Positions 1 to 64,000 of a stretch of DNA of 64,000 bases are shown in pieces. Both the position numbers and the translations under genes were made by a program. How positions within the stretch are numbered: position 1 is the stretch's first letter; the number at the start of each line of letters is the position of its first letter. Under the pieces are notes generated by a model, which had not been told where the DNA came from, ran no database searches, and was given only the letters and a program-made list of their open reading frames with translations. Source of the DNA: Chitinivorax tropicus (GTDB taxonomy: Bacteria > Pseudomonadota > Gammaproteobacteria > Burkholderiales > SCOH01); NCBI RefSeq assembly GCF_014202905.1, contig NZ_JACHHY010000020.1, positions 1 through 64,000 on the forward strand, in the 5' to 3' direction.

Positions 1-89
1 CCGAGATCAAGACCGACAGCCGCCGTGTCATCGACTACCTGCTGTCCCCGATCAAGGAGGTCTTCAGTGAGGCTATTCGCGAGCGATGA
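1..89 (+). CDS. HlyD-family type I secretion adaptor, C-terminal end (partial)
   Basis: Only the last 28 codons are in the window, read in frame from base 3 to a TGA at 87-89. The tail RRVIDYLLSPIKEVFSEAIR followed by ER fits the conserved end of HlyD-type membrane fusion proteins, which close with a YLLSP motif and a terminal RER. These proteins link an inner-membrane ABC exporter to an outer-membrane TolC-like channel. The ABC exporter and the substrate would lie upstream of the window. The assignment rests on this short tail alone. Confidence 0.8.
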   Translation, partial: EIKTDSRRVIDYLLSPIKEVFSEAIRER

Positions 90-108
90 GGGGTAGATAT
101 GGCTGGTG

Positions 109-149
109 CCGCCCATCGCGCAGTTCAGGATGGGCTGTGCGATAGGCGG
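109..149 (+). other. Long imperfect hairpin downstream of the hlyD-like gene
   Basis: Bases 109-113 pair with 145-149, a C/A mismatch follows, and bases 115-123 pair with 135-143 with one G-T wobble. The loop is 11 bases. It starts 20 bases after the secretion-adaptor stop. No T-run follows, so it is not a textbook intrinsic terminator. It may stabilise the 3' end of the upstream transcript or block read-through into the next gene. Confidence 0.45.
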
Positions 150-344
150 GTGCAGGCCGCTTCCCATGTCGTGAGCGAGGGCTGATTGATCCGACACCCC
201 TGGTGCGGATTGCTCAGCAAATCGGGAAGTGCATTCGAGTTGTTGTAAATCGATTTTAAATTGTGCCTGCACATGAGGTGGTGGTCCGGATTCACGAGGG
301 AACCTGTCCGCAAGCCGCACTCTGTTCGGGTGGAAAGGCCCAGT

Positions 345-1325
345 ATGTTTAAAAAGCTTTCTTCTTTATTCCAACGCCCGGCTACCACCGATGAGAGCCC
401 AGTGGGGCATGTGATGTTGAACGGTGAAAAGGTTGCGGTAAGGCATTCCCAGTGGCCGAACCTCTACGCGCTGGGAGATAGCGGTAAGTTGAATGTCAGT
501 CGTACTGCATTTTTCCCGCCAAGCAATGGCTGCGTGGATTTGCAACCCGGCCAAGTCGAGCCAGTAGCGCGACTCTATCGTGAGTTTCTCGAAAACAGAG
601 CAGTGCTATTGCGTGGTATTTCGTCAACGCACTTTTCCTGGAATGGAGTCGTAGGAGATGGGATCGTCAAGTCCGGAGGGGATGCAGATATCCCCGAAGG
701 AACGATGACTGACAACCCGGATGAACCCAAGACCCGTTGGCTGCCCTCCGCACTCGAATCGGATCGGGGGGCGTTGGAGATGGTTTCAGGTATCTGCCTT
801 GGGAATCACAACGCGACCATGCGTGGTGCGATGGCACCAGACACCCAGCGGGACGATGTCCTGCTGGGCGCAATGTTACGTTTTGAAGCCGGGGTGGATC
901 GCAATCTGGCCATCAGTTATCTCTATGATGGTGAGATCGTGGTAAGGGGGCCGTTGGAGCGTGATGACTTCACCATCTCCCATCTGGTGGTAAGTGATAG
1001 CGGAAGCCCTTCTGGTTATAGCTCTGTGCCCTATGGTGGAACGGAGTGGGATGATGATCTGGGAACCGCTGCGCCATATGATGTGGCTGAGCAGGATGGG
1101 GAGATTTCCCGTGAAAGGACTCGGATGTGGATGGACGAGAGCGTCAAGAAAATGGCAAGCCTGCGTCAATCCCAAGCGATATCACCCGTTCCCGCCTTGC
1201 TTGCAGCGGATAGGTTGATCCAATCAATGGTCGGTATGCCCATTGCTGGGATGGGGGCGGAGCTGACACACAATCTGATGCCGGCCAAATCTACGGCGGT
1301 GGATCTGGTGCCCTCCCGGCTCTGA
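345..1325 (+). CDS. Hypothetical protein, 326 residues, unrecognised
   Basis: I do not recognise a family. The chosen ATG at 345 has a GGAAAGG ribosome site seven bases upstream; the open frame runs 28 codons further up without a better start. The protein begins with a short basic, hydrophobic segment (MFKKLSSLF) but has no convincing signal peptide or membrane helix. It is rich in Asp, Gly and Ser in the middle and shows no RTX nonapeptides. It lies 255 bases after a type I secretion adaptor gene and is followed by a good terminator, so it appears to be a single transcription unit. A link with the exporter is possible only by position. Confidence 0.6.
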   Translation: MFKKLSSLFQRPATTDESPVGHVMLNGEKVAVRHSQWPNLYALGDSGKLNVSRTAFFPPSNGCVDLQPGQVEPVARLYREFLENRAVLLRGISSTHFSWNGVVGDGIVKSGGDADIPEGTMTDNPDEPKTRWLPSALESDRGALEMVSGICLGNHNATMRGAMAPDTQRDDVLLGAMLRFEAGVDRNLAISYLYDGEIVVRGPLERDDFTISHLVVSDSGSPSGYSSVPYGGTEWDDDLGTAAPYDVAEQDGEISRERTRMWMDESVKKMASLRQSQAISPVPALLAADRLIQSMVGMPIAGMGAELTHNLMPAKSTAVDLVPSRL

Positions 1326-1360
1326 GCGGTTGCCCAACGCCTCGATGGTGTATAGGACAG

Positions 1361-1400
1361 CCGCCCTGTTGGTGATCAGCCAATAGGGCGGTTTGTTTTG
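1361..1400 (+). terminator. Intrinsic terminator after the 326-residue hypothetical gene
   Basis: CCGCCCTGTTGG at 1361-1372 pairs with CCAATAGGGCGG at 1380-1391, giving twelve pairs with one G-T wobble and a seven-base loop. The downstream tract is tttgttttg. It lies 35 bases after the stop at 1325 and faces the convergent acyltransferase gene. Confidence 0.75.
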
Positions 1401-1471
1401 TGAAGGGGTATCGGGCCTTGGCTTGGTTGACGTGACTTCATGGCCTGTGTCATCCCGGTCTGGGTGGCAGG

Positions 1472-2578
1472 CTATGGGGCGTTTTGCTGGGCCACTGGGT
1501 TCGTCTGCAATGGCAGGTATGCATTCAGCCACTTTTTCAATTGGTCCTTTTGTTGCTCGGTCACCCGGCCAAGCAAAATGGTGCAGACCAAGGTGATGAA
1601 TACGATCATCAAATAGTAAGTGATGTGTCGTCGATCACCCGGAATGGCCATGTGCCAGAAGAACAGAATGGGTAGGTGAAACAAGTAGATCGAGAAGGTA
1701 TAGCTGGATGCCTGACGAATCGCCCCTCCGGCGTATTTGAAACAACCGGCGAATTGATCCGCAATGGCGCGAAAGCCCAGGAAGCTGGCGCTGATGATCA
1801 GCGCCAACAGGTAATCGCCCAGGAAATGCTTGGAAAAGTGCAGGCGTGTGTAAAGCCAAGTGCCCAGCCATTGTTCGGTGTGCTTCGATAGGATTTTGCC
1901 GATATCCCACCACTGGTATGCCAGAATGCCAGCCAGCGAGCCAAGCCAGAGCAGCCAGCCAGCTGTCTTGGCAATGCGGTGGCCTGCCCGCCAGTGATAC
2001 AACACCACGCCCAGCAGCCAGATCGGTGCCAGCAACAGGATTTTCGGGCCTATCACCAACGCAGCCAAGCCCAGCCACGGCCAACGGCGGTGAGCAGGGG
2101 CAAAGCTCCAGATGGAAAACAGCAGGTAATACGCCATTTCATAGCACAGCGACCAATACGCAGAGTTGGAAAAAGGCATGATTGAGATCAGCCACAGCTC
2201 GTTGGTGAAGGTCAGGCTGGCTGCGATACGGATCAGACCATAATCGTGGGTTGTCACATCGCCCGCGTAAAAGGCCGGGGCAAACTGGCTGCCGGCCCAG
2301 TCCATGATCGGGGCCAGCAAGGTGGCGGGCAGGGCTACCGAGTAGATACGTGCCAGACGGCTGATCCAATACGTGCGGGCGGTATTCTCCTTGGTGTCGG
2401 CCACATATGCGATGACATAGCCGGACAGCAGGAAAAAGACGATCACCGCGTTGTGCCCAAAGGACTGGGGTAACAGGCTGGTTTCAACTAGGCTGCGCAT
2501 ATTGGCGTGAGAGAGCAACACCGCCAAGGCAGCAAGCAGGCGCAGCAGATCCAGATAGAGCGAAAAATGTCGGTTCAT
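1472..2578 (-). CDS. Acyltransferase family 3 (OafA/YrhL-like) membrane protein
   Basis: The 368-residue protein is hydrophobic throughout with about ten membrane segments. It carries hallmarks of acyltransferase-3 proteins: the N-terminal DLLRLLAALAVLLSHA segment with the conserved His, the FFLLSGYVIAY motif near residue 50, and an RLARIYSVALPATL segment. Members transfer acetyl or other acyl groups from the cytoplasmic side to surface polysaccharides or other acceptors. The gene starts 44 bases after the 2-oxoglutarate oxygenase gene on the same strand, so the two are probably co-transcribed. The acceptor cannot be read from the sequence. Confidence 0.88.
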   Translation of the reverse strand: MNRHFSLYLDLLRLLAALAVLLSHANMRSLVETSLLPQSFGHNAVIVFFLLSGYVIAYVADTKENTARTYWISRLARIYSVALPATLLAPIMDWAGSQFAPAFYAGDVTTHDYGLIRIAASLTFTNELWLISIMPFSNSAYWSLCYEMAYYLLFSIWSFAPAHRRWPWLGLAALVIGPKILLLAPIWLLGVVLYHWRAGHRIAKTAGWLLWLGSLAGILAYQWWDIGKILSKHTEQWLGTWLYTRLHFSKHFLGDYLLALIISASFLGFRAIADQFAGCFKYAGGAIRQASSYTFSIYLFHLPILFFWHMAIPGDRRHITYYLMIVFITLVCTILLGRVTEQQKDQLKKWLNAYLPLQTNPVAQQNAP

Positions 2579-2622
2579 GCACGTCCTGTGCGAGAGGGGG
2601 CAGCGGATCTGCCCGTCTGGGA

Positions 2623-3531
2623 TCAGATGCCTTTGCGTCTGGCTTCGAAGCGCTCACTGGCGAGTGCGGTCGCGTGACCGACCGCCGTGCTGACATGGCG
2701 GCGCCAGGCGTTGAATGAAAGCGGGTTTTCCACCTTACGGGCCAATAGCTGGCCGGGAATTCTGGTCAATGCATACAGTTTTTCCGGCAGCTTACGTTTG
2801 GCGATCATCAGGCCGCGGAAGTTTGTCCACCACCAGTCTGACTGTTGCATGAACTCTTCCAGTCGTGGCACGCCAAAGCCTGGGTGGTAAAGGTTGAAGG
2901 CGATGGTGATGCGCTGGGTGTCGCCACCATATACTTCCACCGAATGCATCAGGCTGGCTGGGAACATCAACATGCGCCCGTTGCGAGGCGTCATCAGATA
3001 ATCACGCCGTAGTGGGTCTGCATTCTGGTTGGTGTCGATCGCAACGCGTGTCCAGTCCTCAAATCGGGTGCGGCCCCCGCCGGCGTGGCCAGATTCGATA
3101 TCCCCGACGTTGACGTAATAGACCCCGGAGAAAAAGGAATGTCGGCCCAGGTGATCGTGGGTGCGGTTGAAATGTCCTTTTTCATTGACATTGGCCCAGG
3201 CGCGGATTTTCCAGCCACTGTCGAATGCCGGGTCATCACGGCCAATCTGTCGGATCACATATTCTTTCACCAGGGTCAGGATACGTGCTATCAGCTGCTG
3301 GGTGGCTGGGTCTCCCCATTCCTGCAGATTGGTATCGGACTGCCAGCCGCCACGATTGGTCTTGACCACGCCGGTCGTCGTCTCGCGCTTTTGTAGGACA
3401 ACATCGCGCAAAGCCTCATTCAGTGCTTGGCTGTCTGGCCAATCAAAATAGATGACGGGCGATGGGAACAGCAGTTCAAGCGTTGCTGTTGACACATTGG
3501 CTTGGTTGTCGAGCTGTGTATGCGCGTTCAT
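2623..3531 (-). CDS. Putative 2-oxoglutarate/Fe(II) oxygenase (TIGR02466-like)
   Basis: This 302-residue protein resembles the TIGR02466 group of putative 2OG-Fe(II) oxygenases. The jelly-roll core is seen around residues 105-215: WKIRAWANVN, a His-Asp-His cluster at 125-127, SGVYYVN, then MFPASLMHSVEVY with His196 and an Arg at 207 suited to binding the 2-oxoglutarate carboxylate. An extra C-terminal part of about 80 basic residues lies beyond the core. A perfect TATAAT (minus strand of 3574-3579) lies about 45 bases upstream of the start. It leads a two-gene unit with the acyltransferase. The substrate is unknown; hydroxylation is family inference. Confidence 0.8.
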   Translation of the reverse strand: MNAHTQLDNQANVSTATLELLFPSPVIYFDWPDSQALNEALRDVVLQKRETTTGVVKTNRGGWQSDTNLQEWGDPATQQLIARILTLVKEYVIRQIGRDDPAFDSGWKIRAWANVNEKGHFNRTHDHLGRHSFFSGVYYVNVGDIESGHAGGGRTRFEDWTRVAIDTNQNADPLRRDYLMTPRNGRMLMFPASLMHSVEVYGGDTQRITIAFNLYHPGFGVPRLEEFMQQSDWWWTNFRGLMIAKRKLPEKLYALTRIPGQLLARKVENPLSFNAWRRHVSTAVGHATALASERFEARRKGI

Positions 3532-3907
3532 GATTGTGTGGTTGCCTTCAGATGGGCAGGGTTTTATCTAAATATTATAAAAATCTTATACTTAAGTAAC
3601 CTTCGCTTGACGCGAGCATAGAGCAATCATTGCATGGCTGCAATATGGCGGTGGGTGATCAGGGGGCGGGAAAATAGAATGGTAGTGGCGAGGGATCAAA
3701 GGTCTGGAGCGCAATGGATTGATTTTGTTGATGCGCTGTGGGCTGGCTTGTTTGTGTTGCACGGCAGCCTGGTTATAAAAACTGAGGCAATATCGGCCTC
3801 GAAAAAAGAAAACGCCCGATGAGAACATCGGGCGTCAAAACCTGGATAAGGTTGCTTGGCGTAGTGGATAAGCGTATCAACCTTGTTCAGGATGGGGCAT
3901 CATGCGC
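3532..3907. other. Intergenic region with oxygenase promoter and receptor terminator
   Basis: This 376-base gap holds a -10 candidate for the oxygenase gene near 3574-3579 and the terminator of the TonB receptor gene near 3802-3835. I see no convincing gene between them; the short frames present have no family resemblance. Confidence 0.6.
3802..3835 (-). terminator. Intrinsic terminator of the TonB-dependent receptor gene
   Basis: On the plus strand CGCCCGATG (3813-3821) pairs perfectly with CATCGGGCG (3826-3834) around a four-base AGAA loop, with one more A-T pair outside. Read on the minus strand the stem is followed by ttttcttttttc, a strong U-tract. It lies about 75 bases downstream of the receptor stop. 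Confidence 0.9.
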
Positions 3908-6535
3908 TTATTTGAACTGGTACCGTGCATTGGCGTAGAAGATACGTCCGATCCGGTCTGTTGTGGCACCAGCAAAGCTGTCTAGATTGATCAGGAACGG
4001 CGGGGTCTTATTGAATAGGTTCTTGATCCCGGCGTTCAAGGTCAGACTGCGGATACCACGATAGTTGAAGTTCGCATCGAAGATGGTGTAGGCACCGACC
4101 TGTCCATCAAGGCTTGGATCGACAAAACGTGGGTCGGATACATCCAGTGTCCGTGCAACGGTTTTGGCCTTGAGCGAGCCATCCCAAGCTTTGTTCGAAT
4201 AAGTGATGGTGAACGCATTGCGCCATCTCGGGGTGTCATAGCCACCAACGCGATTTGAGGTTGGGCCGTCTTCAACAGTCGATTGCTCTAAATGCAGCAG
4301 GTTGTTGAAGTCATCCCGCAACGTCAGCTTACCCCATTCGCCCAGGGAAATATCGTAGCGCAGCTCCAGATCGTAACCTTCGACATCTGTGCGGCCAACA
4401 TTTCGGTAAGGGCGCAGCATTCTGAACAGACGACCGCGCTCCAGGCCCGGGAAGCGTGCTTCGAGCGCCTTGTTACGGGGGTCACGTTCGATCAGACGCG
4501 CCAGTGCTGGGTCTTTGTCTTCGTTATCCAGCATGTACTGGGCATCCAGAAGCTGGACGGTGTCTCTTTGCAGGATACGGAACCAATCCAGGCTGGCGTA
4601 GAGATTCTGCGTGGGTTGCAGGGCGATCCCGAACGACATGTTCTTGGATTTCTCGGCTTGCAGATCTTTGTTGCCAACCAGTTTTTCCTCTGGGAAATAA
4701 ACGCATTGCGCTTTGGTCAGCTTCAGCGGACGGCATCTTACCCAGTCAGCAACGCCAGCGTTGAATGACTTGGTCTCCTTCATGTAGAGCTGGGGCAGTG
4801 TAGGCGCCTTGAACGATGTAGTGATGCCGCCTCTGACCAGTACTTGATCAGATGGCTTGAACAGCATCGCCAGTTTCGGGTTGGTGGTGCCACCGAAATC
4901 GCTGTAACGGTCATGGCGTGCAGCCAGCTGGATCTCCAATTGCTTGATTGGTGTCAGGCTGAATTCACCATAGATGGAGTGCAGCTTACGATCACCTTCG
5001 CTTCTTGTGCCGCCCCAGTTCTCAATGTTGTTGGCGGCCAGTTGGGCATCGGGGATATCTGCCATTTTTTCCTTGCTGGTGCTGGCGCCCCAGGCAAAGC
5101 CGACTGAGCCTTCGCCCAGCTTGAAGAGTTCACCATTGGACATCTTGACATCGGCCACTCTGATCTCTGAAGTGGCTTCGCGGTGCACATCAGTCAACAA
5201 TGGTCTGACCAGCTCATCAGGGTTCCATGCGGCAAAGGGGTCATATCCACCATTGAAGTAGGCATCCAGCACCTTATCTTTCAACAATTGCTTGTAGTCG
5301 ATGGAGGTGATTTTGTTCTTGCTGTAATACAGTGCAGATTCAAGATCCCAATTACCAAAGGTGGAGCGGATGCCGATCAGGCCACGGCTCATATCGGACG
5401 TGGTTTTGTTGCTGCTGATCCCTGCCTCATAGACGGCACGGAATACCTGCAACCGCTTGCTGTTGGTGATGCCGTTGATCTCCGAGCGATACGCGGCGTC
5501 GCCAGGAGCTAGCATATGTGAGGTACCTGTTTCTATGGAGCGATAGCCGGTGTCGTAGTCGGTGACGTTGCGATTCAAGGCCAGCTCAGCGAACAGCTGC
5601 GTGTCGCTGCCTAGCTTCTGGTTATAGAGGGCTGCCACAGTAGTACGGGTTGCCCGAGGTTGCAGCTGAGCAAAGTCTGCGCTCTCATAGCGGCAGTAGG
5701 TGTCACCCCGATCATCAGTTGCGATCCGGTCTGCAGGACAGCCTGGCATCGCCTCGCGGAAGGGAGCCTCATCAAACCGCATGAAGCTGCCGGGGAAGAT
5801 ATTGGTCGCTCGACCATCTGCGCCGCCGTACTTTCTACGGTCAGCCGATTTGGTCAGTGTGTGTTTTTTGCTGAATGTGGGCTCGCGATGGTAGGCATCC
5901 ACTGTCACCAGCAAGTTACGGCCATCTTCTTCGAGGTTGCCAAAGCCGCCTGTCAGGTTGGTGGACAGCTCCTGGGTGTCGCCATCCAATGTGGCGCCTG
6001 TACCCACCGATGCCTCAAAGCCTTGGTAATTGCGACGGGTTTTGAAGTTGATCACCCCAGCGACCGCATCAGAACCATAGATGGCGGATGCGCCATCTTT
6101 GAGGATTTCGACCTGTTCAATGGCCGACACCGGCAGGCTGTTCAGATCGACGAAGGTGATATCTGCGCCCAATGCGAAGGCGTAGTTGGCGATCCGCCGA
6201 CCATTCAACAGCACCAGAACGTTCTTCGAACCCAGCCCCCGCATGCTGGCGGCAGCTGCGCCAACAGCGTATGAACCATTGTCATCGCCAGTGAAAAAAC
6301 CGCTGACGACAGGCAGCTGACCCAGCAATTCAACCACGGTGGTGGCACCGGTCTTTTCGATTTCGGCGCGCTTGATAGTGACGACCGGAGCTGGGCCTTC
6401 TTTGTTGATGCGCTTGATGCTTGAGCCAACGACTTCAATGCGTTCTGCTTTTTTTGGTGCGTCGTCAGCCAGTGTTTGGTAGGAAGCGGTCAACAGACCC
6501 GCCGTGGCCAGTGCTAAGGAAATAGGTTTGAGTCT
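3908..6535 (-). CDS. TonB-dependent outer-membrane receptor
   Basis: This is an 875-residue TonB-dependent receptor. I chose the GTG at 6535 because it has a GAGGG site just upstream and gives a clean signal peptide (RLKPISLALATAGLLTASYQ, then TLA, cut before DDAPKK). The plug domain spans roughly residues 30-160 with a conserved LLNGRR segment and EILKDGASAIYGSDAVAGVI. The rest is a beta-barrel ending in RYQFK. Such receptors import siderophores, cobalamin, sugars or other scarce ligands with energy from TonB. The ligand is not evident, and no Fur box or riboswitch was seen. An upstream ATG would add about 40 unlikely residues. Confidence 0.9.
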   Translation of the reverse strand, partial: RLKPISLALATAGLLTASYQTLADDAPKKAERIEVVGSSIKRINKEGPAPVVTIKRAEIEKTGATTVVELLGQLPVVSGFFTGDDNGSYAVGAAAASMRGLGSKNVLVLLNGRRIANYAFALGADITFVDLNSLPVSAIEQVEILKDGASAIYGSDAVAGVINFKTRRNYQGFEASVGTGATLDGDTQELSTNLTGGFGNLEEDGRNLLVTVDAYHREPTFSKKHTLTKSADRRKYGGADGRATNIFPGSFMRFDEAPFREAMPGCPADRIATDDRGDTYCRYESADFAQLQPRATRTTVAALYNQKLGSDTQLFAELALNRNVTDYDTGYRSIETGTSHMLAPGDAAYRSEINGITNSKRLQVFRAVYEAGISSNKTTSDMSRGLIGIRSTFGNWDLESALYYSKNKITSIDYKQLLKDKVLDAYFNGGYDPFAAWNPDELVRPLLTDVHREATSEIRVADVKMSNGELFKLGEGSVGFAWGASTSKEKMADIPDAQLAANNIENWGGTRSEGDRKLHSIYGEFSLTPIKQLEIQLAARHDRYSDFGGTTNPKLAMLFKPSDQVLVRGGITTSFKAPTLPQLYMKETKSFNAGVADWVRCRPLKLTKAQCVYFPEEKLVGNKDLQAEKSKNMSFGIALQPTQNLYASLDWFRILQRDTVQLLDAQYMLDNEDKDPALARLIERDPRNKALEARFPGLERGRLFRMLRPYRNVGRTDVEGYDLELRYDISLGEWGKLTLRDDFNNLLHLEQSTVEDGPTSNRVGGYDTPRWRNAFTITYSNKAWDGSLKAKTVARTLDVSDPRFVDPSLDGQVGAYTIFDANFNYRGIRSLTLNAGIKNLFNKTPPFLINLDSFAGATTDRIGRIFYANARYQFK

Positions 6536-7066
6536 CACGTGTCCCTCTTCAACTCTCTTTTGATGCGATAGAAACATGCCTTCCGTGCAGAAGGGCATCG
6601 ACAGCCAGAGATCGATAAAGAGGCGTTCAAGCGTAGAGCATGATGTGATGATCATGTCGGCTTGACTGGTGAGTTTGTATATTTATTTAATCCAATATAA
6701 AGATGGAATGATTGCGTAGTGGTTATATTCCATTTTTCATATGGATTTGTACGTTGATTACCTTCGGTGGGTATTCAATCGTCTCCTCGATCCCTGCTGA
6801 TTGACAACCTAACATATGTAATTGGTAATGTAAAATGCATGATGCAACGCTATCTTACTTTACTGTCTGTCAAGTAGCCCCCGCCATCGCAGTTTAAAAT
6901 AGCTACATGGCGATATTCTTGTAAGAAAACATCGCAGAATGCGTATTTTTGAGCAGAAAGCCTAATTTTGGGATATCCGGGCCGGGTCTGCACCTGCTGG
7001 GGGCGCACATGATCTGTTTCATCAAGCCGGGTTGTAGGCATTGCATCGAGCGGCAGCGCTTGGGTG
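6536..7066. other. Intergenic region upstream of the TonB receptor
   Basis: This stretch lies between the UDG stop and the receptor start, both on the minus strand. About 6660-6850 is conspicuously A+T-rich and is the likely promoter region for the receptor, but no -35/-10 pair stands out. I see no gene and no clear terminator for the UDG gene. Confidence 0.5.
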
Positions 7067-7945
7067 TCATTGCTGGAATGTCTGCCGCGCCAAGCACAGA
7101 TCTTCCCAGGCTTTGGCTTTGTCGGGCAGATTCCGCAGCAGATAGGCAGGGTGGTAGGTGATGATCAGTGGGCGGCCATGGTACTGGTGCACTTGACCGC
7201 GCAGGCTGCCAATGCGAGCGTCGCTCTTGGTCAGGCTTTGTGCTGCAAAGCGGCCCAGAGCAATGATGATCTTCGGCTGGATCAATTCGATCTGACGTAA
7301 CAGAAATGGCTCGCATTGGGCGACTTCATGCGGGTCAGGGTCTCGATTTTGAGGAGGGCGGCATTTGAGCACATTGGCGATGAACACATTGTCACCCCGC
7401 TTCAGGCCAATGGAGGCCAGCATGTTGTCGAGCAGCTTGCCAGCTGGGCCGACAAACGGCTCGCCCCGTCTGTCCTCTTCGCCGCCAGGCGCTTCGCCGA
7501 CAATTAGCCAATCTGCCTGCGGATCGCCCACGCCAAAGACGGTGTTCTTGCGTGATTCACACAGGCGACAGGCGCGGCATCCGGCGATCTCTTGCTGTAG
7601 CGTCGGCCAGTCAAGCTGTTGGATATGCGCTGTGCGGGCAGTCGCGAGCGGCAATGCTTCCGCAGTGGTCTGCGGAGTGGCCACGCGTGGGGGCGCAACA
7701 CGGGGTGGCGGGGTGCCAATGCGGGTGGGCGGACTGGCAGGTGCGCGAGCCGGGGCCCTTGCCGACGGTGTGCTGCCAGGTGAATTGGCCGGGGCGGACT
7801 CGATCGGTGCAATAGGGGCAGGTGTCTCGACTTCGGTCAGGGCCTCTGCAAAAGGTGATCCGTCATCCAGATCATCACCTTGGTCACGCAGACGCCAAAT
7901 CGGGCCCAGGCCCATCTCTTTGAGCAACAGATGCCGCCGGATCAC
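7067..7945 (-). CDS. Family 4 uracil-DNA glycosylase with proline-rich N-terminal extension
   Basis: The enzyme removes uracil from DNA in base-excision repair. Residues 105-292 form the family 4 catalytic domain: GEAPG at 150-154, the KCRPP segment at 194-198, and HPAYLL at 265-270. Four cysteines at 123, 126, 195 and 211 have the spacing known for the [4Fe-4S] ligands of thermophilic family 4 enzymes (gaps of 3, 69 and 16). Residues 40-95 are a low-complexity Pro/Ala linker; the first 25 residues look folded, so the protein is longer than minimal family members. It overlaps rimI by four bases (ATGA) and is the last gene of tsaB-rimI-UDG. Confidence 0.92.
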
Positions 7946-8385
7946 AACAGCAGCTCCATCAACACGGCGTGCTCACGGCCTTGTTTGGCGGGGTAATAGT
8001 GTTTCCGCTCGCCGGTACGGTTGAAGCCAGCAGCGTGGTAAAGCGTCTGCGCGATGATGTTGGAGTCCCGCACTTCCAGCAGCATGACGGTCGAGCCATG
8101 CTGGCGGCTGGCTTCCACCGCGAAATCCAGCAGTGCCCTGCCTAGCCCTTTGCCTTGGTATGGTTTGGCGATGCTGATGTTCAGCAGGTGTGCTTCGTCA
8201 ACGATATATTGCAACAGGCAATAGCCGACCAGAGTGTCTCCGCATCGGGCGATCCAGCCATGATGTCCCGCTTTGAGTGAGTCCAGGAAATTGCCGTGGG
8301 TCCAAGGGTAGGGATAGATCTCGTTTTCAATGGCCAGGATCGGATCGAGATCGGTGGCTTGCATGCGAATGAATTCAAGCTTCAT
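7942..8385 (-). CDS. rimI: Ribosomal protein S18-alanine N-acetyltransferase
   Basis: This 147-residue GNAT protein matches RimI, which acetylates the N-terminal alanine of S18. It shows [12 protein letters not shown] near the start, [20 protein letters not shown] with the acetyl-CoA Q/RxGxG/A loop around residues 75-85, and LEVRDSN with YHAAGF and RKHYYP near the end. It overlaps tsaB by four bases upstream and the UDG gene by four bases downstream, so the three are translationally coupled. Confidence 0.93.
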
Positions 8386-9062
8386 TTGCGGGGCTGCTCG
8401 TGAATGGTCAGCGCAACCTTGTCACGCAAATACAGCAGGGTTGCTTCATGGGCGGGCACCCCTCGCCCGGCTGTCAGCTCGATGGCAGCCAATTCGGCAA
8501 TGGCGCTGGCGTGCGGGAAGCGGTTGTCGTCAACCGAGTCGAGCTGTGTGCCATATGTCGCGTGCAGGCTGTCGGCAAATGCCTGGAAGCCGCTGCCGAC
8601 GCCATGCCAGCGGGCGTCAGGCAGTGCGGGTGTCGTGCCAGGATCATACAAACCAGGTGCGATCACGGTTTGCCACCCACCTTCATGCCGCTCATAGGCC
8701 GCGAAGTACATCTGGTTCATGCGGGCATCAATGCTGCTGATGACGTGATCGTGGCCGGTGTGTTGAGCCAGGGCCAACAGGCTGTTGATGCCAACCACTG
8801 GCAGTTGATGTGCAAAGGCCAAGCCTTGGATCAAACCACAGCCGATGCGCAAACCGGTGAAAGAGCCCGGGCCGTTGCCAAATGCCAAGCCATCCAGTGC
8901 CGCCAATGTCAGGCCGGATTCATCCAGAACGTCGCGAACCATCGGGAGTGTCAATTCAGAATGTTTTTGCCCGACGCGGCAATCATGGCTGGTCACGATG
9001 CCATCATGCCACACGGCGACCGAGAGGAATTCTGTTGAAGTGTCGAGAGCTAAGAGTTTCAC
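8382..9062 (-). CDS. tsaB: tRNA N6-threonylcarbamoyladenosine biosynthesis protein TsaB
   Basis: The 226-residue protein belongs to the ASKHA-fold TsaB family, partner of TsaD and TsaE in making t6A37 on ANN-decoding tRNAs. It opens with MKLLALDTSTEFLSVAV and carries GNGPGSFTGLRIG around residues 63-75, both diagnostic. The start ATG is followed directly by LLALDTS, the usual N-terminus. It heads the tsaB-rimI-UDG operon. Confidence 0.95.
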   Translation of the reverse strand: MKLLALDTSTEFLSVAVWHDGIVTSHDCRVGQKHSELTLPMVRDVLDESGLTLAALDGLAFGNGPGSFTGLRIGCGLIQGLAFAHQLPVVGINSLLALAQHTGHDHVISSIDARMNQMYFAAYERHEGGWQTVIAPGLYDPGTTPALPDARWHGVGSGFQAFADSLHATYGTQLDSVDDNRFPHASAIAELAAIELTAGRGVPAHEATLLYLRDKVALTIHEQPRK

Positions 9063-9192
9063 GGGGCGATTGTACCACTTGAGGCAGGCACGCTAAACCC
9101 AGATTGTAGTAGGGTCATTAGAATCGGTGATGGATATGGATTCGCAAATAGGTTTTTTTTCCAGCAGCCCAGGCCAAACCGCGCTAGAGTGT

Positions 9193-9247
9193 GCCGAAAC
9201 CATCCGGGTGGTGGCATGGTTTCGGCGCGAGACATGAAGCCGCGCCG
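9193..9247 (+). promoter_or_regulatory. Two mutually exclusive hairpins in the leader of the GGDEF gene
   Basis: GCCGAAACCAT (9193-9203) pairs perfectly with ATGGTTTCGGC (9216-9226). CGGCGCG (9223-9229) pairs perfectly with CGCGCCG (9241-9247). The two stems share 9223-9226, so only one can form in full. Both lie 60-115 bases before the ATG at 9307. The layout resembles an attenuator or riboswitch, but I could not match it to a known class, including the c-di-GMP GEMM motif. Confidence 0.4.
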
Positions 9248-9306
9248 ACCAAACCTTGGTTGCCAGGCTTCGCTGGCGTATTCGCAAATCACTCAGTACC
9301 TGCACT

Positions 9307-10902
9307 ATGGCTTCGATACAGCGCCAAACCTTTGCGGCGCAGGAACGACGTATCCCATTGTACCGGCAGCAGCAGACGCTTGAGCTGGATACCCTGCCAA
9401 GTGTGCTGTTGACCGATGATCTGCGCATCCTGGCCTGTAACCAGGCATTCTGTGACTGGCTGGGCCTGCCAGAGCAGGCTCTGCCATCAGGGATCGGTCT
9501 GTCTGGCTTGCCGGGGGCTTCATCTCGATTGTTGCTGTTGCTTGAACATATCGCATCACCGATCCGGCGCTTTCAATCCAATCAGACCTTCATTGTACAG
9601 CCGTGGCTGAATGGAGCATTTGTCGTGCATGTCTGCACAAAGGCAAACCCGTCATCGACACGGCCAACTGCTGATGGCGGCTCCTATCTGACATTGGCGC
9701 AAGCCAGTGTCGGGGTTTGGGAGTTTGATCCGGGCGCGACACGTTACCATTGCGCCCCATCCTGGTGGAGCTGGCTTGGTTATGCCTGCGACTCGGATGC
9801 CTGTTACGAATCCCTGGTCCACCCGGATGATCTGGATCAGGTGCGATTGCAAAGAGGGCGTTGCCTGCGCAAAGAACAACCCCAGTTTGCTTGCGAGCTG
9901 CGTGTCAAGGCTGCGTGTGGCGGGTGGCGCTGGGTATTGTCCAGAGGACGTTTGATCGAGATGGCAGGGCGGCCTCGGCTGATGGGGGTGGATATTGATA
10001 TCTCCGATCTGAAAAGTGCGGCGCAACAGCAACAGCTGTTTGCCTGTGTGGTGAATGTGATCCCGCTGGGGGTGATGGTGTCGGATGTGAACGGGCGGAT
10101 TCAGATGGTGAATGCCGCCTTTACTCAGATCACCGGTTACCAGGCCGATGAGGTGCTGGGGCAATCTGCTGATCTGCTGAATTCGGGCATCCACCACGCC
10201 GTGTTCTATCAGCATATGTGGTCAGCAGTCAGTAAATGCGGCACCTGGAGCGGGGAGGTGTGGAACCGCCGGAAAAACGGCGATATCTACCCAGAATGGA
10301 TGACGTTGATCTGCCTGCGTGACAACCAGGCACGCATCACACACTACGCGGCGGTATTTGAAGACATCACCGAGCGAAAACGGCAGGAAGAGCGGATGAT
10401 GCACCAAGCCTATCATGATCCGCTGACGGATCTGCCCAATCGGGTGTTGTTCAATGATCGGCTGGAGCATGCGATCGTTCAGGCAAAGCGAACCCGGGAA
10501 AAGGTCGGCGTGATGTTTGTCGATCTGGATGGATTCAAGCCAGTCAACGATCAGAATGGACATGATGTCGGCGATGAGCTGCTCAGGCAATTTGCGCATC
10601 GATTGCAACATTGTGTCCGGGCGGGGGATACGATTGCCCGCCTGGCGGGGGATGAGTTTGCGCTCATCGTTCCCAAGATCAGCTGTGACGAAGACCTGAT
10701 CCCGATTGCGCAGAAAGTGCTGCAATCAGCCTGTCAGCCGTTTGTCGTCAATCAAACCCGCTTGGCGGTTGGGGCCAGCATTGGTATCAGCCTGTTTCCG
10801 GATCATGGCGACAATCCGTTGACCTTACTCAAGCATGCCGATCAGGCAATGTATGCGGCCAAGCATGCTGGGCGGCATACCTGGCGCTTTTTCCGTGGAT
10901 AG
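9307..10902 (+). CDS. PAS-domain diguanylate cyclase (AGDEF variant)
   Basis: The 531-residue protein has a degenerate PAS segment near residues 25-90, a PAS_3-like domain near 130-235 (ASVGVWEFDPG to MGVDIDISDL), another PAS domain near 240-355 ending in FEDITERKRQEE, and a GGDEF domain from about 365. The catalytic motif reads RLAGDEF, with Ala in the first Gly place, a substitution known in some active cyclases. A RAGD inhibitory I-site sits five residues before it, so product feedback is likely. There is no EAL domain and no clear membrane segment. It should make c-di-GMP in response to a signal sensed by the PAS part. The start is uncertain: ATG 9307 has a weak ribosome site and a TTG at 9256 is in frame. 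Confidence 0.88.
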   Translation: MASIQRQTFAAQERRIPLYRQQQTLELDTLPSVLLTDDLRILACNQAFCDWLGLPEQALPSGIGLSGLPGASSRLLLLLEHIASPIRRFQSNQTFIVQPWLNGAFVVHVCTKANPSSTRPTADGGSYLTLAQASVGVWEFDPGATRYHCAPSWWSWLGYACDSDACYESLVHPDDLDQVRLQRGRCLRKEQPQFACELRVKAACGGWRWVLSRGRLIEMAGRPRLMGVDIDISDLKSAAQQQQLFACVVNVIPLGVMVSDVNGRIQMVNAAFTQITGYQADEVLGQSADLLNSGIHHAVFYQHMWSAVSKCGTWSGEVWNRRKNGDIYPEWMTLICLRDNQARITHYAAVFEDITERKRQEERMMHQAYHDPLTDLPNRVLFNDRLEHAIVQAKRTREKVGVMFVDLDGFKPVNDQNGHDVGDELLRQFAHRLQHCVRAGDTIARLAGDEFALIVPKISCDEDLIPIAQKVLQSACQPFVVNQTRLAVGASIGISLFPDHGDNPLTLLKHADQAMYAAKHAGRHTWRFFRG

Positions 10903-10934
10903 GCACTGCCGACGGGATGTCCGGTGGGCGTGGA

Positions 10935-11078
10935 TCAGCGGCGGACGGCGGCTTCTTCCTCTTTGACGTGTTTGCGCACAAACCAGCCGATATATCCTCC
11001 CATGCCAATGACGACGGCAATCACGATAGCACTCATGATTCCAAATTCTGATGAGAAGAGTTCTTTCCACAGCTCCAT
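10935..11078 (-). CDS. DUF3149-type small membrane protein (47 residues)
   Basis: This small gene is easy to miss. It starts at ATG (minus strand, 11076-11078) behind a perfect AAGGAG site six bases upstream and ends in TGA at 10935. The product begins MELWKELFSSEFGIMSA, has one membrane helix around residues 14-33 with a Gly-rich IGMGGYIGWF segment, then a charged tail KHVKEEEAAVRR. This layout matches the DUF3149 family of short single-span proteins of unknown function found in betaproteobacteria. It converges on the GGDEF gene. An FNR-type promoter lies upstream, which suggests induction at low oxygen. Confidence 0.85.
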   Translation of the reverse strand: MELWKELFSSEFGIMSAIVIAVVIGMGGYIGWFVRKHVKEEEAAVRR

Positions 11079-11096
11079 GATAGGCTCCTTACTGAA

Positions 11097-11121
11097 ATAA
11101 CCATTTCTTATCAATGGTTAT
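11097..11121. promoter_or_regulatory. Inverted repeat over the -10/start region of the DUF3149 promoter
   Basis: ATAACCATT (11097-11105) is perfectly inverted as AATGGTTAT (11113-11121) with a seven-base centre. It overlaps the minus-strand -10 (TATAAC) and the predicted start point of the DUF3149 promoter. It could be an operator for a second regulator or a hairpin at the 5' end of the transcript. Confidence 0.4.
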
Positions 11122-11158
11122 ACGCCTGCAGTCATGGATCTGGATTGACGCAAATCAA
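11117..11158 (-). promoter_or_regulatory. FNR/Anr-type class II promoter of the DUF3149 gene
   Basis: On the minus strand TTGATTTGCGTCAA (plus 11145-11158) matches the FNR consensus TTGAT-N4-ATCAA at nine of ten defined bases. A TATAAC hexamer (plus 11117-11122) begins 22 bases after the box, which places the box centre at -41.5 if the hexamer occupies -12 to -7. That is the standard class II activator geometry. The start codon lies about 32 bases after the predicted start point. Confidence 0.65.
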
Positions 11159-11165
11159 CCCTTGA

Positions 11166-11462
11166 TTATTTCCACTCGCCGAGCTGCCACCAGATGGATC
11201 GGGTCACGCTGACCCCTGTCGGGAAATGTTCCAGAAAATCGGCACGGAAGTCGGGTGCGAAATCGTCCAGATAACGATTCAACTCGACCTTGGCGCGTGC
11301 TTGAAAGCGGGTGCGGAAGCGGCCCGCTTCCTCTTCCTCAAAGGTGATGCCGATGAAACAACCGGTATCGAATATGTCAGGGATATGGCGGTGGCGCATG
11401 TAATCGGCAACGGCTTCCCGCCATTCTTCTTCTACAACCAAGGTGACTTCGTAAGTCAACAT
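11166..11462 (-). CDS. DUF4286 family protein
   Basis: The 98-residue form starting at MLTYEVTLVVEEEW (ATG 11462, with an AGGAG about eleven bases upstream) fits DUF4286 proteins, which open with M-x-YEVTL and carry HIPDIFDTGCF near residue 27 and a FPTGVSVTRSIW end. The open frame extends 28 residues upstream, but family members start here. It is a small soluble ferredoxin-fold-like protein of unknown role. It is divergent from rlmM. Confidence 0.82.
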   Translation of the reverse strand: MLTYEVTLVVEEEWREAVADYMRHRHIPDIFDTGCFIGITFEEEEAGRFRTRFQARAKVELNRYLDDFAPDFRADFLEHFPTGVSVTRSIWWQLGEWK

Positions 11463-11616
11463 GAGGGCGATTTTCTCCTGAATGATGGCATGGTGCGCTG
11501 GGTGGGCAAGCGCGACCACAGCCGGGTCCTGTTGATGCGGTTTCATTGCGCACCATTATTGACGTGCGATGCCTATTCTGTTGCTGGATGAAAGCAGTAC
11601 CTGCGATGAAACCATG

Positions 11617-11644
11617 TCAACAGAGCCGGGCCAGAACGTATAAT
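11617..11644 (+). promoter_or_regulatory. Candidate sigma-70 promoter of rlmM
   Basis: A perfect TATAAT at 11639-11644 is preceded by TCAACA at 11617-11622 with a 16-base spacer. The predicted start near 11650 gives a leader of about 20 bases to the ATG at 11670. Confidence 0.5.
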
Positions 11645-11669
11645 CCTTTCATTTTCGCGTTTTCCTGAC

Positions 11670-12746
11670 ATGGCCGCAAACTTTACCCCTGCTTCTCTGC
11701 TTGTTTATTGTCGCCCTGGTTTCGAGCCCGAGGCCGCAGCTGAATTGATCGACCTGACCTGCCAGCTGGGGTTGGACGGGCGGATCGACACCGGTGTGGA
11801 TGCCGGGTATGTGCGGTGGTTGCCTGATGAGCCCGCGTCATTTGCTAGGCAGGCGGGCAAGCTGCGATTCGAACAGCTCATGTTTGCACGACAGTTACTG
11901 CTGGCCGGAGATTGGATCGACACCGGTGAGCAAGATCGTTTGACGCCGGTACTGAGCGCACTTGCACCCCATGCAGGGCCCTTTGCCGGGTTGTGGCTGG
12001 AGGGGCCGGACACCAATGATGGCAAGGCCTTGTCGAGTTTTTTCAAGCGTTTTCAACCCAAGCTGGAAACCTGCCTGACCGAGTCAGGCAAGCTGACACC
12101 CGTTGACGAGCGGCGCCCGCGCCTGCATTTGTTCTGGACTGACAAGCAGCGCTGCATCCCTGGCATTGCGTTGGCGGGCAACCGCAGCGATTGGCCGATG
12201 GGCATCCCTCGCCTGAAGATGCCGTTCGAGGCACCAAGCCGCTCCACGCTCAAGTTGGCGGAAGCCTTGATGGTGTTGTTGGGGGAGCAGGAGCTGCGTG
12301 AACGGATGCGGGCCGGGCAGCGGGCGGTCGATCTGGGCGCCGCCCCGGGTGGCTGGACATGGCAGCTGGTGAACCGCGGCTTGCGGGTCACGGCGATTGA
12401 CAATGGGCCGCTGAAGGGCAGTCTGGTCGGTGATTCATTGGTCCAGCATCTGCGGGTCGATGGGTTCAAATATCGCCCGAAAAAGCCCGTGGATTGGCTG
12501 GTGTGCGATATGGTGGAAAAACCCGCCCGTATTGCGCAACTGATGGCCAGCTGGCTGGCTGATGGCGATGCGCGACAGGCGATTTTCAATCTGAAACTGC
12601 CGATGAAAAAGCGTTTTGACGAAATCCACAAGTGTATCGGCATCATCGAAGACACACTCGCTCGCTCAGGCAAGGGGCACATACTGCGCATTCGCCAGCT
12701 GTATCACGACCGTGAAGAGGTGACCTGTTTTTTGGCCCGGATATGA
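11670..12746 (+). CDS. rlmM: 23S rRNA (cytidine-2498 2'-O)-methyltransferase RlmM
   Basis: The 358-residue protein matches RlmM in length and layout. An N-terminal THUMP-like RNA-binding part precedes a Rossmann methyltransferase. The SAM motif DLGAAPGGWTWQL lies near residues 217-229, the acidic VCDMVEKP motif near 278, and the catalytic Lys region NLKLPMKKR near 305. The enzyme 2'-O-methylates C2498 of 23S rRNA. The start ATG has little ribosome-site complementarity. Confidence 0.95.
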   Translation: MAANFTPASLLVYCRPGFEPEAAAELIDLTCQLGLDGRIDTGVDAGYVRWLPDEPASFARQAGKLRFEQLMFARQLLLAGDWIDTGEQDRLTPVLSALAPHAGPFAGLWLEGPDTNDGKALSSFFKRFQPKLETCLTESGKLTPVDERRPRLHLFWTDKQRCIPGIALAGNRSDWPMGIPRLKMPFEAPSRSTLKLAEALMVLLGEQELRERMRAGQRAVDLGAAPGGWTWQLVNRGLRVTAIDNGPLKGSLVGDSLVQHLRVDGFKYRPKKPVDWLVCDMVEKPARIAQLMASWLADGDARQAIFNLKLPMKKRFDEIHKCIGIIEDTLARSGKGHILRIRQLYHDREEVTCFLARI

Positions 12747-12889
12747 GCCGACATGGTGCTGGGCAAGGGATTGCAACAAGGCATTGTTTCGCTTAGCCTT
12801 ACATAAGGCCCGGTCGTCACGGTTTCTGGGTGGGCGATGAAAGTGTTGCAATCGGGTCACGACTTGGCATGTTCATAATAGGGGGATAC

Positions 12890-13327
12890 ATGTTTAAAGA
12901 ATTCAAAGAATTTGCCATGCGTGGCAATGTCATTGATCTGGCGGTCGGGGTGGTGATCGGCGGTGCATTCGGCAAGATTGTCGATTCGCTGGTGAAGGAT
13001 ATCATCATGCCACCCATCGGCCTGATTCTGGGCAAGGTCGATTTCTCCAATCTGTTCATCACCTTGAAGGAAGGCAGCAAGGTTGCCGGCCCTTACGAGA
13101 CGCTGGATGCCGCACAAAAGGCAGGGGCGGTCACTTTGAATGTTGGTGTATTTGCCAATGTGTTGGTCAGTTTCATCATTGTGGCGTTTGCCATCTTCTT
13201 GTTGATCAAGGGGATCAACAAGATGCGTCGTGAAGAAGCCGCACCAGCACCCGCAGAGCCGCCTCCTACACCAGAAGAGGTGTTGTTGTTGCGTGAGATC
13301 CGCGACTCACTGAAAAAGCAGTCGTGA
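12890..13327 (+). CDS. mscL: Large-conductance mechanosensitive channel MscL
   Basis: The 145-residue protein begins [20 protein letters not shown], the classic MscL N-terminal helix and first pore helix, and continues with [20 protein letters not shown] second membrane helix (residues about 80-102) is followed by a cytoplasmic bundle containing a Pro/Glu/Ala linker and a [17 protein letters not shown] helix. The channel opens under membrane tension to release solutes on osmotic downshock. ATG 12890 has an AGGGGG site just upstream; an in-frame GTG 60 bases earlier is rejected. The stop overlaps the next start by one base. Confidence 0.97.
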
Positions 13328-13806
13328 TGCCGTTGGATCAACAAAAGCCGCTCTCAGAGCGGCTTTTGACATTGACGGCGCAATTGCGGGAGCAGATTCC
13401 ATTGGCGGAGGCCATCGATCTGTATGTGACTGATGCTGGTGATGCACAGCTGACCATCGCCGCTCCCTTGGCTGTCAATCGGAACCCACATGGCACAGTC
13501 TTTGCCGGCAGTGCTGTGTCGGTGGCCATCCTGGCTGCATGGTCGCTGCTGGATGGGCGGTTGCGCTCGATGGAAGGGGAGGCTCAGCTGGTGCTGCAGC
13601 GCAATACCATGGCCTATCTGCGCCCCATCGATGGCCCCTTTGCCGCTACGGCACGCCTGCAGGACGAATCGGCTTGGTTGCGTTTCCAGTCCATGCTGCA
13701 ACGAAAAGGCCGCGCCCGGATCGTCATGACATCGGTGATCATGTGTGGTGAAGCCGAGGCGGCGGTGTTCGAGGGGGAGTTCGTCGCCTTGCGTGCAATG
13801 GCCTAA
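13327..13806 (+). CDS. Thioesterase-like protein (YiiD C-terminal domain family)
   Basis: The 159-residue protein resembles the hot-dog thioesterase domain found at the YiiD C-terminus: IPLAEAIDLYV, APLAVNRNPHGTVFAGSAVSVAILAAW, and a C-terminal beta region (ARIVMTSVIM). A CoA or ACP thioester is the expected substrate class, by family only. The ATG shares its first base with the mscL stop. A terminator-like palindrome covers codons 7-15, and TTG codons just after it could serve as alternative starts. Its 3' end overlaps the convergent methyltransferase gene by four bases. Confidence 0.78.
   Translation: MPLDQQKPLSERLLTLTAQLREQIPLAEAIDLYVTDAGDAQLTIAAPLAVNRNPHGTVFAGSAVSVAILAAWSLLDGRLRSMEGEAQLVLQRNTMAYLRPIDGPFAATARLQDESAWLRFQSMLQRKGRARIVMTSVIMCGEAEAAVFEGEFVALRAMA
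13344..13368. terminator. Perfect palindrome inside the thioesterase start, possible mscL terminator
   Basis: AAAAGCCGCTCT (13344-13355) is perfectly complementary to AGAGCGGCTTTT (13357-13368) around one central base. It has the A-tract/stem/T-tract form of a small bidirectional terminator, though the T-tract is only four long. It begins 17 bases after the mscL stop and is translated as part of the thioesterase. Confidence 0.5.
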
Positions 13807-14753
13807 ACCGACCTCAGCTTTTTCAATTTGCACAAGAAAAAGCCGTCCATCCATGCATTGGGCAGAATCCGCCGTGCGAGGGTGACACGGGGGTGGAAGG
13901 CCTTGCCCTCCCATTCAGGTAAGCCTGCCTGCCAGTTATCGATCGGCAGCTCGATCGGCAGGATTTCTATCGCGTCGCCAAAGCTCTTCAGTTGGGCTTC
14001 GATGATCTTCTCGTTTTCTTCTGGTGAAAAGCTGCAGGTGCTGTAGACCAGTGTGCCCCCTGGCTTGAGGCTGTGGATCGCCGCATTCAGAAGCCGCTTC
14101 TGTTTGTGGGAAACCTCTTTGACCTTCTGCAGGCTCCAATGGGCTACCGAGTCGCTATCGAGGGCATCAAAGCGTGCTTCAGAGGAGCAGGGTGCATCCA
14201 GCAAGACTTTATCGAACATTTCCGGGCATTTTGCCCCGACCGAGCGTCCATCGGTCATATAGGTGCGGGCGATGGTCACGCCTTGCTGTTGCAGATTGGC
14301 TTTGAGACGGAAGAAGCGATCCTTGACCGGCTCCACCGCAGAGAGGACGCCTTGGTTCTGCATCAGCGCGGCCAGTTGGCAGGTTTTGCCGCCGGGGGCT
14401 GCGGCCAGATCCAATACGGTTTCGCCAGGTGATGGCGCCAATATGATCGGCGCCAGCTGGCTGGCCAGGTTTTGTACATAGATCCAGCCATCGTAAAACG
14501 CTGACGTTTCGGTGAGCGCCCGGCGCTGCGTGGCTGGAACAAAGTAGGCTGTCGGCTGCCAATCGATGGGGGCGGGTGTCAGGCCCGCAGCCTGCAGTGT
14601 TTCACACAGTTGTGTGGGCGTCGTTTTCAGGGTGTTCACCCGGAACACGGTCGGGGCTGGCTGGCTGAAACTGGCCAGGACGGTCTCCAGTCGTTCAGGT
14701 GGGACGATGCGCTGCAGGCGCTCGACGAAAATAGCGGGTAAAACGGTATTCAT
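13803..14753 (-). CDS. RsmB/NOP-family RNA (cytosine-5) methyltransferase
   Basis: The 316-residue protein is a class I m5C RNA methyltransferase. The SAM motif LDLAAAPGGKTCQLA lies near residues 113-127. The two catalytic cysteines are in LLDAPCSSE (Cys189) and STCSFSPEEN (Cys240), as in RsmB/RsmF. It lacks the NusB-like N-terminal domain of RsmB and the C-terminal domain of RsmF, so the target base is not clear. The chosen ATG at 14753 follows an upstream extension of six residues with no ribosome site. It converges on the thioesterase gene. Confidence 0.85.
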   Translation of the reverse strand: MNTVLPAIFVERLQRIVPPERLETVLASFSQPAPTVFRVNTLKTTPTQLCETLQAAGLTPAPIDWQPTAYFVPATQRRALTETSAFYDGWIYVQNLASQLAPIILAPSPGETVLDLAAAPGGKTCQLAALMQNQGVLSAVEPVKDRFFRLKANLQQQGVTIARTYMTDGRSVGAKCPEMFDKVLLDAPCSSEARFDALDSDSVAHWSLQKVKEVSHKQKRLLNAAIHSLKPGGTLVYSTCSFSPEENEKIIEAQLKSFGDAIEILPIELPIDNWQAGLPEWEGKAFHPRVTLARRILPNAWMDGFFLCKLKKLRSV

Positions 14754-14884
14754 GACGAGGCGTTGACACAAAAAAACGTTAAAATCGCGGCAAGCATATC
14801 ATTGAATGGGTAGCCTCATATGGCCTGACATGGGGAGGTCGATCAGCTATCCCATTCCACATTATCGAATACTAAAGGTGATTC

Positions 14885-15340
14885 ATGATTCGACGCATAT
14901 TGCTACCATTTTTCATGGGCTTGATGTTACCGGGCTGGGCGTGGTCAACCCCCACTTGCCGGGAAGCGGCGGAGTCATTGAACCGTTATCTGGACGCCAA
15001 GATCAATGCTAAAGAGCTGGCGGATATGCTCACGTCACTCAATCAAAGCAACAATCAGAAATTACCGCCCCAATTCGTGACCAAGCAACAGGCGAAGGAG
15101 GCTGGCTGGCGACCTGGTAAGGATCTCTGGTCGGTGCCTGGGTTGCAGGGCAAATCCATAGGCGGGGACCGGTTTGGCAACCGTGAGGGCAGCCTTCCAC
15201 AAGGCAAGTGGCGTGAGGCGGATCTGGACTTCCATGGCGGCAAGCGGGGCGCAAAACGTCTGCTGTTCAGTGCCGATGGTCAACGCCAGATCACCGTCGA
15301 TCATTATGAAACCTTTACCGAGGTACCAACATGCCGTTGA
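14885..15340 (+). CDS. Secreted barnase-like guanyl-specific ribonuclease
   Basis: The 151-residue precursor has a signal peptide (about residues 1-21, LPFFMGLMLPGWAWS) and a C-terminal barnase domain with PPQFVTKQQAKEAGW, GKSIGGDRFGNREGSLP, WREADLDF and DHYETFTEV. All barnase catalytic residues align: Lys27, Glu73, Arg83, Arg87 and His102 equivalents. Two cysteines flank the mature chain (PTCREAA near the start, VPTCR at the end) and could bridge the termini; barnase has none. An AAAGGTG site precedes the ATG. The barstar gene overlaps its end by ten bases. It should cleave RNA after export. Confidence 0.93.
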   Translation: MIRRILLPFFMGLMLPGWAWSTPTCREAAESLNRYLDAKINAKELADMLTSLNQSNNQKLPPQFVTKQQAKEAGWRPGKDLWSVPGLQGKSIGGDRFGNREGSLPQGKWREADLDFHGGKRGAKRLLFSADGQRQITVDHYETFTEVPTCR

Positions 15341-15603
15341 TCCATTGCAAGCTCAATGAAATCCAGAGTATGCAGCAGTTCTATGAGGCGCTGTATGCCC
15401 AGCTGGGGCTGCCCAAGCTGACCGGGCGCAATCTCGATGCGCTATGGGACATTCTCAGCACCGATATCGAAGGCCCGATCGAGATCCACTGGCCGACGGC
15501 TTATCAAGACCGTCATGCCTTGGGTGAACAGGCCGCAGCTCTGTTCGAGCTGCTGGATGACGTGGCGGATGAGCGGGACGACATGACCATCATACTGGGC
15601 TGA
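15331..15603 (+). CDS. Barstar-family ribonuclease inhibitor
   Basis: The 90-residue cytosolic protein matches barstar. The inhibitory helix TGRNLDALWD keeps the equivalents of Asp35 and Asp39, and the end DERDDMTIILG keeps the Glu76 equivalent. The Tyr29 equivalent is not kept. It overlaps the RNase gene by ten bases, so inhibitor synthesis is coupled to toxin synthesis. Its role is to block any RNase that stays inside the cell. Confidence 0.93.
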   Translation: MPLIHCKLNEIQSMQQFYEALYAQLGLPKLTGRNLDALWDILSTDIEGPIEIHWPTAYQDRHALGEQAAALFELLDDVADERDDMTIILG

Positions 15604-15770
15604 TGCAGCGGCTGGCTGGTGGCGGGGGCAGGTGTGCATGGCTCGCCCTGGCTCTGTTGATACGAAGTGGCCGTCCGTGTGGCGTCGCACCTGGGATGCC
15701 AGTAGAGGTTCGGCTATGAAAGCCCGGTTGCACCGCCTACAATAACGCGTTTTTCGAATCGAGTAGGATC

Positions 15771-16955
15771 ATGAACGCATTGCTCAAGCTGAAGCCTGGA
15801 CGCGAGAAATCGCTGCTGAATCGGCACCCATGGGTGTTTTCCGGGGCGATTCAGCACATGGATGGTGATGCAAAAGCCGGTGACACCGTGACGGTGCGGG
15901 CTGCTGATGGCCGCTTTCTGGCGTGGGCTGCGTACAGCCCACAATCGCAGATTCGGGCTCGCGTATGGAGCGTGCATGAGCAGGAAGTGATCAACGCTGA
16001 TTTCTTCCGCCGCCGCCTGCAGGCGGCCTTGGCATTGCGGCAAGATCTATTGCCCGCCTCGCTGAATGGCCAGCGTCTGGTTCATGGTGAATCGGATGGC
16101 CTGCCCGGCCTGGTGGTGGATCGCTATGATCAGGTGCTGGTGATGCAGGTGTTGTCTGCCGGGGTGGAAGCCTGGCGTGAGGTGATTGCCGACCTGTTGG
16201 TGGAATTGACCGGGATCCGGAACGTGTATGAGCGCTCTGACGCTGATGTGCGTGGTTTGGAGGGGCTGGCGGAACGGAGCGGCATTCTGCGTGGCGCCTT
16301 GCCTGCCGAGACAGTGATCGATGAGTATGGCGTGCGTTACCAGGTGGACATCGCGGGTGGGCAGAAGACGGGCTTTTATCTGGATCAACGTGTCAACCGG
16401 CGTCGTCTGGGTGAGCTGGCGGAAGGCCGAAAGGTATTGAATTGCTTCTGCTACACCGGTGGCTTTTCGCTCGCAGCCTTGCGGGGCGGAGCTGCGTCGG
16501 TGGAGTCAGTGGACAGCTCGGCAGAGGCATTGGTCACGGCACAGGCCAACCTGGCCTTGAACGGATTGGATGCCAGCCGTGCCAGCTGGGTCGAGGCGGA
16601 TGTGTTCAAATACCTGCGGCTGCTGCGTGACAAAGGTCAGAGCTACGATCTGATCATCCTTGATCCACCCAAGTTTGCCCCCACGGCACAGCATGTCGAG
16701 AAAGCCGCCCGCGCCTATAAGGATATCAATCTGCTAGGGCTGAAACTGTTGAAACCTGGTGGGCTGCTGGCAACATTCACCTGCTCTGGCGGGATGGATG
16801 CGAGCCTGTTTCAGAAGATCATTGCGGGTGCAGCAGTCGATGCTGGTGTCGATGCAAAGATCATCGAGCGTTTCACGCCAGATGTGGATCACCCCGTGGC
16901 GCTGAGTTTCCCGGAAGGGGACTATCTGAAAGGGCTGCTGGTCAAGCGTGGCTGA
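15771..16955 (+). CDS. rlmI: 23S rRNA (cytosine-1962 C5)-methyltransferase RlmI
   Basis: The 394-residue protein has an N-terminal PUA domain (residues 1-80, RHPWVFSGAI), an EEHAD-like middle region with GLPGLVVDRY, and a methyltransferase core with NCFCYTGGFSLAALRGG near residue 225, IILDPPKFAP near 300 and the catalytic TCSGGMD near 338. This is the RlmI/YccW layout. A TACAAT hexamer at 15738-15743 is a possible -10. A long bidirectional hairpin follows the gene. Confidence 0.94.
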   Translation: MNALLKLKPGREKSLLNRHPWVFSGAIQHMDGDAKAGDTVTVRAADGRFLAWAAYSPQSQIRARVWSVHEQEVINADFFRRRLQAALALRQDLLPASLNGQRLVHGESDGLPGLVVDRYDQVLVMQVLSAGVEAWREVIADLLVELTGIRNVYERSDADVRGLEGLAERSGILRGALPAETVIDEYGVRYQVDIAGGQKTGFYLDQRVNRRRLGELAEGRKVLNCFCYTGGFSLAALRGGAASVESVDSSAEALVTAQANLALNGLDASRASWVEADVFKYLRLLRDKGQSYDLIILDPPKFAPTAQHVEKAARAYKDINLLGLKLLKPGGLLATFTCSGGMDASLFQKIIAGAAVDAGVDAKIIERFTPDVDHPVALSFPEGDYLKGLLVKRG

Positions 16956-17022
16956 GGTCTGGGTTGCGCTGACGCGGGTCGGGGACGATCCGGTCATCCT
17001 GCGACTGTACCCAATCATTGAA

Positions 17023-17058
17023 CAGACAAAACGGCATCTTGTGATGCCGTTTTGTCTG
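17023..17058. terminator. Bidirectional terminator between rlmI and the binding-protein gene
   Basis: CAGACAAAACGGCATC (17023-17038) pairs perfectly over 16 bases with GATGCCGTTTTGTCTG (17043-17058) around a TTGT loop. It lies between two convergent genes and contains A/T tracts within the stem on both sides, as in shared rho-independent terminators. Confidence 0.85.
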
Positions 17059-17078
17059 GGTGGAAGGCAGGCTGCCGA

Positions 17079-18278
17079 TCAATTGCCGCCCACTGTCTCC
17101 AACACTGTCCATTGGCCTTTTTCAACCTTATAGACGGTGATGTCGCCCGCTTTCAGATCGCCTTTTTCGTCATAGGCGATTTTGGTCGAGGTGACACCCT
17201 GGTTTTCAATTTTCGCCAATTCAGGCAGGTATTTCACAGGGTCAGTCGAATTGGCCTTTTTCATCGCCGCGATCATGGTCATGGTCGCGTCATAGGAGTA
17301 CGGCGAATACAGCTCCATGCTGCCGAACTTGGCTTTGACGCGGCTTTCGAAGTCCTTGCCGCCGGGCATCTTGTCCATTGGGACGCCGGCCAGCGATGCC
17401 ACTACGCCTTCAGCCTCGGCGCCCGCCAATTGCAGGAAGGTCGAGGTGCGGGTCATTTCGCCGGACACCAGGGTAGCCTTCAGGCCCAGGCGCTTGAGCT
17501 GCTTGGCCAGGGGCGCAGATTGCGCATCGGCTCCGCCGTAGAAGATGGCGTCTGGCTGCGATGCCTTGATGGCAGTCAAAATGGCGGTGAAATCGGTTGC
17601 TTTGTCGTTGGTGAACTCGCGTTTGACGATCTGGCCACCGGCAGTCTTGGCGGATTTCTCGAATTCATCGGCTAGACCTTGGCCATAGGCGGTGCGGTCA
17701 TCGATGATCGCGATTTTCTTCAAGCCGAGCTTGTTCACCACGAATGGCCCCATTACGCCACCTTGCTGGGTGTCGCTGGTCATGGCGCGGAAGGTGGTCT
17801 TGAAGCCTTGCTGGGTGTAGGCTGGGGCGGTGGCCATGGCAATCTGTGGCAGTCCGGCATCGGAGTAGATCTTGGAAGCTGGAATCGAGGTGCCGGAGTT
17901 GAAATGGCCGATGACCCCGCTGACTTTGGCATCCACCAAGCGTTGCGCCATCTGCGCGCCTGTTTTGGGGTCGGCTTGGTCGTCTTCCGCAACCAGCTCG
18001 AATTTGATCTTCTTGCCGCCGATTTCCAGTTTCTGCGCGTTGGCATCTTCAATGGCAAGCAGGATGCCATTCTTCATGTCGGCACCGTAATGCGCTTGGG
18101 GGCCGGTCAAGGGGCCGGCAAAGCCCAGTTTGATCACGTCGGAATCGCCAGCCACGGCGGGGGCACTGGCAGGTGTTGATGCCTGACCTGCCTGCTGTTC
18201 TGCCTTCTTACCGCAGGCGGTGATGGCCAATGCTGCGGTGACGGCCAGGCCAAGTGTTCGCAATGTGGAGTAATGCAT
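17079..18278 (-). CDS. Branched-chain amino acid-type ABC transporter substrate-binding lipoprotein
   Basis: The 399-residue protein is a periplasmic binding protein of the LivK/leucine-binding group. It has a lipobox (LAITAC, Cys22), a low-complexity Ala/Ser/Pro linker, and the two-lobed receptor fold starting IKLGFAGPLTGPQAHYGADM. Typical segments are VIGHFNSGTSIPASKIY and IDDRTAYGQGLADEF. It should deliver branched-chain or similar amino acids to a LivHMGF permease, but no permease gene is near. It stands alone upstream of nothing on its strand. Confidence 0.9.
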   Translation of the reverse strand: MHYSTLRTLGLAVTAALAITACGKKAEQQAGQASTPASAPAVAGDSDVIKLGFAGPLTGPQAHYGADMKNGILLAIEDANAQKLEIGGKKIKFELVAEDDQADPKTGAQMAQRLVDAKVSGVIGHFNSGTSIPASKIYSDAGLPQIAMATAPAYTQQGFKTTFRAMTSDTQQGGVMGPFVVNKLGLKKIAIIDDRTAYGQGLADEFEKSAKTAGGQIVKREFTNDKATDFTAILTAIKASQPDAIFYGGADAQSAPLAKQLKRLGLKATLVSGEMTRTSTFLQLAGAEAEGVVASLAGVPMDKMPGGKDFESRVKAKFGSMELYSPYSYDATMTMIAAMKKANSTDPVKYLPELAKIENQGVTSTKIAYDEKGDLKAGDITVYKVEKGQWTVLETVGGN

Positions 18279-18344
18279 GGTCTACCTCTTGTGATGATTG
18301 GGTTTGACTGGTACGTCGCCAGCCAGGAAAAAACACCTTTGCCA

Positions 18345-18366
18345 AGCGGCCCAGGGTTGGGCCGCT
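18345..18366 (-). terminator. Hairpin just downstream of putA
   Basis: AGCGGCCCA (18345-18353) pairs perfectly with TGGGCCGCT (18358-18366). It lies ten bases beyond the putA stop on the minus strand. A T-run (minus strand of ggaaaaaaca) comes about 16 bases after the stem rather than directly, so this is a less standard terminator. Confidence 0.5.
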
Positions 18367-18375
18367 CCAATCTTG

Positions 18376-21300
18376 TCATTCACCGATACTCATCAGGCTG
18401 GCATTGCCGCCGGCTGCAGTGGTATTGACGCTGATCGCACGCTCGGCCACCAGCCGATAGAGATCGTAGCGGCCCTCGTGATCAGGGCGGATCATCGGGA
18501 TCAATGCGCCATCGCGCTTGGCCAGAGTGCGTTGCAAGGCCAGGGCGCTGGCGTGGTCACCATCATGCAGCACGGCCAGGATCGCGCCTTCTGCCTCGGG
18601 CGCTTGGCTGGTGCTGGCTACATCCCCCAGCGCTTCAGCCAGTGCACGGCCATCCGAGCTGCTGGGGAGCACGATATGGTTGCCGCAAGCGAGCGCGGCA
18701 GCGGCCTGCAATGCCAGGTTGTTCAGCCCCTCGGCCAGGCAGGCGACCCGCCCGCGTGGTGCAAAGCCCAGGCTGTTGCGTTCGCCGGTGGGGCCGTTGA
18801 GTAAGGCCTCACGCCGTAACGGGCTGGCAGCCTCGTATTCGAAGATGATGGCCTGTAGCTGATCGCGCTGGCCTTGTGACAGGCTGCTCAGTCTGGCCTC
18901 TGCCAAGCGCTTAAGCCCGGTCAGCTCGACCACGCGAGCCGGTTTGCCGATCTGTGGCTGTGCGGTGGTATGGGTCAGTCGATGCAGGTAGAGGGGGCCA
19001 CCCGCCTTGGGGCCGGTGCCGGACTTGCCCTCCCCACCAAATGGTTGCACGCCGACCACAGCACCGACGATGTTGCGGTTGACATAGATATTGCCAGAAT
19101 GCACCTGTTGGGTGATCTGATCGATGGTTTCGTCGATCCGGCTGTGCACGCCATGGGTCAGGCCATAGCCCGTTGCATTGATGTCGGCAATCACCTGATC
19201 CAGCGCTGAGCCGTCAAAGCGGACGATATGCAGCACTGGGCCGAATACTTCACGTTCCAGCTGGCGGATGTTGTCGATCTCGAACAGGGTTGGTGCGACA
19301 AACGTACCTTGCTCGCAGGCCTTGCCCAAGGGGGCTTGGTAGTGCCATTTGGATTGCAGCTTGGTTTTCTCGATATGGGCCTGCAGATTGCGCTGGGCTT
19401 CCTGGTCGATGACCGGGCCGATGTCGGTTTCCAACAGGGCAGGGTTGCCGATGCGCAGCTCTTGCATGGCGCCTTTCAGCATGGTGATGACCTTGTCCGC
19501 GATGTCACGTTGCAGGTAGAGCACCCGCAACGCCGAGCAGCGCTGGCCGGCGCTGTCGAATGCCGAGCTGAGTACATCGTTGACCACCTGTTCTGGCAAC
19601 GCCGAGCTGTCAACGATCATGGCGTTCATACCGCCAGTCTCGGCAATCAACAGCGGGCTGTCGTCGCGCGCGGCCAGCGTGCGGTTGATCAGCTGGGCGA
19701 CTTCGGTCGATCCGGTGAACATCACCCCGGCAATGCGCGGATCACGGGTCAGTGCCGCGCCGACGATTTCACCTGTGCCGGGCAGGAATTGCAATACATC
19801 CTGTGGGATGCCCGCTTCGTGAAGCAGGCGCACCGCTTCGGCTGCGATCAATGGGGTCTGCTCTGCAGGCTTGGCCAGGACAGGGTTGCCCGCTGCCAGG
19901 GCGGCGGTGACCTGGCCGATGAAGATTGCCAGGGGGAAATTCCAGGGGCTGATGCAGACCATGGGCCCGCGCGGCGTGGCCTGACTCAGCTCTTGTCGGG
20001 CTTGGGTGGCGTAGTATCGGCAGAAATCAATGGCCTCGCGTACCTCCGCAATGGCGTTCGGCAGGGATTTACCCGCTTCACGCACCGCCAGCCCCATCAA
20101 GGTAGACATCTGTTGCTGTAGCAGATCGCCCGCCCGCGCGATGCAGGCGGCACGGTCCGCAGCGGGGACAGCAGCCCAGCGGGGCGCTGCCGCTGCTGCC
20201 ATATCCAATGCCTGGCTGACCTGCTCGGGGCTGGCATCCACCACATGGCCCACTATATCGTCCCGATTGGCCGGGTTGTGGATGGGCTGGGGCGTGCCTC
20301 CCAGCGCCAAGCCGCTTCCCAATATCGGTGCGGCTTGCCATGGGCGGGACTCACTGGCGCGCAATGCGACGCTCAGCCCAGACAGCTTGAATTCGTTCGA
20401 CAGATCCATCCCGTCTGAATTCGGACGGCTTTCGCCATACAGCCCTGATGGCAGCGGGATCTTGCCATGTGGTTGACCAGCATGTTTGGCGGCCTCGGTC
20501 ACCTGATCAGCAATCAGCTCGTCGATCGGCACGGCTTCATCGACGATCCGGTTGACAAAGGAGGTATTGGCACCGTTTTCCAGCAGGCGGCGCACCAGGT
20601 AGGCCAGCAGTGTCTCGTGTGAGCCGACCGGAGCGTAGATACGGCAGGCTTTGCCCAGCTTGTCCTGGCCCACCACTAAGTCATAGAGTGTTTCACCCAT
20701 GCCGTGCAGGCACTGGAATTCATAATCCTTGCCTTCGCCCAGCTGGTGAATGGCCGCCAGCGAGTAGGCATTGTGGGTGGCGAATTGTGGGAAGACGGCA
20801 TCTTGCGCGGCCAGCAGTTTCTTAGCGCAGGCCAGGTAGGCGACATCGGTGTATACCTTGCGGGTATAGACTGGATAACCCTCCAGCCCATCGAGCTGGG
20901 CCCGCTTGATCTCGGCATCCCAATAAGCGCCTTTCACCAAGCGGACCATAAAGCGGTGCCCGCTACGACGGGCTAGGTCGATGATCCAGTCAATCACGAA
21001 AGGACAACGCTTCTGGTAGGCCTGCACCACAAAACCGATTCCATTCCAACCCGCGAAGGCCGGGTCCAAGGCCAGGGCTTCGAGCAGATCCAGTGACAGC
21101 TCCAGCCGATCGGCTTCTTCCGCATCGACGTTGAAACCGATGTCGTATTGCTTGGCCAGCAGCAGCAAGGATTTGATGCGGGGAAGCAGCTCATGGGCCG
21201 CCCGGGCATGCTGTGCACGGCTATAGCGGGGGTGCAGCGCAGACAGCTTCACCGAGATGCCTGGCCCGGCATAGACGCCGCGCCCTTTGCTGGCCTTGCC

Positions 21301-21990
21301 GATGGCGTGGATCGCCTGCTCATAGGCTGTGTAGTAGCGCTGGGCGTCTTCATCTGTCATGGCAGCTTCGCCCAGCATGTCATAGGAGAAGCGGAAGCCG
21401 CGAGCCTCGCGTTCCACGCCATTGCTCAGCGCTTCGTCGATGGTCTCGCCGGTCACGAACTGCTTGCCCAGCATGCGCATGGCCAGATCGACCCCCTTGC
21501 GGATCAGCGGCTCGCCGCCTTTGGCGATCATGCGGGTCAGCGCGCTGGACAAGCCTTTTTCACTGTTGGTCGAGACCAGCTTGCCGGTGATCAGCAAGCC
21601 CCAGGTGGCGGCATTCACAAACAGCGATGCGCTTTGCCCCAGGTGGGCCTTCCAGTCTCCTTTGGAAATCTTGTCGCGGATCAGGCGGTCGGCGGTTTCC
21701 TGATCAGGAATGCGTAACAAGGCCTCGGCCAGACACATCAGCGCGACCCCCTCAGTGCTGTCCAGCGAGAACTCATGCATCAGCGCATCGACGCCACTGG
21801 AGCGAGTCCGTTTCTCGCGGACGTCAGTCACCAGTTTGCGTGCCAGCGCCTGGATCGATTTGACCTGTTCGGCTGACAAAGCAGCCTGGGCCAAGATGGC
21901 CTGGACACATTCACGTTCATCACGTCGGTAAGCAGCGGTGATTGCGTCACGGAGTGCGGATTGAGGGCGGGACAATTCGCCGAATTGCAT
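18376..21990 (-). CDS. putA: Bifunctional proline dehydrogenase / L-glutamate-gamma-semialdehyde dehydrogenase PutA
   Basis: The 1204-residue enzyme oxidises proline to glutamate in two steps. The proline dehydrogenase barrel covers roughly 180-480 ([29 protein letters not shown]). The aldehyde dehydrogenase domain covers about 560-1000, with Glu784 in AETGG and catalytic Cys818 in SAGQRCSAL, 34 residues apart as usual. A conserved C-terminal domain of about 200 residues follows. There is no N-terminal ribbon-helix-helix domain, so it is a non-regulatory PutA with C-terminal domain (type B layout). ATG 21990 has a GGAGA site six bases upstream. Confidence 0.95.
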
Positions 21991-22397
21991 GAGGGGTCTC
22001 CTGCCGGTCACGACCTTTGGGTGCGCCGTCGGTATTATTCATGTTATACAGAGGCTTGGAATCAGGCCTTCAATCAAGAACCTGCTCACCATCTTGTCGC
22101 GCGACAGAGATCAAGGCAACGTTGCGCTATCAAGACACCCATTCATAAGTCTGCATATGGTGTCTGGTTGGGCACGTCACCCATTTGACGATCGCTTATG
22201 ATAGATATAGAACAGGTTCCAATCAGGCAGCGGATTTCAAGTTGGATTGATCCTGTCAGCTTGGCCTGCCGTACCTGCACGGAGGCCGTGATCAGCCAGG
22301 ATTTAGCGGTATTTTCGCATGCGCAACCATTAGGGAAAATCACAATACTTCATAACCATGTCAAATCCAGTTATATCAAGGTTTCAAAAGGGATTGC
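21991..22397. other. Divergent intergenic region between putA and the FAD dehydrogenase
   Basis: This 407-base gap must hold promoters for both flanking genes. One plus-strand candidate is TTGACG (22185-22190), a 17-base spacer and TAGAAC (22208-22213), which would leave a leader of about 180 bases. No gene, terminator or strong inverted repeat was seen. A PutA regulator is not encoded here. Confidence 0.45.
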
Positions 22398-23813
22398 ATG
22401 CCACAGAATGACCAGATGGAAACGTTTCAGCTGATCAGCGCATTACAGCATTTATTGGGGGATGCTCACGTATTGCTCGATGACGTGCAGAAAGCGCCGT
22501 TCTGCATCGATCAGCGGCGGCGCTACCAGGGAAATGCGCTGGCGGTCATCCAGCCGGCCACGGTGGCTGAGATATGTCAGGTCGTTCGTCTGGCTGCGGC
22601 GGCTGGAGTCAGTATCGTGCCCCAAGGGGGGAATACCGGCCTGGTCGGCGGCGCGACGCCAGTATCGATGGGGCGTCCAAGCCTGGTGCTGAGCTTGGCC
22701 CGCATGAACCAAATCCGCCAATGGCATGGTGATGGTGTGACAGTCGAGGCGGGGGTCATTCTGGCTGAGCTGAACCGGCTTGCTGGGGGGCGGGGGCAGT
22801 ATCTACCAATCGATCTGGCTTCCAGTGGTTCTGCGCAGATTGGTGGCGTGATCTCGACCAATGCGGGTGGCATGCGGGTGATCCGCCATGGCATGCTGCG
22901 TCAGCATGTGCTGGGACTGGAGGTGGTATTGGCCAATGGGGAGGTATGGTCCGATCTGCGCCCTTTGCTCAAAAACAATTGCGGCTACGATCTCAAGCAG
23001 TTGTTCATTGGGGCCGAGGGCACGTTGGGCATTGTGACCGCCGCGACATTGCGGCTGGTGCCAACGCCCATCCAGCAGGCCACTGCGTGGGTGGCGCTGC
23101 CAGACATGGCCGCGGCACTTGAATTACTGGGTGCTTTGCGTCAATCCGCTGGGGATGCTTTGACGGCCTTCGAGGTCATCAACCACAACTGTATCGAGCT
23201 GGTGGCCAAGCACGCACCTGATCTGGCTTGGCCGTTGCCCGGTGAGCATGCCGACTGGTATGCGTTGGTGGAGCTGTCCGCATCGCATCAGGCGATCGAT
23301 TTGCATACGATGCTACTGGATTGTTTAGCAGGGCTGGGCGTGCAACGGGCGGTGGTGGCGCAGAGCCAGGCGCAGACCGATACCCTCTGGCGGTGGCGTG
23401 AGTTGATTCCGGAGGCGCAGCGACTGGCGGGCGGCAATATCAAACATGATATTGCCGTGCCGCATGATGCCTTGCCAGTGTTTGTCTCACGGGCCGAACA
23501 GGCGCTGAAAGATCGCTTCCCCGAGGTTGCCATCATTGCGTTTGGCCATGCGGGTGATGGGAACCTGCACTATAACGTGGCCCATACCCGGTCTTCTGCT
23601 GCGGATACGTTTCTGGATGAGGCCGAGGTGAACGGGCTGATCTATGACCTGGTCAAGGCGTGTGGCGGCACTTGCAGCGCCGAGCATGGTATCGGCCAGT
23701 TGAAGCGGGATCGGCTGCGTGATTGGGCAGGCCCGACAGGGTGGCAATTGATGCAGCAGATCAAGTCATCGCTGGACCCTGACGGCGTGTTCAACCCCGG
23801 CAAGGTGCTGTAG
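22398..23813 (+). CDS. FAD-binding D-2-hydroxyacid dehydrogenase (GlcD/D2HGDH-like)
   Basis: The 471-residue protein has a VAO/PCMH-type FAD domain (residues 35-220; VPQGGNTGLVGGATP, SSGSAQIGGVISTNAGG, LLKNNCGYDLKQLFIGAEGT) and an FAD-oxidase C domain ending in SLDPDGVFNPGKVL. The metal/active-site region FGHAGDGNLHYNV and SAEHGIGQLK fits D-2-hydroxyglutarate, D-lactate or glycolate dehydrogenases. It lacks Fe-S motifs. The exact substrate is not shown by the sequence. The start ATG has an AAAAGGG site; a second in-frame ATG lies six codons later. Confidence 0.88.
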   Translation: MPQNDQMETFQLISALQHLLGDAHVLLDDVQKAPFCIDQRRRYQGNALAVIQPATVAEICQVVRLAAAAGVSIVPQGGNTGLVGGATPVSMGRPSLVLSLARMNQIRQWHGDGVTVEAGVILAELNRLAGGRGQYLPIDLASSGSAQIGGVISTNAGGMRVIRHGMLRQHVLGLEVVLANGEVWSDLRPLLKNNCGYDLKQLFIGAEGTLGIVTAATLRLVPTPIQQATAWVALPDMAAALELLGALRQSAGDALTAFEVINHNCIELVAKHAPDLAWPLPGEHADWYALVELSASHQAIDLHTMLLDCLAGLGVQRAVVAQSQAQTDTLWRWRELIPEAQRLAGGNIKHDIAVPHDALPVFVSRAEQALKDRFPEVAIIAFGHAGDGNLHYNVAHTRSSAADTFLDEAEVNGLIYDLVKACGGTCSAEHGIGQLKRDRLRDWAGPTGWQLMQQIKSSLDPDGVFNPGKVL

Positions 23814-23816
23814 GTG

Positions 23817-23840
23817 CCGTTGGCATCGTGTTGCCAATGG
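23817..23840. terminator. Hairpin between convergent dehydrogenase and murJ genes
   Basis: CCGTTGGCA (23817-23825) pairs with TGCCAATGG (23832-23840) with one G-T wobble and a six-base loop. It lies in the 40-base gap between convergent genes. No T-tract follows on either strand, so its role as a terminator is uncertain. Confidence 0.35.
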
Positions 23841-23853
23841 GGCCTGATGCGGC

Positions 23854-25395
23854 TCAATGCTCACGCCGCATGAATTGCCGTGGTCGGACACCCATCGCCA
23901 GTAGCATCGCAAAGTAACTGGCTGCACCAAGCAGAACGGTGGCTGTCAGATAGCCTGCTCTCGTCAATGCAGGTGCGCTAGTCCAGCCCCCGAACTGTTG
24001 GGCTGCGAAATGGCAAAGTACGGACATCACCACCGACGCCACCACCACCTGTAGCAGAAATTTTATCCACCCTGCCTGGGGCTGATAGAAACCCTGCTGA
24101 CGGGACCGGATATAAAGCATGCCAGCATTGAAGCAGGATGCGATGCCGATTGATAGCGCCAGCCCGGCATGCTGCAGTGGGAGGATAAACATGAAGACGA
24201 CATTCATGAGCTGGGTCAAGCCTAGTGTGATCATCCCGATCCGGACCGGTGTCTTGGTATCGCCGCGTGCATAAAAGCCAGGGGCGAGGATCTTGATACT
24301 GATCAAACCCAATAGGCCGACTGCATAGGCCACCAGCGCGCGTTGTGTCATCAGCATGTCGTGCGTGGTGAATTTCCCGTGTACGAACAAAGTGCCGATC
24401 AGGGGTTCGCTCAACACCGCCAAGGCACAGGTGGCCGGCACCGAGAGCAGCAGACACAGGCGCAGCCCCCAATCCAGCAGCCTACTGTACTCAACTGCAT
24501 TGTTGGCAGCATGATGCTTCGACAAGCTAGGCAGCAGGATTGTTCCTAGCGCCACGCCCAGGACACCGGTTGGAAACTCCATCAGCCGATCAGCGTAATT
24601 CATCCACGAAATACTGCCATCCGGCAACAACGAAGCCAGCATGGTGTTGATGATCAAGCTGACCTGTGCAACCGACACTCCCAGCACGGCAGGCCCCATC
24701 TTCTTCAGGATGCGCATGACGGCCTCGTCTTTTAAACCGAGCCGTGGCCACGTCAGCATGCCGATCTTACGCAGATAGGGCAGCTGAAAGAACAATTGGG
24801 CAACGCCCCCGGCAAAGACACCCCAGGCCAAAGCCATCGCGGGCGGATCGAAATAGGGCGCCAACCACAGCGAGAACAGGATCAACGAAATATTCAACAG
24901 GGTAGGCGTGAAAGCCGGGATCGAGAACTTGTTATAAGTATTGAGAACACTACCCGCCAATGAAGACAGCGAGATCAGTAAGATGTATGGAAAGGTGACC
25001 CGCAGCATGTCGCAGGCCAGCGAGAATTTATCGGCATTCTTCGCAAAGCCCGGCGCGGTCAGGTAGATCACGGTGGGCGCGGCGAGTATGCCCAGCGCCG
25101 TCACCACGAACAGGGCCAGGGCCAGCGTGCCGGTGACCTTGGCGACCAGCTGCTGGGTTTCTGCTTCTGTCTTCTGAGTCTTGTACTCGGCCAGCACCGG
25201 TACGAATGCCTGCGAGAAGGCCCCTTCGGCAAAAATCCGCCGTAACAGATTAGGTAGTTTGAATGCAGTAAAGAAAGCATCGGTAGCCGCGCTGGCACCA
25301 AATGCGTGCGAAATGATCGCCTCGCGCAGAAAGCCTAGAATACGGGAAACCAGTGTCATGCCACTGACTGTGGTCAGTGCCTTCAATAGATTCAT
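23854..25395 (-). CDS. murJ: Lipid II flippase MurJ
   Basis: The 513-residue protein has about fourteen membrane helices and begins [20 protein letters not shown] with GFLREAII following, the MurJ/MviN signature. Other family segments include [20 protein letters not shown] near residue 45 and [20 protein letters not shown] near 275. It flips lipid II to the periplasmic side for peptidoglycan synthesis. It is divergent from rpsT, a common pairing in betaproteobacteria. Confidence 0.96.
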
Positions 25396-25441
25396 AAATT
25401 TACGTGTCGGACTTGATGGCGGGGCGTATGATACGCGATTC

Positions 25442-25470
25442 TTGCATTGCCGGGTAAGAACACGTATGAT
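25442..25470 (+). promoter_or_regulatory. Promoter of rpsT
   Basis: TTGCAT (25442-25447) and TATGAT (25465-25470) are separated by 17 bases. The predicted start near 25477 gives a leader of about 40 bases before the rpsT ATG at 25516. Confidence 0.65.
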
Positions 25471-25515
25471 TACGCGTTTTTACAAATGCCTAATTTCACT
25501 AGGAGTTGACTTAGC

Positions 25516-25779
25516 ATGGCAAACAGCGCACAAGCCCGTAAACGTGCTCGCCAGGCTGACCTTGCCCGCGCGCGCAATGCCAGCCAGCGTTCTGCTTTCC
25601 GTACCGCAATCAAAAAAGTTCTCAAAGCAATTGAAACTGGCGATAAGGCTGCGGCACAGCAAGTGTTTCAGGAATCGGTCAGCGTGATTGATCGCATCGC
25701 TGACAAGAAGATTTTCCATAAGAACAAGGCAGCGCGTCATAAGAGCCGTCTGTCTGCTGCAATCAAGGCAATGGCCTGA
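25516..25779 (+). CDS. rpsT: 30S ribosomal protein S20
   Basis: The 87-residue basic protein starts [19 protein letters not shown], the standard S20 N-terminus, and ends [13 protein letters not shown]20 binds 16S rRNA early in 30S assembly. A TAGGAG site precedes the ATG. It is a single-gene unit with its own promoter and terminator. Confidence 0.98.
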
Positions 25780-25803
25780 TCGCTTCAAGCGGAATTCATA
25801 AAA

Positions 25804-25830
25804 AACCCGACCATTGGTCGGGTTTTTTAT
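25804..25830 (+). terminator. Intrinsic terminator of rpsT
   Basis: CCCGACC (25806-25812) pairs with GGTCGGG (25816-25822), extended by a run of A's before and T's after (ttttttattt). It lies about 25 bases after the rpsT stop and separates rpsT from the cobalamin riboswitch. Confidence 0.92.
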
Positions 25831-25861
25831 TTGCACGACGCGAATTGAAACCCTGTATACT
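25831..25861 (+). promoter_or_regulatory. Candidate promoter of the btuB riboswitch transcript
   Basis: TTGCAC at 25831-25836 and TATACT at 25856-25861 are 19 bases apart, slightly long. The predicted start near 25868 lies just before the first riboswitch element. Confidence 0.4.
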
Positions 25862-25872
25862 CCGCACCGCTT

Positions 25873-26075
25873 CAGGTGCCCGTTAGACAATTTACATCAA
25901 TCGGATCAATTGATGGATTGGCAAAAAGGGTGAAACTGGGAACTGGGTGAGTTCGCCATTTTGCGATATGCCCAGGCTGCCCCCGCAACTGTAGACAAGT
26001 GCGCCACCTCATCATGCCACCGATGATTCGGGAAGGCGAGCTGGAAGACTTGTGAGCCAGGAGACCGGCCTGAAT
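25873..26075 (+). ncRNA. Cobalamin (AdoCbl-type) riboswitch
   Basis: The leader shows the conserved cobalamin-riboswitch order: CAGGTGCCC near 25873, a stem CATCAAT/ATTGATG, AAAAAGGGTGAAACTGGGAA-like segment near 25923, the B12-box core CTGCCCCCGCAACTGTA near 25977-25995, GGGAAGGCGA near 26030, and GAGCCAGGAGACCGGCCTG at 26054-26072. It lies about 140 bases upstream of btuB and should lower its expression when cobalamin is plentiful. No intrinsic terminator lies between it and btuB, so control at translation start is more likely. Confidence 0.95.
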
Positions 26076-26186
26076 GTGTGGTGGGAGGTCGCGGTGGGCG
26101 GCAGATCTGCTCAATATTGCCCGATGTCCTGCGGCAGTGATTGCGTAACCTCCCTGTTGAGAATCCGTGCTTGCGAGGGGCAAGCA

Positions 26187-26211
26187 TTCCGCGAGTTCGA
26201 CTCGCTGGGAG
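26187..26211 (+). promoter_or_regulatory. Hairpin adjoining the btuB Shine-Dalgarno, likely riboswitch expression platform
   Basis: GCGAGT (26191-26196) pairs perfectly with ACTCGC (26200-26205) around a TCG loop. The GGGAG ribosome site follows at 26207-26211, and the CC at 26189-26190 can extend the stem into it across a bulged T. A TTG start follows six bases after the site. This places a small regulatory stem exactly at the btuB translation start. Confidence 0.55.
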
Positions 26212-26217
26212 ATCGTC

Positions 26218-28026
26218 TTGAAGTATTCCTATCCTGCTGGCCTGGTGCTGGCTGCCCTGTCATCCTCTGCCTTTGCTGCTGAGCCACTCAAAGCAGATAC
26301 CCTTGTCGTCACTGCATCGCGATTGCAGCAGCCTCTCGATAGAGCGCTGGCCGACGTGTCGGTGATCACCCGTGAGCAGATTGAGCGTAGCGGGGCGACT
26401 TCTTTACCGGCCTTGTTGCAGCAGTTGCCTGGGGTTGAAATCAGCCAGAATGGCGGCCTGGGCTCGGTGAGCAGTATTTTTCTGCGTGGTGCCAATTCCA
26501 ATCAGACCGTGGTCTTGATCGATGGTGTGAGAGTTGGCTCGGCAACCACCGGGGGGGCTGCGTTGGAGCGGCTCAATCTAGATCAGATCGAGCGTGTCGA
26601 GGTGCTGCGAGGCCCTTCGAGCAGTCTGTATGGTGCGGATGCCATTGGTGGCGTGGTGCAGTTGTTCACCCGCAAAGGGTCGCAGATGAATGCCAAGGTG
26701 GCTTTGGGTAACAAGGGTTATCGGGAGCTGTCTGCCGGGTTGGCGGGGGGCTCATCGACCACGCGGGCCAATGTAAGTATCAGTGGCGTGCGGACCAATG
26801 GCGACAGTGCCACCAATGAGCATGTTGCATTCGGCGCGTTCAATGCTGATCGTGATGCTTATCGTAATCTGGGTGTTGCAGCTGCTTTCTCGCATGAATG
26901 GGTGGAAGGGCATGACTTGACCGCCAGCATCAATGCCAGCCGGGGCGAGACACATTTTGATGGCAGCTTTCCTGAGCCCGCGAGTTTTGACTACCTGGCC
27001 AAGCAGCGGCTGGAATCCGCACAATTGACCTCCACCAATCAGCTGGCGCAAGGTTGGCGTAGTCGTCTGCAATGGGGTGAGAGCAAAGATCGCTTTGAAA
27101 CCCCCTATTCAAATCAAACAGATCTGTTTGAAACACGTCAGCGTCAACTGAGTTGGCAGCATGACTTTACCTTGTCGAATGGTACGTTCAGCGTCATTGC
27201 AGATCACCTCAGGCAAGAAGTGGAAAGCTCAACTCACTATGTCACTTCAGAGCGCACGATAAAGGGCGTAGCTGCCGTGTTGCAGCAGCGGCAGGATGCC
27301 TTCAGTTGGCAAGGTAGCATCCGTCGTGACAGCAATTCACAGTTCGGTGCGCACACCTCCGGCGGGTTTGGGGTGGGGTATCAGCTCGCTCAAGGCTGGC
27401 AGGTGCGTGGTGGGTGGGCGACTGCATTCAAAGCGCCGACTTTCAATGACTTGTACTGGCCAGGCTTCAGCAATCCAAACCTTAAACCTGAAAAAGCGCG
27501 CAATGTCGATGTGGCAGTGGATTATCGACAAGGCGCGGATCGGCTGGGGCTGACTGCCTATCGCAATCGCGTGCGCGACATGATTGCGATTGATCCGGCG
27601 ACTTTTGAGATTGCCAATCTGCAGCGGGCAGACTTGCGTGGCACGACTGTGGAATTCGGTACCAAGCTGGCAGGGTTGGATGTGTCTGGTAGTCTGGACT
27701 GGCAGCGCCCGGAGAACGAGCAGACAGGTAAATGGCTGCCTCGTCGTGCCAAGCGGCATGGTGCATTGCGCGTTGCAGGTGAGGCGCAGGGAGCGCGATG
27801 GCAAGTTGAATGGCTGGCCAGTGGACAGCGATTTGACGACGTTGCAAATGCAAACCGACTGGGTGGCTATGGCTTGGTGAATCTGGGTGTGGATATGCCG
27901 ATTGCTCAAGATCTGACGCTGGGTGCGCGATTGAACAATATCGCAGACAAGCGCTATGAGCTGGCACGTGGTTACAACCCACAGGGGCGGGGTGGCTTCA
28001 TCAGTCTGAATTATCAACTGAAATGA
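26218..28026 (+). CDS. btuB: Vitamin B12 outer-membrane transporter BtuB
   Basis: The 602-residue TonB-dependent receptor is placed at the TTG at 26218, which has a GGGAG site six bases upstream and gives a clean signal peptide (KYSYPAGLVLAALSSSAFA). A GTG at 26167 would add 17 residues and spoil it. The TonB box DTLVVTAS follows at about 27-34. The plug has LPGVEISQNGG, VLIDGVRVG and VEVLRGPSSSLYGADAIGG. The barrel ends NPQGRGGFISLNYQLK. Riboswitch control and the overlapping btuF support cobalamin as ligand. Confidence 0.95.
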   Translation: MKYSYPAGLVLAALSSSAFAAEPLKADTLVVTASRLQQPLDRALADVSVITREQIERSGATSLPALLQQLPGVEISQNGGLGSVSSIFLRGANSNQTVVLIDGVRVGSATTGGAALERLNLDQIERVEVLRGPSSSLYGADAIGGVVQLFTRKGSQMNAKVALGNKGYRELSAGLAGGSSTTRANVSISGVRTNGDSATNEHVAFGAFNADRDAYRNLGVAAAFSHEWVEGHDLTASINASRGETHFDGSFPEPASFDYLAKQRLESAQLTSTNQLAQGWRSRLQWGESKDRFETPYSNQTDLFETRQRQLSWQHDFTLSNGTFSVIADHLRQEVESSTHYVTSERTIKGVAAVLQQRQDAFSWQGSIRRDSNSQFGAHTSGGFGVGYQLAQGWQVRGGWATAFKAPTFNDLYWPGFSNPNLKPEKARNVDVAVDYRQGADRLGLTAYRNRVRDMIAIDPATFEIANLQRADLRGTTVEFGTKLAGLDVSGSLDWQRPENEQTGKWLPRRAKRHGALRVAGEAQGARWQVEWLASGQRFDDVANANRLGGYGLVNLGVDMPIAQDLTLGARLNNIADKRYELARGYNPQGRGGFISLNYQLK

Positions 28027-28907
28027 TCAGAGCGCTGCTGATCTTGATCGGTGGCGGTGTGGGTGCGGCGTGGGCTGCACCCATTCAGGTCACGGATGAC
28101 GCCGGACATGTCATCAAATTGGCAGCGCCCGCCCGTCGTATTATCAGTCTGGCCCCGCACATTACCGAGCTGGTCTATGCGGCTGGGGCGGGCAAGCAGT
28201 TGGTTGCCGTCAGCGCCTACAGTGATTACCCCGCAGCGGCTGCCAAGTTGCCGCAGGTGGCGGACTATAACGGCTTGGCCATCGAGCAAATCGTGGCTTT
28301 GAAGCCGGATCTGGTCATTGCGTGGCACAGTGGCACATCACCTAAGCAGGTTGCTAAGCTGGAGTCGCTTGGGTTGCCCGTTTTCTGGTCGCGCCCGGCA
28401 AAATTGCCGGATGTTGCAAAAAGCATTGAAGTGTTTGGTGTGTTGGCGGGGACGGAACCCGTTGCGCAAAAAGCAGCAGTCCAATACCGGCAGCAGTTGG
28501 ACTTGCTGGCTAAACGGTATCGTGGCAGGCCTGCCATCCGTGTGTTCTATCCGATCTGGGACAAGCCGCTCACCACGGTCAACCGCCAACATCTGATCAG
28601 CGACGTGATCGCGCTGTGTGGTGGTACAAACATATTCGGTGGTCTGCCGAATCTGACCCCGCTTGTATCGCCAGAAAGCGTCATGGCGGGCGACCCAGAG
28701 GTCATTCTGGAGGCGGGGCGCGAAGACGTTGCGCAGTCTGATTGGCTGCGTTGGCCGTCCATCAGCGCCGTGCGTCATGGCAATATCCATGCCGTGCCGG
28801 CCAGCCTGATTTCACGTCCCTCGCCCCGCATCATCGAAGGTGCGATGCGCATCTGCGAAACCCTGGAGGCTGCGCGCGCCAGGCGCGCTGGTGCCAAGGC
28901 TCACTGA
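28023..28907 (+). CDS. btuF: Vitamin B12-binding periplasmic protein BtuF
   Basis: The 294-residue protein has a signal peptide (about residues 1-18) and the helical-backbone metal/cobalamin-binding fold: ARRIISLAPHITELVYAAGA, AIEQIVALKPDLVIAW and CGGTNIFGGLPNLTPLVSPE. It should pass cobalamin from BtuB to BtuCD. It overlaps btuB by four bases (ATGA), so it shares riboswitch control. The permease and ATPase genes are not in the window; the next gene is convergent and overlaps by seven bases. Confidence 0.92.
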   Translation: MIRALLILIGGGVGAAWAAPIQVTDDAGHVIKLAAPARRIISLAPHITELVYAAGAGKQLVAVSAYSDYPAAAAKLPQVADYNGLAIEQIVALKPDLVIAWHSGTSPKQVAKLESLGLPVFWSRPAKLPDVAKSIEVFGVLAGTEPVAQKAAVQYRQQLDLLAKRYRGRPAIRVFYPIWDKPLTTVNRQHLISDVIALCGGTNIFGGLPNLTPLVSPESVMAGDPEVILEAGREDVAQSDWLRWPSISAVRHGNIHAVPASLISRPSPRIIEGAMRICETLEAARARRAGAKAH

Positions 28908-29827
28908 GCGGCAGTGCTTGATGCCAGCGGGACCAGTACCGACTGGATGCCCATGGCCTTCAGCTTGCGCATCGTATCATCCGCCTCTGCTTTGTTCTTG
29001 AATGGCCCAACTTGCACGCGGCTTTCGATATGGGCGTTGACGCCATTCGCGCTGAGGCGCTCAACCAGGGTTTTTGCATTGTCGTAATTGGCAAAGATGC
29101 CAACCTGCACGGAAAACGCCTGAGCATTGACTGGCTTGGGTTTGGTGATGATTGGCGCAGCCGGCGCTTCAGTGGATGCAGTCTGGCGTGGGGGGGTGAC
29201 CACTGGTGCAATGGGGCGGGTCGGCTCGTTGCTGGAGCGTTGTTCGCTGGGCGGTGCCGAGCTGATGCTTGGTTGATGTAGGGCAGGCTCAGCGGGTTTG
29301 GTGGCCAGTTTGGGCGGCAGTCGCTGATGGTGGGTCGTTGTTGGTTGGGTTTCCACGTTCGGCGGTGGCGGGCTGGCCTTGGGCGGGCTCGGTGTTGTGT
29401 TGGGCGTGGCCATTGGGCTGGCTGCCTCGGCAGGGGGCTCGGCATTGATTTTCTGAATGGATTGAGGTGCCTCGACAGAGGGGGCTGTGGTGGTCTGAGC
29501 GGGCTCCTTGGCCGGTGCCACGTCGGGACTGGTTTCCGGCCCCGTGGCGGTGGCAGGTGGTGTGGCAGCATCCTCCACGGGTTTGTCATGGGGAGGAGGA
29601 GGGGGCGCGGCTTGAATCGGCTTGCTCGGGGGGATCTGTTCGATCGTTTTCAATGGCAGTGAGGGTTTGAACAGATCCGTCAGGTCGAGTTTTTCCAGTA
29701 ATGTGAATGTCAAGGCTGTACCACCAATCAGTGCAACGGCAATCCCCACGCGCCGCATCAGCCGTTGCTTGATTTCCCGTTGCTCTTCCGCGGCCTCCGG
29801 ATCGAGGCTGATTTGTTGTTGTGTCAC
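28901..29827 (-). CDS. SPOR-domain, FtsN/DedD-like single-pass membrane protein
   Basis: The 308-residue protein has a short cytoplasmic part, one membrane helix near 26-44 (VGIAVALIGGTALTFTLL), a long Pro/Ala/Thr-rich periplasmic linker (about 65-235), and a C-terminal SPOR domain (about 237-300; FSVQVGIFANYDNAKTLVERL, RVQVGPFKNKAEADDTMRKL). SPOR domains bind denuded septal peptidoglycan, so it probably acts in cell division. It stands alone. Confidence 0.88.
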   Translation of the reverse strand: MTQQQISLDPEAAEEQREIKQRLMRRVGIAVALIGGTALTFTLLEKLDLTDLFKPSLPLKTIEQIPPSKPIQAAPPPPPHDKPVEDAATPPATATGPETSPDVAPAKEPAQTTTAPSVEAPQSIQKINAEPPAEAASPMATPNTTPSPPKASPPPPNVETQPTTTHHQRLPPKLATKPAEPALHQPSISSAPPSEQRSSNEPTRPIAPVVTPPRQTASTEAPAAPIITKPKPVNAQAFSVQVGIFANYDNAKTLVERLSANGVNAHIESRVQVGPFKNKAEADDTMRKLKAMGIQSVLVPLASSTAAQ

Positions 29828-30247
29828 GTCGTGCTCCCTGTTTGATCGCCCGCCTTTATTGGGTTGGCGTCATTTCGATCAGTCTGTTGAGTTACTGCTG
29901 AGGTATCTCTGGCCTGGTCTCCCGTGGCTGATGTGTCATTTTCCATGGCTTGCATGCCGTGGCCGGCGCCAAAGCCAATGCGGTGGCGCCGCAGATCGTG
30001 CCCGCGCTTCGGCGTCCTGGCCAAGCGACGCGTGTGGATTGACATTCAAATTGCCATGGAATCATATCGTTTTCAGGTGTGGGGTAAGCCGCCACAGGGC
30101 TGGTTGGCAAGGTTCGGGAAAAAACGTCAACAGCGTCCAAGCCGTGTTAAAATGGCGGGTCGCGTTTATTTTATAAGCACTTTGCCTGCGAACGTAAAAT
30201 AAACTTGCAGTTTGTTATCTTGATTACTGAATTTATTGGAGAAATGA
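29828..30247. other. Intergenic region upstream of ndk
   Basis: This 420-base gap between the divergent SPOR gene and ndk holds no convincing gene. A perfect inverted repeat lies at 30164-30204, and a TAAAAT at 30148-30153 and TTGACA at 30039-30044 are possible promoter elements without good partners. Confidence 0.45.
30164..30204. repeat. Perfect inverted repeat upstream of ndk
   Basis: GTTTATTTTA (30164-30173) is perfectly inverted as TAAAATAAAC (30195-30204) with a 21-base centre, ending 43 bases before the ndk ATG. It could be a protein-binding site or a leader hairpin. Confidence 0.5.
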
Positions 30248-30673
30248 ATGGCCGTTGAACGCACGCTGTCGATTGTCAAGCCTGATGCTGTTGCCAAAAA
30301 CGTGATTGGACAGATCTACACCCGCTTCGAGGCTGCTGGCCTGAAGATCGTTGCTGCCAAGCTGAAGCAACTGTCCCGCGCGGAAGCAGAAGGTTTCTAC
30401 GCAGTTCACAAAGAACGCCCCTTCTTCAATGCGCTGGTCGATTTCATGGTTTCCGGCCCCGTCATGATCCAGGTGCTGGAAGGTGAAGGCGCAGTTGCTA
30501 AAAACCGCGAGCTGATGGGCGCAACAGACCCGAAGAAAGCTGACAAAGGCACCATCCGCGCAGATTTCGCTGATTCGATCGACGCCAATGCCGTACATGG
30601 TTCCGACAGCGCTGAAAACGCTGCAATCGAGATCGCCTACTTCTTCGCTTCATCCGAAGTGTACGGTCGCTGA
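30248..30673 (+). CDS. ndk: Nucleoside diphosphate kinase
   Basis: The 141-residue enzyme moves the gamma phosphate from ATP to nucleoside diphosphates. It begins [20 protein letters not shown] and carries the catalytic His in [16 protein letters not shown] near residue 117. The length is standard. A TGGAGAA site precedes the ATG. It heads the ndk-rlmN-pilF-rodZ-ispG series. Confidence 0.98.
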
Positions 30674-30700
30674 TCGGACGTTGTCAGGCTGTATTGTTGT

Positions 30701-31786
30701 ATGAAAACCAACCTACTCGATTTTGATCTCGATGGCCTGAACGCCTATTTCGCTGAAATAGGCGAGAAGCCGTTTCGCGCCAAACAAGTCATGCGCTGGA
30801 TGCACCAGTTCGGCGTGGCTGATTTCAATGACATGACCGATATCGCCAAGGTGTTGCGCGAGAAGCTCAATGCCCAGGCAGAAGTACGCGTGCCAAATGA
30901 GATGATCGGCCTGGCCAGCGAAGATGGAACCCGTAAGTGGCTGCTGGATGTGGGGACTGGTAACGGCATCGAGACCGTCTTCATCCCAGAAGATGATCGC
31001 GGCACCTTGTGTGTATCGAGTCAGGTTGGTTGTGCGCTGGAGTGCACATTTTGTTCCACCGGCAGGCAGGGCTTCAACCGCAATCTGTCTGTGTCGGAGA
31101 TCATCGGTCAGCTCTGGTGGGCCAATAGAGCGCTGGGGCGTGATCCGAAGGGGGATCGCATCATCTCCAATGTGGTGATGATGGGCATGGGCGAGCCGTT
31201 GGCCAATTTCGACAATGTGGTCACTGCAATGCGCATCATGCTGGATGACCATGGCTATGGCCTGTCACGTCGTAGGGTGACGTTGTCGACCTCTGGGCTG
31301 GTGCCCGCCATGGATAAGTTACGTGAAGCGTGTCCGGTAGCCCTGGCGGTGAGCTTACATGCACCCAACGATGCCTTGCGGGACGAAATCGTCCCGATCA
31401 ACAAGAAATATCCGCTCAAGGAATTGATGGCTGCGTGTTTGCGCTATCTGGAAAAAGCTCCGAGGGATTTCGTCACCTTCGAATATGTGATGTTGGATGG
31501 TGTCAACGACACATTGACTCATGCGCAGGAGCTGATTGCGTTGACCCGTGATGTGCCCTGTAAATTTAATTTGATTCCGTTCAATCCTTTTCCGAACTCC
31601 GACTATGGCCGGTCGTCTAATGAACAGATCCGCCGCTTCCGTGATACGCTGATAGAGGCGGGTTATATTGTCACCACCCGTAAGACACGCGGCGACGATA
31701 TTGATGCGGCCTGTGGGCAGTTGGCTGGTCAGGTTCAGGATAAAACCAAGCGACAAATCAGAAGGTTGACGGAGATTCGTTCATGA
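30701..31786 (+). CDS. rlmN: Dual-specificity 23S rRNA A2503 / tRNA A37 C2-methyltransferase RlmN
   Basis: The 361-residue radical SAM enzyme shows the cluster motif [11 protein letters not shown] near residue 110, [12 protein letters not shown] near 165, and CGQL near 343 with the C-terminal catalytic Cys. It methylates A2503 of 23S rRNA and A37 of some tRNAs. It overlaps pilF by four bases. Confidence 0.97.
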
Positions 31787-32520
31787 GAAAAGCGTTGTGC
31801 GGTGCCCTGGCTGTCATGGCGGCCAGTGTGATGAGCCCGCTGGTACATGCTCAAAACCCGGCGATGAGTGCCAAGCTGCACACCGAGCTGTCAGCGCAAT
31901 ATTTCAGCCTGCGAGAGTATTCTGTCGCCATCGATGAGGCGCGACAGGCATTGAGTGCAGTTCCTGAATACGGCCCAGCGTTCAATATGCTGGGTTTGAT
32001 CTTTTCGGAGCTGAAAGAATATCAGGCAGCAGATGAATACTTCCGTAAGGCGGTGCAATATGCGCCCAATGATTCCAATGTGAATCATAACTACGGATTG
32101 TTCTTATGCCGCCATCGGGCTGGCGAAGACTTCAGTCGCTATTTCCAGGCTGCACTGCGCAACCCGCTTTACCAGTCTCCGGACAAGACCTGGGCCGCAT
32201 CGGCTGGATGTAAGTTGCAGAAAGGGGATTTGGAGGGCGCGCGTGATGAGTTTGCCCAGGCGCTCGCCATCCGCCCGGATTTTCAGGTTGCCTTGGTCGG
32301 ATTGGCCTCCGCCTATTTCCGCCTTCAGCAATATCAAGAAGCGAGAACCTACTTCGGTCGTTATTTCCAGGGTGCTGACGGTACTGCCGAGAATCTCTGG
32401 GAGGCCATCCAGACCGAACGTAAGCTCAATGACCCACAAGGTGAGGCCCGCTACACGGCCAAGCTGAAGAAACTGTATCCTCAATCCAAAGAAGCCGAGC
32501 TAGCCGCCAACGGACGATGA
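31783..32520 (+). CDS. pilF: Type IV pilus biogenesis/stability protein PilF (PilW), TPR protein
   Basis: The 245-residue protein has an N-terminal signal peptide and about six TPR motifs ([60 protein letters not shown]). PilF is the pilotin that places the PilQ secretin in the outer membrane. Most family members are lipoproteins. Here the signal peptide ends LVHAQNP without a lipobox; the only early Cys is residue 6, before the hydrophobic core. Its place between rlmN and rodZ is typical. Confidence 0.88.
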
Positions 32521-32523
32521 TGC

Positions 32524-33465
32524 ATGAGCAACCAAACGACCTTGATTGACCAACCTGTCAGGCACGGCCCTGGCAGTGAGTTGAAAGCAGAGCGCCTACG
32601 CCAGTCGTTGAGTATCGACGAGGTGGTGGCCAAGCTCAAATTGTCTCGTCGTCAAGTAGAGGCGCTTGAGGCAGATCGGTTTGACGATTTGCCAGGCAAT
32701 ACTTTCGTCAAAGGGTTTGTGCGTAATTATGCCAAGCTGCTTGGGCTGAATGCTTCAGCTTTGGTTGAGCAAGCAAGTGCCATGCTTCCTGAGGATGTCG
32801 ATGCTCAACCGACCCGGCTTGAGGGGCGCATGCCTCGCATCACCGTAGAGCCCGGTTATGGCATGTCTGCAGATCGTGGTGGGTTGTCTGTTCTGCTGAT
32901 GGGGGCGGCAGCGGCGGTGGTTGCTGGTTTCGTGGTCTACTACGTATTGCTGCGGCCCGCTACCGAGCCCGAGTTGCATATGGCTGGTTCGTCAAGTGGC
33001 ACGACTGCGACCGTTGAAACACCTGTTGAGGTCAGCCCGCAGTCCACGCCAGCGGAAACCTCTACCCCCGTGGCGGTGGCCCCGGTGCCTACAGGCGTTG
33101 CGACACCAGCTGTCGAGCCCGTCACCCAGCCTGCTACCACGGCCAATCCCCCACCACCTGCTCAGGCGACCTCGTCAACTGACACCGTTGCTGCACCCGC
33201 AGCCCAACCGACAGCTACCCTGGGTGGGCAGCATGCCATCAAGTTGAATTTCAATGGCGAATCCTGGGTTGATATTCGTGATTCGGAAGGGAAGCGGTTG
33301 GCATCCAAGCTGTTCAAGCCTGGGCAGGAGGAGATTGTCCAAGGGAAGCCGCCCTATAAACTGGTGGTGGGCAATGCAACGCAGGTCACGGTTATGTATA
33401 ACGGCAAAGCAGTTGATTTGGCGCCCTATGTCAAGGTGGATGTCGCGCGCTTTGAGCTGAACTGA
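32524..33465 (+). CDS. rodZ: RodZ-like helix-turn-helix cell-shape protein
   Basis: The 313-residue protein has an N-terminal helix-turn-helix domain (residues about 18-80; LKAERLRQSLSIDEVVAKLK), a membrane helix near 122-142, a Pro/Thr/Ala-rich periplasmic linker, and a C-terminal DUF4115 domain (about 238-313; ESWVDIRDSEGKRLASKLF). This is the RodZ layout, linking MreB to the cell-wall elongation complex. It begins four bases after pilF and precedes ispG, as in many proteobacteria. Confidence 0.9.
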   Translation: MSNQTTLIDQPVRHGPGSELKAERLRQSLSIDEVVAKLKLSRRQVEALEADRFDDLPGNTFVKGFVRNYAKLLGLNASALVEQASAMLPEDVDAQPTRLEGRMPRITVEPGYGMSADRGGLSVLLMGAAAAVVAGFVVYYVLLRPATEPELHMAGSSSGTTATVETPVEVSPQSTPAETSTPVAVAPVPTGVATPAVEPVTQPATTANPPPPAQATSSTDTVAAPAAQPTATLGGQHAIKLNFNGESWVDIRDSEGKRLASKLFKPGQEEIVQGKPPYKLVVGNATQVTVMYNGKAVDLAPYVKVDVARFELN

Positions 33466-33508
33466 GTGCCGCCCCGTTCAACTACGATAAAGACTTCTAG
33501 AGGTTCTG

Positions 33509-34786
33509 ATGTTTCGCACTTCCATCACCCGTAGACAAACCCGCCAAGCCATAGTGGGTGGTGTTGTCGTGGGTGGCAAGGCGCCTGTCGTCATTCAGGC
33601 CATGACCAATACCGACACGGCGGATGTCCAGGCAACCATCGATCAAGTCGAAGAGCTGTGGCGTGCCGGGGCTGAGATGGTGCGTATCACCGTCAACAGC
33701 ATGGAGGCTGCGGCAGCTGTCGCGGCGATCCGAGCTGGTCTGGATCAGCGACATTGCCCGGTGCCATTGATCGGGGACTTCCACTTCAACGGCCATAAAT
33801 TGCTGGCTGCACATCCGGAGTGCGCAGCTGCCCTGGCCAAGTATCGTATCAACCCGGGCAATGTGGGGAAGGGCGCCAAGCGTGATGAGCAATTCGCCCA
33901 GATGATCGAATTCGCGCTTCGTTATCAGAAGCCGGTGCGCATCGGGGTGAACTGGGGCAGCCTGGATCAGGCCGTCATGGCCCGCTTGATGGATGAAAAT
34001 TCGCGCCGGGACGTGCCTTGGGATGCTGATGCGGTCATGCGTGAGGCATTGATCACCTCGGCACTGGAAAGCGCGCAACAGGCCATCGATCTGGGCATGA
34101 AGCCCGAAGACATCGTCCTGTCGTGCAAAGTTAGTGCCATGCAGGATCTGATTGCTGTCTACAGGGAGCTGGCCAATCGTTGCGATTTTGCGTTGCACCT
34201 GGGGCTGACTGAGGCTGGCATGGGGGTGAAGGGTATTGTCGCATCCAGTGCGGCGTTGGCTGTGCTATTGCAGGAGGGGATCGGTGATACGATCCGTATC
34301 TCGTTGACCCCACAACCCGGCGAATCGCGCACCCAAGAGGTGCTGGTGGCTCAGGAGCTGCTGCAATCCATGGGGCTGCGATCCTTTACGCCACAGGTGA
34401 CGGCCTGCCCTGGCTGTGGACGCACCACCAGCACGGTGTTCCAGGAGCTGGCAAGGGATATCCAGAGTTGGCTGCGCTTGCAGATGCCACTGTGGCGTGA
34501 CCAATATGCAGGTGTTGCGGAGATGAAGGTCGCGGTGATGGGCTGCGTGGTCAATGGCCCGGGTGAGTCTAAATTGGCCGATATCGGTATCTCCCTGCCT
34601 GGTACGGGCGAAGTGCCAGTCGCCCCTGTCTATGTGGATGGCGAACGTTATATCACATTGAAAGGGGACGCCATTGCTATGGAGTTCCAAGCCATCGTCG
34701 ATGAATACGTCGCCGCGCGTTATGGTCGTGGCGAAAAATTGAAACCAAGAGAGCCGCGCACCATTGCGGTCAAACCCGTCGCATAA
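33509..34786 (+). CDS. ispG: 4-hydroxy-3-methylbut-2-enyl diphosphate synthase IspG
   Basis: The 425-residue [4Fe-4S] enzyme catalyses the sixth step of the MEP isoprenoid pathway. It shows [18 protein letters not shown] near the start, [10 protein letters not shown] near residue 88, the cluster cysteines in CPGCGRTT near 300, and [11 protein letters not shown] near 345. It is longer than the E. coli enzyme (372) by a known inter-domain insertion in related groups. It precedes hisS by 13 bases. Confidence 0.96.
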
Positions 34787-34799
34787 TCCATTTCATATC

Positions 34800-36059
34800 A
34801 TGTCCAAAGAAATCCGCGCCATTAAAGGCATGAACGATATTTTGCCTGGTGAAAGTGACACCTGGCAGTTTTTTGAAGCGACCGTCCGTGATTGGGCCGC
34901 CGCCTATGGCTACCACAATATCCGCACCCCGATTGTCGAAGAGACCAGTTTATTTGTCCGGTCGATTGGCGAAGTGACGGATATCGTAGAGAAAGAGATG
35001 TACAGCTTTGAGGATTCGCTCAATGGCGACAAGCTGACATTGCGCCCTGAAGGCACCGCCTCGTGCCTACGTGCAGTGATTCAGCACAATCTGCTACATC
35101 AAGGCCCACAACGCTTGTGGTATATGGGGCAAATGTATCGCCACGAGCGGCCACAGAAAGGCCGTTATCGGCAGTTTCACCAAGTTGGGGTGGAGGCATT
35201 GGGTTTCGATGGGCCTGATGTGGATGCTGAGCTGTTGTTGATGACTGTTTCATTGTGGAAGCGACTGGGCCTACAGAATCTGCAATTGCAGCTCAATTCT
35301 TTGGGAACCAGTGAAGAGCGTGCCCGTCACCGTGAAGCGTTGATTGCTTATCTGGCGCAGCATCAGGACACCCTGGATGACGATGGGAAACGTCGTCTGT
35401 ACACCAATCCACTGCGGGTGCTGGACAGCAAGAATCCCGCCATGCAGGCCATCTGCGATGCAGCCCCGAAATTGGTCGATTATCTGGGTGATGCCTCCCG
35501 CCAGCACTTTGACACACTGCAGCAGTTGCTGACGGATTGCGGCGTGCCATTCGTGATCAATCCGCGATTGGTGCGGGGGCTCGATTACTACAATCTGACC
35601 GTATTTGAATGGGTGACCAATGAACTGGGCTCGCAAGGGACGGTCTGTGGTGGTGGCCGCTATGACGGTTTGGTCGAGCAGCTGGGTGGCAAGCCGACAG
35701 CTGCTTGCGGCTTCGGCATGGGGGTCGAGCGCTTGCTGCTGCTGTTGGAGGCACAACGCATCACCCCGCCGGTAGAGCGGCCCGATGTCTATCTGGTACA
35801 CCAAGGCACCAACATCGGTAGCTATGTGATGCAGACAGCAGAAATGCTGCGCGAACAAGGATTGAAGGTGATCTTGCATGGTGGGCAGGCCAGCTTCAAA
35901 TCTCAGATGAAAAAAGCCGATGCATCCGGCGCGCGCTTTGCAGCCATCATTGGTGAGAATGAAGCGATATCGAAAACAGTATCGATCAAACCCCTTTTGG
36001 GTGAAGGGGCTCAACAGATCGTCGAACAATCACAGGCTGTCAGCCTGATCAAGCAATAA
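34800..36059 (+). CDS. hisS: Histidyl-tRNA synthetase
   Basis: The 419-residue class II synthetase begins [20 protein letters not shown]. Motif 2 is seen in [15 protein letters not shown], the His-binding segment in [13 protein letters not shown] near residue 258, and motif 3 in [14 protein letters not shown] near 303. A C-terminal anticodon-binding domain follows. An in-frame start 36 bases upstream overlaps ispG and is rejected because the family begins here. Confidence 0.97.
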
Positions 36060-36083
36060 TTTGAATGAAAAGGGCAAACAAAC

Positions 36084-36719
36084 ATGGCCTATGATTTGCA
36101 AGAGCAAGAACAGCTGGATTCCCTCAAGTCATTTTGGAAGCAATATGGCGGAATGATCATGGCTGTCACCAGCGCAGCCATTATCGCCTTGGTGGCCAGC
36201 CAAGCTTGGCGCCACTATCAGGACAGTCGTGCCCAAGCAGCTTCAACGGAATATACCGCGCTGGAACAGGCATTACAGAAAAACGACCAAGCCAAAGCCA
36301 AGGAATTCTCAGGCAGGCTGGCAAGCGAATACAGCAAGACCCCCTATGCTGCCAGGGCGGCTTTGCTGGAGGCCAAGCAAGCCTTTGACAAGGATGATCT
36401 GAAGACCGCTACGGCCAAGCTGAGCTGGGTAGTCGAGAATGCTGTCGAGCCTGAGATCAAAGACGTGGCCCGTCTGCGTCTGGCTGCAGTGCAGTTGGAT
36501 CAAAAGCAGTTTGATGCTGCGCTGAAGGCACTGGATGCTGCTCCTGTGGATGCATTCTCCTCCCAGTTTGCGGAAATGAAGGGTGATGTGCTGTTGGCGC
36601 AAGGCAAGAAGGCCGATGCGGCCAAGGCCTATCAACACGCACTGAACAAACTTGAGAAGACTGCGCCTGGTTATCAACTGGTTCAGATGAAGTTGGATGC
36701 ACTTGGAGATGTCAAGTGA
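36084..36719 (+). CDS. YfgM-type SecYEG-associated TPR protein
   Basis: The 211-residue protein begins MAYDLQEQEQLDSLKSFWKQ, has one membrane helix near 25-42 (MIMAVTSAAIIALVASQAW), and a periplasmic TPR-like part (ALKALDAAPVDAFSSQFAEM). This is the YfgM/DUF2133 layout. YfgM associates with the SecYEG translocon and periplasmic chaperones. It is always found next to bamB; here it overlaps bamB by four bases. Confidence 0.9.
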   Translation: MAYDLQEQEQLDSLKSFWKQYGGMIMAVTSAAIIALVASQAWRHYQDSRAQAASTEYTALEQALQKNDQAKAKEFSGRLASEYSKTPYAARAALLEAKQAFDKDDLKTATAKLSWVVENAVEPEIKDVARLRLAAVQLDQKQFDAALKALDAAPVDAFSSQFAEMKGDVLLAQGKKADAAKAYQHALNKLEKTAPGYQLVQMKLDALGDVK

Positions 36720-37843
36720 TCATCAAACGTCTTGTGTCGGCCAGTTTGGTTGCTGGCCTGTTGGCGGCCTGTGCCAGCACAGATAACGCCCCCGAGCCAG
36801 CCAAGCTGACGCAGATCACCGATTACGCGCAGGCAAAAGTGGTGTGGCACCAAGATATCGGCAACGCCGAGGATTTTGTCTTCCGGCCTGCCATCGACAG
36901 TGACAAAGTTTTTGTTGCCGAGCGTGCTGGTCGCGTGACGGTATTTGATCTCAAAACCGGTAAGCAGCTTGCAAGCTGGAAGACCTCCGGCCCATTGTCT
37001 GCTGGCGTCGCTGCTGCGCAGGGCGTAGTGGCGGTGGCGAGTGAAAAAGGCCAGCTATATTTATATGACGATACGGGCGCGCTGCGCTGGCAAACCCCGG
37101 CGGGGACGGAAGTCGTCGCTACGCCAGTCATTGCCGGTGACGCAGTGGTCGTCCATGCCAGCAATGGTGACGTGGCGGCCTTCTCTATTGAAGATGGCAA
37201 GCGACGTTGGATCTTCCAACGCGCCATCCCGGCATTGACGCTCCGAAACACTGCACCTGTTGCAGCATCTGGCAGCATTCTGTATGCCGGCCTGCCGGCG
37301 GGTAAGTTGGTTGCGCTCCGGCGTGATGATGGAAATGTGCTGTGGGATGCTGTTGTCGCGCAGCCTAAAGGCGCAACAGAACTGGAACGGATTTCCGACG
37401 TCACCAGCGTACCGGTCATCGACAGTGATGTGGTCTGTGCGGTTGCCTTCCAAGGTAAGGTCACCTGCTTTGATGCCAGCAACGGTAACCCTGGCTGGAG
37501 TCGGGATGTTTCCAGTTCGGTTGGGTTGGCGGCGGATGGCACCAAGGTGTATGTCACGGACGATACTGGTTCGGTATTGGCCTATGAAAAACGTTCTGGC
37601 CGTAACTTGTGGAAACAAGCCAAGTTGTTTGCACGTGACGTGTCCGCACCAGCTGTGATCGGGCGCTTCGTGATCGTTGGCGACTTGGAAGGTTACGTCC
37701 ATTTCCTGTCCGCAGAAGACGGGTCATTCCTGACCCGTATCAAGACGGATGGTTCTGCAATTCGAACTGCACCTGTGGTGGTTGGCGATCAGGTGATCGT
37801 ACAGACTGAGCGTGGCGGTATCTTTGCACTATTTGCAAACTGA
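36716..37843 (+). CDS. bamB: Outer-membrane assembly lipoprotein BamB
   Basis: The 375-residue lipoprotein starts at a GTG overlapping the previous stop (GTGA). The lipobox LLAAC places the lipidated Cys at residue 19. The mature chain is an eight-bladed PQQ-like propeller with repeats such as VTVFDLKTGKQLASWKT and LYLYDDTGALRWQTP. BamB helps BamA fold beta-barrel proteins. It precedes der, as usual. Confidence 0.95.
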   Translation: MIIKRLVSASLVAGLLAACASTDNAPEPAKLTQITDYAQAKVVWHQDIGNAEDFVFRPAIDSDKVFVAERAGRVTVFDLKTGKQLASWKTSGPLSAGVAAAQGVVAVASEKGQLYLYDDTGALRWQTPAGTEVVATPVIAGDAVVVHASNGDVAAFSIEDGKRRWIFQRAIPALTLRNTAPVAASGSILYAGLPAGKLVALRRDDGNVLWDAVVAQPKGATELERISDVTSVPVIDSDVVCAVAFQGKVTCFDASNGNPGWSRDVSSSVGLAADGTKVYVTDDTGSVLAYEKRSGRNLWKQAKLFARDVSAPAVIGRFVIVGDLEGYVHFLSAEDGSFLTRIKTDGSAIRTAPVVVGDQVIVQTERGGIFALFAN

Positions 37844-37855
37844 CGGAGGGCGGTA

Positions 37856-39184
37856 ATGAAACCGACAGTAGTATTGGTTGGGCGGCCCAATGTTGGCAAG
37901 TCAACATTGTTCAATCGCCTGACCCGCTCACGCGATGCGATCGTGGCCGATATGCCCGGCCTGACCCGAGACCGCCATTATGGCCATGGCCGTGTTGGCG
38001 ACAAGCCTTATCTGGTGGTGGATACCGGGGGGTTCGAGCCCGTGGTGAAAGAGGGCATCTTGCATGAGATGGCCAAGCAGACATTACAAGCGGTGGATGA
38101 GGCCGATGTGGTCGTGTTCATTGTGGATGGTCGTACCGGCTTGACCGCACAGGACAAGGTGATTGCCGACAAATTGCGCCGCAGTGGTCGGTCTGTCCAT
38201 CTCGTGGTCAACAAAGCCGAGGGTATGAATCGTGGCAGCGTCACGGCGGAGTTCCATGAACTTGGCCTGGGCGAGCCGGTGGCTATCTCCGCTTCGCATG
38301 GCGAGGGCGTGCGGGAATTGATGGAACTGGTGCTGGCCGATCTGCCCGATGTCACGGAAGAAGAAGGCAAGAAACCGACACACCCGAAATTTGCCATTGT
38401 AGGGCGCCCAAATGTCGGCAAATCGACCTTGGTGAACAGCATCTTGGGTGAAGAACGAGTGATCGCCTTCGATCTGCCCGGTACCACCCGCGACAGCATC
38501 TATATCGATTTTGAGCGTAGTGGCAAGCAATACACCATCATTGATACCGCAGGCATCCGGCGTCGTGGCAAGGTGAAAGAAGCCATCGAAAAATTTTCGG
38601 TCATCAAGACACTGCAATCAGCGGAAGATGCCAACGTGGTGGTATTGGTGTTGGATGCACAGCAGGAGATCTCCGACCAGGATGCGGGCATTGCGGGCTT
38701 CATTTTGGAAAGTGGGCGGGCGCTGGTGGTGGCGGTGAACAAGTGGGATGGCCTGGATGACTATCGCCGTGACCGGATCAAGCATGATCTGGATCGTAAG
38801 CTGAAATTCCTTGGTTTTGCCAAATTCCACTTCATTTCCGCCCTGCATGGCAAGGGCGTGGGTGCATTGCTGCAATCCATTGACGAAGCCTACTCGGCTG
38901 CCATGGCAAACCTGTCCACACCAAAGCTGACACGCGTACTGTTGGCAGCCGTGCAGAAGCAGGCGCCACCCAGAAAGGGCCCGGTTCGTCCAAAGATGCG
39001 TTATGCCCACCAAGGGGGAATGAATCCACCGATCGTGGTGGTGCACGGCAGCGGTCTGGACGAAATTCCAGAAAGTTATGTTCGATACTTGGAACATACT
39101 TTCGTAGAAGTGTTCAAACTGCAAGGTACACCATTACGTGTGCAGTTCAAGCAATCGCATAACCCATTTGCAGATAAGGGCTGA
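37856..39184 (+). CDS. der: Ribosome biogenesis GTPase Der (EngA)
   Basis: The 442-residue protein has two tandem GTPase domains, each with GRPNVGKST (residues 8-16 and about 182-190), DTGG and DTAG switch motifs, and NKAE / NKWD base-recognition motifs. A C-terminal KH-like domain follows. Der acts in 50S subunit assembly. It is the last gene of the ndk-to-der run. Confidence 0.97.
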
Positions 39185-39623
39185 TGCTGGTTGTGTTGTA
39201 TGCGGCTCGCCACTGGTGGGTACCTGACATGGTGCATGGCCGATGGTCTTGCGTATCGGATGGTTTACCCGCTGGCATGATTGCTCATACGGCGGGTTGA
39301 CCGGAAAAATGGTGCCATTGGCATTGAATTTCCATCCAATGGCCCCATGTTTAGGCAGTAACTCGAGGTTGTCCAGCTGTTTGCAGTCCTGTTTCAACGC
39401 TTATCAGCATGAAATCGGTCAGATATCAGGTGACTTGGGTGCCAATCCAATAATGTTTTATTGCATTGGCATCACTTCGAACATCGTCAGGTTGATTTCG
39501 CTGTAAACCGTTACTAGGCATGTTTGTTATGCATTTGTAATGGCCTGTTTTCTGGCTTTTCGCTTGAAATTGCAGTAAAGTTGACAAGGATAAGAACTTC
39601 TACATTACTCAGCGGAGTGAAGA
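39185..39623. other. Intergenic region between der and hfq
   Basis: This 439-base gap has no convincing gene. It contains a hairpin GCCATTGG (39314-39321)/CCAATGGC (39336-39343) and a longer one at 39438-39473. A TTGACA at 39581-39586 is a possible -35 for hfq but lacks a good -10. A GGAGTG site precedes the hfq ATG. Confidence 0.5.
39438..39473. repeat. Long imperfect palindrome upstream of hfq
   Basis: TGCCAAT (39440-39446) pairs with ATTGGCA (39465-39471). A C/C mismatch follows, then CAATAA (39448-39453) pairs with TTATTG (39458-39463) around a TGTT loop. Two further outer pairs (one a wobble) are possible. There is no T-tract. It lies about 150 bases before hfq. Confidence 0.5.
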
Positions 39624-39872
39624 ATGAGCAATAAAGGGCAAATGCTACAAGACCCGTTTTTGAATATTTTGCGAAAAGAGCATGTACCCGTTTCCATTTA
39701 TTTGGTGAATGGGATCAAGCTGCAAGGCCAGATTGAATCATTCGACCAGTATGTTGTGTTGTTGAAAAACACAGTGACCCAGATGGTATATAAACATGCC
39801 ATCTCGACAGTCGTTCCGGCCCGCTCAGTCAGCATTCCGTACGAACAGCCTGCGCACAACGCAGACGCTTGA
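39624..39872 (+). CDS. hfq: RNA chaperone Hfq
   Basis: The 82-residue Sm-like protein begins [20 protein letters not shown] and carries the Sm1 motif with [20 protein letters not shown] and the Sm2 motif [12 protein letters not shown]. The C-terminal tail is short. Hfq hexamers match small RNAs with mRNAs. It is followed by a terminator and hflX. Confidence 0.98.
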
Positions 39873-39898
39873 TTTTTACAGCTCCACCCGCATATTGA

Positions 39899-39930
39899 AA
39901 AAGCACATTGCGTTGCAATGTGCTTTTCTG
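39899..39930 (+). terminator. Intrinsic terminator between hfq and hflX
   Basis: AAAAGCACATTGC (39899-39911) pairs perfectly with GCAATGTGCTTTT (39915-39927) around a GTT loop. It lies 26 bases after the hfq stop and 35 before the hflX start, so hflX expression through it would need read-through or its own promoter. Confidence 0.85.
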
Positions 39931-39961
39931 CGTCTAAACCTCGTAAAGAGAACTGAAATCA

Positions 39962-41116
39962 GTGTTTGACCGTCATCAGGGCGGCGATGAAGCCGTGCTT
40001 GTCTGCCTCGACTTTGGCGATGCAGATTTCGAAGATAGCTTGCTGGAGTTGAAAGAGCTTGCAGCGAGTGCTGGCATTGCTACATTGGCCGTTATACAAG
40101 GCAGGCGCTCCAGGCCGGACCCAGCATTGTTCGCCGGATCTGGCAAGGTGGACGAGATTGCAGAGGCTGTTCGTGCGCATGGCGCGCAGATTGTCATTTT
40201 CAATCACCAGCTTTCACCGGCGCAGGAACGTAACCTGGAGCGAAAAATTCAGTGCCGTGTGGTTGATCGTACCTCGCTGATCCTGGATATTTTTGCACAG
40301 CGGGCCCGCAGCCACGAAGGCAAGCTGCAAGTCGAGCTGGCGCAGCTGGAGCACCTCTCGACCCGTTTGGTCCGAGGGTGGACACACCTTGAGCGGCAAA
40401 AGGGCGGGATTGGTCTACGTGGCCCAGGCGAAACACAATTGGAAACCGACCGACGGTTGCTTGGGAAACGCGTCAAGACATTGAAGGACAAGTTGGCGAC
40501 TTTGCAACGCCAGCGCCAGGTGCAACGCAAAGGGCGCGATCGCGCAGGCACCGTATCTGTTTCGATCGTAGGCTACACCAATGCTGGCAAGAGCACCCTG
40601 TTCAATGCCTTGACCAAGGCCAAAGCCTACGCAGCGGATCAGCTTTTTGCTACGCTGGATACAACCAGCCGCAAACTGTTTCTGGATGCCCAGCATAGTG
40701 TCATCTTGTCCGATACTGTCGGTTTTGTCAGGCAACTGCCACACACCTTGGTTGAAGCATTCCGTGCAACGCTGGAAGAAACCATCCGGGCTGACCTATT
40801 GCTGCATGTGGTGGATTCGAATCAGGAATCACGTGACCGGCAGATGGAAGAGGTCAATAAAGTGCTTCAGGAGATCGGGGCGGATACGATTCCGCAGCTG
40901 ATCATATGGAACAAGATAGACCTGAAGGGGGTCTCACCAACGGTGGAGCGAGATGAGTATGGTAGAATCTCCGCCGTTCGCCTGAGTGCGCGCACCGGCG
41001 AGGGGTTGGACCTGCTGCGTGGTGCAATCATGGAATTCATCCAGGCGCAACACGCCGATCAGGGCTCCACAGCCAATGATGCAAACGCATCGGAATACCA
41101 ACAACACCGGATCTAA
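39962..41116 (+). CDS. hflX: Ribosome-splitting GTPase HflX
   Basis: The 384-residue protein starts at GTG 39962. The N-terminal HflX domain (DPALFAGSGKVDEI, VVDRTSLILDIFAQRARSHE, GPGETQLETDRR) precedes a GTPase domain with GYTNAGKSTLFNAL near residue 203, DTVGF and NKID. HflX splits stalled ribosomes, mainly under heat stress. It sits between hfq and hflK as in many proteobacteria. Confidence 0.95.
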   Translation: MFDRHQGGDEAVLVCLDFGDADFEDSLLELKELAASAGIATLAVIQGRRSRPDPALFAGSGKVDEIAEAVRAHGAQIVIFNHQLSPAQERNLERKIQCRVVDRTSLILDIFAQRARSHEGKLQVELAQLEHLSTRLVRGWTHLERQKGGIGLRGPGETQLETDRRLLGKRVKTLKDKLATLQRQRQVQRKGRDRAGTVSVSIVGYTNAGKSTLFNALTKAKAYAADQLFATLDTTSRKLFLDAQHSVILSDTVGFVRQLPHTLVEAFRATLEETIRADLLLHVVDSNQESRDRQMEEVNKVLQEIGADTIPQLIIWNKIDLKGVSPTVERDEYGRISAVRLSARTGEGLDLLRGAIMEFIQAQHADQGSTANDANASEYQQHRI

Positions 41117-41120
41117 CTAG

Positions 41121-42320
41121 ATGGCGCAAAACGACCCACAATGGGGCAAGCGTGGAAACGACGGCCCCCCGGACCTCGACGAACTGATCAAGAAAATGAC
41201 TGCAAGACTTTCTGGTATGTTTGGTGGTAAGCCAAATGGCCAGCCGCCCACCTCCGGCGGCGGGAAAGTATTCGCTGGCGGTGCTGGCCTCATTGGTGGC
41301 GTGGTCGCCGCACTCTGGCTGGCCAGCGGTTTCTATTCCATCGATCCTAGTGAGCATGCTGTGATCACCCGCTTTGGCAAGGCGGTGGACGAAGTGGCTG
41401 ATGCCGGTCTGCATTGGCGCTGGCCTTATCCCATCGAACGCCACGAAGTCGTGAATATGTCAGGAATCCGCGCTGTGGAGGTGGGGCACCGTGGCGGTGG
41501 GCGGACCAAAGTGCCAGAAGAGGCGCTGATGGTCACGGGTGACCAGAACATCATCGATGTCCAGTTCGCAGTACAGTATCAGGTGGAGAACGCATCCAAC
41601 TTCCTGTTCAGCAATGCTTTCATCGATCCGGATGGCAAGGATCTGGTATTGCAGGTTGCCGAATCCGCCATCCGCGAGGTGGTCGGTCGGAACAAGATCG
41701 ATTTCACGTTGAACGAAGGGCGTGCCACCATCGCTCGTGATACAGAGGTGCTGATGGCTGCCATGCTGAAACGTTATAAGTCTGGCATCCGCATCACCAG
41801 CGTACAGATGCGCAATGCGCAACCGCCCGAGCAGGTACAGGCCGCGTTTGACGACGCGAACAAGGCAGGGCAGGACAAAGACCGCCTGAAGAGCGAGGGC
41901 GAGGCCTACGCAAATGATGTGGTGCCAAAGGCGAGGGGTCTGGCAGCACGCCTGCAGGAAGAGGCCATTGCGCATCGCCAACGGGTGGTATCGACCGCTG
42001 AGGGTGATGTCAGTCGATTCAATCAGATCTATGCCGAATACAAGAAAGCGCCTGCAGTCACCCGAGAGCGCATGTATATCGACATGATGCAACAGGTCAT
42101 GACCAATACCAGCAAGGTGGTGGTGGATCAGAAGGGCGGTAGCAATCTACTGTACCTACCGTTGGACAAATTGATGCAGATGAATAACCCGGCATCCCTA
42201 CCCGCCACGTCATCGCCAACGTCATCTGGCACCGACAATCTGCAGCGTTCGCCAGTTGAGGTGATGACCCAGCCGGTTGATTTGGGACGCGGTCGTGGTC
42301 GTGAACGAGAAGGGCGCTAA
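41121..42320 (+). CDS. hflK: FtsH protease modulator HflK
   Basis: The 399-residue protein has a Gly/Pro-rich cytoplasmic N-terminus, one membrane helix near 55-75, then a band-7/SPFH domain (FYSIDPSEHAVITRFGKAVD, WRWPYPIERHEVV) and a long coiled coil. With HflC it forms a large membrane cage around FtsH. It starts four bases after hflX and two before hflC. Confidence 0.95.
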   Translation: MAQNDPQWGKRGNDGPPDLDELIKKMTARLSGMFGGKPNGQPPTSGGGKVFAGGAGLIGGVVAALWLASGFYSIDPSEHAVITRFGKAVDEVADAGLHWRWPYPIERHEVVNMSGIRAVEVGHRGGGRTKVPEEALMVTGDQNIIDVQFAVQYQVENASNFLFSNAFIDPDGKDLVLQVAESAIREVVGRNKIDFTLNEGRATIARDTEVLMAAMLKRYKSGIRITSVQMRNAQPPEQVQAAFDDANKAGQDKDRLKSEGEAYANDVVPKARGLAARLQEEAIAHRQRVVSTAEGDVSRFNQIYAEYKKAPAVTRERMYIDMMQQVMTNTSKVVVDQKGGSNLLYLPLDKLMQMNNPASLPATSSPTSSGTDNLQRSPVEVMTQPVDLGRGRGREREGR

Positions 42321-42322
42321 TC

Positions 42323-43210
42323 ATGGAAAACAATAACAAACTGTTGCCCACATTGGCTTTGGGCCTGCTCATATTGATGCTCGCATGGAGCAGTGCGTTC
42401 CGTGTCGATCAACGTAAATATGCGATGGTGTTCCAATTCGGTGAGGTCACCAAGGTGGTCGATAAACCCGGTTTGTATTTCCGGGCCCCCTTATTGGAAA
42501 ACGTCCGCTACTTTGACAAGCGCATCTTGACGATCGATGCGGAAGAACCAGATCGCTTCCAGACCCAGGAAAAGAAGAATGTTCTGGTGGACAGCTTCAT
42601 CAAATGGCGAATCGCCAACGTCGAGAAATTCTTCAAGACTTTCCGTGGACAAGAGAGCGTGGCTGCCGACCGGTTGCGGCAGATTGTGTATGGCGGTTTG
42701 CGTGATGAGATCGGCAAGCTGACCGTGGCCGAGATCATCTCTGGCAGACGTTCCAGTGTCATCGAGTCATTGATGGCACGCACCAATGCGGAAGTGGCGG
42801 AATATGGTGTTCAGGTGGTGGATGTGCGCCTGAAGCGGGTGGATTTCCCTGCCAACATCTCCGGTGCGGTGTATGACCGGATGCAGGCAGAGCGTAAGCG
42901 GGTGGCGAATGAGCTGCGTTCCGAGGGCTCGGCAGAGGCGGAGAAGATTCGCGCTGATGCTGATCGTCAGCGTGAGGTGATTTTGGCCCAGGCCTACAAG
43001 CAGGCTCAGGAAGTGAAAGGTGAAGGGGACGCCAAGGCAGCTGGGATCTACGCAGAAGCCTACAACCAGAACCCGGAATTCTATTCTTTCTATCGGAGCC
43101 TGGAGGCTTATAAGCAAAGCTTCCGCAACAAGAGCGATGTGATGGTGCTGGACCCTAGCTCTGATTTCTTCAAATACCTGAAAAACCCGGGTAAAGGAGC
43201 AAGCAAATAA
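42323..43210 (+). CDS. hflC: FtsH protease modulator HflC
   Basis: The 295-residue partner of HflK has an N-terminal membrane helix (LPTLALGLLILMLAWSSAF), an SPFH domain (VDQRKYAMVFQFGEVTKVV) and a C-terminal coiled coil ending FKYLKNPGKGASK. Its stop shares a base with the start of the DUF2065 gene. Confidence 0.96.
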   Translation: MENNNKLLPTLALGLLILMLAWSSAFRVDQRKYAMVFQFGEVTKVVDKPGLYFRAPLLENVRYFDKRILTIDAEEPDRFQTQEKKNVLVDSFIKWRIANVEKFFKTFRGQESVAADRLRQIVYGGLRDEIGKLTVAEIISGRRSSVIESLMARTNAEVAEYGVQVVDVRLKRVDFPANISGAVYDRMQAERKRVANELRSEGSAEAEKIRADADRQREVILAQAYKQAQEVKGEGDAKAAGIYAEAYNQNPEFYSFYRSLEAYKQSFRNKSDVMVLDPSSDFFKYLKNPGKGASK

Positions 43211-43395
43211 TGTGGCAGACCCTCTTGCCAGCACTGGCCTTGATGCTGGTGCTGGAGGGGCTGCTGCCACTTTTGTTGCCCAAAGTCTGGCGGGAGACGT
43301 TCTCCCGCCTGATTACCTTCAGTGATGGTCAATTGCGCTTCGTCGGCTTGGTTTCGATCCTGGCGGGCATGCTGCTGATGGCGACACTGGTCTGA
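43210..43395 (+). CDS. DUF2065 (YjeT-like) small membrane protein
   Basis: The 61-residue protein has two membrane helices (LLPALALMLVLEGLLPLLLP and FVGLVSILAGMLLMATLV) separated by a short WRETFSRL loop. This matches DUF2065 proteins, regularly encoded after hflC. The function is unknown; position suggests a link with the HflKC complex. Confidence 0.9.
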   Translation: MWQTLLPALALMLVLEGLLPLLLPKVWRETFSRLITFSDGQLRFVGLVSILAGMLLMATLV

Positions 43396-43425
43396 ATTGA
43401 TTGCCTAATCTTGAGAGTGCTGCCT

Positions 43426-45905
<2,480 letters not shown>

Positions 45906-45924
45906 AGCGGCAGATGGTGCCAGG

Positions 45925-45953
45925 ACGGGCGGCTTGCCGCCCGTTTTTCTTTT
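45925..45953 (+). terminator. Intrinsic terminator of purA
   Basis: ACGGGCGGC (45925-45933) pairs perfectly with GCCGCCCGT (45936-45944) around a TT loop and is followed by ttttctttt. It ends the long run from hflX to purA. Confidence 0.93.
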
Positions 45954-45984
45954 GTGGACGAGATTCGTTAAGAAGCGGGAAAGC

Positions 45985-46722
45985 GTGGCCGTGCAAGATA
46001 TCGATGCGGATGGCTTGAGTACAACGCAGCTGGGAGAGCTGAGCCTCTGCCCATGTGTGTTCGAGGACGAGCATGTGCTGATCGTCAACAAGGCGCCTGG
46101 TGTGGATTTTCATCGGCATGAAGACGAGCCTTCGTTGATTGATCGGGTCCGGGCACAGCATCCAGCCACGACATTATTGACAGTGCACCGGCTCGATAAG
46201 GTGACATCGGGCCTGGTGGTGTTCGCCAAGCACCCAGAGGTGGCCAGCGAGCTGGGGCGCCGGTTCGAAGCGGGAGAGATCGAAAAATTCTATCTCGCGC
46301 TGGCGAATCGGCCCCCGCGCAAGAAGCAGGGGTTGATCAAAGGGGACATGATCAAGGCGAGAGGTGGGGCTTGGCGCTTGTCGACAACCTACGAGCACCC
46401 TGCCATCACCCAGTTTTTCAGTTATTCATTGCAGCCTGGGTTACGGCTGTTCTTGCTGCGTCCCCGCACTGGGCGGACGCATCAGTTGCGTGTGGCGATG
46501 AAAGCGTTAGGCGCACCGATTTTGGGTGATGCGCTGTATGGTGGCGAGTGTGCTGGGGTGGATCGGACCTATCTGCATGCCTTCTGCCTGCGCTTCGCTC
46601 TGTTGGGAAAGGCGTATCAGATCGTATGTTGGCCAGATCAGGGCAGGCTGTTTCAGGTCACTCCGCTGGACGAATTGGCGTCATTGCATGAGCCATGGCT
46701 GTTACCATGGCCTCAGTGTTAG
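45985..46722 (+). CDS. RluA-family pseudouridine synthase
   Basis: The 245-residue form begins at GTG 45985 (with a GGGA six bases upstream) and yields a protein matching small RluA-type synthases. The catalytic Asp lies in TVHRLDKVTSGLVVFAK near residue 72; GRTHQLRVAMKALGAPILGD near 165 is the second family motif. The open frame runs upstream into purA, which is rejected. The target uridine is unknown; it lacks an S4 domain. Confidence 0.85.
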   Translation: MAVQDIDADGLSTTQLGELSLCPCVFEDEHVLIVNKAPGVDFHRHEDEPSLIDRVRAQHPATTLLTVHRLDKVTSGLVVFAKHPEVASELGRRFEAGEIEKFYLALANRPPRKKQGLIKGDMIKARGGAWRLSTTYEHPAITQFFSYSLQPGLRLFLLRPRTGRTHQLRVAMKALGAPILGDALYGGECAGVDRTYLHAFCLRFALLGKAYQIVCWPDQGRLFQVTPLDELASLHEPWLLPWPQC

Positions 46723-46740
46723 GTTTCGGCGTTATGTAAG

Positions 46741-46783
46741 GCACCCGTCAGCGCCGGTGCGATGAAGCGGCTCTGACGGGTGC
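46741..46783. terminator. Bidirectional hairpin between pseudouridine synthase and serB
   Basis: GCACCCGTCAG (46741-46751) pairs perfectly with CTGACGGGTGC (46773-46783), and GCCG/CGGC inside can extend the fold. It lies in the 68-base gap between convergent genes. T-tracts are weak, so its strength is uncertain. Confidence 0.55.
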
Positions 46784-46790
46784 ATTTGTG

Positions 46791-47645
46791 TCAGGCGAAC
46801 CAGTTGATCCAGCCATCCAGTCCGACATGGGTAAGGGCGTACTGAGCCTGCTGCCGCACGATGGGTTTGGCGTGGAAGGCAATGCCCAATCCAGCCTGTG
46901 CCAGCATCTTCAGGTCATTGGCCCCGTCACCCATCGCCACGACCTGATCCGTTTGCAATCCCAGCTCGGTGCGAACACGCATCAGCCAGTCAGCTTTGGC
47001 CTGGGCGTCCAGAATATCGCCAATCAGGCGTCCGGTGAGCTTGCCGGACTCGACTTCCAATGTGTTGGCATGCGCATAGGTGAGCCCCAGCCGGGCCTGC
47101 AGGCGCGCGGTAAAAAAGGTGAAGCCCCCAGACACCAGCATCGACTTCAAACCGGCTGCGTGGGCTTTCTGCAGCATGCGCTCCGCACCGGGTGTCAGCT
47201 GTAGACGCTCTGAATAGACGCGCTCCAGAGCGCTTTCGTCCAGCCCGGCCAATAATGCAACCCGCTCTCGCAGCGATTGACTGAAATCCAGCTCGCCACG
47301 CATGGAGCGCTCGGTGATGGCCGCCACTTGGTCCTTGATACCTTGCATGTCGGCGATTTCATCGATGCATTCGATGGTGATCAGGGTGGAGTCCATGTCC
47401 ATCACCACCAGTCCAAAATCCGTCAGTTTGCGGCCCAGGGGGATGAAGGCGAAGTCATAACCGGCCTCTTCGCAAAAAGCGGCGACATCGGCCTTGCTGG
47501 CCGGGTCCGCCTGCAGCAAGCGGAAGGCCTGGTGGCGGGCATCTGGCAGGGCAATGGCTTCGATGGCATGTGCCTGGGTCAGGTGGGCCAGATGTTTCAG
47601 ATCGGGTGTGGCGATATCCGGGGCTTGGACGACGAGTTTATACAT
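46791..47645 (-). CDS. serB: Phosphoserine phosphatase
   Basis: The 284-residue HAD enzyme makes the last step of serine synthesis. An N-terminal ACT-like part precedes DMDSTLITIECIDE (nucleophile Asp83, acid Asp85), LKSMLVSGGFTFF and VAMGDGANDLKML. ATG 47645 has an AAGGA site and starts the usual MYKLVVQAPD. The open frame extends 87 residues further up into mfd; this is rejected. The gene begins 17 bases after mfd, so they are probably co-transcribed. Confidence 0.96.
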   Translation of the reverse strand: MYKLVVQAPDIATPDLKHLAHLTQAHAIEAIALPDARHQAFRLLQADPASKADVAAFCEEAGYDFAFIPLGRKLTDFGLVVMDMDSTLITIECIDEIADMQGIKDQVAAITERSMRGELDFSQSLRERVALLAGLDESALERVYSERLQLTPGAERMLQKAHAAGLKSMLVSGGFTFFTARLQARLGLTYAHANTLEVESGKLTGRLIGDILDAQAKADWLMRVRTELGLQTDQVVAMGDGANDLKMLAQAGLGIAFHAKPIVRQQAQYALTHVGLDGWINWFA

Positions 47646-47662
47646 GACAACAATCCTTGAAA

Positions 47663-50600
47663 TCAGGCCAGCGCCTTGAAGAAATCTTTGATCAGTCTGA
47701 TCCGTGGCGCCAGCTCCGGCAGTTTGGCCTCGATTTTGAGCTTTTCCGGCCCGGCCAGCTTGTATTGGCGATTGCTTTGGATCAGCTGAATGATCTTCAT
47801 CGGATCGATCGGCGGATTGGGGGTGAATTGCACGTGGATGGTCTGCTCGGTTGCGTCGATCTGTTTGATGCCCAACGGTTTGCCTGCCAGGCGTAAGCGG
47901 TGGCATTCCAGTAAGGTCTTGGCGGGCTCGGGGGGCAGGCCAAAGCGATCGATCAGCTCCTGATGCATTTCATCCAGCTCTTCAGCGGTGTCGCAATTGG
48001 CCAGCCGCTTGTAGATGACCAGCCGCTCGTGCACATCGGGGCAGTAATCATTAGGTAGCAGGGTGGGGGCGTGCAGGTTGATCTCGGTGGTGACGCCAAG
48101 GGGCTGGTTCAAGTCGGGTTCGATCCCCTTCTTCAGTGCCTTGACAGCTTCGTTCAGCATGGCGCTATAGAGGTTGAAGCCGATCTCCTGCATCTCGCCA
48201 GATTGTGAGTCGCCCAAGACCTCGCCCGCGCCGCGAATCTCCAGGTCGTGCATGGCCAGATAAAAGCCTGATCCCAGCTCCTCCATCATCTGGATGGCTT
48301 CCAGGCGCTTCTTGGCCTGGGCGGTGACGGCAGATTCGTCCAGGGTCAGCAGGTAAGCATATGCCTGGTGGTGCGAGCGGCCTACCCGGCCCCGCAGTTG
48401 GTGCAGCTGGGCCAGCCCGAAACGATCAGCGCGATTGATGACGATGGTGTTGGCATTGGGGATGTCGATGCCGGTTTCCACAATGGTGGTGCACAACAGG
48501 ATGTTGAAACGCTGTGCATGGAAGTCACGCATGACGGCTTCCAGCTCACGTTCGCGAAGCTGGCCGTGAGCAATGCCGATGCGCGCCTCAGGCAGCAGCT
48601 TCTCCAGCTTCTCCCGCATGTTCTCGATGGTTTCGACTTCATTGTGCAGGAAGAACACCTGGCCGCCACGCTTGAGCTCGCGCAATACTGCTTCACGAAT
48701 GATGCCATCGTCAGTGCGGGATACGAAGGTCTTGATGGCCAGCCGTTTCTGTGGGGCGGTGGCGATCACCGAGAAATCACGGATGCCCTCCAGCGACATG
48801 GCCAATGTGCGGGGTATCGGGGTGGCGGTCAGCGTCAGCACATCGACCTCGGCGCGTAGTGCTTTCAGTTGCTCTTTGTGGCGCACACCAAAGCGGTGTT
48901 CCTCGTCGATGATCACCAGGCCGAGATTCTTGAATTGCACATCGGGCTGCACCAGTTTGTGGGTGCCGATTACGATGTCGATGGCGCCTTCTGCCAAGCC
49001 TTTCAGGGCAGCGTTGACTTCCTTGCCGGTGCGAAAACGCGATAGCTCGGCAATCTTGACAGGCCAATCGGCAAAGCGGTCACTGAAATTCTGGAAATGC
49101 TGCTCAGCCAGCAAGGTGGTTGGCACCAATACGGCTACCTGTTTGCCGCCCATTACTGCCACAAAGGCCGCACGCAATGCCACCTCAGTCTTGCCAAACC
49201 CGACATCGCCACACACCAGGCGATCCATTGGCTGGCCGCTGATCATGTCTTTGATGACTGCGGTGATGGCTGCCAGCTGATCCGGCGTTTCCTCAAAGCC
49301 AAAGCTGTCGGCAAAGGCTTGATAGTCGTGCTCGTCCAGCTCGAATGCATGGCCTTCACGGGCTGCGCGCTGAGCGTATAGATTCAGTAACTCGGCGGCG
49401 GTGTCCCGCACCTGCTGGGCAGCCTTGCGCTTGGCCTTTTCCCATTGCCCACTCCCGAGTTTGTGCAGAGGGGCATCCTCCTGCGCTGCGCCACTGTAGC
49501 GGCTGATCACATACAGATGTGAAACAGGTACGTACAGCTTGTCGCTACCGGCATATTCCAGCAGCAGGAATTCATCCTCACCATTGCCGAGATCCAGGTT
49601 GACCAAGCCCATATAGCGACCGATACCATGTTGCTCGTGCACGACTGGATCACCGATCTTGACTTCGGACAGGTCCCGCAACAAGGTGTCTGAGGCAGGT
49701 TTGCGGCTTTGGCGGCTTTCCCGGCTGCGTGCCACGTGTGCATACAGCTCGGATTCTGTGATGAGAGCAGTGCCATCGCCCAGAATGAAGCCGGTCTGCA
49801 CTGGGCCGACAGCCAGGCAAAATGGCTGTTTCGCAGCAAGAAATGCAGACCAGTCCTCCAGTAGGGTAGGCTTAAGGCCATATTCGGCCAGATAGCCGGC
49901 CATGGTTTCACGACGACCCAGTGATTCCGCCAGGATCAGAACCCGTCCATCGTGGCTGTGTAGAAAGTCTTCCAGCCTGCTCAATGGGTTATCAGCACGA
50001 CGATCGACCTGAATGGCAGGTAATGGTTGGCTGAGTGCACTCTCTGCTGGTGCGTCTGGCTTCACTTCCAGCCTTGCGTATGGCTTCAGTGCGGCAAACA
50101 GTTCATCGACACTTTGAAATAGCCGCTGCGGTGGCAGTAAAGGCCGTTGGCGGTCGCCCGCCAGCAAATTGTAGCGAGACTGGGTATCCTGCCAGAATCG
50201 CTCCGCAGCGCGGTGGACATCATGATGGGCCACCACAGTGATGGTATCTGGCAGGTAGTCGAACAGTGTCGCGGTGTGTTCAAAGAACAGTGGCAGGTAA
50301 TATTCGATACCTGCAGGAGACATACCATTGCCAATGTCTTTATAGAGCTGTGAACGAGATGGATCGCCCTCAAACTGCTCCCGGAAATGGCGGCGGAATG
50401 TTGTCCTGCCTTGCTCATCCAGCGGGAATTCGCGGGCGGGCAGCAGGCGTACCTCTTTGACAGGATAGATACTGCGCTGGGTGTCTACGTCAAAGGTGCG
50501 GATGGTTTCGATTTCGTCATCGAACAGGTCCAGCCGATAGGGTAAGGTAGAGCCCATCGGGAACAGGTCGATCAGGCCGCCTCGCACACTGTATTCACCG

Positions 50601-51085
50601 GGGCTGTAGACCTGAGTGACATGCTGGTAGCCAGCCAGCGTCATCTGGCCACGCAGTTGGTCAAGATCGATTTTTTCCTTGGTTTTCAGAAAAAAAGTAT
50701 GCGCAGCCAGAAACTCGACGGGGGGCAGCCGCTGCATGGCGGTGCCTGTTGGCACGATCAGGACGTCGAATGCACCTTGTCTTACCTGCCACAACGTGGC
50801 CAGCCGCTCTGAAATCAGGTCTTGGTGGGGCGAGAAATGGTCGTATGGCAGCGTTTCCCAGTCTGGCAACAACAGCACCTGCTTGTCAGGCGAGAAGAAT
50901 CGCAGCTCATCCAACAGCCTTAGTGCATGCTGACTGGTTTCTGTCAGAATCAGGGTGGGCGCCGCCTGCAGCGCCTGCAATTGGGCCAGATACCAAGCAT
51001 CCGAGCTGCCCGCCAGCAAGGGCGCAGCGCTACGAAGACCGGGTTTCAGCGAAGGAGCTTGAAAACGCATCGACGTACAAACCAT
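47663..51085 (-). CDS. mfd: Transcription-repair coupling factor Mfd
   Basis: The 1140-residue translocase removes stalled RNA polymerase and recruits UvrA. N-terminal UvrB-like domains (residues 1-350) are followed by a CarD-like RNAP-interaction domain near 475-560 (GDPVVHEQHGIGRYMGL), a helicase core with GDVGFGKTEVALRA near 625 and DEEHRFGVRHKE near 730, GRVGRSHHQAYAYLL near 905, and the C-terminal TRCF domain. The exact start is uncertain; MRFQAP five codons in is an alternative, and neither has a strong ribosome site. Confidence 0.97.
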   Translation of the reverse strand: MVCTSMRFQAPSLKPGLRSAAPLLAGSSDAWYLAQLQALQAAPTLILTETSQHALRLLDELRFFSPDKQVLLLPDWETLPYDHFSPHQDLISERLATLWQVRQGAFDVLIVPTGTAMQRLPPVEFLAAHTFFLKTKEKIDLDQLRGQMTLAGYQHVTQVYSPGEYSVRGGLIDLFPMGSTLPYRLDLFDDEIETIRTFDVDTQRSIYPVKEVRLLPAREFPLDEQGRTTFRRHFREQFEGDPSRSQLYKDIGNGMSPAGIEYYLPLFFEHTATLFDYLPDTITVVAHHDVHRAAERFWQDTQSRYNLLAGDRQRPLLPPQRLFQSVDELFAALKPYARLEVKPDAPAESALSQPLPAIQVDRRADNPLSRLEDFLHSHDGRVLILAESLGRRETMAGYLAEYGLKPTLLEDWSAFLAAKQPFCLAVGPVQTGFILGDGTALITESELYAHVARSRESRQSRKPASDTLLRDLSEVKIGDPVVHEQHGIGRYMGLVNLDLGNGEDEFLLLEYAGSDKLYVPVSHLYVISRYSGAAQEDAPLHKLGSGQWEKAKRKAAQQVRDTAAELLNLYAQRAAREGHAFELDEHDYQAFADSFGFEETPDQLAAITAVIKDMISGQPMDRLVCGDVGFGKTEVALRAAFVAVMGGKQVAVLVPTTLLAEQHFQNFSDRFADWPVKIAELSRFRTGKEVNAALKGLAEGAIDIVIGTHKLVQPDVQFKNLGLVIIDEEHRFGVRHKEQLKALRAEVDVLTLTATPIPRTLAMSLEGIRDFSVIATAPQKRLAIKTFVSRTDDGIIREAVLRELKRGGQVFFLHNEVETIENMREKLEKLLPEARIGIAHGQLRERELEAVMRDFHAQRFNILLCTTIVETGIDIPNANTIVINRADRFGLAQLHQLRGRVGRSHHQAYAYLLTLDESAVTAQAKKRLEAIQMMEELGSGFYLAMHDLEIRGAGEVLGDSQSGEMQEIGFNLYSAMLNEAVKALKKGIEPDLNQPLGVTTEINLHAPTLLPNDYCPDVHERLVIYKRLANCDTAEELDEMHQELIDRFGLPPEPAKTLLECHRLRLAGKPLGIKQIDATEQTIHVQFTPNPPIDPMKIIQLIQSNRQYKLAGPEKLKIEAKLPELAPRIRLIKDFFKALA

Positions 51086-51179
51086 TCACGGGAAACCGCG
51101 AATTATACCAGCCAGCCATGAAACAGCGCAGCGTGGTTGTAGGCTCGTAGGGGCGTTTCCCCCAAGAGCGCATGCCGCG

Positions 51180-51833
51180 CTACTTGGTTGCCCGGTCTTT
51201 GTCGACGTCTTTGTCTTTCTCGCCTTTGTTGTTTTTGGCATCCACCGCCAGCTTGTCGATGTCAGCCTGCTGTAGGCGACGTGCGCCGTTGAAACGTTCC
51301 CGCCAGTATTTTTCTTTGATATTGACGACCTGCACGCCGCCGCCGGAGCTGGGTGCATGGATGAACCGGTCATCACCGAGATAGATGCCCACATGGGAGA
51401 ATTTACGTTTCAATGTGTTGAAAAAGACCAGATCGCCCGGCTTCAGCTCCTCTTGGTCGATGTTTTCCCCAAGTTTGCTGATGGCCATGGCGTTATGTGG
51501 TAACGCCATCTGCAGCGATTTTCCAAAAACATATCGAACCAATCCGGAACAATCCAGCCCGGTTTCCGGCGATTTCCCGCCAAATTTATAGGTAACGCCC
51601 ATCAAGGCCAATGCCTGAAGGACAAGATCCTGTGTCTTGATATCCGTAGCGGCGGGCTTGGCGGCATTGCTGCCATCCGCTGATTTACTGGTCTCCAGTT
51701 TGGGTTTGGGCTTGCCGGTTTCAGCGCTTGCTGATGCGCTGGTGGCAGCGCTGGGCTCCGAGGTGGGCTCTGCATGTACCGGCATGATCAGGGCGCCGAA
51801 AAATAGCGCCAACAAGATAGGCAGACTTTTCAT
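51180..51833 (-). CDS. NlpC/P60-family (C40) cell-wall peptidase
   Basis: The 217-residue secreted protein has a signal peptide (about 1-21), a Ser/Ala/Lys-rich linker, and an NlpC/P60 domain from about 67 to 190. The catalytic residues are Cys95 (LDCSGLVRYVF), His147 (FSHVGIYLGD) and His159 (RFIHAPS). A highly charged Lys/Asp tail follows. It should cut peptidoglycan stem peptides. It lacks a lipobox. Confidence 0.92.
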   Translation of the reverse strand: MKSLPILLALFFGALIMPVHAEPTSEPSAATSASASAETGKPKPKLETSKSADGSNAAKPAATDIKTQDLVLQALALMGVTYKFGGKSPETGLDCSGLVRYVFGKSLQMALPHNAMAISKLGENIDQEELKPGDLVFFNTLKRKFSHVGIYLGDDRFIHAPSSGGGVQVVNIKEKYWRERFNGARRLQQADIDKLAVDAKNNKGEKDKDVDKDRATK

Positions 51834-52082
51834 AAGGTCGAACTCTACCCCATGCTAGGCGCTTGTGCCATACATCCCGTATGTTTCATGGGCCAATTCA
51901 ACCAGGCACCACATCATTTTCAGAGGTGAATTCATCCGGATGTTGCGTGGTAGTAGATGTGAGTACGATATATATGCATGCCGCTGTGCCATTGCTCGTG
52001 ATGTGAGCACAAGCTGTATGGCAGGCTGTGCCTTCCCGTATGATGTTGGCTATATTCCAACCGATAACAATCAGGTATTAGC

Positions 52083-53762
52083 ATGCTCAGGGAAACCTTC
52101 AGCGTCTTGCGCGACCTGCCGCGCGTACGTGAAATCAGTGCTGTATTTGTCCGCAACGGTTTGGGCGATCTTGTCCATCGGCTGGGCATTCCGGCCATGT
52201 TCGAGCGGGCGGGCCAGATTCTGCATGTGCCAGTGGAGCCCGGCGATGAACCCATCCCAGCGCCGGTACGTGTTCGGCTGGCATTTGAGGCATTAGGCCC
52301 CACCTTCGTCAAGCTGGGGCAGGTTTTGGCAACGCGGGTGGATGTATTTCCACAGGATTGGATCACCGAATTTGAGAAGCTGCAGACCAATGTCCCCGGC
52401 ATCCCGTTCGAGCAGTTGGAGGCTGATCTGCAGAAAGCCATCGGTATGCCGCTGGATCAAGTATTCCGCCAGCTTGATCGAACCCCTATCGGCGCGGCTT
52501 CCATTGCGCAGGTCCATCGGGCAACCTTATTCACCGGTGAGGAGGTCATCCTCAAGATCCGACGGCCAGGCATCATTTCCAAAATAGAAGCCGATCTTCG
52601 GATTCTGCATCATATCGCTGCCTTGGTGGAGTTCGAATGGCCCGATTTGAGGCGCTATCACCCTGTATCCATCGTCGAGCAATTTTCCCGATCCTTGCAC
52701 CGCGAGCTTGATCTCAGTGTCGAGGCGCGTAATGTGGATCGATTCCGCCGCAATTTCGAATGCGACCCTCGGATCGTCGTACCTGGCATCCATTGGGAGT
52801 GGACAAGCGAGATCGTCAATGTCCAGGAATACATTGATGGCATACCGGGCAACGAGCTGAAAAGAGTCGATCAGTCTGGGCTGGATCGCAAGGAACTAGC
52901 TGCAATTGGCGCCGATGCCGTGCTGAAGATGATACTGATCGATGGCTATTTCCACGCCGATCCCCACCCTGGCAACGTGTTTTATCTGGAAGGGGGACGA
53001 ATCGCTTTCATCGATTTCGGCATGGTTGGGCGCTTGCCGCATTACCGACGCGATCAGATCGTTGATCTGCTGGCGGCATTGGCCAATCGGGATGAGCAAG
53101 GCATCTTGGACGTCATCTTGGACTGGAGTGGTGATGTGGTCATTGACGAGGAGAAGCTGGCCGCCGATATCGCCGATTTCATCTTCGACTATGAGTATCT
53201 GCCGTTGAAAGACATCCGGATCGGTGCCTTGTTGAACCATATGATCAGTATCATGCGCGAACACACCATCGCATTGCCGCCCGATCTGACTTTACTGTTC
53301 AAGGCGTTGATCACGCTGGAGGGATTGGGCCGGCAGCTGGACCCGGAATTCGAGATGGTCGCGCATATGACCCCTTTCGTGCGAGAGGTGGTCATCGATC
53401 GTTATCGACCTTCCAGTCTGCTCCGGCGGATCAAGCACGAAGCCGCAGACACACTCAAGCTGCTATCGAGCGCACCGCGTGACATTGGCAAACTACTGAA
53501 GGAGATCCGCCGAGGAAAGGTCAAGATCGATTTCGATCTCAAACGTCTCGACCACTTTGGTATCCAGCTCAATCGTGCGGCCAACCGCTTGACACTTGGC
53601 ATTGTGACCGGATGCTTGATCATTGCCTCCGCCATCGTGATGACAGTGCCCTCTGGCCCCCGCCTGTGGGGGATGTCCATGTTTGGCTTCATGGGCTTTT
53701 TTATCGCATTTCTCAACAGTATCTGGATCATTTTCTCAATCTGGCGATCCGCCAAGGATTGA
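52083..53762 (+). CDS. UbiB/AarF/ABC1-family atypical kinase
   Basis: The 559-residue protein belongs to the UbiB family of kinase-like ATPases needed for ubiquinone biosynthesis. It has the KxGQ motif in FVKLGQVLATR near residue 79, the Ala-rich loop in GAASIAQVHRA near 138, FHADPHPGNVF near 293 and IDFGMVG near 315. Two C-terminal membrane helices are seen (LGIVTGCLIIASAIVM and MFGFMGFFIAFLNSIWIIF). No ubiE or ubiJ is near, so it may be UbiB or a paralogue. Confidence 0.88.
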   Translation: MLRETFSVLRDLPRVREISAVFVRNGLGDLVHRLGIPAMFERAGQILHVPVEPGDEPIPAPVRVRLAFEALGPTFVKLGQVLATRVDVFPQDWITEFEKLQTNVPGIPFEQLEADLQKAIGMPLDQVFRQLDRTPIGAASIAQVHRATLFTGEEVILKIRRPGIISKIEADLRILHHIAALVEFEWPDLRRYHPVSIVEQFSRSLHRELDLSVEARNVDRFRRNFECDPRIVVPGIHWEWTSEIVNVQEYIDGIPGNELKRVDQSGLDRKELAAIGADAVLKMILIDGYFHADPHPGNVFYLEGGRIAFIDFGMVGRLPHYRRDQIVDLLAALANRDEQGILDVILDWSGDVVIDEEKLAADIADFIFDYEYLPLKDIRIGALLNHMISIMREHTIALPPDLTLLFKALITLEGLGRQLDPEFEMVAHMTPFVREVVIDRYRPSSLLRRIKHEAADTLKLLSSAPRDIGKLLKEIRRGKVKIDFDLKRLDHFGIQLNRAANRLTLGIVTGCLIIASAIVMTVPSGPRLWGMSMFGFMGFFIAFLNSIWIIFSIWRSAKD

Positions 53763-53874
53763 TCAGAAAAAACAAGCCGTTTGACGTATGAAACAATACG
53801 CTTATCGCACATGGGTTGTCTTGCCCCTGCACGCGAAATACCATCAGACTTAACCAAAGTTAGGAGAAATCGAT

Positions 53875-54315
53875 ATGCATTTTCGAAACCAAGGCTTCAC
53901 ATTGATCGAGCTGATGATTGCCGTGGCTATTATCGCCATTCTCTCTGCTATCGCAGTGCCCAGTTACACCGACTACGTCAGGCGAGGCAAGCTTGTCGAA
54001 GCCCACTCCATGCTTGCCGATTTCCGGGTGAAAATGGAAGTCTACTATCAGGACAACCGTAGCTACGCCAATGGCGCTGCTTGCGGCTATTCCGTGTCGA
54101 ATGGCAAGTCATTTTCCGTTGGCTGCGTTCCGTCCAATAATGGTCAATCATATATCGCTACCGCAAGCAATCTGGCATCTAAGGGGCTGGGTGGTGCGGG
54201 GGATTTCGAATTTACCGTAAATGAGAAAAACGAACAGGCTACCACCAAATTTTACGGTGCCCCACCTAGCCCCGCAGCAGCCTGTTGGCTGACCAAGAAG
54301 GGCGCAACATGTTAA
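53875..54315 (+). CDS. pilE: Type IV pilin-like protein PilE
   Basis: The 146-residue prepilin has the leader MHFRNQG cut before FTLIELMIAVAIIAILSAIA, with Glu at mature position 5. The C-terminal part carries four cysteines, including one as the last residue (ATC). This fits PilE-type minor pilins of the pilus-tip operon. A TAGGAG site precedes the ATG. A weak promoter (TTGACG 53781-53786 with TATCGC after 16 bases) is possible. It overlaps fimT by seven bases. Confidence 0.9.
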   Translation: MHFRNQGFTLIELMIAVAIIAILSAIAVPSYTDYVRRGKLVEAHSMLADFRVKMEVYYQDNRSYANGAACGYSVSNGKSFSVGCVPSNNGQSYIATASNLASKGLGGAGDFEFTVNEKNEQATTKFYGAPPSPAAACWLTKKGATC

Positions 54316-54824
54316 CCCGGGATCGTGGCTTCACGATTCTGGAGCTGATGATCACGATCGCCATCGTATCCATCGTGACCATGATCGCCCTGCCCGAAGC
54401 GTCCGTATGGCTGGCAAATTCGAAGACCAGAACCATTGCGGAAGGCTATATGAATGGTCTGCAAATCGCTCGTAATGAGGCGATTAAGCGAAATATCCCC
54501 ATCCAGTTTGAAATTCAAAATACTGGGGGGTGGACTGTTTCAGTGGTCAGTACGAATGAAGTGGTACAGAAAAGTGTGACCGGTACATCTGCATCCATTA
54601 AGTTCAGCGTAATAGCCAAAGATAACAAAACGAAGGTGATTTATAACGGCCTGGGCGCATTGGTTGATTCTGGAAACGCCATTCAGGAACTTGATTTTTC
54701 ACCAACGTCGATTTCCACTGGGAAATCGACTCCGGTTCGGGTGGTTATCTCCAATCCCAGTGGTTCTGTGAAAATGTGCTTGCCATCATCCGCCTTGCCA
54801 ACTGGAGATCCTCGTAAATGTTAA
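54309..54824 (+). CDS. FimT/FimU-type (GspH-like) minor pilin
   Basis: The 171-residue prepilin has the leader MLTRDRG before FTILELMITIAIVSIVTMIA with Glu at mature +5, followed by a GspH/FimT beta domain (ARNEAIKRNIPIQFEI). It ends in Cys (PRKC). FimT/FimU forms part of the tip complex that primes pilus assembly, and FimT in some species binds DNA for uptake. The ATG overlaps the pilE stop and the end overlaps pilV, both with the same ATGTTAACCC junction. Confidence 0.88.
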   Translation: MLTRDRGFTILELMITIAIVSIVTMIALPEASVWLANSKTRTIAEGYMNGLQIARNEAIKRNIPIQFEIQNTGGWTVSVVSTNEVVQKSVTGTSASIKFSVIAKDNKTKVIYNGLGALVDSGNAIQELDFSPTSISTGKSTPVRVVISNPSGSVKMCLPSSALPTGDPRKC

Positions 54825-55240
54825 CCCAATTTTCAAATTCAATGCCGAAATATCAGCATGGTGCCATGCTGCTGGAGGGGTTGATTGCCATTTTGATTTT
54901 CTCATTTGGCTTGCTGGCAATTGTTGGATTGCAAGGGCAGGCAGTGCGAGATGTTTCAGATGCTCGTGGCCGTATTGATGCTACTTATGTAATGAATCGG
55001 ATTGTTGGTGAGCTTTGGTTGAAAGATCCTAAGAATCTGAAAGATCAAAATACAGATTACGATGATGCATCAACTGATATTGGTAAATTAGCCATTTCAC
55101 TTCCAAATGGCAAAGCAAATGTTAAGGTTAGCAATAAGATTGTCACAGTGACATTAACTTGGAAGCCTCCGGCGGCAAAAGATCCTAACAAGCTTGTAAC
55201 GGTAACAGCTGTCAACGAAGCATTGAAATCGGGGGCGTGA
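54818..55240 (+). CDS. pilV: Type IV pilus minor pilin PilV
   Basis: The 140-residue prepilin has a 15-residue leader ending QHG before AMLLEGLIAILIFSFGLLAI, with Glu at mature +5, then VGLQGQAVRDVSDARGRIDA, typical of PilV. PilV is a core minor pilin. It starts within the fimT stop. Base composition falls in A+T-rich direction from here on. Confidence 0.88.
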   Translation: MLTQFSNSMPKYQHGAMLLEGLIAILIFSFGLLAIVGLQGQAVRDVSDARGRIDATYVMNRIVGELWLKDPKNLKDQNTDYDDASTDIGKLAISLPNGKANVKVSNKIVTVTLTWKPPAAKDPNKLVTVTAVNEALKSGA

Positions 55241-56355
55241 TGAGTAATCTAATCCAATCTACTATCCCATCAAAACAGCATGGTTTTGGGTTAATGGAGG
55301 TACTAATTGCATTAATTTTAGGACTCTTGACTACCCTTGTGATTAGCCAAGTTACTGGAGCTTTTGAGGGCCAGAAGCGGTCCACCATGTCTGGCGGGGA
55401 TGCGCAAACAACAGGCGCTACAGCATTGTATTTCATTGAACGAGACATGCGGAATGCAGGTTATGGTTTTGCCATTCCTGCCGTAATGGGTTGCGATATC
55501 AAGGGTAATTACAATGGAACCGCATTCAACTGGAAGTTGGCGCCTGTTCAAATAACAGATGGATCGGCAACTGGGTCAAGTAGCCTTGATGAGCTGACCA
55601 TATTTGGGAGTAGCCGGGCCGAGTTTAGTTTACCCATGACGGCTAAGGGTGAAGTAGTGCCAAATGGGCTCGTGAAAGTTGATTCAGCCTTTGGTGTTAC
55701 AAATAATGATCTTTTGGTCGTATGGGGTGCGGCAAGACCAAATTGTACTTTGATTCAGGCGACTAAGGTTTGCGATTCCAATGCGATTGCAAAAGATGCA
55801 GCATGCAAAACTCTTCCGGCCAATCCATCTGGAAAGCCTGATTTCCATATTTTTCAAGATACGGCCAGTAAGTGGAATGCATCTGTGAGCCAAGCCTTTC
55901 CGGCAGGAAATTTCCTAAGGGGCGCGGTGCTTTTTAATCTTGGGAGTATTCAGCGTATTACCTATAAGGTAAATAATTCCTCCTTGCTTAGAAGTGAATA
56001 TGATTCATCGACGAATACGAATGTAGACCGGGTCATCATGGATCATGTTGTGAACCTGCAAGCACGATATGGGTTTGATACCAACGGGGATGGTGTCATC
56101 GATAATTGGAGTGTGAGTACTCCAAGTTCTGCGGCGATATGGCAGACACTCGGTGCCATCCGAATTGTGGTTGTGGCGCGTAGTAATCAATACGAGCAGA
56201 AGGTCGTTACAGGCATGGCCCCTTTGTCTCCCTGGCCAACATGGTCAGATGGAGCTGCAATCGATGTGAATTTTGATGCTGATGCTGAGCATTATAGGTA
56301 TCGGACATTTGAAACGGTAATTCCCTTGCGGAATCGGATATGGGGGCTCCCATGA
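55240..56355 (+). CDS. pilW: Type IV pilus minor pilin PilW
   Basis: The 371-residue prepilin has a leader ending SKQHG before FGLMEVLIALILGLLTTLVI with Glu at mature +5, and a GGDAQTTGATALYFIERDMR helix extension. This matches PilW (GspJ-like), here larger than usual GspJ proteins. The ATG shares a base with the pilV stop; a GTG three bases earlier is possible. It overlaps pilX by four bases. Confidence 0.88.
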   Translation: MSNLIQSTIPSKQHGFGLMEVLIALILGLLTTLVISQVTGAFEGQKRSTMSGGDAQTTGATALYFIERDMRNAGYGFAIPAVMGCDIKGNYNGTAFNWKLAPVQITDGSATGSSSLDELTIFGSSRAEFSLPMTAKGEVVPNGLVKVDSAFGVTNNDLLVVWGAARPNCTLIQATKVCDSNAIAKDAACKTLPANPSGKPDFHIFQDTASKWNASVSQAFPAGNFLRGAVLFNLGSIQRITYKVNNSSLLRSEYDSSTNTNVDRVIMDHVVNLQARYGFDTNGDGVIDNWSVSTPSSAAIWQTLGAIRIVVVARSNQYEQKVVTGMAPLSPWPTWSDGAAIDVNFDADAEHYRYRTFETVIPLRNRIWGLP

Positions 56356-57023
56356 ATCGCAATTTTCGTTTTAGTAAGCATAAACAGCGTGGTGTAGTGC
56401 TTTTTTTTGCCCTAATCGCCTTGATTGCAATTACGCTAGCAGCGCTGAGTTTAATGCGCAGTCGAGATAACGCTGTGGTTATTGCAGGTAATCTTGCCTT
56501 TCGACAGGCAGCTGTGGCCGGCGCGGATTTGGCATTGGAAAAGGCGCGAGACTGGATTATGGCTAATGCCGTTGATGATATTGGTACGGGGTTGAATACC
56601 AGTAAGCCTGATAGTGGTTATTATTCTAGTGCTGTCATTGACTTGGGGGGGGGGCAGCTGACCAAGCTTTTGGATGTGACGGCAAGTATTACGCCTAGCC
56701 AGTCTGCTGATAATGTCAATTGGGATGGTAAAGGGACAGGTTTGAAAGCCTTTGCTGTTCCCCAGGATGCATATGCACAAGCTGTCAGTCAAAACTATGC
56801 ATATATTATTCGGCGCTTGTGCAATAAGGAAAATTTACCTGTACAAGGTCTCGGTCAGGAGTGTGCTGTTTATTCCACAAAGGGTTCCTCTGATTCTAAA
56901 ACAGATCAGAGTCAGGGTAATATGAATTTATCTGGTAGTATTTCTGGATACTATCAGGTCACTGTTCGGGTAACAGGTCCAAAAAATACAGTTAGCTATG
57001 TGCAAACCGTCATAATGCTTTGA
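56352..57023 (+). CDS. pilX: Type IV pilus minor pilin PilX
   Basis: The 223-residue prepilin has a leader ending KQRG before VVLFFALIALIAITLAALSL. The mature +5 position is Phe rather than Glu, as expected for PilX/GspK-like tip subunits. An AGNLAFRQAAVAGADLALEKA helix follows. The ATG overlaps the pilW stop (ATGA) behind a GGGGGC site. It precedes pilY1 by 56 bases. Confidence 0.88.
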   Translation: MNRNFRFSKHKQRGVVLFFALIALIAITLAALSLMRSRDNAVVIAGNLAFRQAAVAGADLALEKARDWIMANAVDDIGTGLNTSKPDSGYYSSAVIDLGGGQLTKLLDVTASITPSQSADNVNWDGKGTGLKAFAVPQDAYAQAVSQNYAYIIRRLCNKENLPVQGLGQECAVYSTKGSSDSKTDQSQGNMNLSGSISGYYQVTVRVTGPKNTVSYVQTVIML

Positions 57024-57079
57024 TTTCGGAATAAATACCGCCTGTCGAACTGGGTGAAATAGGTTAAGGAGTCGTTATT

Positions 57080-60000
57080 GTGAAGCTAAGTGAAAATTTC
57101 AAAATAGCTTATTTGTCATTGGCGGTATCTATGATTGGTGGAAGTGCTGTTGCAGCTGTTGTACTTCCAGATAAGCCTATCTTCGATCCGCAGCAACCGA
57201 AGCCAAATATATTTTTCATTTTGGATGATTCGGGAAGTATGGCGTCCGATTTTATGCCGGATGATATAGGAGGGCTTACTAATTTCGTCAAATCTAATGT
57301 GCAATGTAATTCCATTGCATTTGACCCAAATTTTAAATATGTTGATTTTATTCCTGTTAAAGTTGATGGTACAAAATATGCAATTCCAAATTTTAATGCA
57401 GCGCCTATAGATGGATATAATCCTTTAAGCTCAACAATGAATCTGGCTGGTCAGATGTATGCGGTCAGAAAAGATGGAAATACCACGGCGACTAATTGTT
57501 TGCGCGCTGATTCGTATGATGGTGTGGTGATTGATAATTCCTCTAGTCAGGATGTGAAAAATAACTATGCTGTTTGGTTTTCCTTTTATAGGACTCGGAT
57601 GTCCATGATGAAATCCAGCGTTGGTTTGGCATTCGATAAATTGGATGAAAATCAACGGGTTGGATTTAGTACGATTCGGTATTTGGCTAGCTCTGGTGCT
57701 GATTTAAACGAAAGAAATACTGGATTCCTCGGCCTGAGAGAGTTTGGTGAAAAATCTGTGGGTTATGGCAGCGCACCTGGCGACTTCCGAAAGGAATGGT
57801 TTAAGCGATTATACCAGAGTGTGCCAGGGGGAGGGACGCCACTCAGAGTTTCCTTGGAAAAAATCGGTAAAATGTATGCTGGGCAAATTATTCCTAGCTC
57901 AGGTGATCCTTTGCCTCAAAAGCAATGGTGTAGGCGTAATTATACTATTCTGTCAACAGATGGTCTTTGGAATAGTGATAATGTCAGCTATGACACAGAT
58001 AGTAACGCACCAAGACCATTGAAGGATGATAATAGACAGGCAAATACTTTGGCAGATGTTGCCTATTATTACTACATAAATGATTTACGCCCGGGCACTG
58101 CTTATCCAAATTCATTGAGTGAAAGTCAGAGCGACCCTGCTAAGCATCAGCATATGGTAACTTTTACAATTGGCTTAGGGGTAAATGGCTTATTAAAATT
58201 TGTTCCAGACTATAAAACCAATACAAATGCTGCTGTCAGTGATTATGTTGGCCTTCAAAATGGTACCAAATCTTGGCCGAAGGTTATCGAAAATGGCATT
58301 TCTACGGTTGATGATCTTTGGCATGCTGCGGTGAATGGCTATGGGCAATATTTTAGTGCGAAAAAGCCAAGCGATATTGTAGATGGACTAAGTCAAGCTT
58401 TACGGAATATCAACAATCCAAGTCGGGCTGGTTCCGGCATAAGCTTTCCTTCTCCTGATCTAACTTCTGGCAGGACGGATGTATATGTTGGTGGCTATGT
58501 TCCAGGCTGGTGGTCAGGAGAGGTTTCAAGGCTTGAGGTTGATCCGGCAACGGGAATAGTGGGCACGGTGCCAACTTGGAAGGCTTCGGAGAAGTTCGGT
58601 TTGTATACAGATCGTAAAATTTATACCTATGATCCGACTAAGAGCTTGGATAAAAAACGATTGTTTCAGTGGAGTAACCTAACTCCAGCAGAGCAGGATT
58701 TTTTCAAGGTAAGCAGCCTTTCCCAGTGTCAAGGTGCAACAGCTTACCCTGCATGTAAAGACCCTCAGAACAATGGAGAAGATTTAGTTGACTTTCTGCG
58801 GGGCGATAAGAAGCTGCAGAACAGCGGAGATACTGCCACTCTTTTTAGGGAGCGGCAGCATATGCTGGGTGATATCGTAGGTTCTCGCCCTATTTATTTA
58901 AAAGAGTCATTGTTTGCTTATACGGGGGGGGCGTTTGCAAATCGAGAGCCTAGGGTAATTGTAGGTGCAAATGATGGTATGCTCCATGCTTTTGACGCTT
59001 CTGATGATAAGACTAAATGGGGTAAGGAGATTTGGGCTTATGTACCAGGGCTTGTCCTGAAAGATATGTACAAGTTGGCTGATGTAAATTATCAACATCA
59101 ATTTTATGCGGATGGTGAGCCAACAATTGTTGATTTTTTTGATTCTAGCTGGAAGACCCTTCTGGTGTCTGGTTTGAACAAGGGTGGGAAAGGCTACTAT
59201 GCTATTGATATCTCTGATGCAAACGATCCTAAACCGTTGTGGGAATATACCGATTCAGAGATGGGATACACATACGGTCGCCCCATTGTGACAAAATTGA
59301 GTAATGATCAATGGGTTGTGATCTTTACATCTGGCTATAATGCAACAGCAGATAAGCTTGTTGTCTTGGATGCAAAGAGTGGAAGTGTGGTAAAAACCAT
59401 TAAAACCGGGTCGGCTGCAGGGTTGGCTAAGATTTCAGCTTGGATTGATGATTTTGATGCTGATAATAAGGCTAAGTTTGTCTACGGCGGTGATCTGAAT
59501 GGCGTGATGTGGCGTTTTGATTTGGATTCTGGTGCGGCAAGTAAATTAATTGATCTTGGTCCTGGTCAGCCTATTACTGCTAAGCCAGAGCTTGCGGAGG
59601 TAAATGGAAAGCGTGTTGTTTATTTTGGAAGCGGACAAATACTAACGACAAATGATTTGTTGGTTACTGCCAATAAATATGGCTTGTATGGCGTTGCGGA
59701 TAAGGATGCTACTGCTTCAATAAGTGATTTGGAATCAATGGTTGTTGATGCCAGCACAGGAAAAGTAACCGGCAATCCTTTGGATTGGGTGGTGAAGAGT
59801 GGCTTTGTTGCACGATTGCCAAATGGTGGTGAGCGTTCCAATATTGATCCAAAAATTGCTGCTGGGAAGGTGGTTTATTGGACCAATACGCCTACCGACT
59901 TTGAGGCGGAATCTTGTAGTGGAAATGGTGTGACTCGTCTATATGTCTTGGATTTCAAGAAGGGTACGGGAAGCACCACAACTGTTGCTGAGGAGCTTTC

Positions 60001-60151
60001 GGTTGGTGGTACGATTGTTATGACATCAACAGGGAAATTGAAAGATATATCAAGAAGACCCTCTGGATCAACTGATACGGTTGACGGTGGTGAGCCTATG
60101 AGCGGTGGTAAAGGTCGTCGCGTAACTTGGCGCGAGGTTGTTTCTCAGTAG
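57080..60151 (+). CDS. pilY1: Type IV pilus tip adhesin PilY1
   Basis: The 1023-residue secreted protein begins at GTG 57080 with AAGGAG eight bases upstream and a signal peptide (about 1-25). The N-terminal half has a von Willebrand A-like fold with the MIDAS motif DDSGSM near 49 and TDGLW near 293. The C-terminal half is a PilY1 beta-propeller (IVGANDGMLHAFDAS, YADGEPTIVDFF) with a calcium-type loop DDFDADNKAKFVYGGD near 790 followed by LNGVMWRFDLDSG. PilY1 caps the pilus, controls extension/retraction and mediates adhesion. The gene is A+T-rich relative to flanking genes. Confidence 0.93.
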   Translation: MKLSENFKIAYLSLAVSMIGGSAVAAVVLPDKPIFDPQQPKPNIFFILDDSGSMASDFMPDDIGGLTNFVKSNVQCNSIAFDPNFKYVDFIPVKVDGTKYAIPNFNAAPIDGYNPLSSTMNLAGQMYAVRKDGNTTATNCLRADSYDGVVIDNSSSQDVKNNYAVWFSFYRTRMSMMKSSVGLAFDKLDENQRVGFSTIRYLASSGADLNERNTGFLGLREFGEKSVGYGSAPGDFRKEWFKRLYQSVPGGGTPLRVSLEKIGKMYAGQIIPSSGDPLPQKQWCRRNYTILSTDGLWNSDNVSYDTDSNAPRPLKDDNRQANTLADVAYYYYINDLRPGTAYPNSLSESQSDPAKHQHMVTFTIGLGVNGLLKFVPDYKTNTNAAVSDYVGLQNGTKSWPKVIENGISTVDDLWHAAVNGYGQYFSAKKPSDIVDGLSQALRNINNPSRAGSGISFPSPDLTSGRTDVYVGGYVPGWWSGEVSRLEVDPATGIVGTVPTWKASEKFGLYTDRKIYTYDPTKSLDKKRLFQWSNLTPAEQDFFKVSSLSQCQGATAYPACKDPQNNGEDLVDFLRGDKKLQNSGDTATLFRERQHMLGDIVGSRPIYLKESLFAYTGGAFANREPRVIVGANDGMLHAFDASDDKTKWGKEIWAYVPGLVLKDMYKLADVNYQHQFYADGEPTIVDFFDSSWKTLLVSGLNKGGKGYYAIDISDANDPKPLWEYTDSEMGYTYGRPIVTKLSNDQWVVIFTSGYNATADKLVVLDAKSGSVVKTIKTGSAAGLAKISAWIDDFDADNKAKFVYGGDLNGVMWRFDLDSGAASKLIDLGPGQPITAKPELAEVNGKRVVYFGSGQILTTNDLLVTANKYGLYGVADKDATASISDLESMVVDASTGKVTGNPLDWVVKSGFVARLPNGGERSNIDPKIAAGKVVYWTNTPTDFEAESCSGNGVTRLYVLDFKKGTGSTTTVAEELSVGGTIVMTSTGKLKDISRRPSGSTDTVDGGEPMSGGKGRRVTWREVVSQ

Positions 60152-60169
60152 GTAAAATTTTCATCAATG

Positions 60170-60205
60170 AAAAGCCCAGTGTTGTTCTGCTGGGCTTTTA
60201 CTTTT
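60170..60205 (+). terminator. Intrinsic terminator of the pilin operon
   Basis: AAAAGCCCAG (60170-60179) pairs with CTGGGCTTTT (60190-60199) around a ten-base loop, followed by actttttg. It lies about 20 bases after the pilY1 stop. Confidence 0.85.
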
Positions 60206-60352
60206 TGTTGTAGAAATCTTAACAGATGCGTTGCTGTGTAATATGGAGCCGGGCATTTTACTTGCTAGGCCGCCTATGCTGTAATGCGAAACTGGTTTTC
60301 TGACGCGGTCTCAAGCGCCTTGGCTTTGTGAATTGTTTTATGTGATGGTGTT

Positions 60353-61240
60353 ATGTACAAATATCTTGAAGAGTTTGTTGGCAATACGCCGTTGGTGAGG
60401 TTGAAGCGTTTGCCTGGCGATACTACCAACGTCATTTTGGTCAAGCTGGAGGGGAATAATCCTGCGGGCTCGGTCAAGGATCGGCCAGCTTTGTCGATGA
60501 TCCGGCATGCTGAGGCGAGAGGGCAGATCAGGCCTGGGGATACTTTGATCGAGGCGACCAGTGGGAATACCGGTATTGCGTTGGCCATGGCTGCGGCGAT
60601 GATGGGTTATCGCATGGTGTTGATCATGCCGGAGCACCTGTCGATTGAGCGTCGTCAGGCCATGCGGGCATATGGGGCGGAGTTGATCCTGGTATCCAAA
60701 GCAAGTGGGATGGAAGGCGCACGCGATTTGGCTGTGCAAATGGTGCAGGAAGGGAAAGGTCTGATGCTGGATCAGTTTGCCAATCCTGATAATCCTTTGG
60801 CCCACTACGAGGGGACGGGGCCTGAGATCTGGCGTGATACGCAAGGGCAGATTACTCATTTTGTCAGTAGCATGGGAACAACTGGCACTATCATGGGAAC
60901 CGGGCGTTTTTTGAAGGAAAAAAACGCTACGGTGCAAATCGTTGGGGTGCAGCCTTGTGATGGCGCGCAGATTCCAGGCATCAGGAAATGGCCTGCTGAA
61001 TACGTACCTGCTATTTGTGATTGGCGGCAGATCGATCAGGTGATGGAGGTAACACAGGAGGAGGCGGAAGACATGACCCGTAGACTGGCTTGCGAGGAGG
61101 GAATTTTTGCAGGCGTGTCTTCAGGTGGTGCTCTGGCGGCGGCGTTGCGTCTGTCTGAGCAACTTCAGAATGCGACGATTGTCTCGATTGTATGTGATCG
61201 CGGTGATCGTTATCTTTCAACGGGCATCTTCCCGGCCTGA
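60353..61240 (+). CDS. cysM: Cysteine synthase B (O-acetylserine sulfhydrylase)
   Basis: The 295-residue PLP enzyme begins MYKYLEEFVGNTPLVRLKRL. The PLP lysine is Lys42 in NPAGSVKDRPA. EATSGNTGIALAMAAAMMGY and GTTGTIMGTGRFLKE follow. Length and GIRKWPAEYVPAICD favour CysM over CysK. It can use sulfide or thiosulfate with O-acetylserine. The gene stands alone behind the pilin terminator. Confidence 0.95.
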   Translation: MYKYLEEFVGNTPLVRLKRLPGDTTNVILVKLEGNNPAGSVKDRPALSMIRHAEARGQIRPGDTLIEATSGNTGIALAMAAAMMGYRMVLIMPEHLSIERRQAMRAYGAELILVSKASGMEGARDLAVQMVQEGKGLMLDQFANPDNPLAHYEGTGPEIWRDTQGQITHFVSSMGTTGTIMGTGRFLKEKNATVQIVGVQPCDGAQIPGIRKWPAEYVPAICDWRQIDQVMEVTQEEAEDMTRRLACEEGIFAGVSSGGALAAALRLSEQLQNATIVSIVCDRGDRYLSTGIFPA

Positions 61241-61539
61241 GCTGCTGCTGGCGCGACTGATTCAACCTCTGGTGATTTTGCTTGTGTCATGGGGTGCTGT
61301 TTGTGAAATGACCATGTAATGGTCAGTCGATGTCTGGTAATGCCTTGCATTCTTGGTATCACGGCGTGTCAATGTGATGCGTCTGCTATCAGCTGGCCAG
61401 CAGGTGCTGGCCTGGTAAGCACATTGAGGCGTTGTAGATACGGTTGATTGCTGTTGTCGAGGCTGTGTCAACACGGCCATCATCTTTATATGGCGCCTGG
61501 TGGCGCCATTGCTTTGTCAGTGACTGGGGTGAGTGGGAA

Positions 61540-61812
61540 ATGAGTGTATTGGCGGAATGGCTGGGGATGTTGGCTGCGGTATGCACTACTGGGGCGTTTG
61601 TACCGCAGGTGCTGCATGTCTGGCGGCGAAAATCAGCCCAAGATATCTCATTTGGTATGTATTTCATCTTGGTGGTTGGGATTGTGTTGTGGTTGATTTA
61701 CGGTATTTTGATCGTAGCCTGGCCAGTCATTTTGGCCAATGGTGCGACATTGATCCTGGCATTGGCGATTCTGGTGATGAAGGTTCGATATGATCGTGTA
61801 CCGAAGCGGTAA
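61540..61812 (+). CDS. SemiSWEET-type (PQ-loop) transporter
   Basis: The 90-residue membrane protein has three helices and the PQ-loop motif at residues 22-23 (GAFVPQVLHVWRRKSAQDIS). This is the SemiSWEET fold, which dimerises to carry sugars down a gradient. The ATG at 61540 gives the usual N-terminus; an upstream in-frame start adds 32 residues with no family match. A small hairpin, ATGGCGCC (61490-61497)/GGCGCCAT (61502-61509), lies 30 bases upstream. The substrate is not known. Confidence 0.88.
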   Translation: MSVLAEWLGMLAAVCTTGAFVPQVLHVWRRKSAQDISFGMYFILVVGIVLWLIYGILIVAWPVILANGATLILALAILVMKVRYDRVPKR

Positions 61813-61954
61813 TCGTATTGGACGGTGTTCAGACAATGGGCCTGACCCGAACGGCAATGATGACCAGCGAACTGCCTGTGATGGTTTCGGCTGGAAATGT
61901 CCCTTTATGAATTAATCTGGCCATCCAACTGACCATTCCCTATTCGTTTGCCCA

Positions 61955-63235
61955 TCACTCAAAGCATTGTCCTTCGCCGCGATAGGTGGGCCACTCATCT
62001 ACGATCTGCCCTTGGCGCACAACAAGCAGGGTATTGAAGCGCTCGCACAACTCACCTGCTTTGGCGTGGCGGAAGATGGCTGGGTCGCCGGGCTTGAGTG
62101 CGGCGGCGGTTTTGCCGAATAAGGGGGTCTGCACTTCGCCTGCGCCTTCGTTCGGGTGATATTGCAATCCCTCGGGGGAGTAGGGTTGCGGAAGTTTGTG
62201 AGCACTCACTGAGCCAGAGGCAATATAGCCGCCACCTAGGCAGGTGATCGATTCAGCATGTTGCTTGCGGGCGACTTCCAGGGCAAAGAATAGCGCAGGG
62301 GTGTGTCGGAATGTCTGGTAGTGGTCAAACAACGCCGGTTGATAGAATCCCGATCCGATGGCGACATCGGTGATGTGGGGCTCAAGGATGGTGCTTTCCA
62401 CGCTGCCTGTGCCGCCGCCATTGACAAATCGCAGCTCGGCCCCCGATTGCTGCAGTGCCGCGATCATTGCGGCCCGTCGTGTGGCAATCTTGGGGATTGC
62501 CCAGCGTTTCAATGCTCGGATCAGCTGGTTCTCCAGGTTTTTGCCTGGGGTATTATCCCCGACGCCAGCAATCTGTGCTTCGTATCCCATGGCCCCATCC
62601 AACCGTAAGGATGGAAAGCGGGGGAGTGATCGGAAGAGCGCCTGTACTTTATCTGGACTGTCCAGCGGGGAGCGGAATACGCCAAAGCGTAAGCCTGGCA
62701 GGTTGAAAGAGAGATCCAGGTCAAAGGCGATGGGTAGGGTGCACCGCTGTGCTGCGGCCAGGTGCTGCAATGCCGACAATTGCGCCTCATCATCGGCCAT
62801 CAGTGTGATGCGTGCGCCTTGTTTCACCGCCAGGCAAACCTTTTGGATGCCATCGGTGTTGATTGTCGGGTAGGCGACGAGTAAATCGTCGAAGCCCTGG
62901 CTGGCCAACCAGGCAGCTTCTTCGGCGCTGTAACACAGCAAGCCCTGCAAGGGGACACCGGACTGTTGGATATGGCGGATGACCGACGTGCAACGAATGG
63001 ATTTGGTAGCGATGCGGATCGGCTTGCCATTTGCACGGCGGGCCAGTGCTTGGATGTTTTGATCCAGCGCATCCAGATCGAGAATGGCGGCGGGGAGCCG
63101 TTGACCCCGTAGCAGTACCTGCCAGGCGGTGTATGCGCGTTGTGCCATGACCGTCTGGCAGGCTGTATCCGTGTCCGCGCGAGCTGCCTTGTGCTGGGGT
63201 GCCATGACCTGTTCTTGCAGGGTATTGGTACTCAT
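61955..63235 (-). CDS. PLP-dependent amino acid deaminase/aldolase (D-threonine aldolase-like)
   Basis: The 426-residue protein has an alanine-racemase-type N-terminal barrel with the PLP lysine at about 78 (PIRIATKSIRCTSV) and a C-terminal D-serine-dehydratase/D-threonine-aldolase-type beta domain (ITCLGGGYIASGSVSAHKLP, GEVQTPLFGKTAAALKPGD). The substrate may be a D-hydroxy amino acid, by family only. The gene starts 18 bases after the aldehyde dehydrogenase, so they are co-transcribed; the dehydrogenase could oxidise an aldehyde product. Confidence 0.85.
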   Translation of the reverse strand: MSTNTLQEQVMAPQHKAARADTDTACQTVMAQRAYTAWQVLLRGQRLPAAILDLDALDQNIQALARRANGKPIRIATKSIRCTSVIRHIQQSGVPLQGLLCYSAEEAAWLASQGFDDLLVAYPTINTDGIQKVCLAVKQGARITLMADDEAQLSALQHLAAAQRCTLPIAFDLDLSFNLPGLRFGVFRSPLDSPDKVQALFRSLPRFPSLRLDGAMGYEAQIAGVGDNTPGKNLENQLIRALKRWAIPKIATRRAAMIAALQQSGAELRFVNGGGTGSVESTILEPHITDVAIGSGFYQPALFDHYQTFRHTPALFFALEVARKQHAESITCLGGGYIASGSVSAHKLPQPYSPEGLQYHPNEGAGEVQTPLFGKTAAALKPGDPAIFRHAKAGELCERFNTLLVVRQGQIVDEWPTYRGEGQCFE

Positions 63236-63253
63236 CTTGCGTCCTGCAATGGG

Positions 63254-64000
63254 TTATCGCTGGTCGGGGTGGCGCCACAACTTGGCGGCCAAGCTCTCAA
63301 TGCCTAGGCCGGCTTTTGCAAACCGAATCAAATTCAGCAACCCTTGGCTGTACAGGCCAGTAGTCAGCTGCTCGAACAGCCGATACTTGGTTGGGGTGTA
63401 TGGATACCAATTGGCTTCGATCTTGCTGCTCATCTTCTCCTGCATGACCGATTTCATATTGCAGAATTGATGTAACCCGTAACGCCCCTTGAATCGCCCA
63501 ATCCCCGAGTCGCGTGTGCCGCCAAACGGAAGGTGGTGATTGCCCTCGGTCACCATGACATTGTTGATGGACACGTTGCCCGTGATCAGCGCGCGAGCCA
63601 CTCGCTCAGCCCTGGCCAAATCTTTACTCCAAACAGAAGCGGACAAGCCAAAACTGGAGTCGTTGGCCAATGCGATGGCCTCTTGTTCATCTTTGAAACG
63701 GAAGATAGGAATCACTGGGCCAAAGATCTCCTCTTGATTGATCCGCATGGCGTGGGTAGTGCCTTCCAGAATGATGGGCGGGATGGATCGGCTCTGGCCA
63801 TCCCACTGATTGCCGGTCAGGCGCTTGGCGCCGTGCCGCTCTGCATCCTCGACCAGCTCACGGACAATGGCGGTCTGCCGGTCGCTGATCATGGGGCCCA
63901 TGTCGTCTCCTGCTTCGGTGCCAACCCGGATCTGCATGGCGCGCTCGACCAGCTTGGCTTTGAACTGATCGTAAATCCGGTCATGGATGTATAGCCGCTC
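63254..64000 (-). CDS. Aldehyde dehydrogenase, C-terminal part (5' end outside the window)
   Basis: The frame is open to the window edge, starting ERLYIHDRIYDQFKAKLVER. It contains the ALDH segments GPMISDRQ, NQEEIFGPVIPIFRFKDEQE, NDSSFGLSASVWSKDLARAE and the C-terminal LPFGGTRDSGIGRFKGRYGL. The catalytic Cys and Glu lie beyond the window. About 60 extra residues follow the usual end (MSSKIEANWYPYTPTKYRLF), as in some long-chain or coniferyl-type enzymes. It leads into the deaminase/aldolase gene. Confidence 0.9.
   Translation of the reverse strand, partial: ERLYIHDRIYDQFKAKLVERAMQIRVGTEAGDDMGPMISDRQTAIVRELVEDAERHGAKRLTGNQWDGQSRSIPPIILEGTTHAMRINQEEIFGPVIPIFRFKDEQEAIALANDSSFGLSASVWSKDLARAERVARALITGNVSINNVMVTEGNHHLPFGGTRDSGIGRFKGRYGLHQFCNMKSVMQEKMSSKIEANWYPYTPTKYRLFEQLTTGLYSQGLLNLIRFAKAGLGIESLAAKLWRHPDQR

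Follow-up and report, generated by a model that had tools for sequence, protein, structure and literature searches.

Positions 10935-11158 of the window, i.e. the whole 64-kb stretch of DNA analyzed here, contain the promoter and gene of a small membrane protein of the DUF3149 family. Probably (roughly 75 percent), this protein is made at low oxygen and serves the cbb3 oxidase either as an accessory subunit of the CcoM kind or as a factor for its assembly or stability. The odds behind this and the other conclusions are judgements and were not computed. From the genome comparisons, it appears highly likely that DUF3149 belongs functionally with the cbb3 oxidase, while a role as subunit rather than as assembly factor is somewhat favored. 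Hence, a Pfam family of unknown function would become a testable companion of the high-affinity oxidase on which many bacteria rely at low oxygen. The searched open-licence literature yielded no paper on DUF3149 or PF11346, none on a novel cbb3 subunit in Betaproteobacteria, and none linking ccoNOQP and FNR with a small membrane protein as subunit.

The FNR-type promoter of the DUF3149 gene

The promoter and gene are composed of the following parts:

11166-11546, minus strand: upstream gene DUF4286 (PF14114), same direction as the DUF3149 gene
11158-11145, minus strand: FNR box TTGATTTGCGTCAA, 9 of 10 consensus bases, centre at -41.5 of the predicted start
11122-11117, minus strand: -10 hexamer TATAAC, exactly 22 nt past the FNR box
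11110, minus strand: predicted transcription start, from class II promoter geometry
11097-11121: perfect inverted repeat ATAACCATT-N7-AATGGTTAT, 9 bp, across the -10 and start region
11090-11085, minus strand: ribosome-binding site AAGGAG
11078-10935, minus strand: DUF3149 (PF11346) gene, 47 aa, ATG at 11078, stop ending at 10935

The box, the distance of 22 nt, TATAAC, AAGGAG and the 47-residue gene were all located where the preceding sequence-only reading had placed them, and its centering of the box at -41.5 holds with the predicted +1 at 11110. The DUF4286 gene is codirectional and ends 7 nt upstream of the box, hence the box is not shared with a divergent gene. The inverted repeat, which had been taken as a hint at a second layer of control, is real and perfect over 9 bp. 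The own genome contains one site at two or fewer mismatches and one further site at three, which does not support a genome-wide operator. Among the family members, a copy with a single mismatch occurs in G001 and one with two mismatches in G003, and G002 and G004 lack the repeat, which may represent either an operator or a chance occurrence. Elsewhere in the window, the region 55237-60151 is low in GC (43.5 percent at 56001-60000) and by eye resembles a cluster for minor pilins of a type IV pilus and PilY1.

Taken alone, the box is weak evidence, because the one perfect FNR site of the window (24293-24306) is situated inside another ORF of 513 aa, by eye murJ. This site probably arose by chance and serves as a warning, and in total seven sites with at most one mismatch were found in the window versus 2.6 expected. 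In this regard, the box before the DUF3149 gene might likewise be a chance match and the gene constitutive in its own organism, an explanation that the comparison with orthologues makes very improbable. The sample consisted of 300 genomes of the same order, 103 of them with DUF3149 and with 107 matches in total, for all of which DNA of up to 4 kb on each side was taken. Four matches without the DUF3149 motif by eye were left out (L130, L131 and L134 with 22.9-23.7 bits, marked as exceeding the cut-off, and L132, which stays under it), while L133 and L135 were retained although below the cut-off, resulting in 103 loci. A strict box, defined as TTGAY-N4-RTCAA at most 160 nt from the start, precedes the gene at a distance of 63-131 nt in 38 of the 77 loci that were not first found beside ccoH, whereas the remainder of this DNA would predict 0.2. 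It was found before 9 of 1267 other mechanically called ORFs of the same loci, wrong-strand ORFs included. The best -10-like hexamer lies 21-22 nt past 29 of 39 boxes (500 shuffles: mean 2.9, maximum 7). The loci with box are distributed over 11 GTDB families and their neighbouring genes differ.

Within the own family, all five members found retained the box and TATAAC amid flanks that have changed in large part. TATAAC and 9 of the 10 half-site positions are invariant, and the spacing amounts to 22 nt in four members and to 20 nt in G003. Outside the order, the box was found in 6 of 10 loci, these being the best 12 of 35 matches minus two that came from the order itself. A lack of conserved box and spacing before orthologues would have refuted the sequence-only reading; this was examined and did not refute it, the box being found both within the order and beyond it. 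Box, spacing and conservation together are far beyond chance. The promoter also carries the attributes of class II FNR promoters, i.e. a box near TTGAT-N4-ATCAA (9/10), 22 nt to the -10 hexamer and an FNR in the genome, and on the level of DNA sequence it is almost certainly real.

The FNR of the own genome (G000:C4) scored 260.5 bits against a cut-off of 228, and the translation contains CX2CX5C plus a further Cys, i.e. four cysteines. The cco cluster of this genome is arranged as ccoI, ccoS, box TTGACCCAAATCAA, 22 nt, TAGCAT and ccoN-O-Q-P-G-H, in which ccoN and ccoH were assigned by family matches and the other genes by position and resemblance, ccoQ by eye. With its box at 22-nt spacing, the ccoN promoter of the oxidase is laid out like that of DUF3149. 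A 90-aa membrane protein is encoded directly behind ccoH in this cluster (L028 2438-2710, minus strand), and a protein resembling it by eye is found downstream of DUF3149 in L032, L045 and L046.

The action of FNR and the mechanism of class II promoters are well established. When oxygen falls, FNR would regain its 4Fe-4S cluster and dimerise, and the dimer would be expected to bind the box at -41.5 and to recruit RNA polymerase at the class II promoter. Production of the DUF3149 protein would thereby coincide with expression of the ccoNOQPGH operon, which has a promoter of this layout as well. FNR binding, induction at low oxygen and a physical place in the oxidase are predicted here from sequence. 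The cco operon of Ca. Accumulibacter, also a betaproteobacterium, has been assigned to FNR on the basis of transcript patterns and of a predicted FNR motif (PMC6446978). A proteomic report on P. stutzeri describes CcoN, CcoP and CcoQ as more abundant in aerobic than in oxygen-limited, denitrifying growth (PMC10433244). Hence, cbb3 cannot be regarded in every organism as simply a protein of low oxygen, and an FNR-type promoter does not settle expression.

The DUF3149 protein and its linkage to cco genes

The own protein belongs to DUF3149 with 52.9 bits over residues 4-42, well above the curated cut-off of 23.2, and DUF3149 is the sole Pfam family that matched it up to E 0.1. The 4.4-Mb genome contains one match only. 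Residues 12-30 form the hydrophobic core of this single-helix protein. Across the 103 DUF3149 proteins, which have a median length of 46 aa, 58 K+R residues are found before the hydrophobic core and 392 after it, and this basic C-terminus suggests an N-out/C-in topology. DUF3149 thus displays the short single-helix build with basic C-terminus that also characterizes the CcoM family. Among solved structures no convincing relative was detected (best E 0.47), and in NCBIfam none of four searched DUF3149 proteins matched a family above its cut-off.

Evidence for a relation to the cbb3 oxidase comes from gene order. The DUF3149 gene is located directly behind ccoH in 28 of the 103 loci, 26 of which came from the FixH/CcoH search, a lower bound among the best matches listed, and two were added by our own profile. 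None of these 28 genes has a strict box of its own, which is what co-transcription with the operon would predict. In five further loci the gene adjoins a convergent ccoI-like gene, read from PF12156 and gene length, and two of these have the box. On the level of families the two arrangements are separated; among 28 families, 11 show the box, 8 the ccoH linkage and none both. A point against the link to the oxidase is that 34 of the 103 loci show no strict box and have no cco gene within about 4 kb, and several whole families (e.g. f2, f10, f26, f30, f33, f35 and f49) are without both.

The occurrence of DUF3149 also follows that of the oxidase. In raw counts uncorrected for phylogeny, ccoN was detected in 97 of the 100 genomes whose DUF3149 exceeds the cut-off, compared with 111 of the 200 remaining ones, counted at E <1e-100 with the line drawn by eye and including the genomes G125 (L131) and G254 (L134). 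The three exceptions are G036, which is 92 percent complete and whose sister G080 has ccoN, and the weak matches in G125 and G254. Likewise, FixH was found in 97 of 103 DUF3149 genomes versus 105 of 197 others, again as raw counts with phylogeny uncorrected. DUF3149 is missing from 111 of 208 ccoN genomes and is therefore not essential to the oxidase in general. The earlier suggestion that the protein may assist a micro-aerobic respiratory complex can be sharpened to cbb3, given its position behind ccoH in more than a quarter of the loci and its presence in step with ccoN.

A scan of named genomes with one peptide pattern, which represents a biased sample, confirmed 131 places, of which 80 were kept. 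Among these 80 loci, a cco gene is visible in 43, with ccoH immediately upstream in 41 of them; a further 17 carry the box and 20 show neither, and for L204 only 30 nt upstream are in view. Named examples are Azospira oryzae (L210) with linkage to ccoH, and Chitiniphilus and Iodobacter (L149, L150, L154) with an FNR box before the gene. In 13 of the 20 loci with neither, a sigma-54-like GG-N10-GC element is located 65-80 nt upstream, mostly with 9/12 matches:

L165, L167, L170, L178, L180, L184, L190, L209, L211, L215, L216, L220, L223: loci with the sigma-54-like element, Azonexus/Dechloromonas/Rhodocyclales group

A score of at least 9/12 was obtained for 15 of the 20 loci, two of them by other placements, and a score of 10 in only three. 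A score of 9 was reached in 1 of 43 cco-linked loci, 0 of 17 box loci and 4 of 39 box-less loci of the order sample. In L178 and L220, the element overlaps a near-FNR box. The sigma-54-like element is possibly a third kind of promoter for DUF3149.

Subunit, assembly factor or partner of another system

It may be that DUF3149 is involved only in assembly or maturation, similar to CcoS or CcoH in cofactor insertion or in the joining of sub-complexes, and is absent from the finished oxidase. Its neighbours would fit, because they are assembly genes, namely ccoG-ccoH in the 28 linked loci and the ccoI-like gene in five others. However, DUF3149 agrees with ccoM in its size, its single helix and its separate FNR-type promoter, and the ccoM product has been described as a structural subunit (PMC8267372). 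We regard the restriction to assembly as the less probable of the two roles though one to be taken seriously. The line between them is thin, because CcoH itself is described as remaining with the active complex (PMC8267372). It is unlikely that DUF3149 serves as FNR-regulated partner of another low-oxygen system, such as denitrification, a different oxidase or a stress response, with an incidental cco linkage. For a betaproteobacterium, numerous FNR-controlled systems have been predicted (PMC6446978), and the third of the loci having neither cco link nor box would agree with such a role, but 28 genes directly behind ccoH and the near-constant company of ccoN in DUF3149 genomes argue against it.

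Comparison with CcoM, CcoQ and other systems

CcoM, a protein of 36 residues, has been described as a subunit of the oxidase in P. stutzeri (PMC10433244), which was identified with the help of mass spectrometry on the purified complex (PMC9264385) and is reported to be needed for the stability of the oxidase but not for its activity (PMC8267372). Like DUF3149, CcoM (PDB 5djq chain N) is short, has one helix and a basic C-terminus, and its gene lies behind an FNR/Anr-type box. In the G460 family, taken to be Pseudomonadaceae because CcoM identity reaches up to 97 percent, 44 of 59 genomes yielded CcoM, and in none of the 59 was DUF3149 detected. Among the best 30 of the 44 matches, a strict FNR/Anr-type box lies 71-101 nt before ccoM in every locus (L229, L237-L265), no other strict box occurs in the 93 kb of these loci, and by eye a -10-like sequence follows about 20-23 nt past the box. 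CcoM differs from DUF3149 in that good matches to it were found only in the Pseudomonas-like family, while DUF3149 has its own LFxSDIGLLSLxT motif.

The comparison of profiles with hhalign gave for DUF3149 and CcoM a probability of 70 percent over 35 ungapped columns with 26 percent identity (0.7 for the reversed profile), a value that depends on the setting (70, 26 or 9 percent). Permutations scored as well in 5 of 200 cases within hydrophobic columns and in 0 of 200 over all columns. The likeness of the DUF3149 profile to CcoM is no better than that to CcoQ, for which 79 percent was obtained (19 for reversed CcoQ, 23 in another setting; permutations 5/200 and 0/200). Hence, these profile comparisons are suggestive only of a homology between DUF3149 and CcoM. 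CcoQ/FixQ is, like DUF3149, a small single-helix cbb3 subunit and has a similar S-x-x-T stretch, but in the Pfam search up to E 0.1 the own protein did not match the CcoQ family. A replacement of CcoQ by DUF3149 can be ruled out, because both genes are visible in 25 of the first 26 ccoH-linked loci and by eye ccoQ is present in the own cco cluster.

A further parallel is offered by the CydX-type subunits of cytochrome bd oxidase, in which a tiny hydrophobic helix stabilises a terminal oxidase. DUF3149 may work alike, even though CydX-type subunits belong to another oxidase class than cbb3 and are likened here by description. With respect to its regulation, the DUF3149 promoter shares the box at -41.5 and the 22 nt to the -10 hexamer with the class II FNR/ANR promoters of cco operons and differs from them by the 9-bp inverted repeat overlapping the -10 region. 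Its arrangement either in the cco operon or behind an own FNR promoter provides a clean natural case of co-regulation that is kept when a gene moves.

In a wider and more tentative view, to which we give somewhat less than even odds, the cbb3 oxidases of Beta- and Gammaproteobacteria other than the Pseudomonas family would widely contain DUF3149 as their small accessory subunit. In these bacteria DUF3149 would be the equivalent and possibly a distant homologue of CcoM, and evolution would keep it coupled to the oxidase in one of several exchangeable ways, i.e. the position behind ccoH, an own class II FNR promoter or the sigma-54-like promoter in the Azonexus/Dechloromonas group. If this wider equivalence to CcoM is true, cbb3 preparations from other bacteria may contain an unrecognised subunit.
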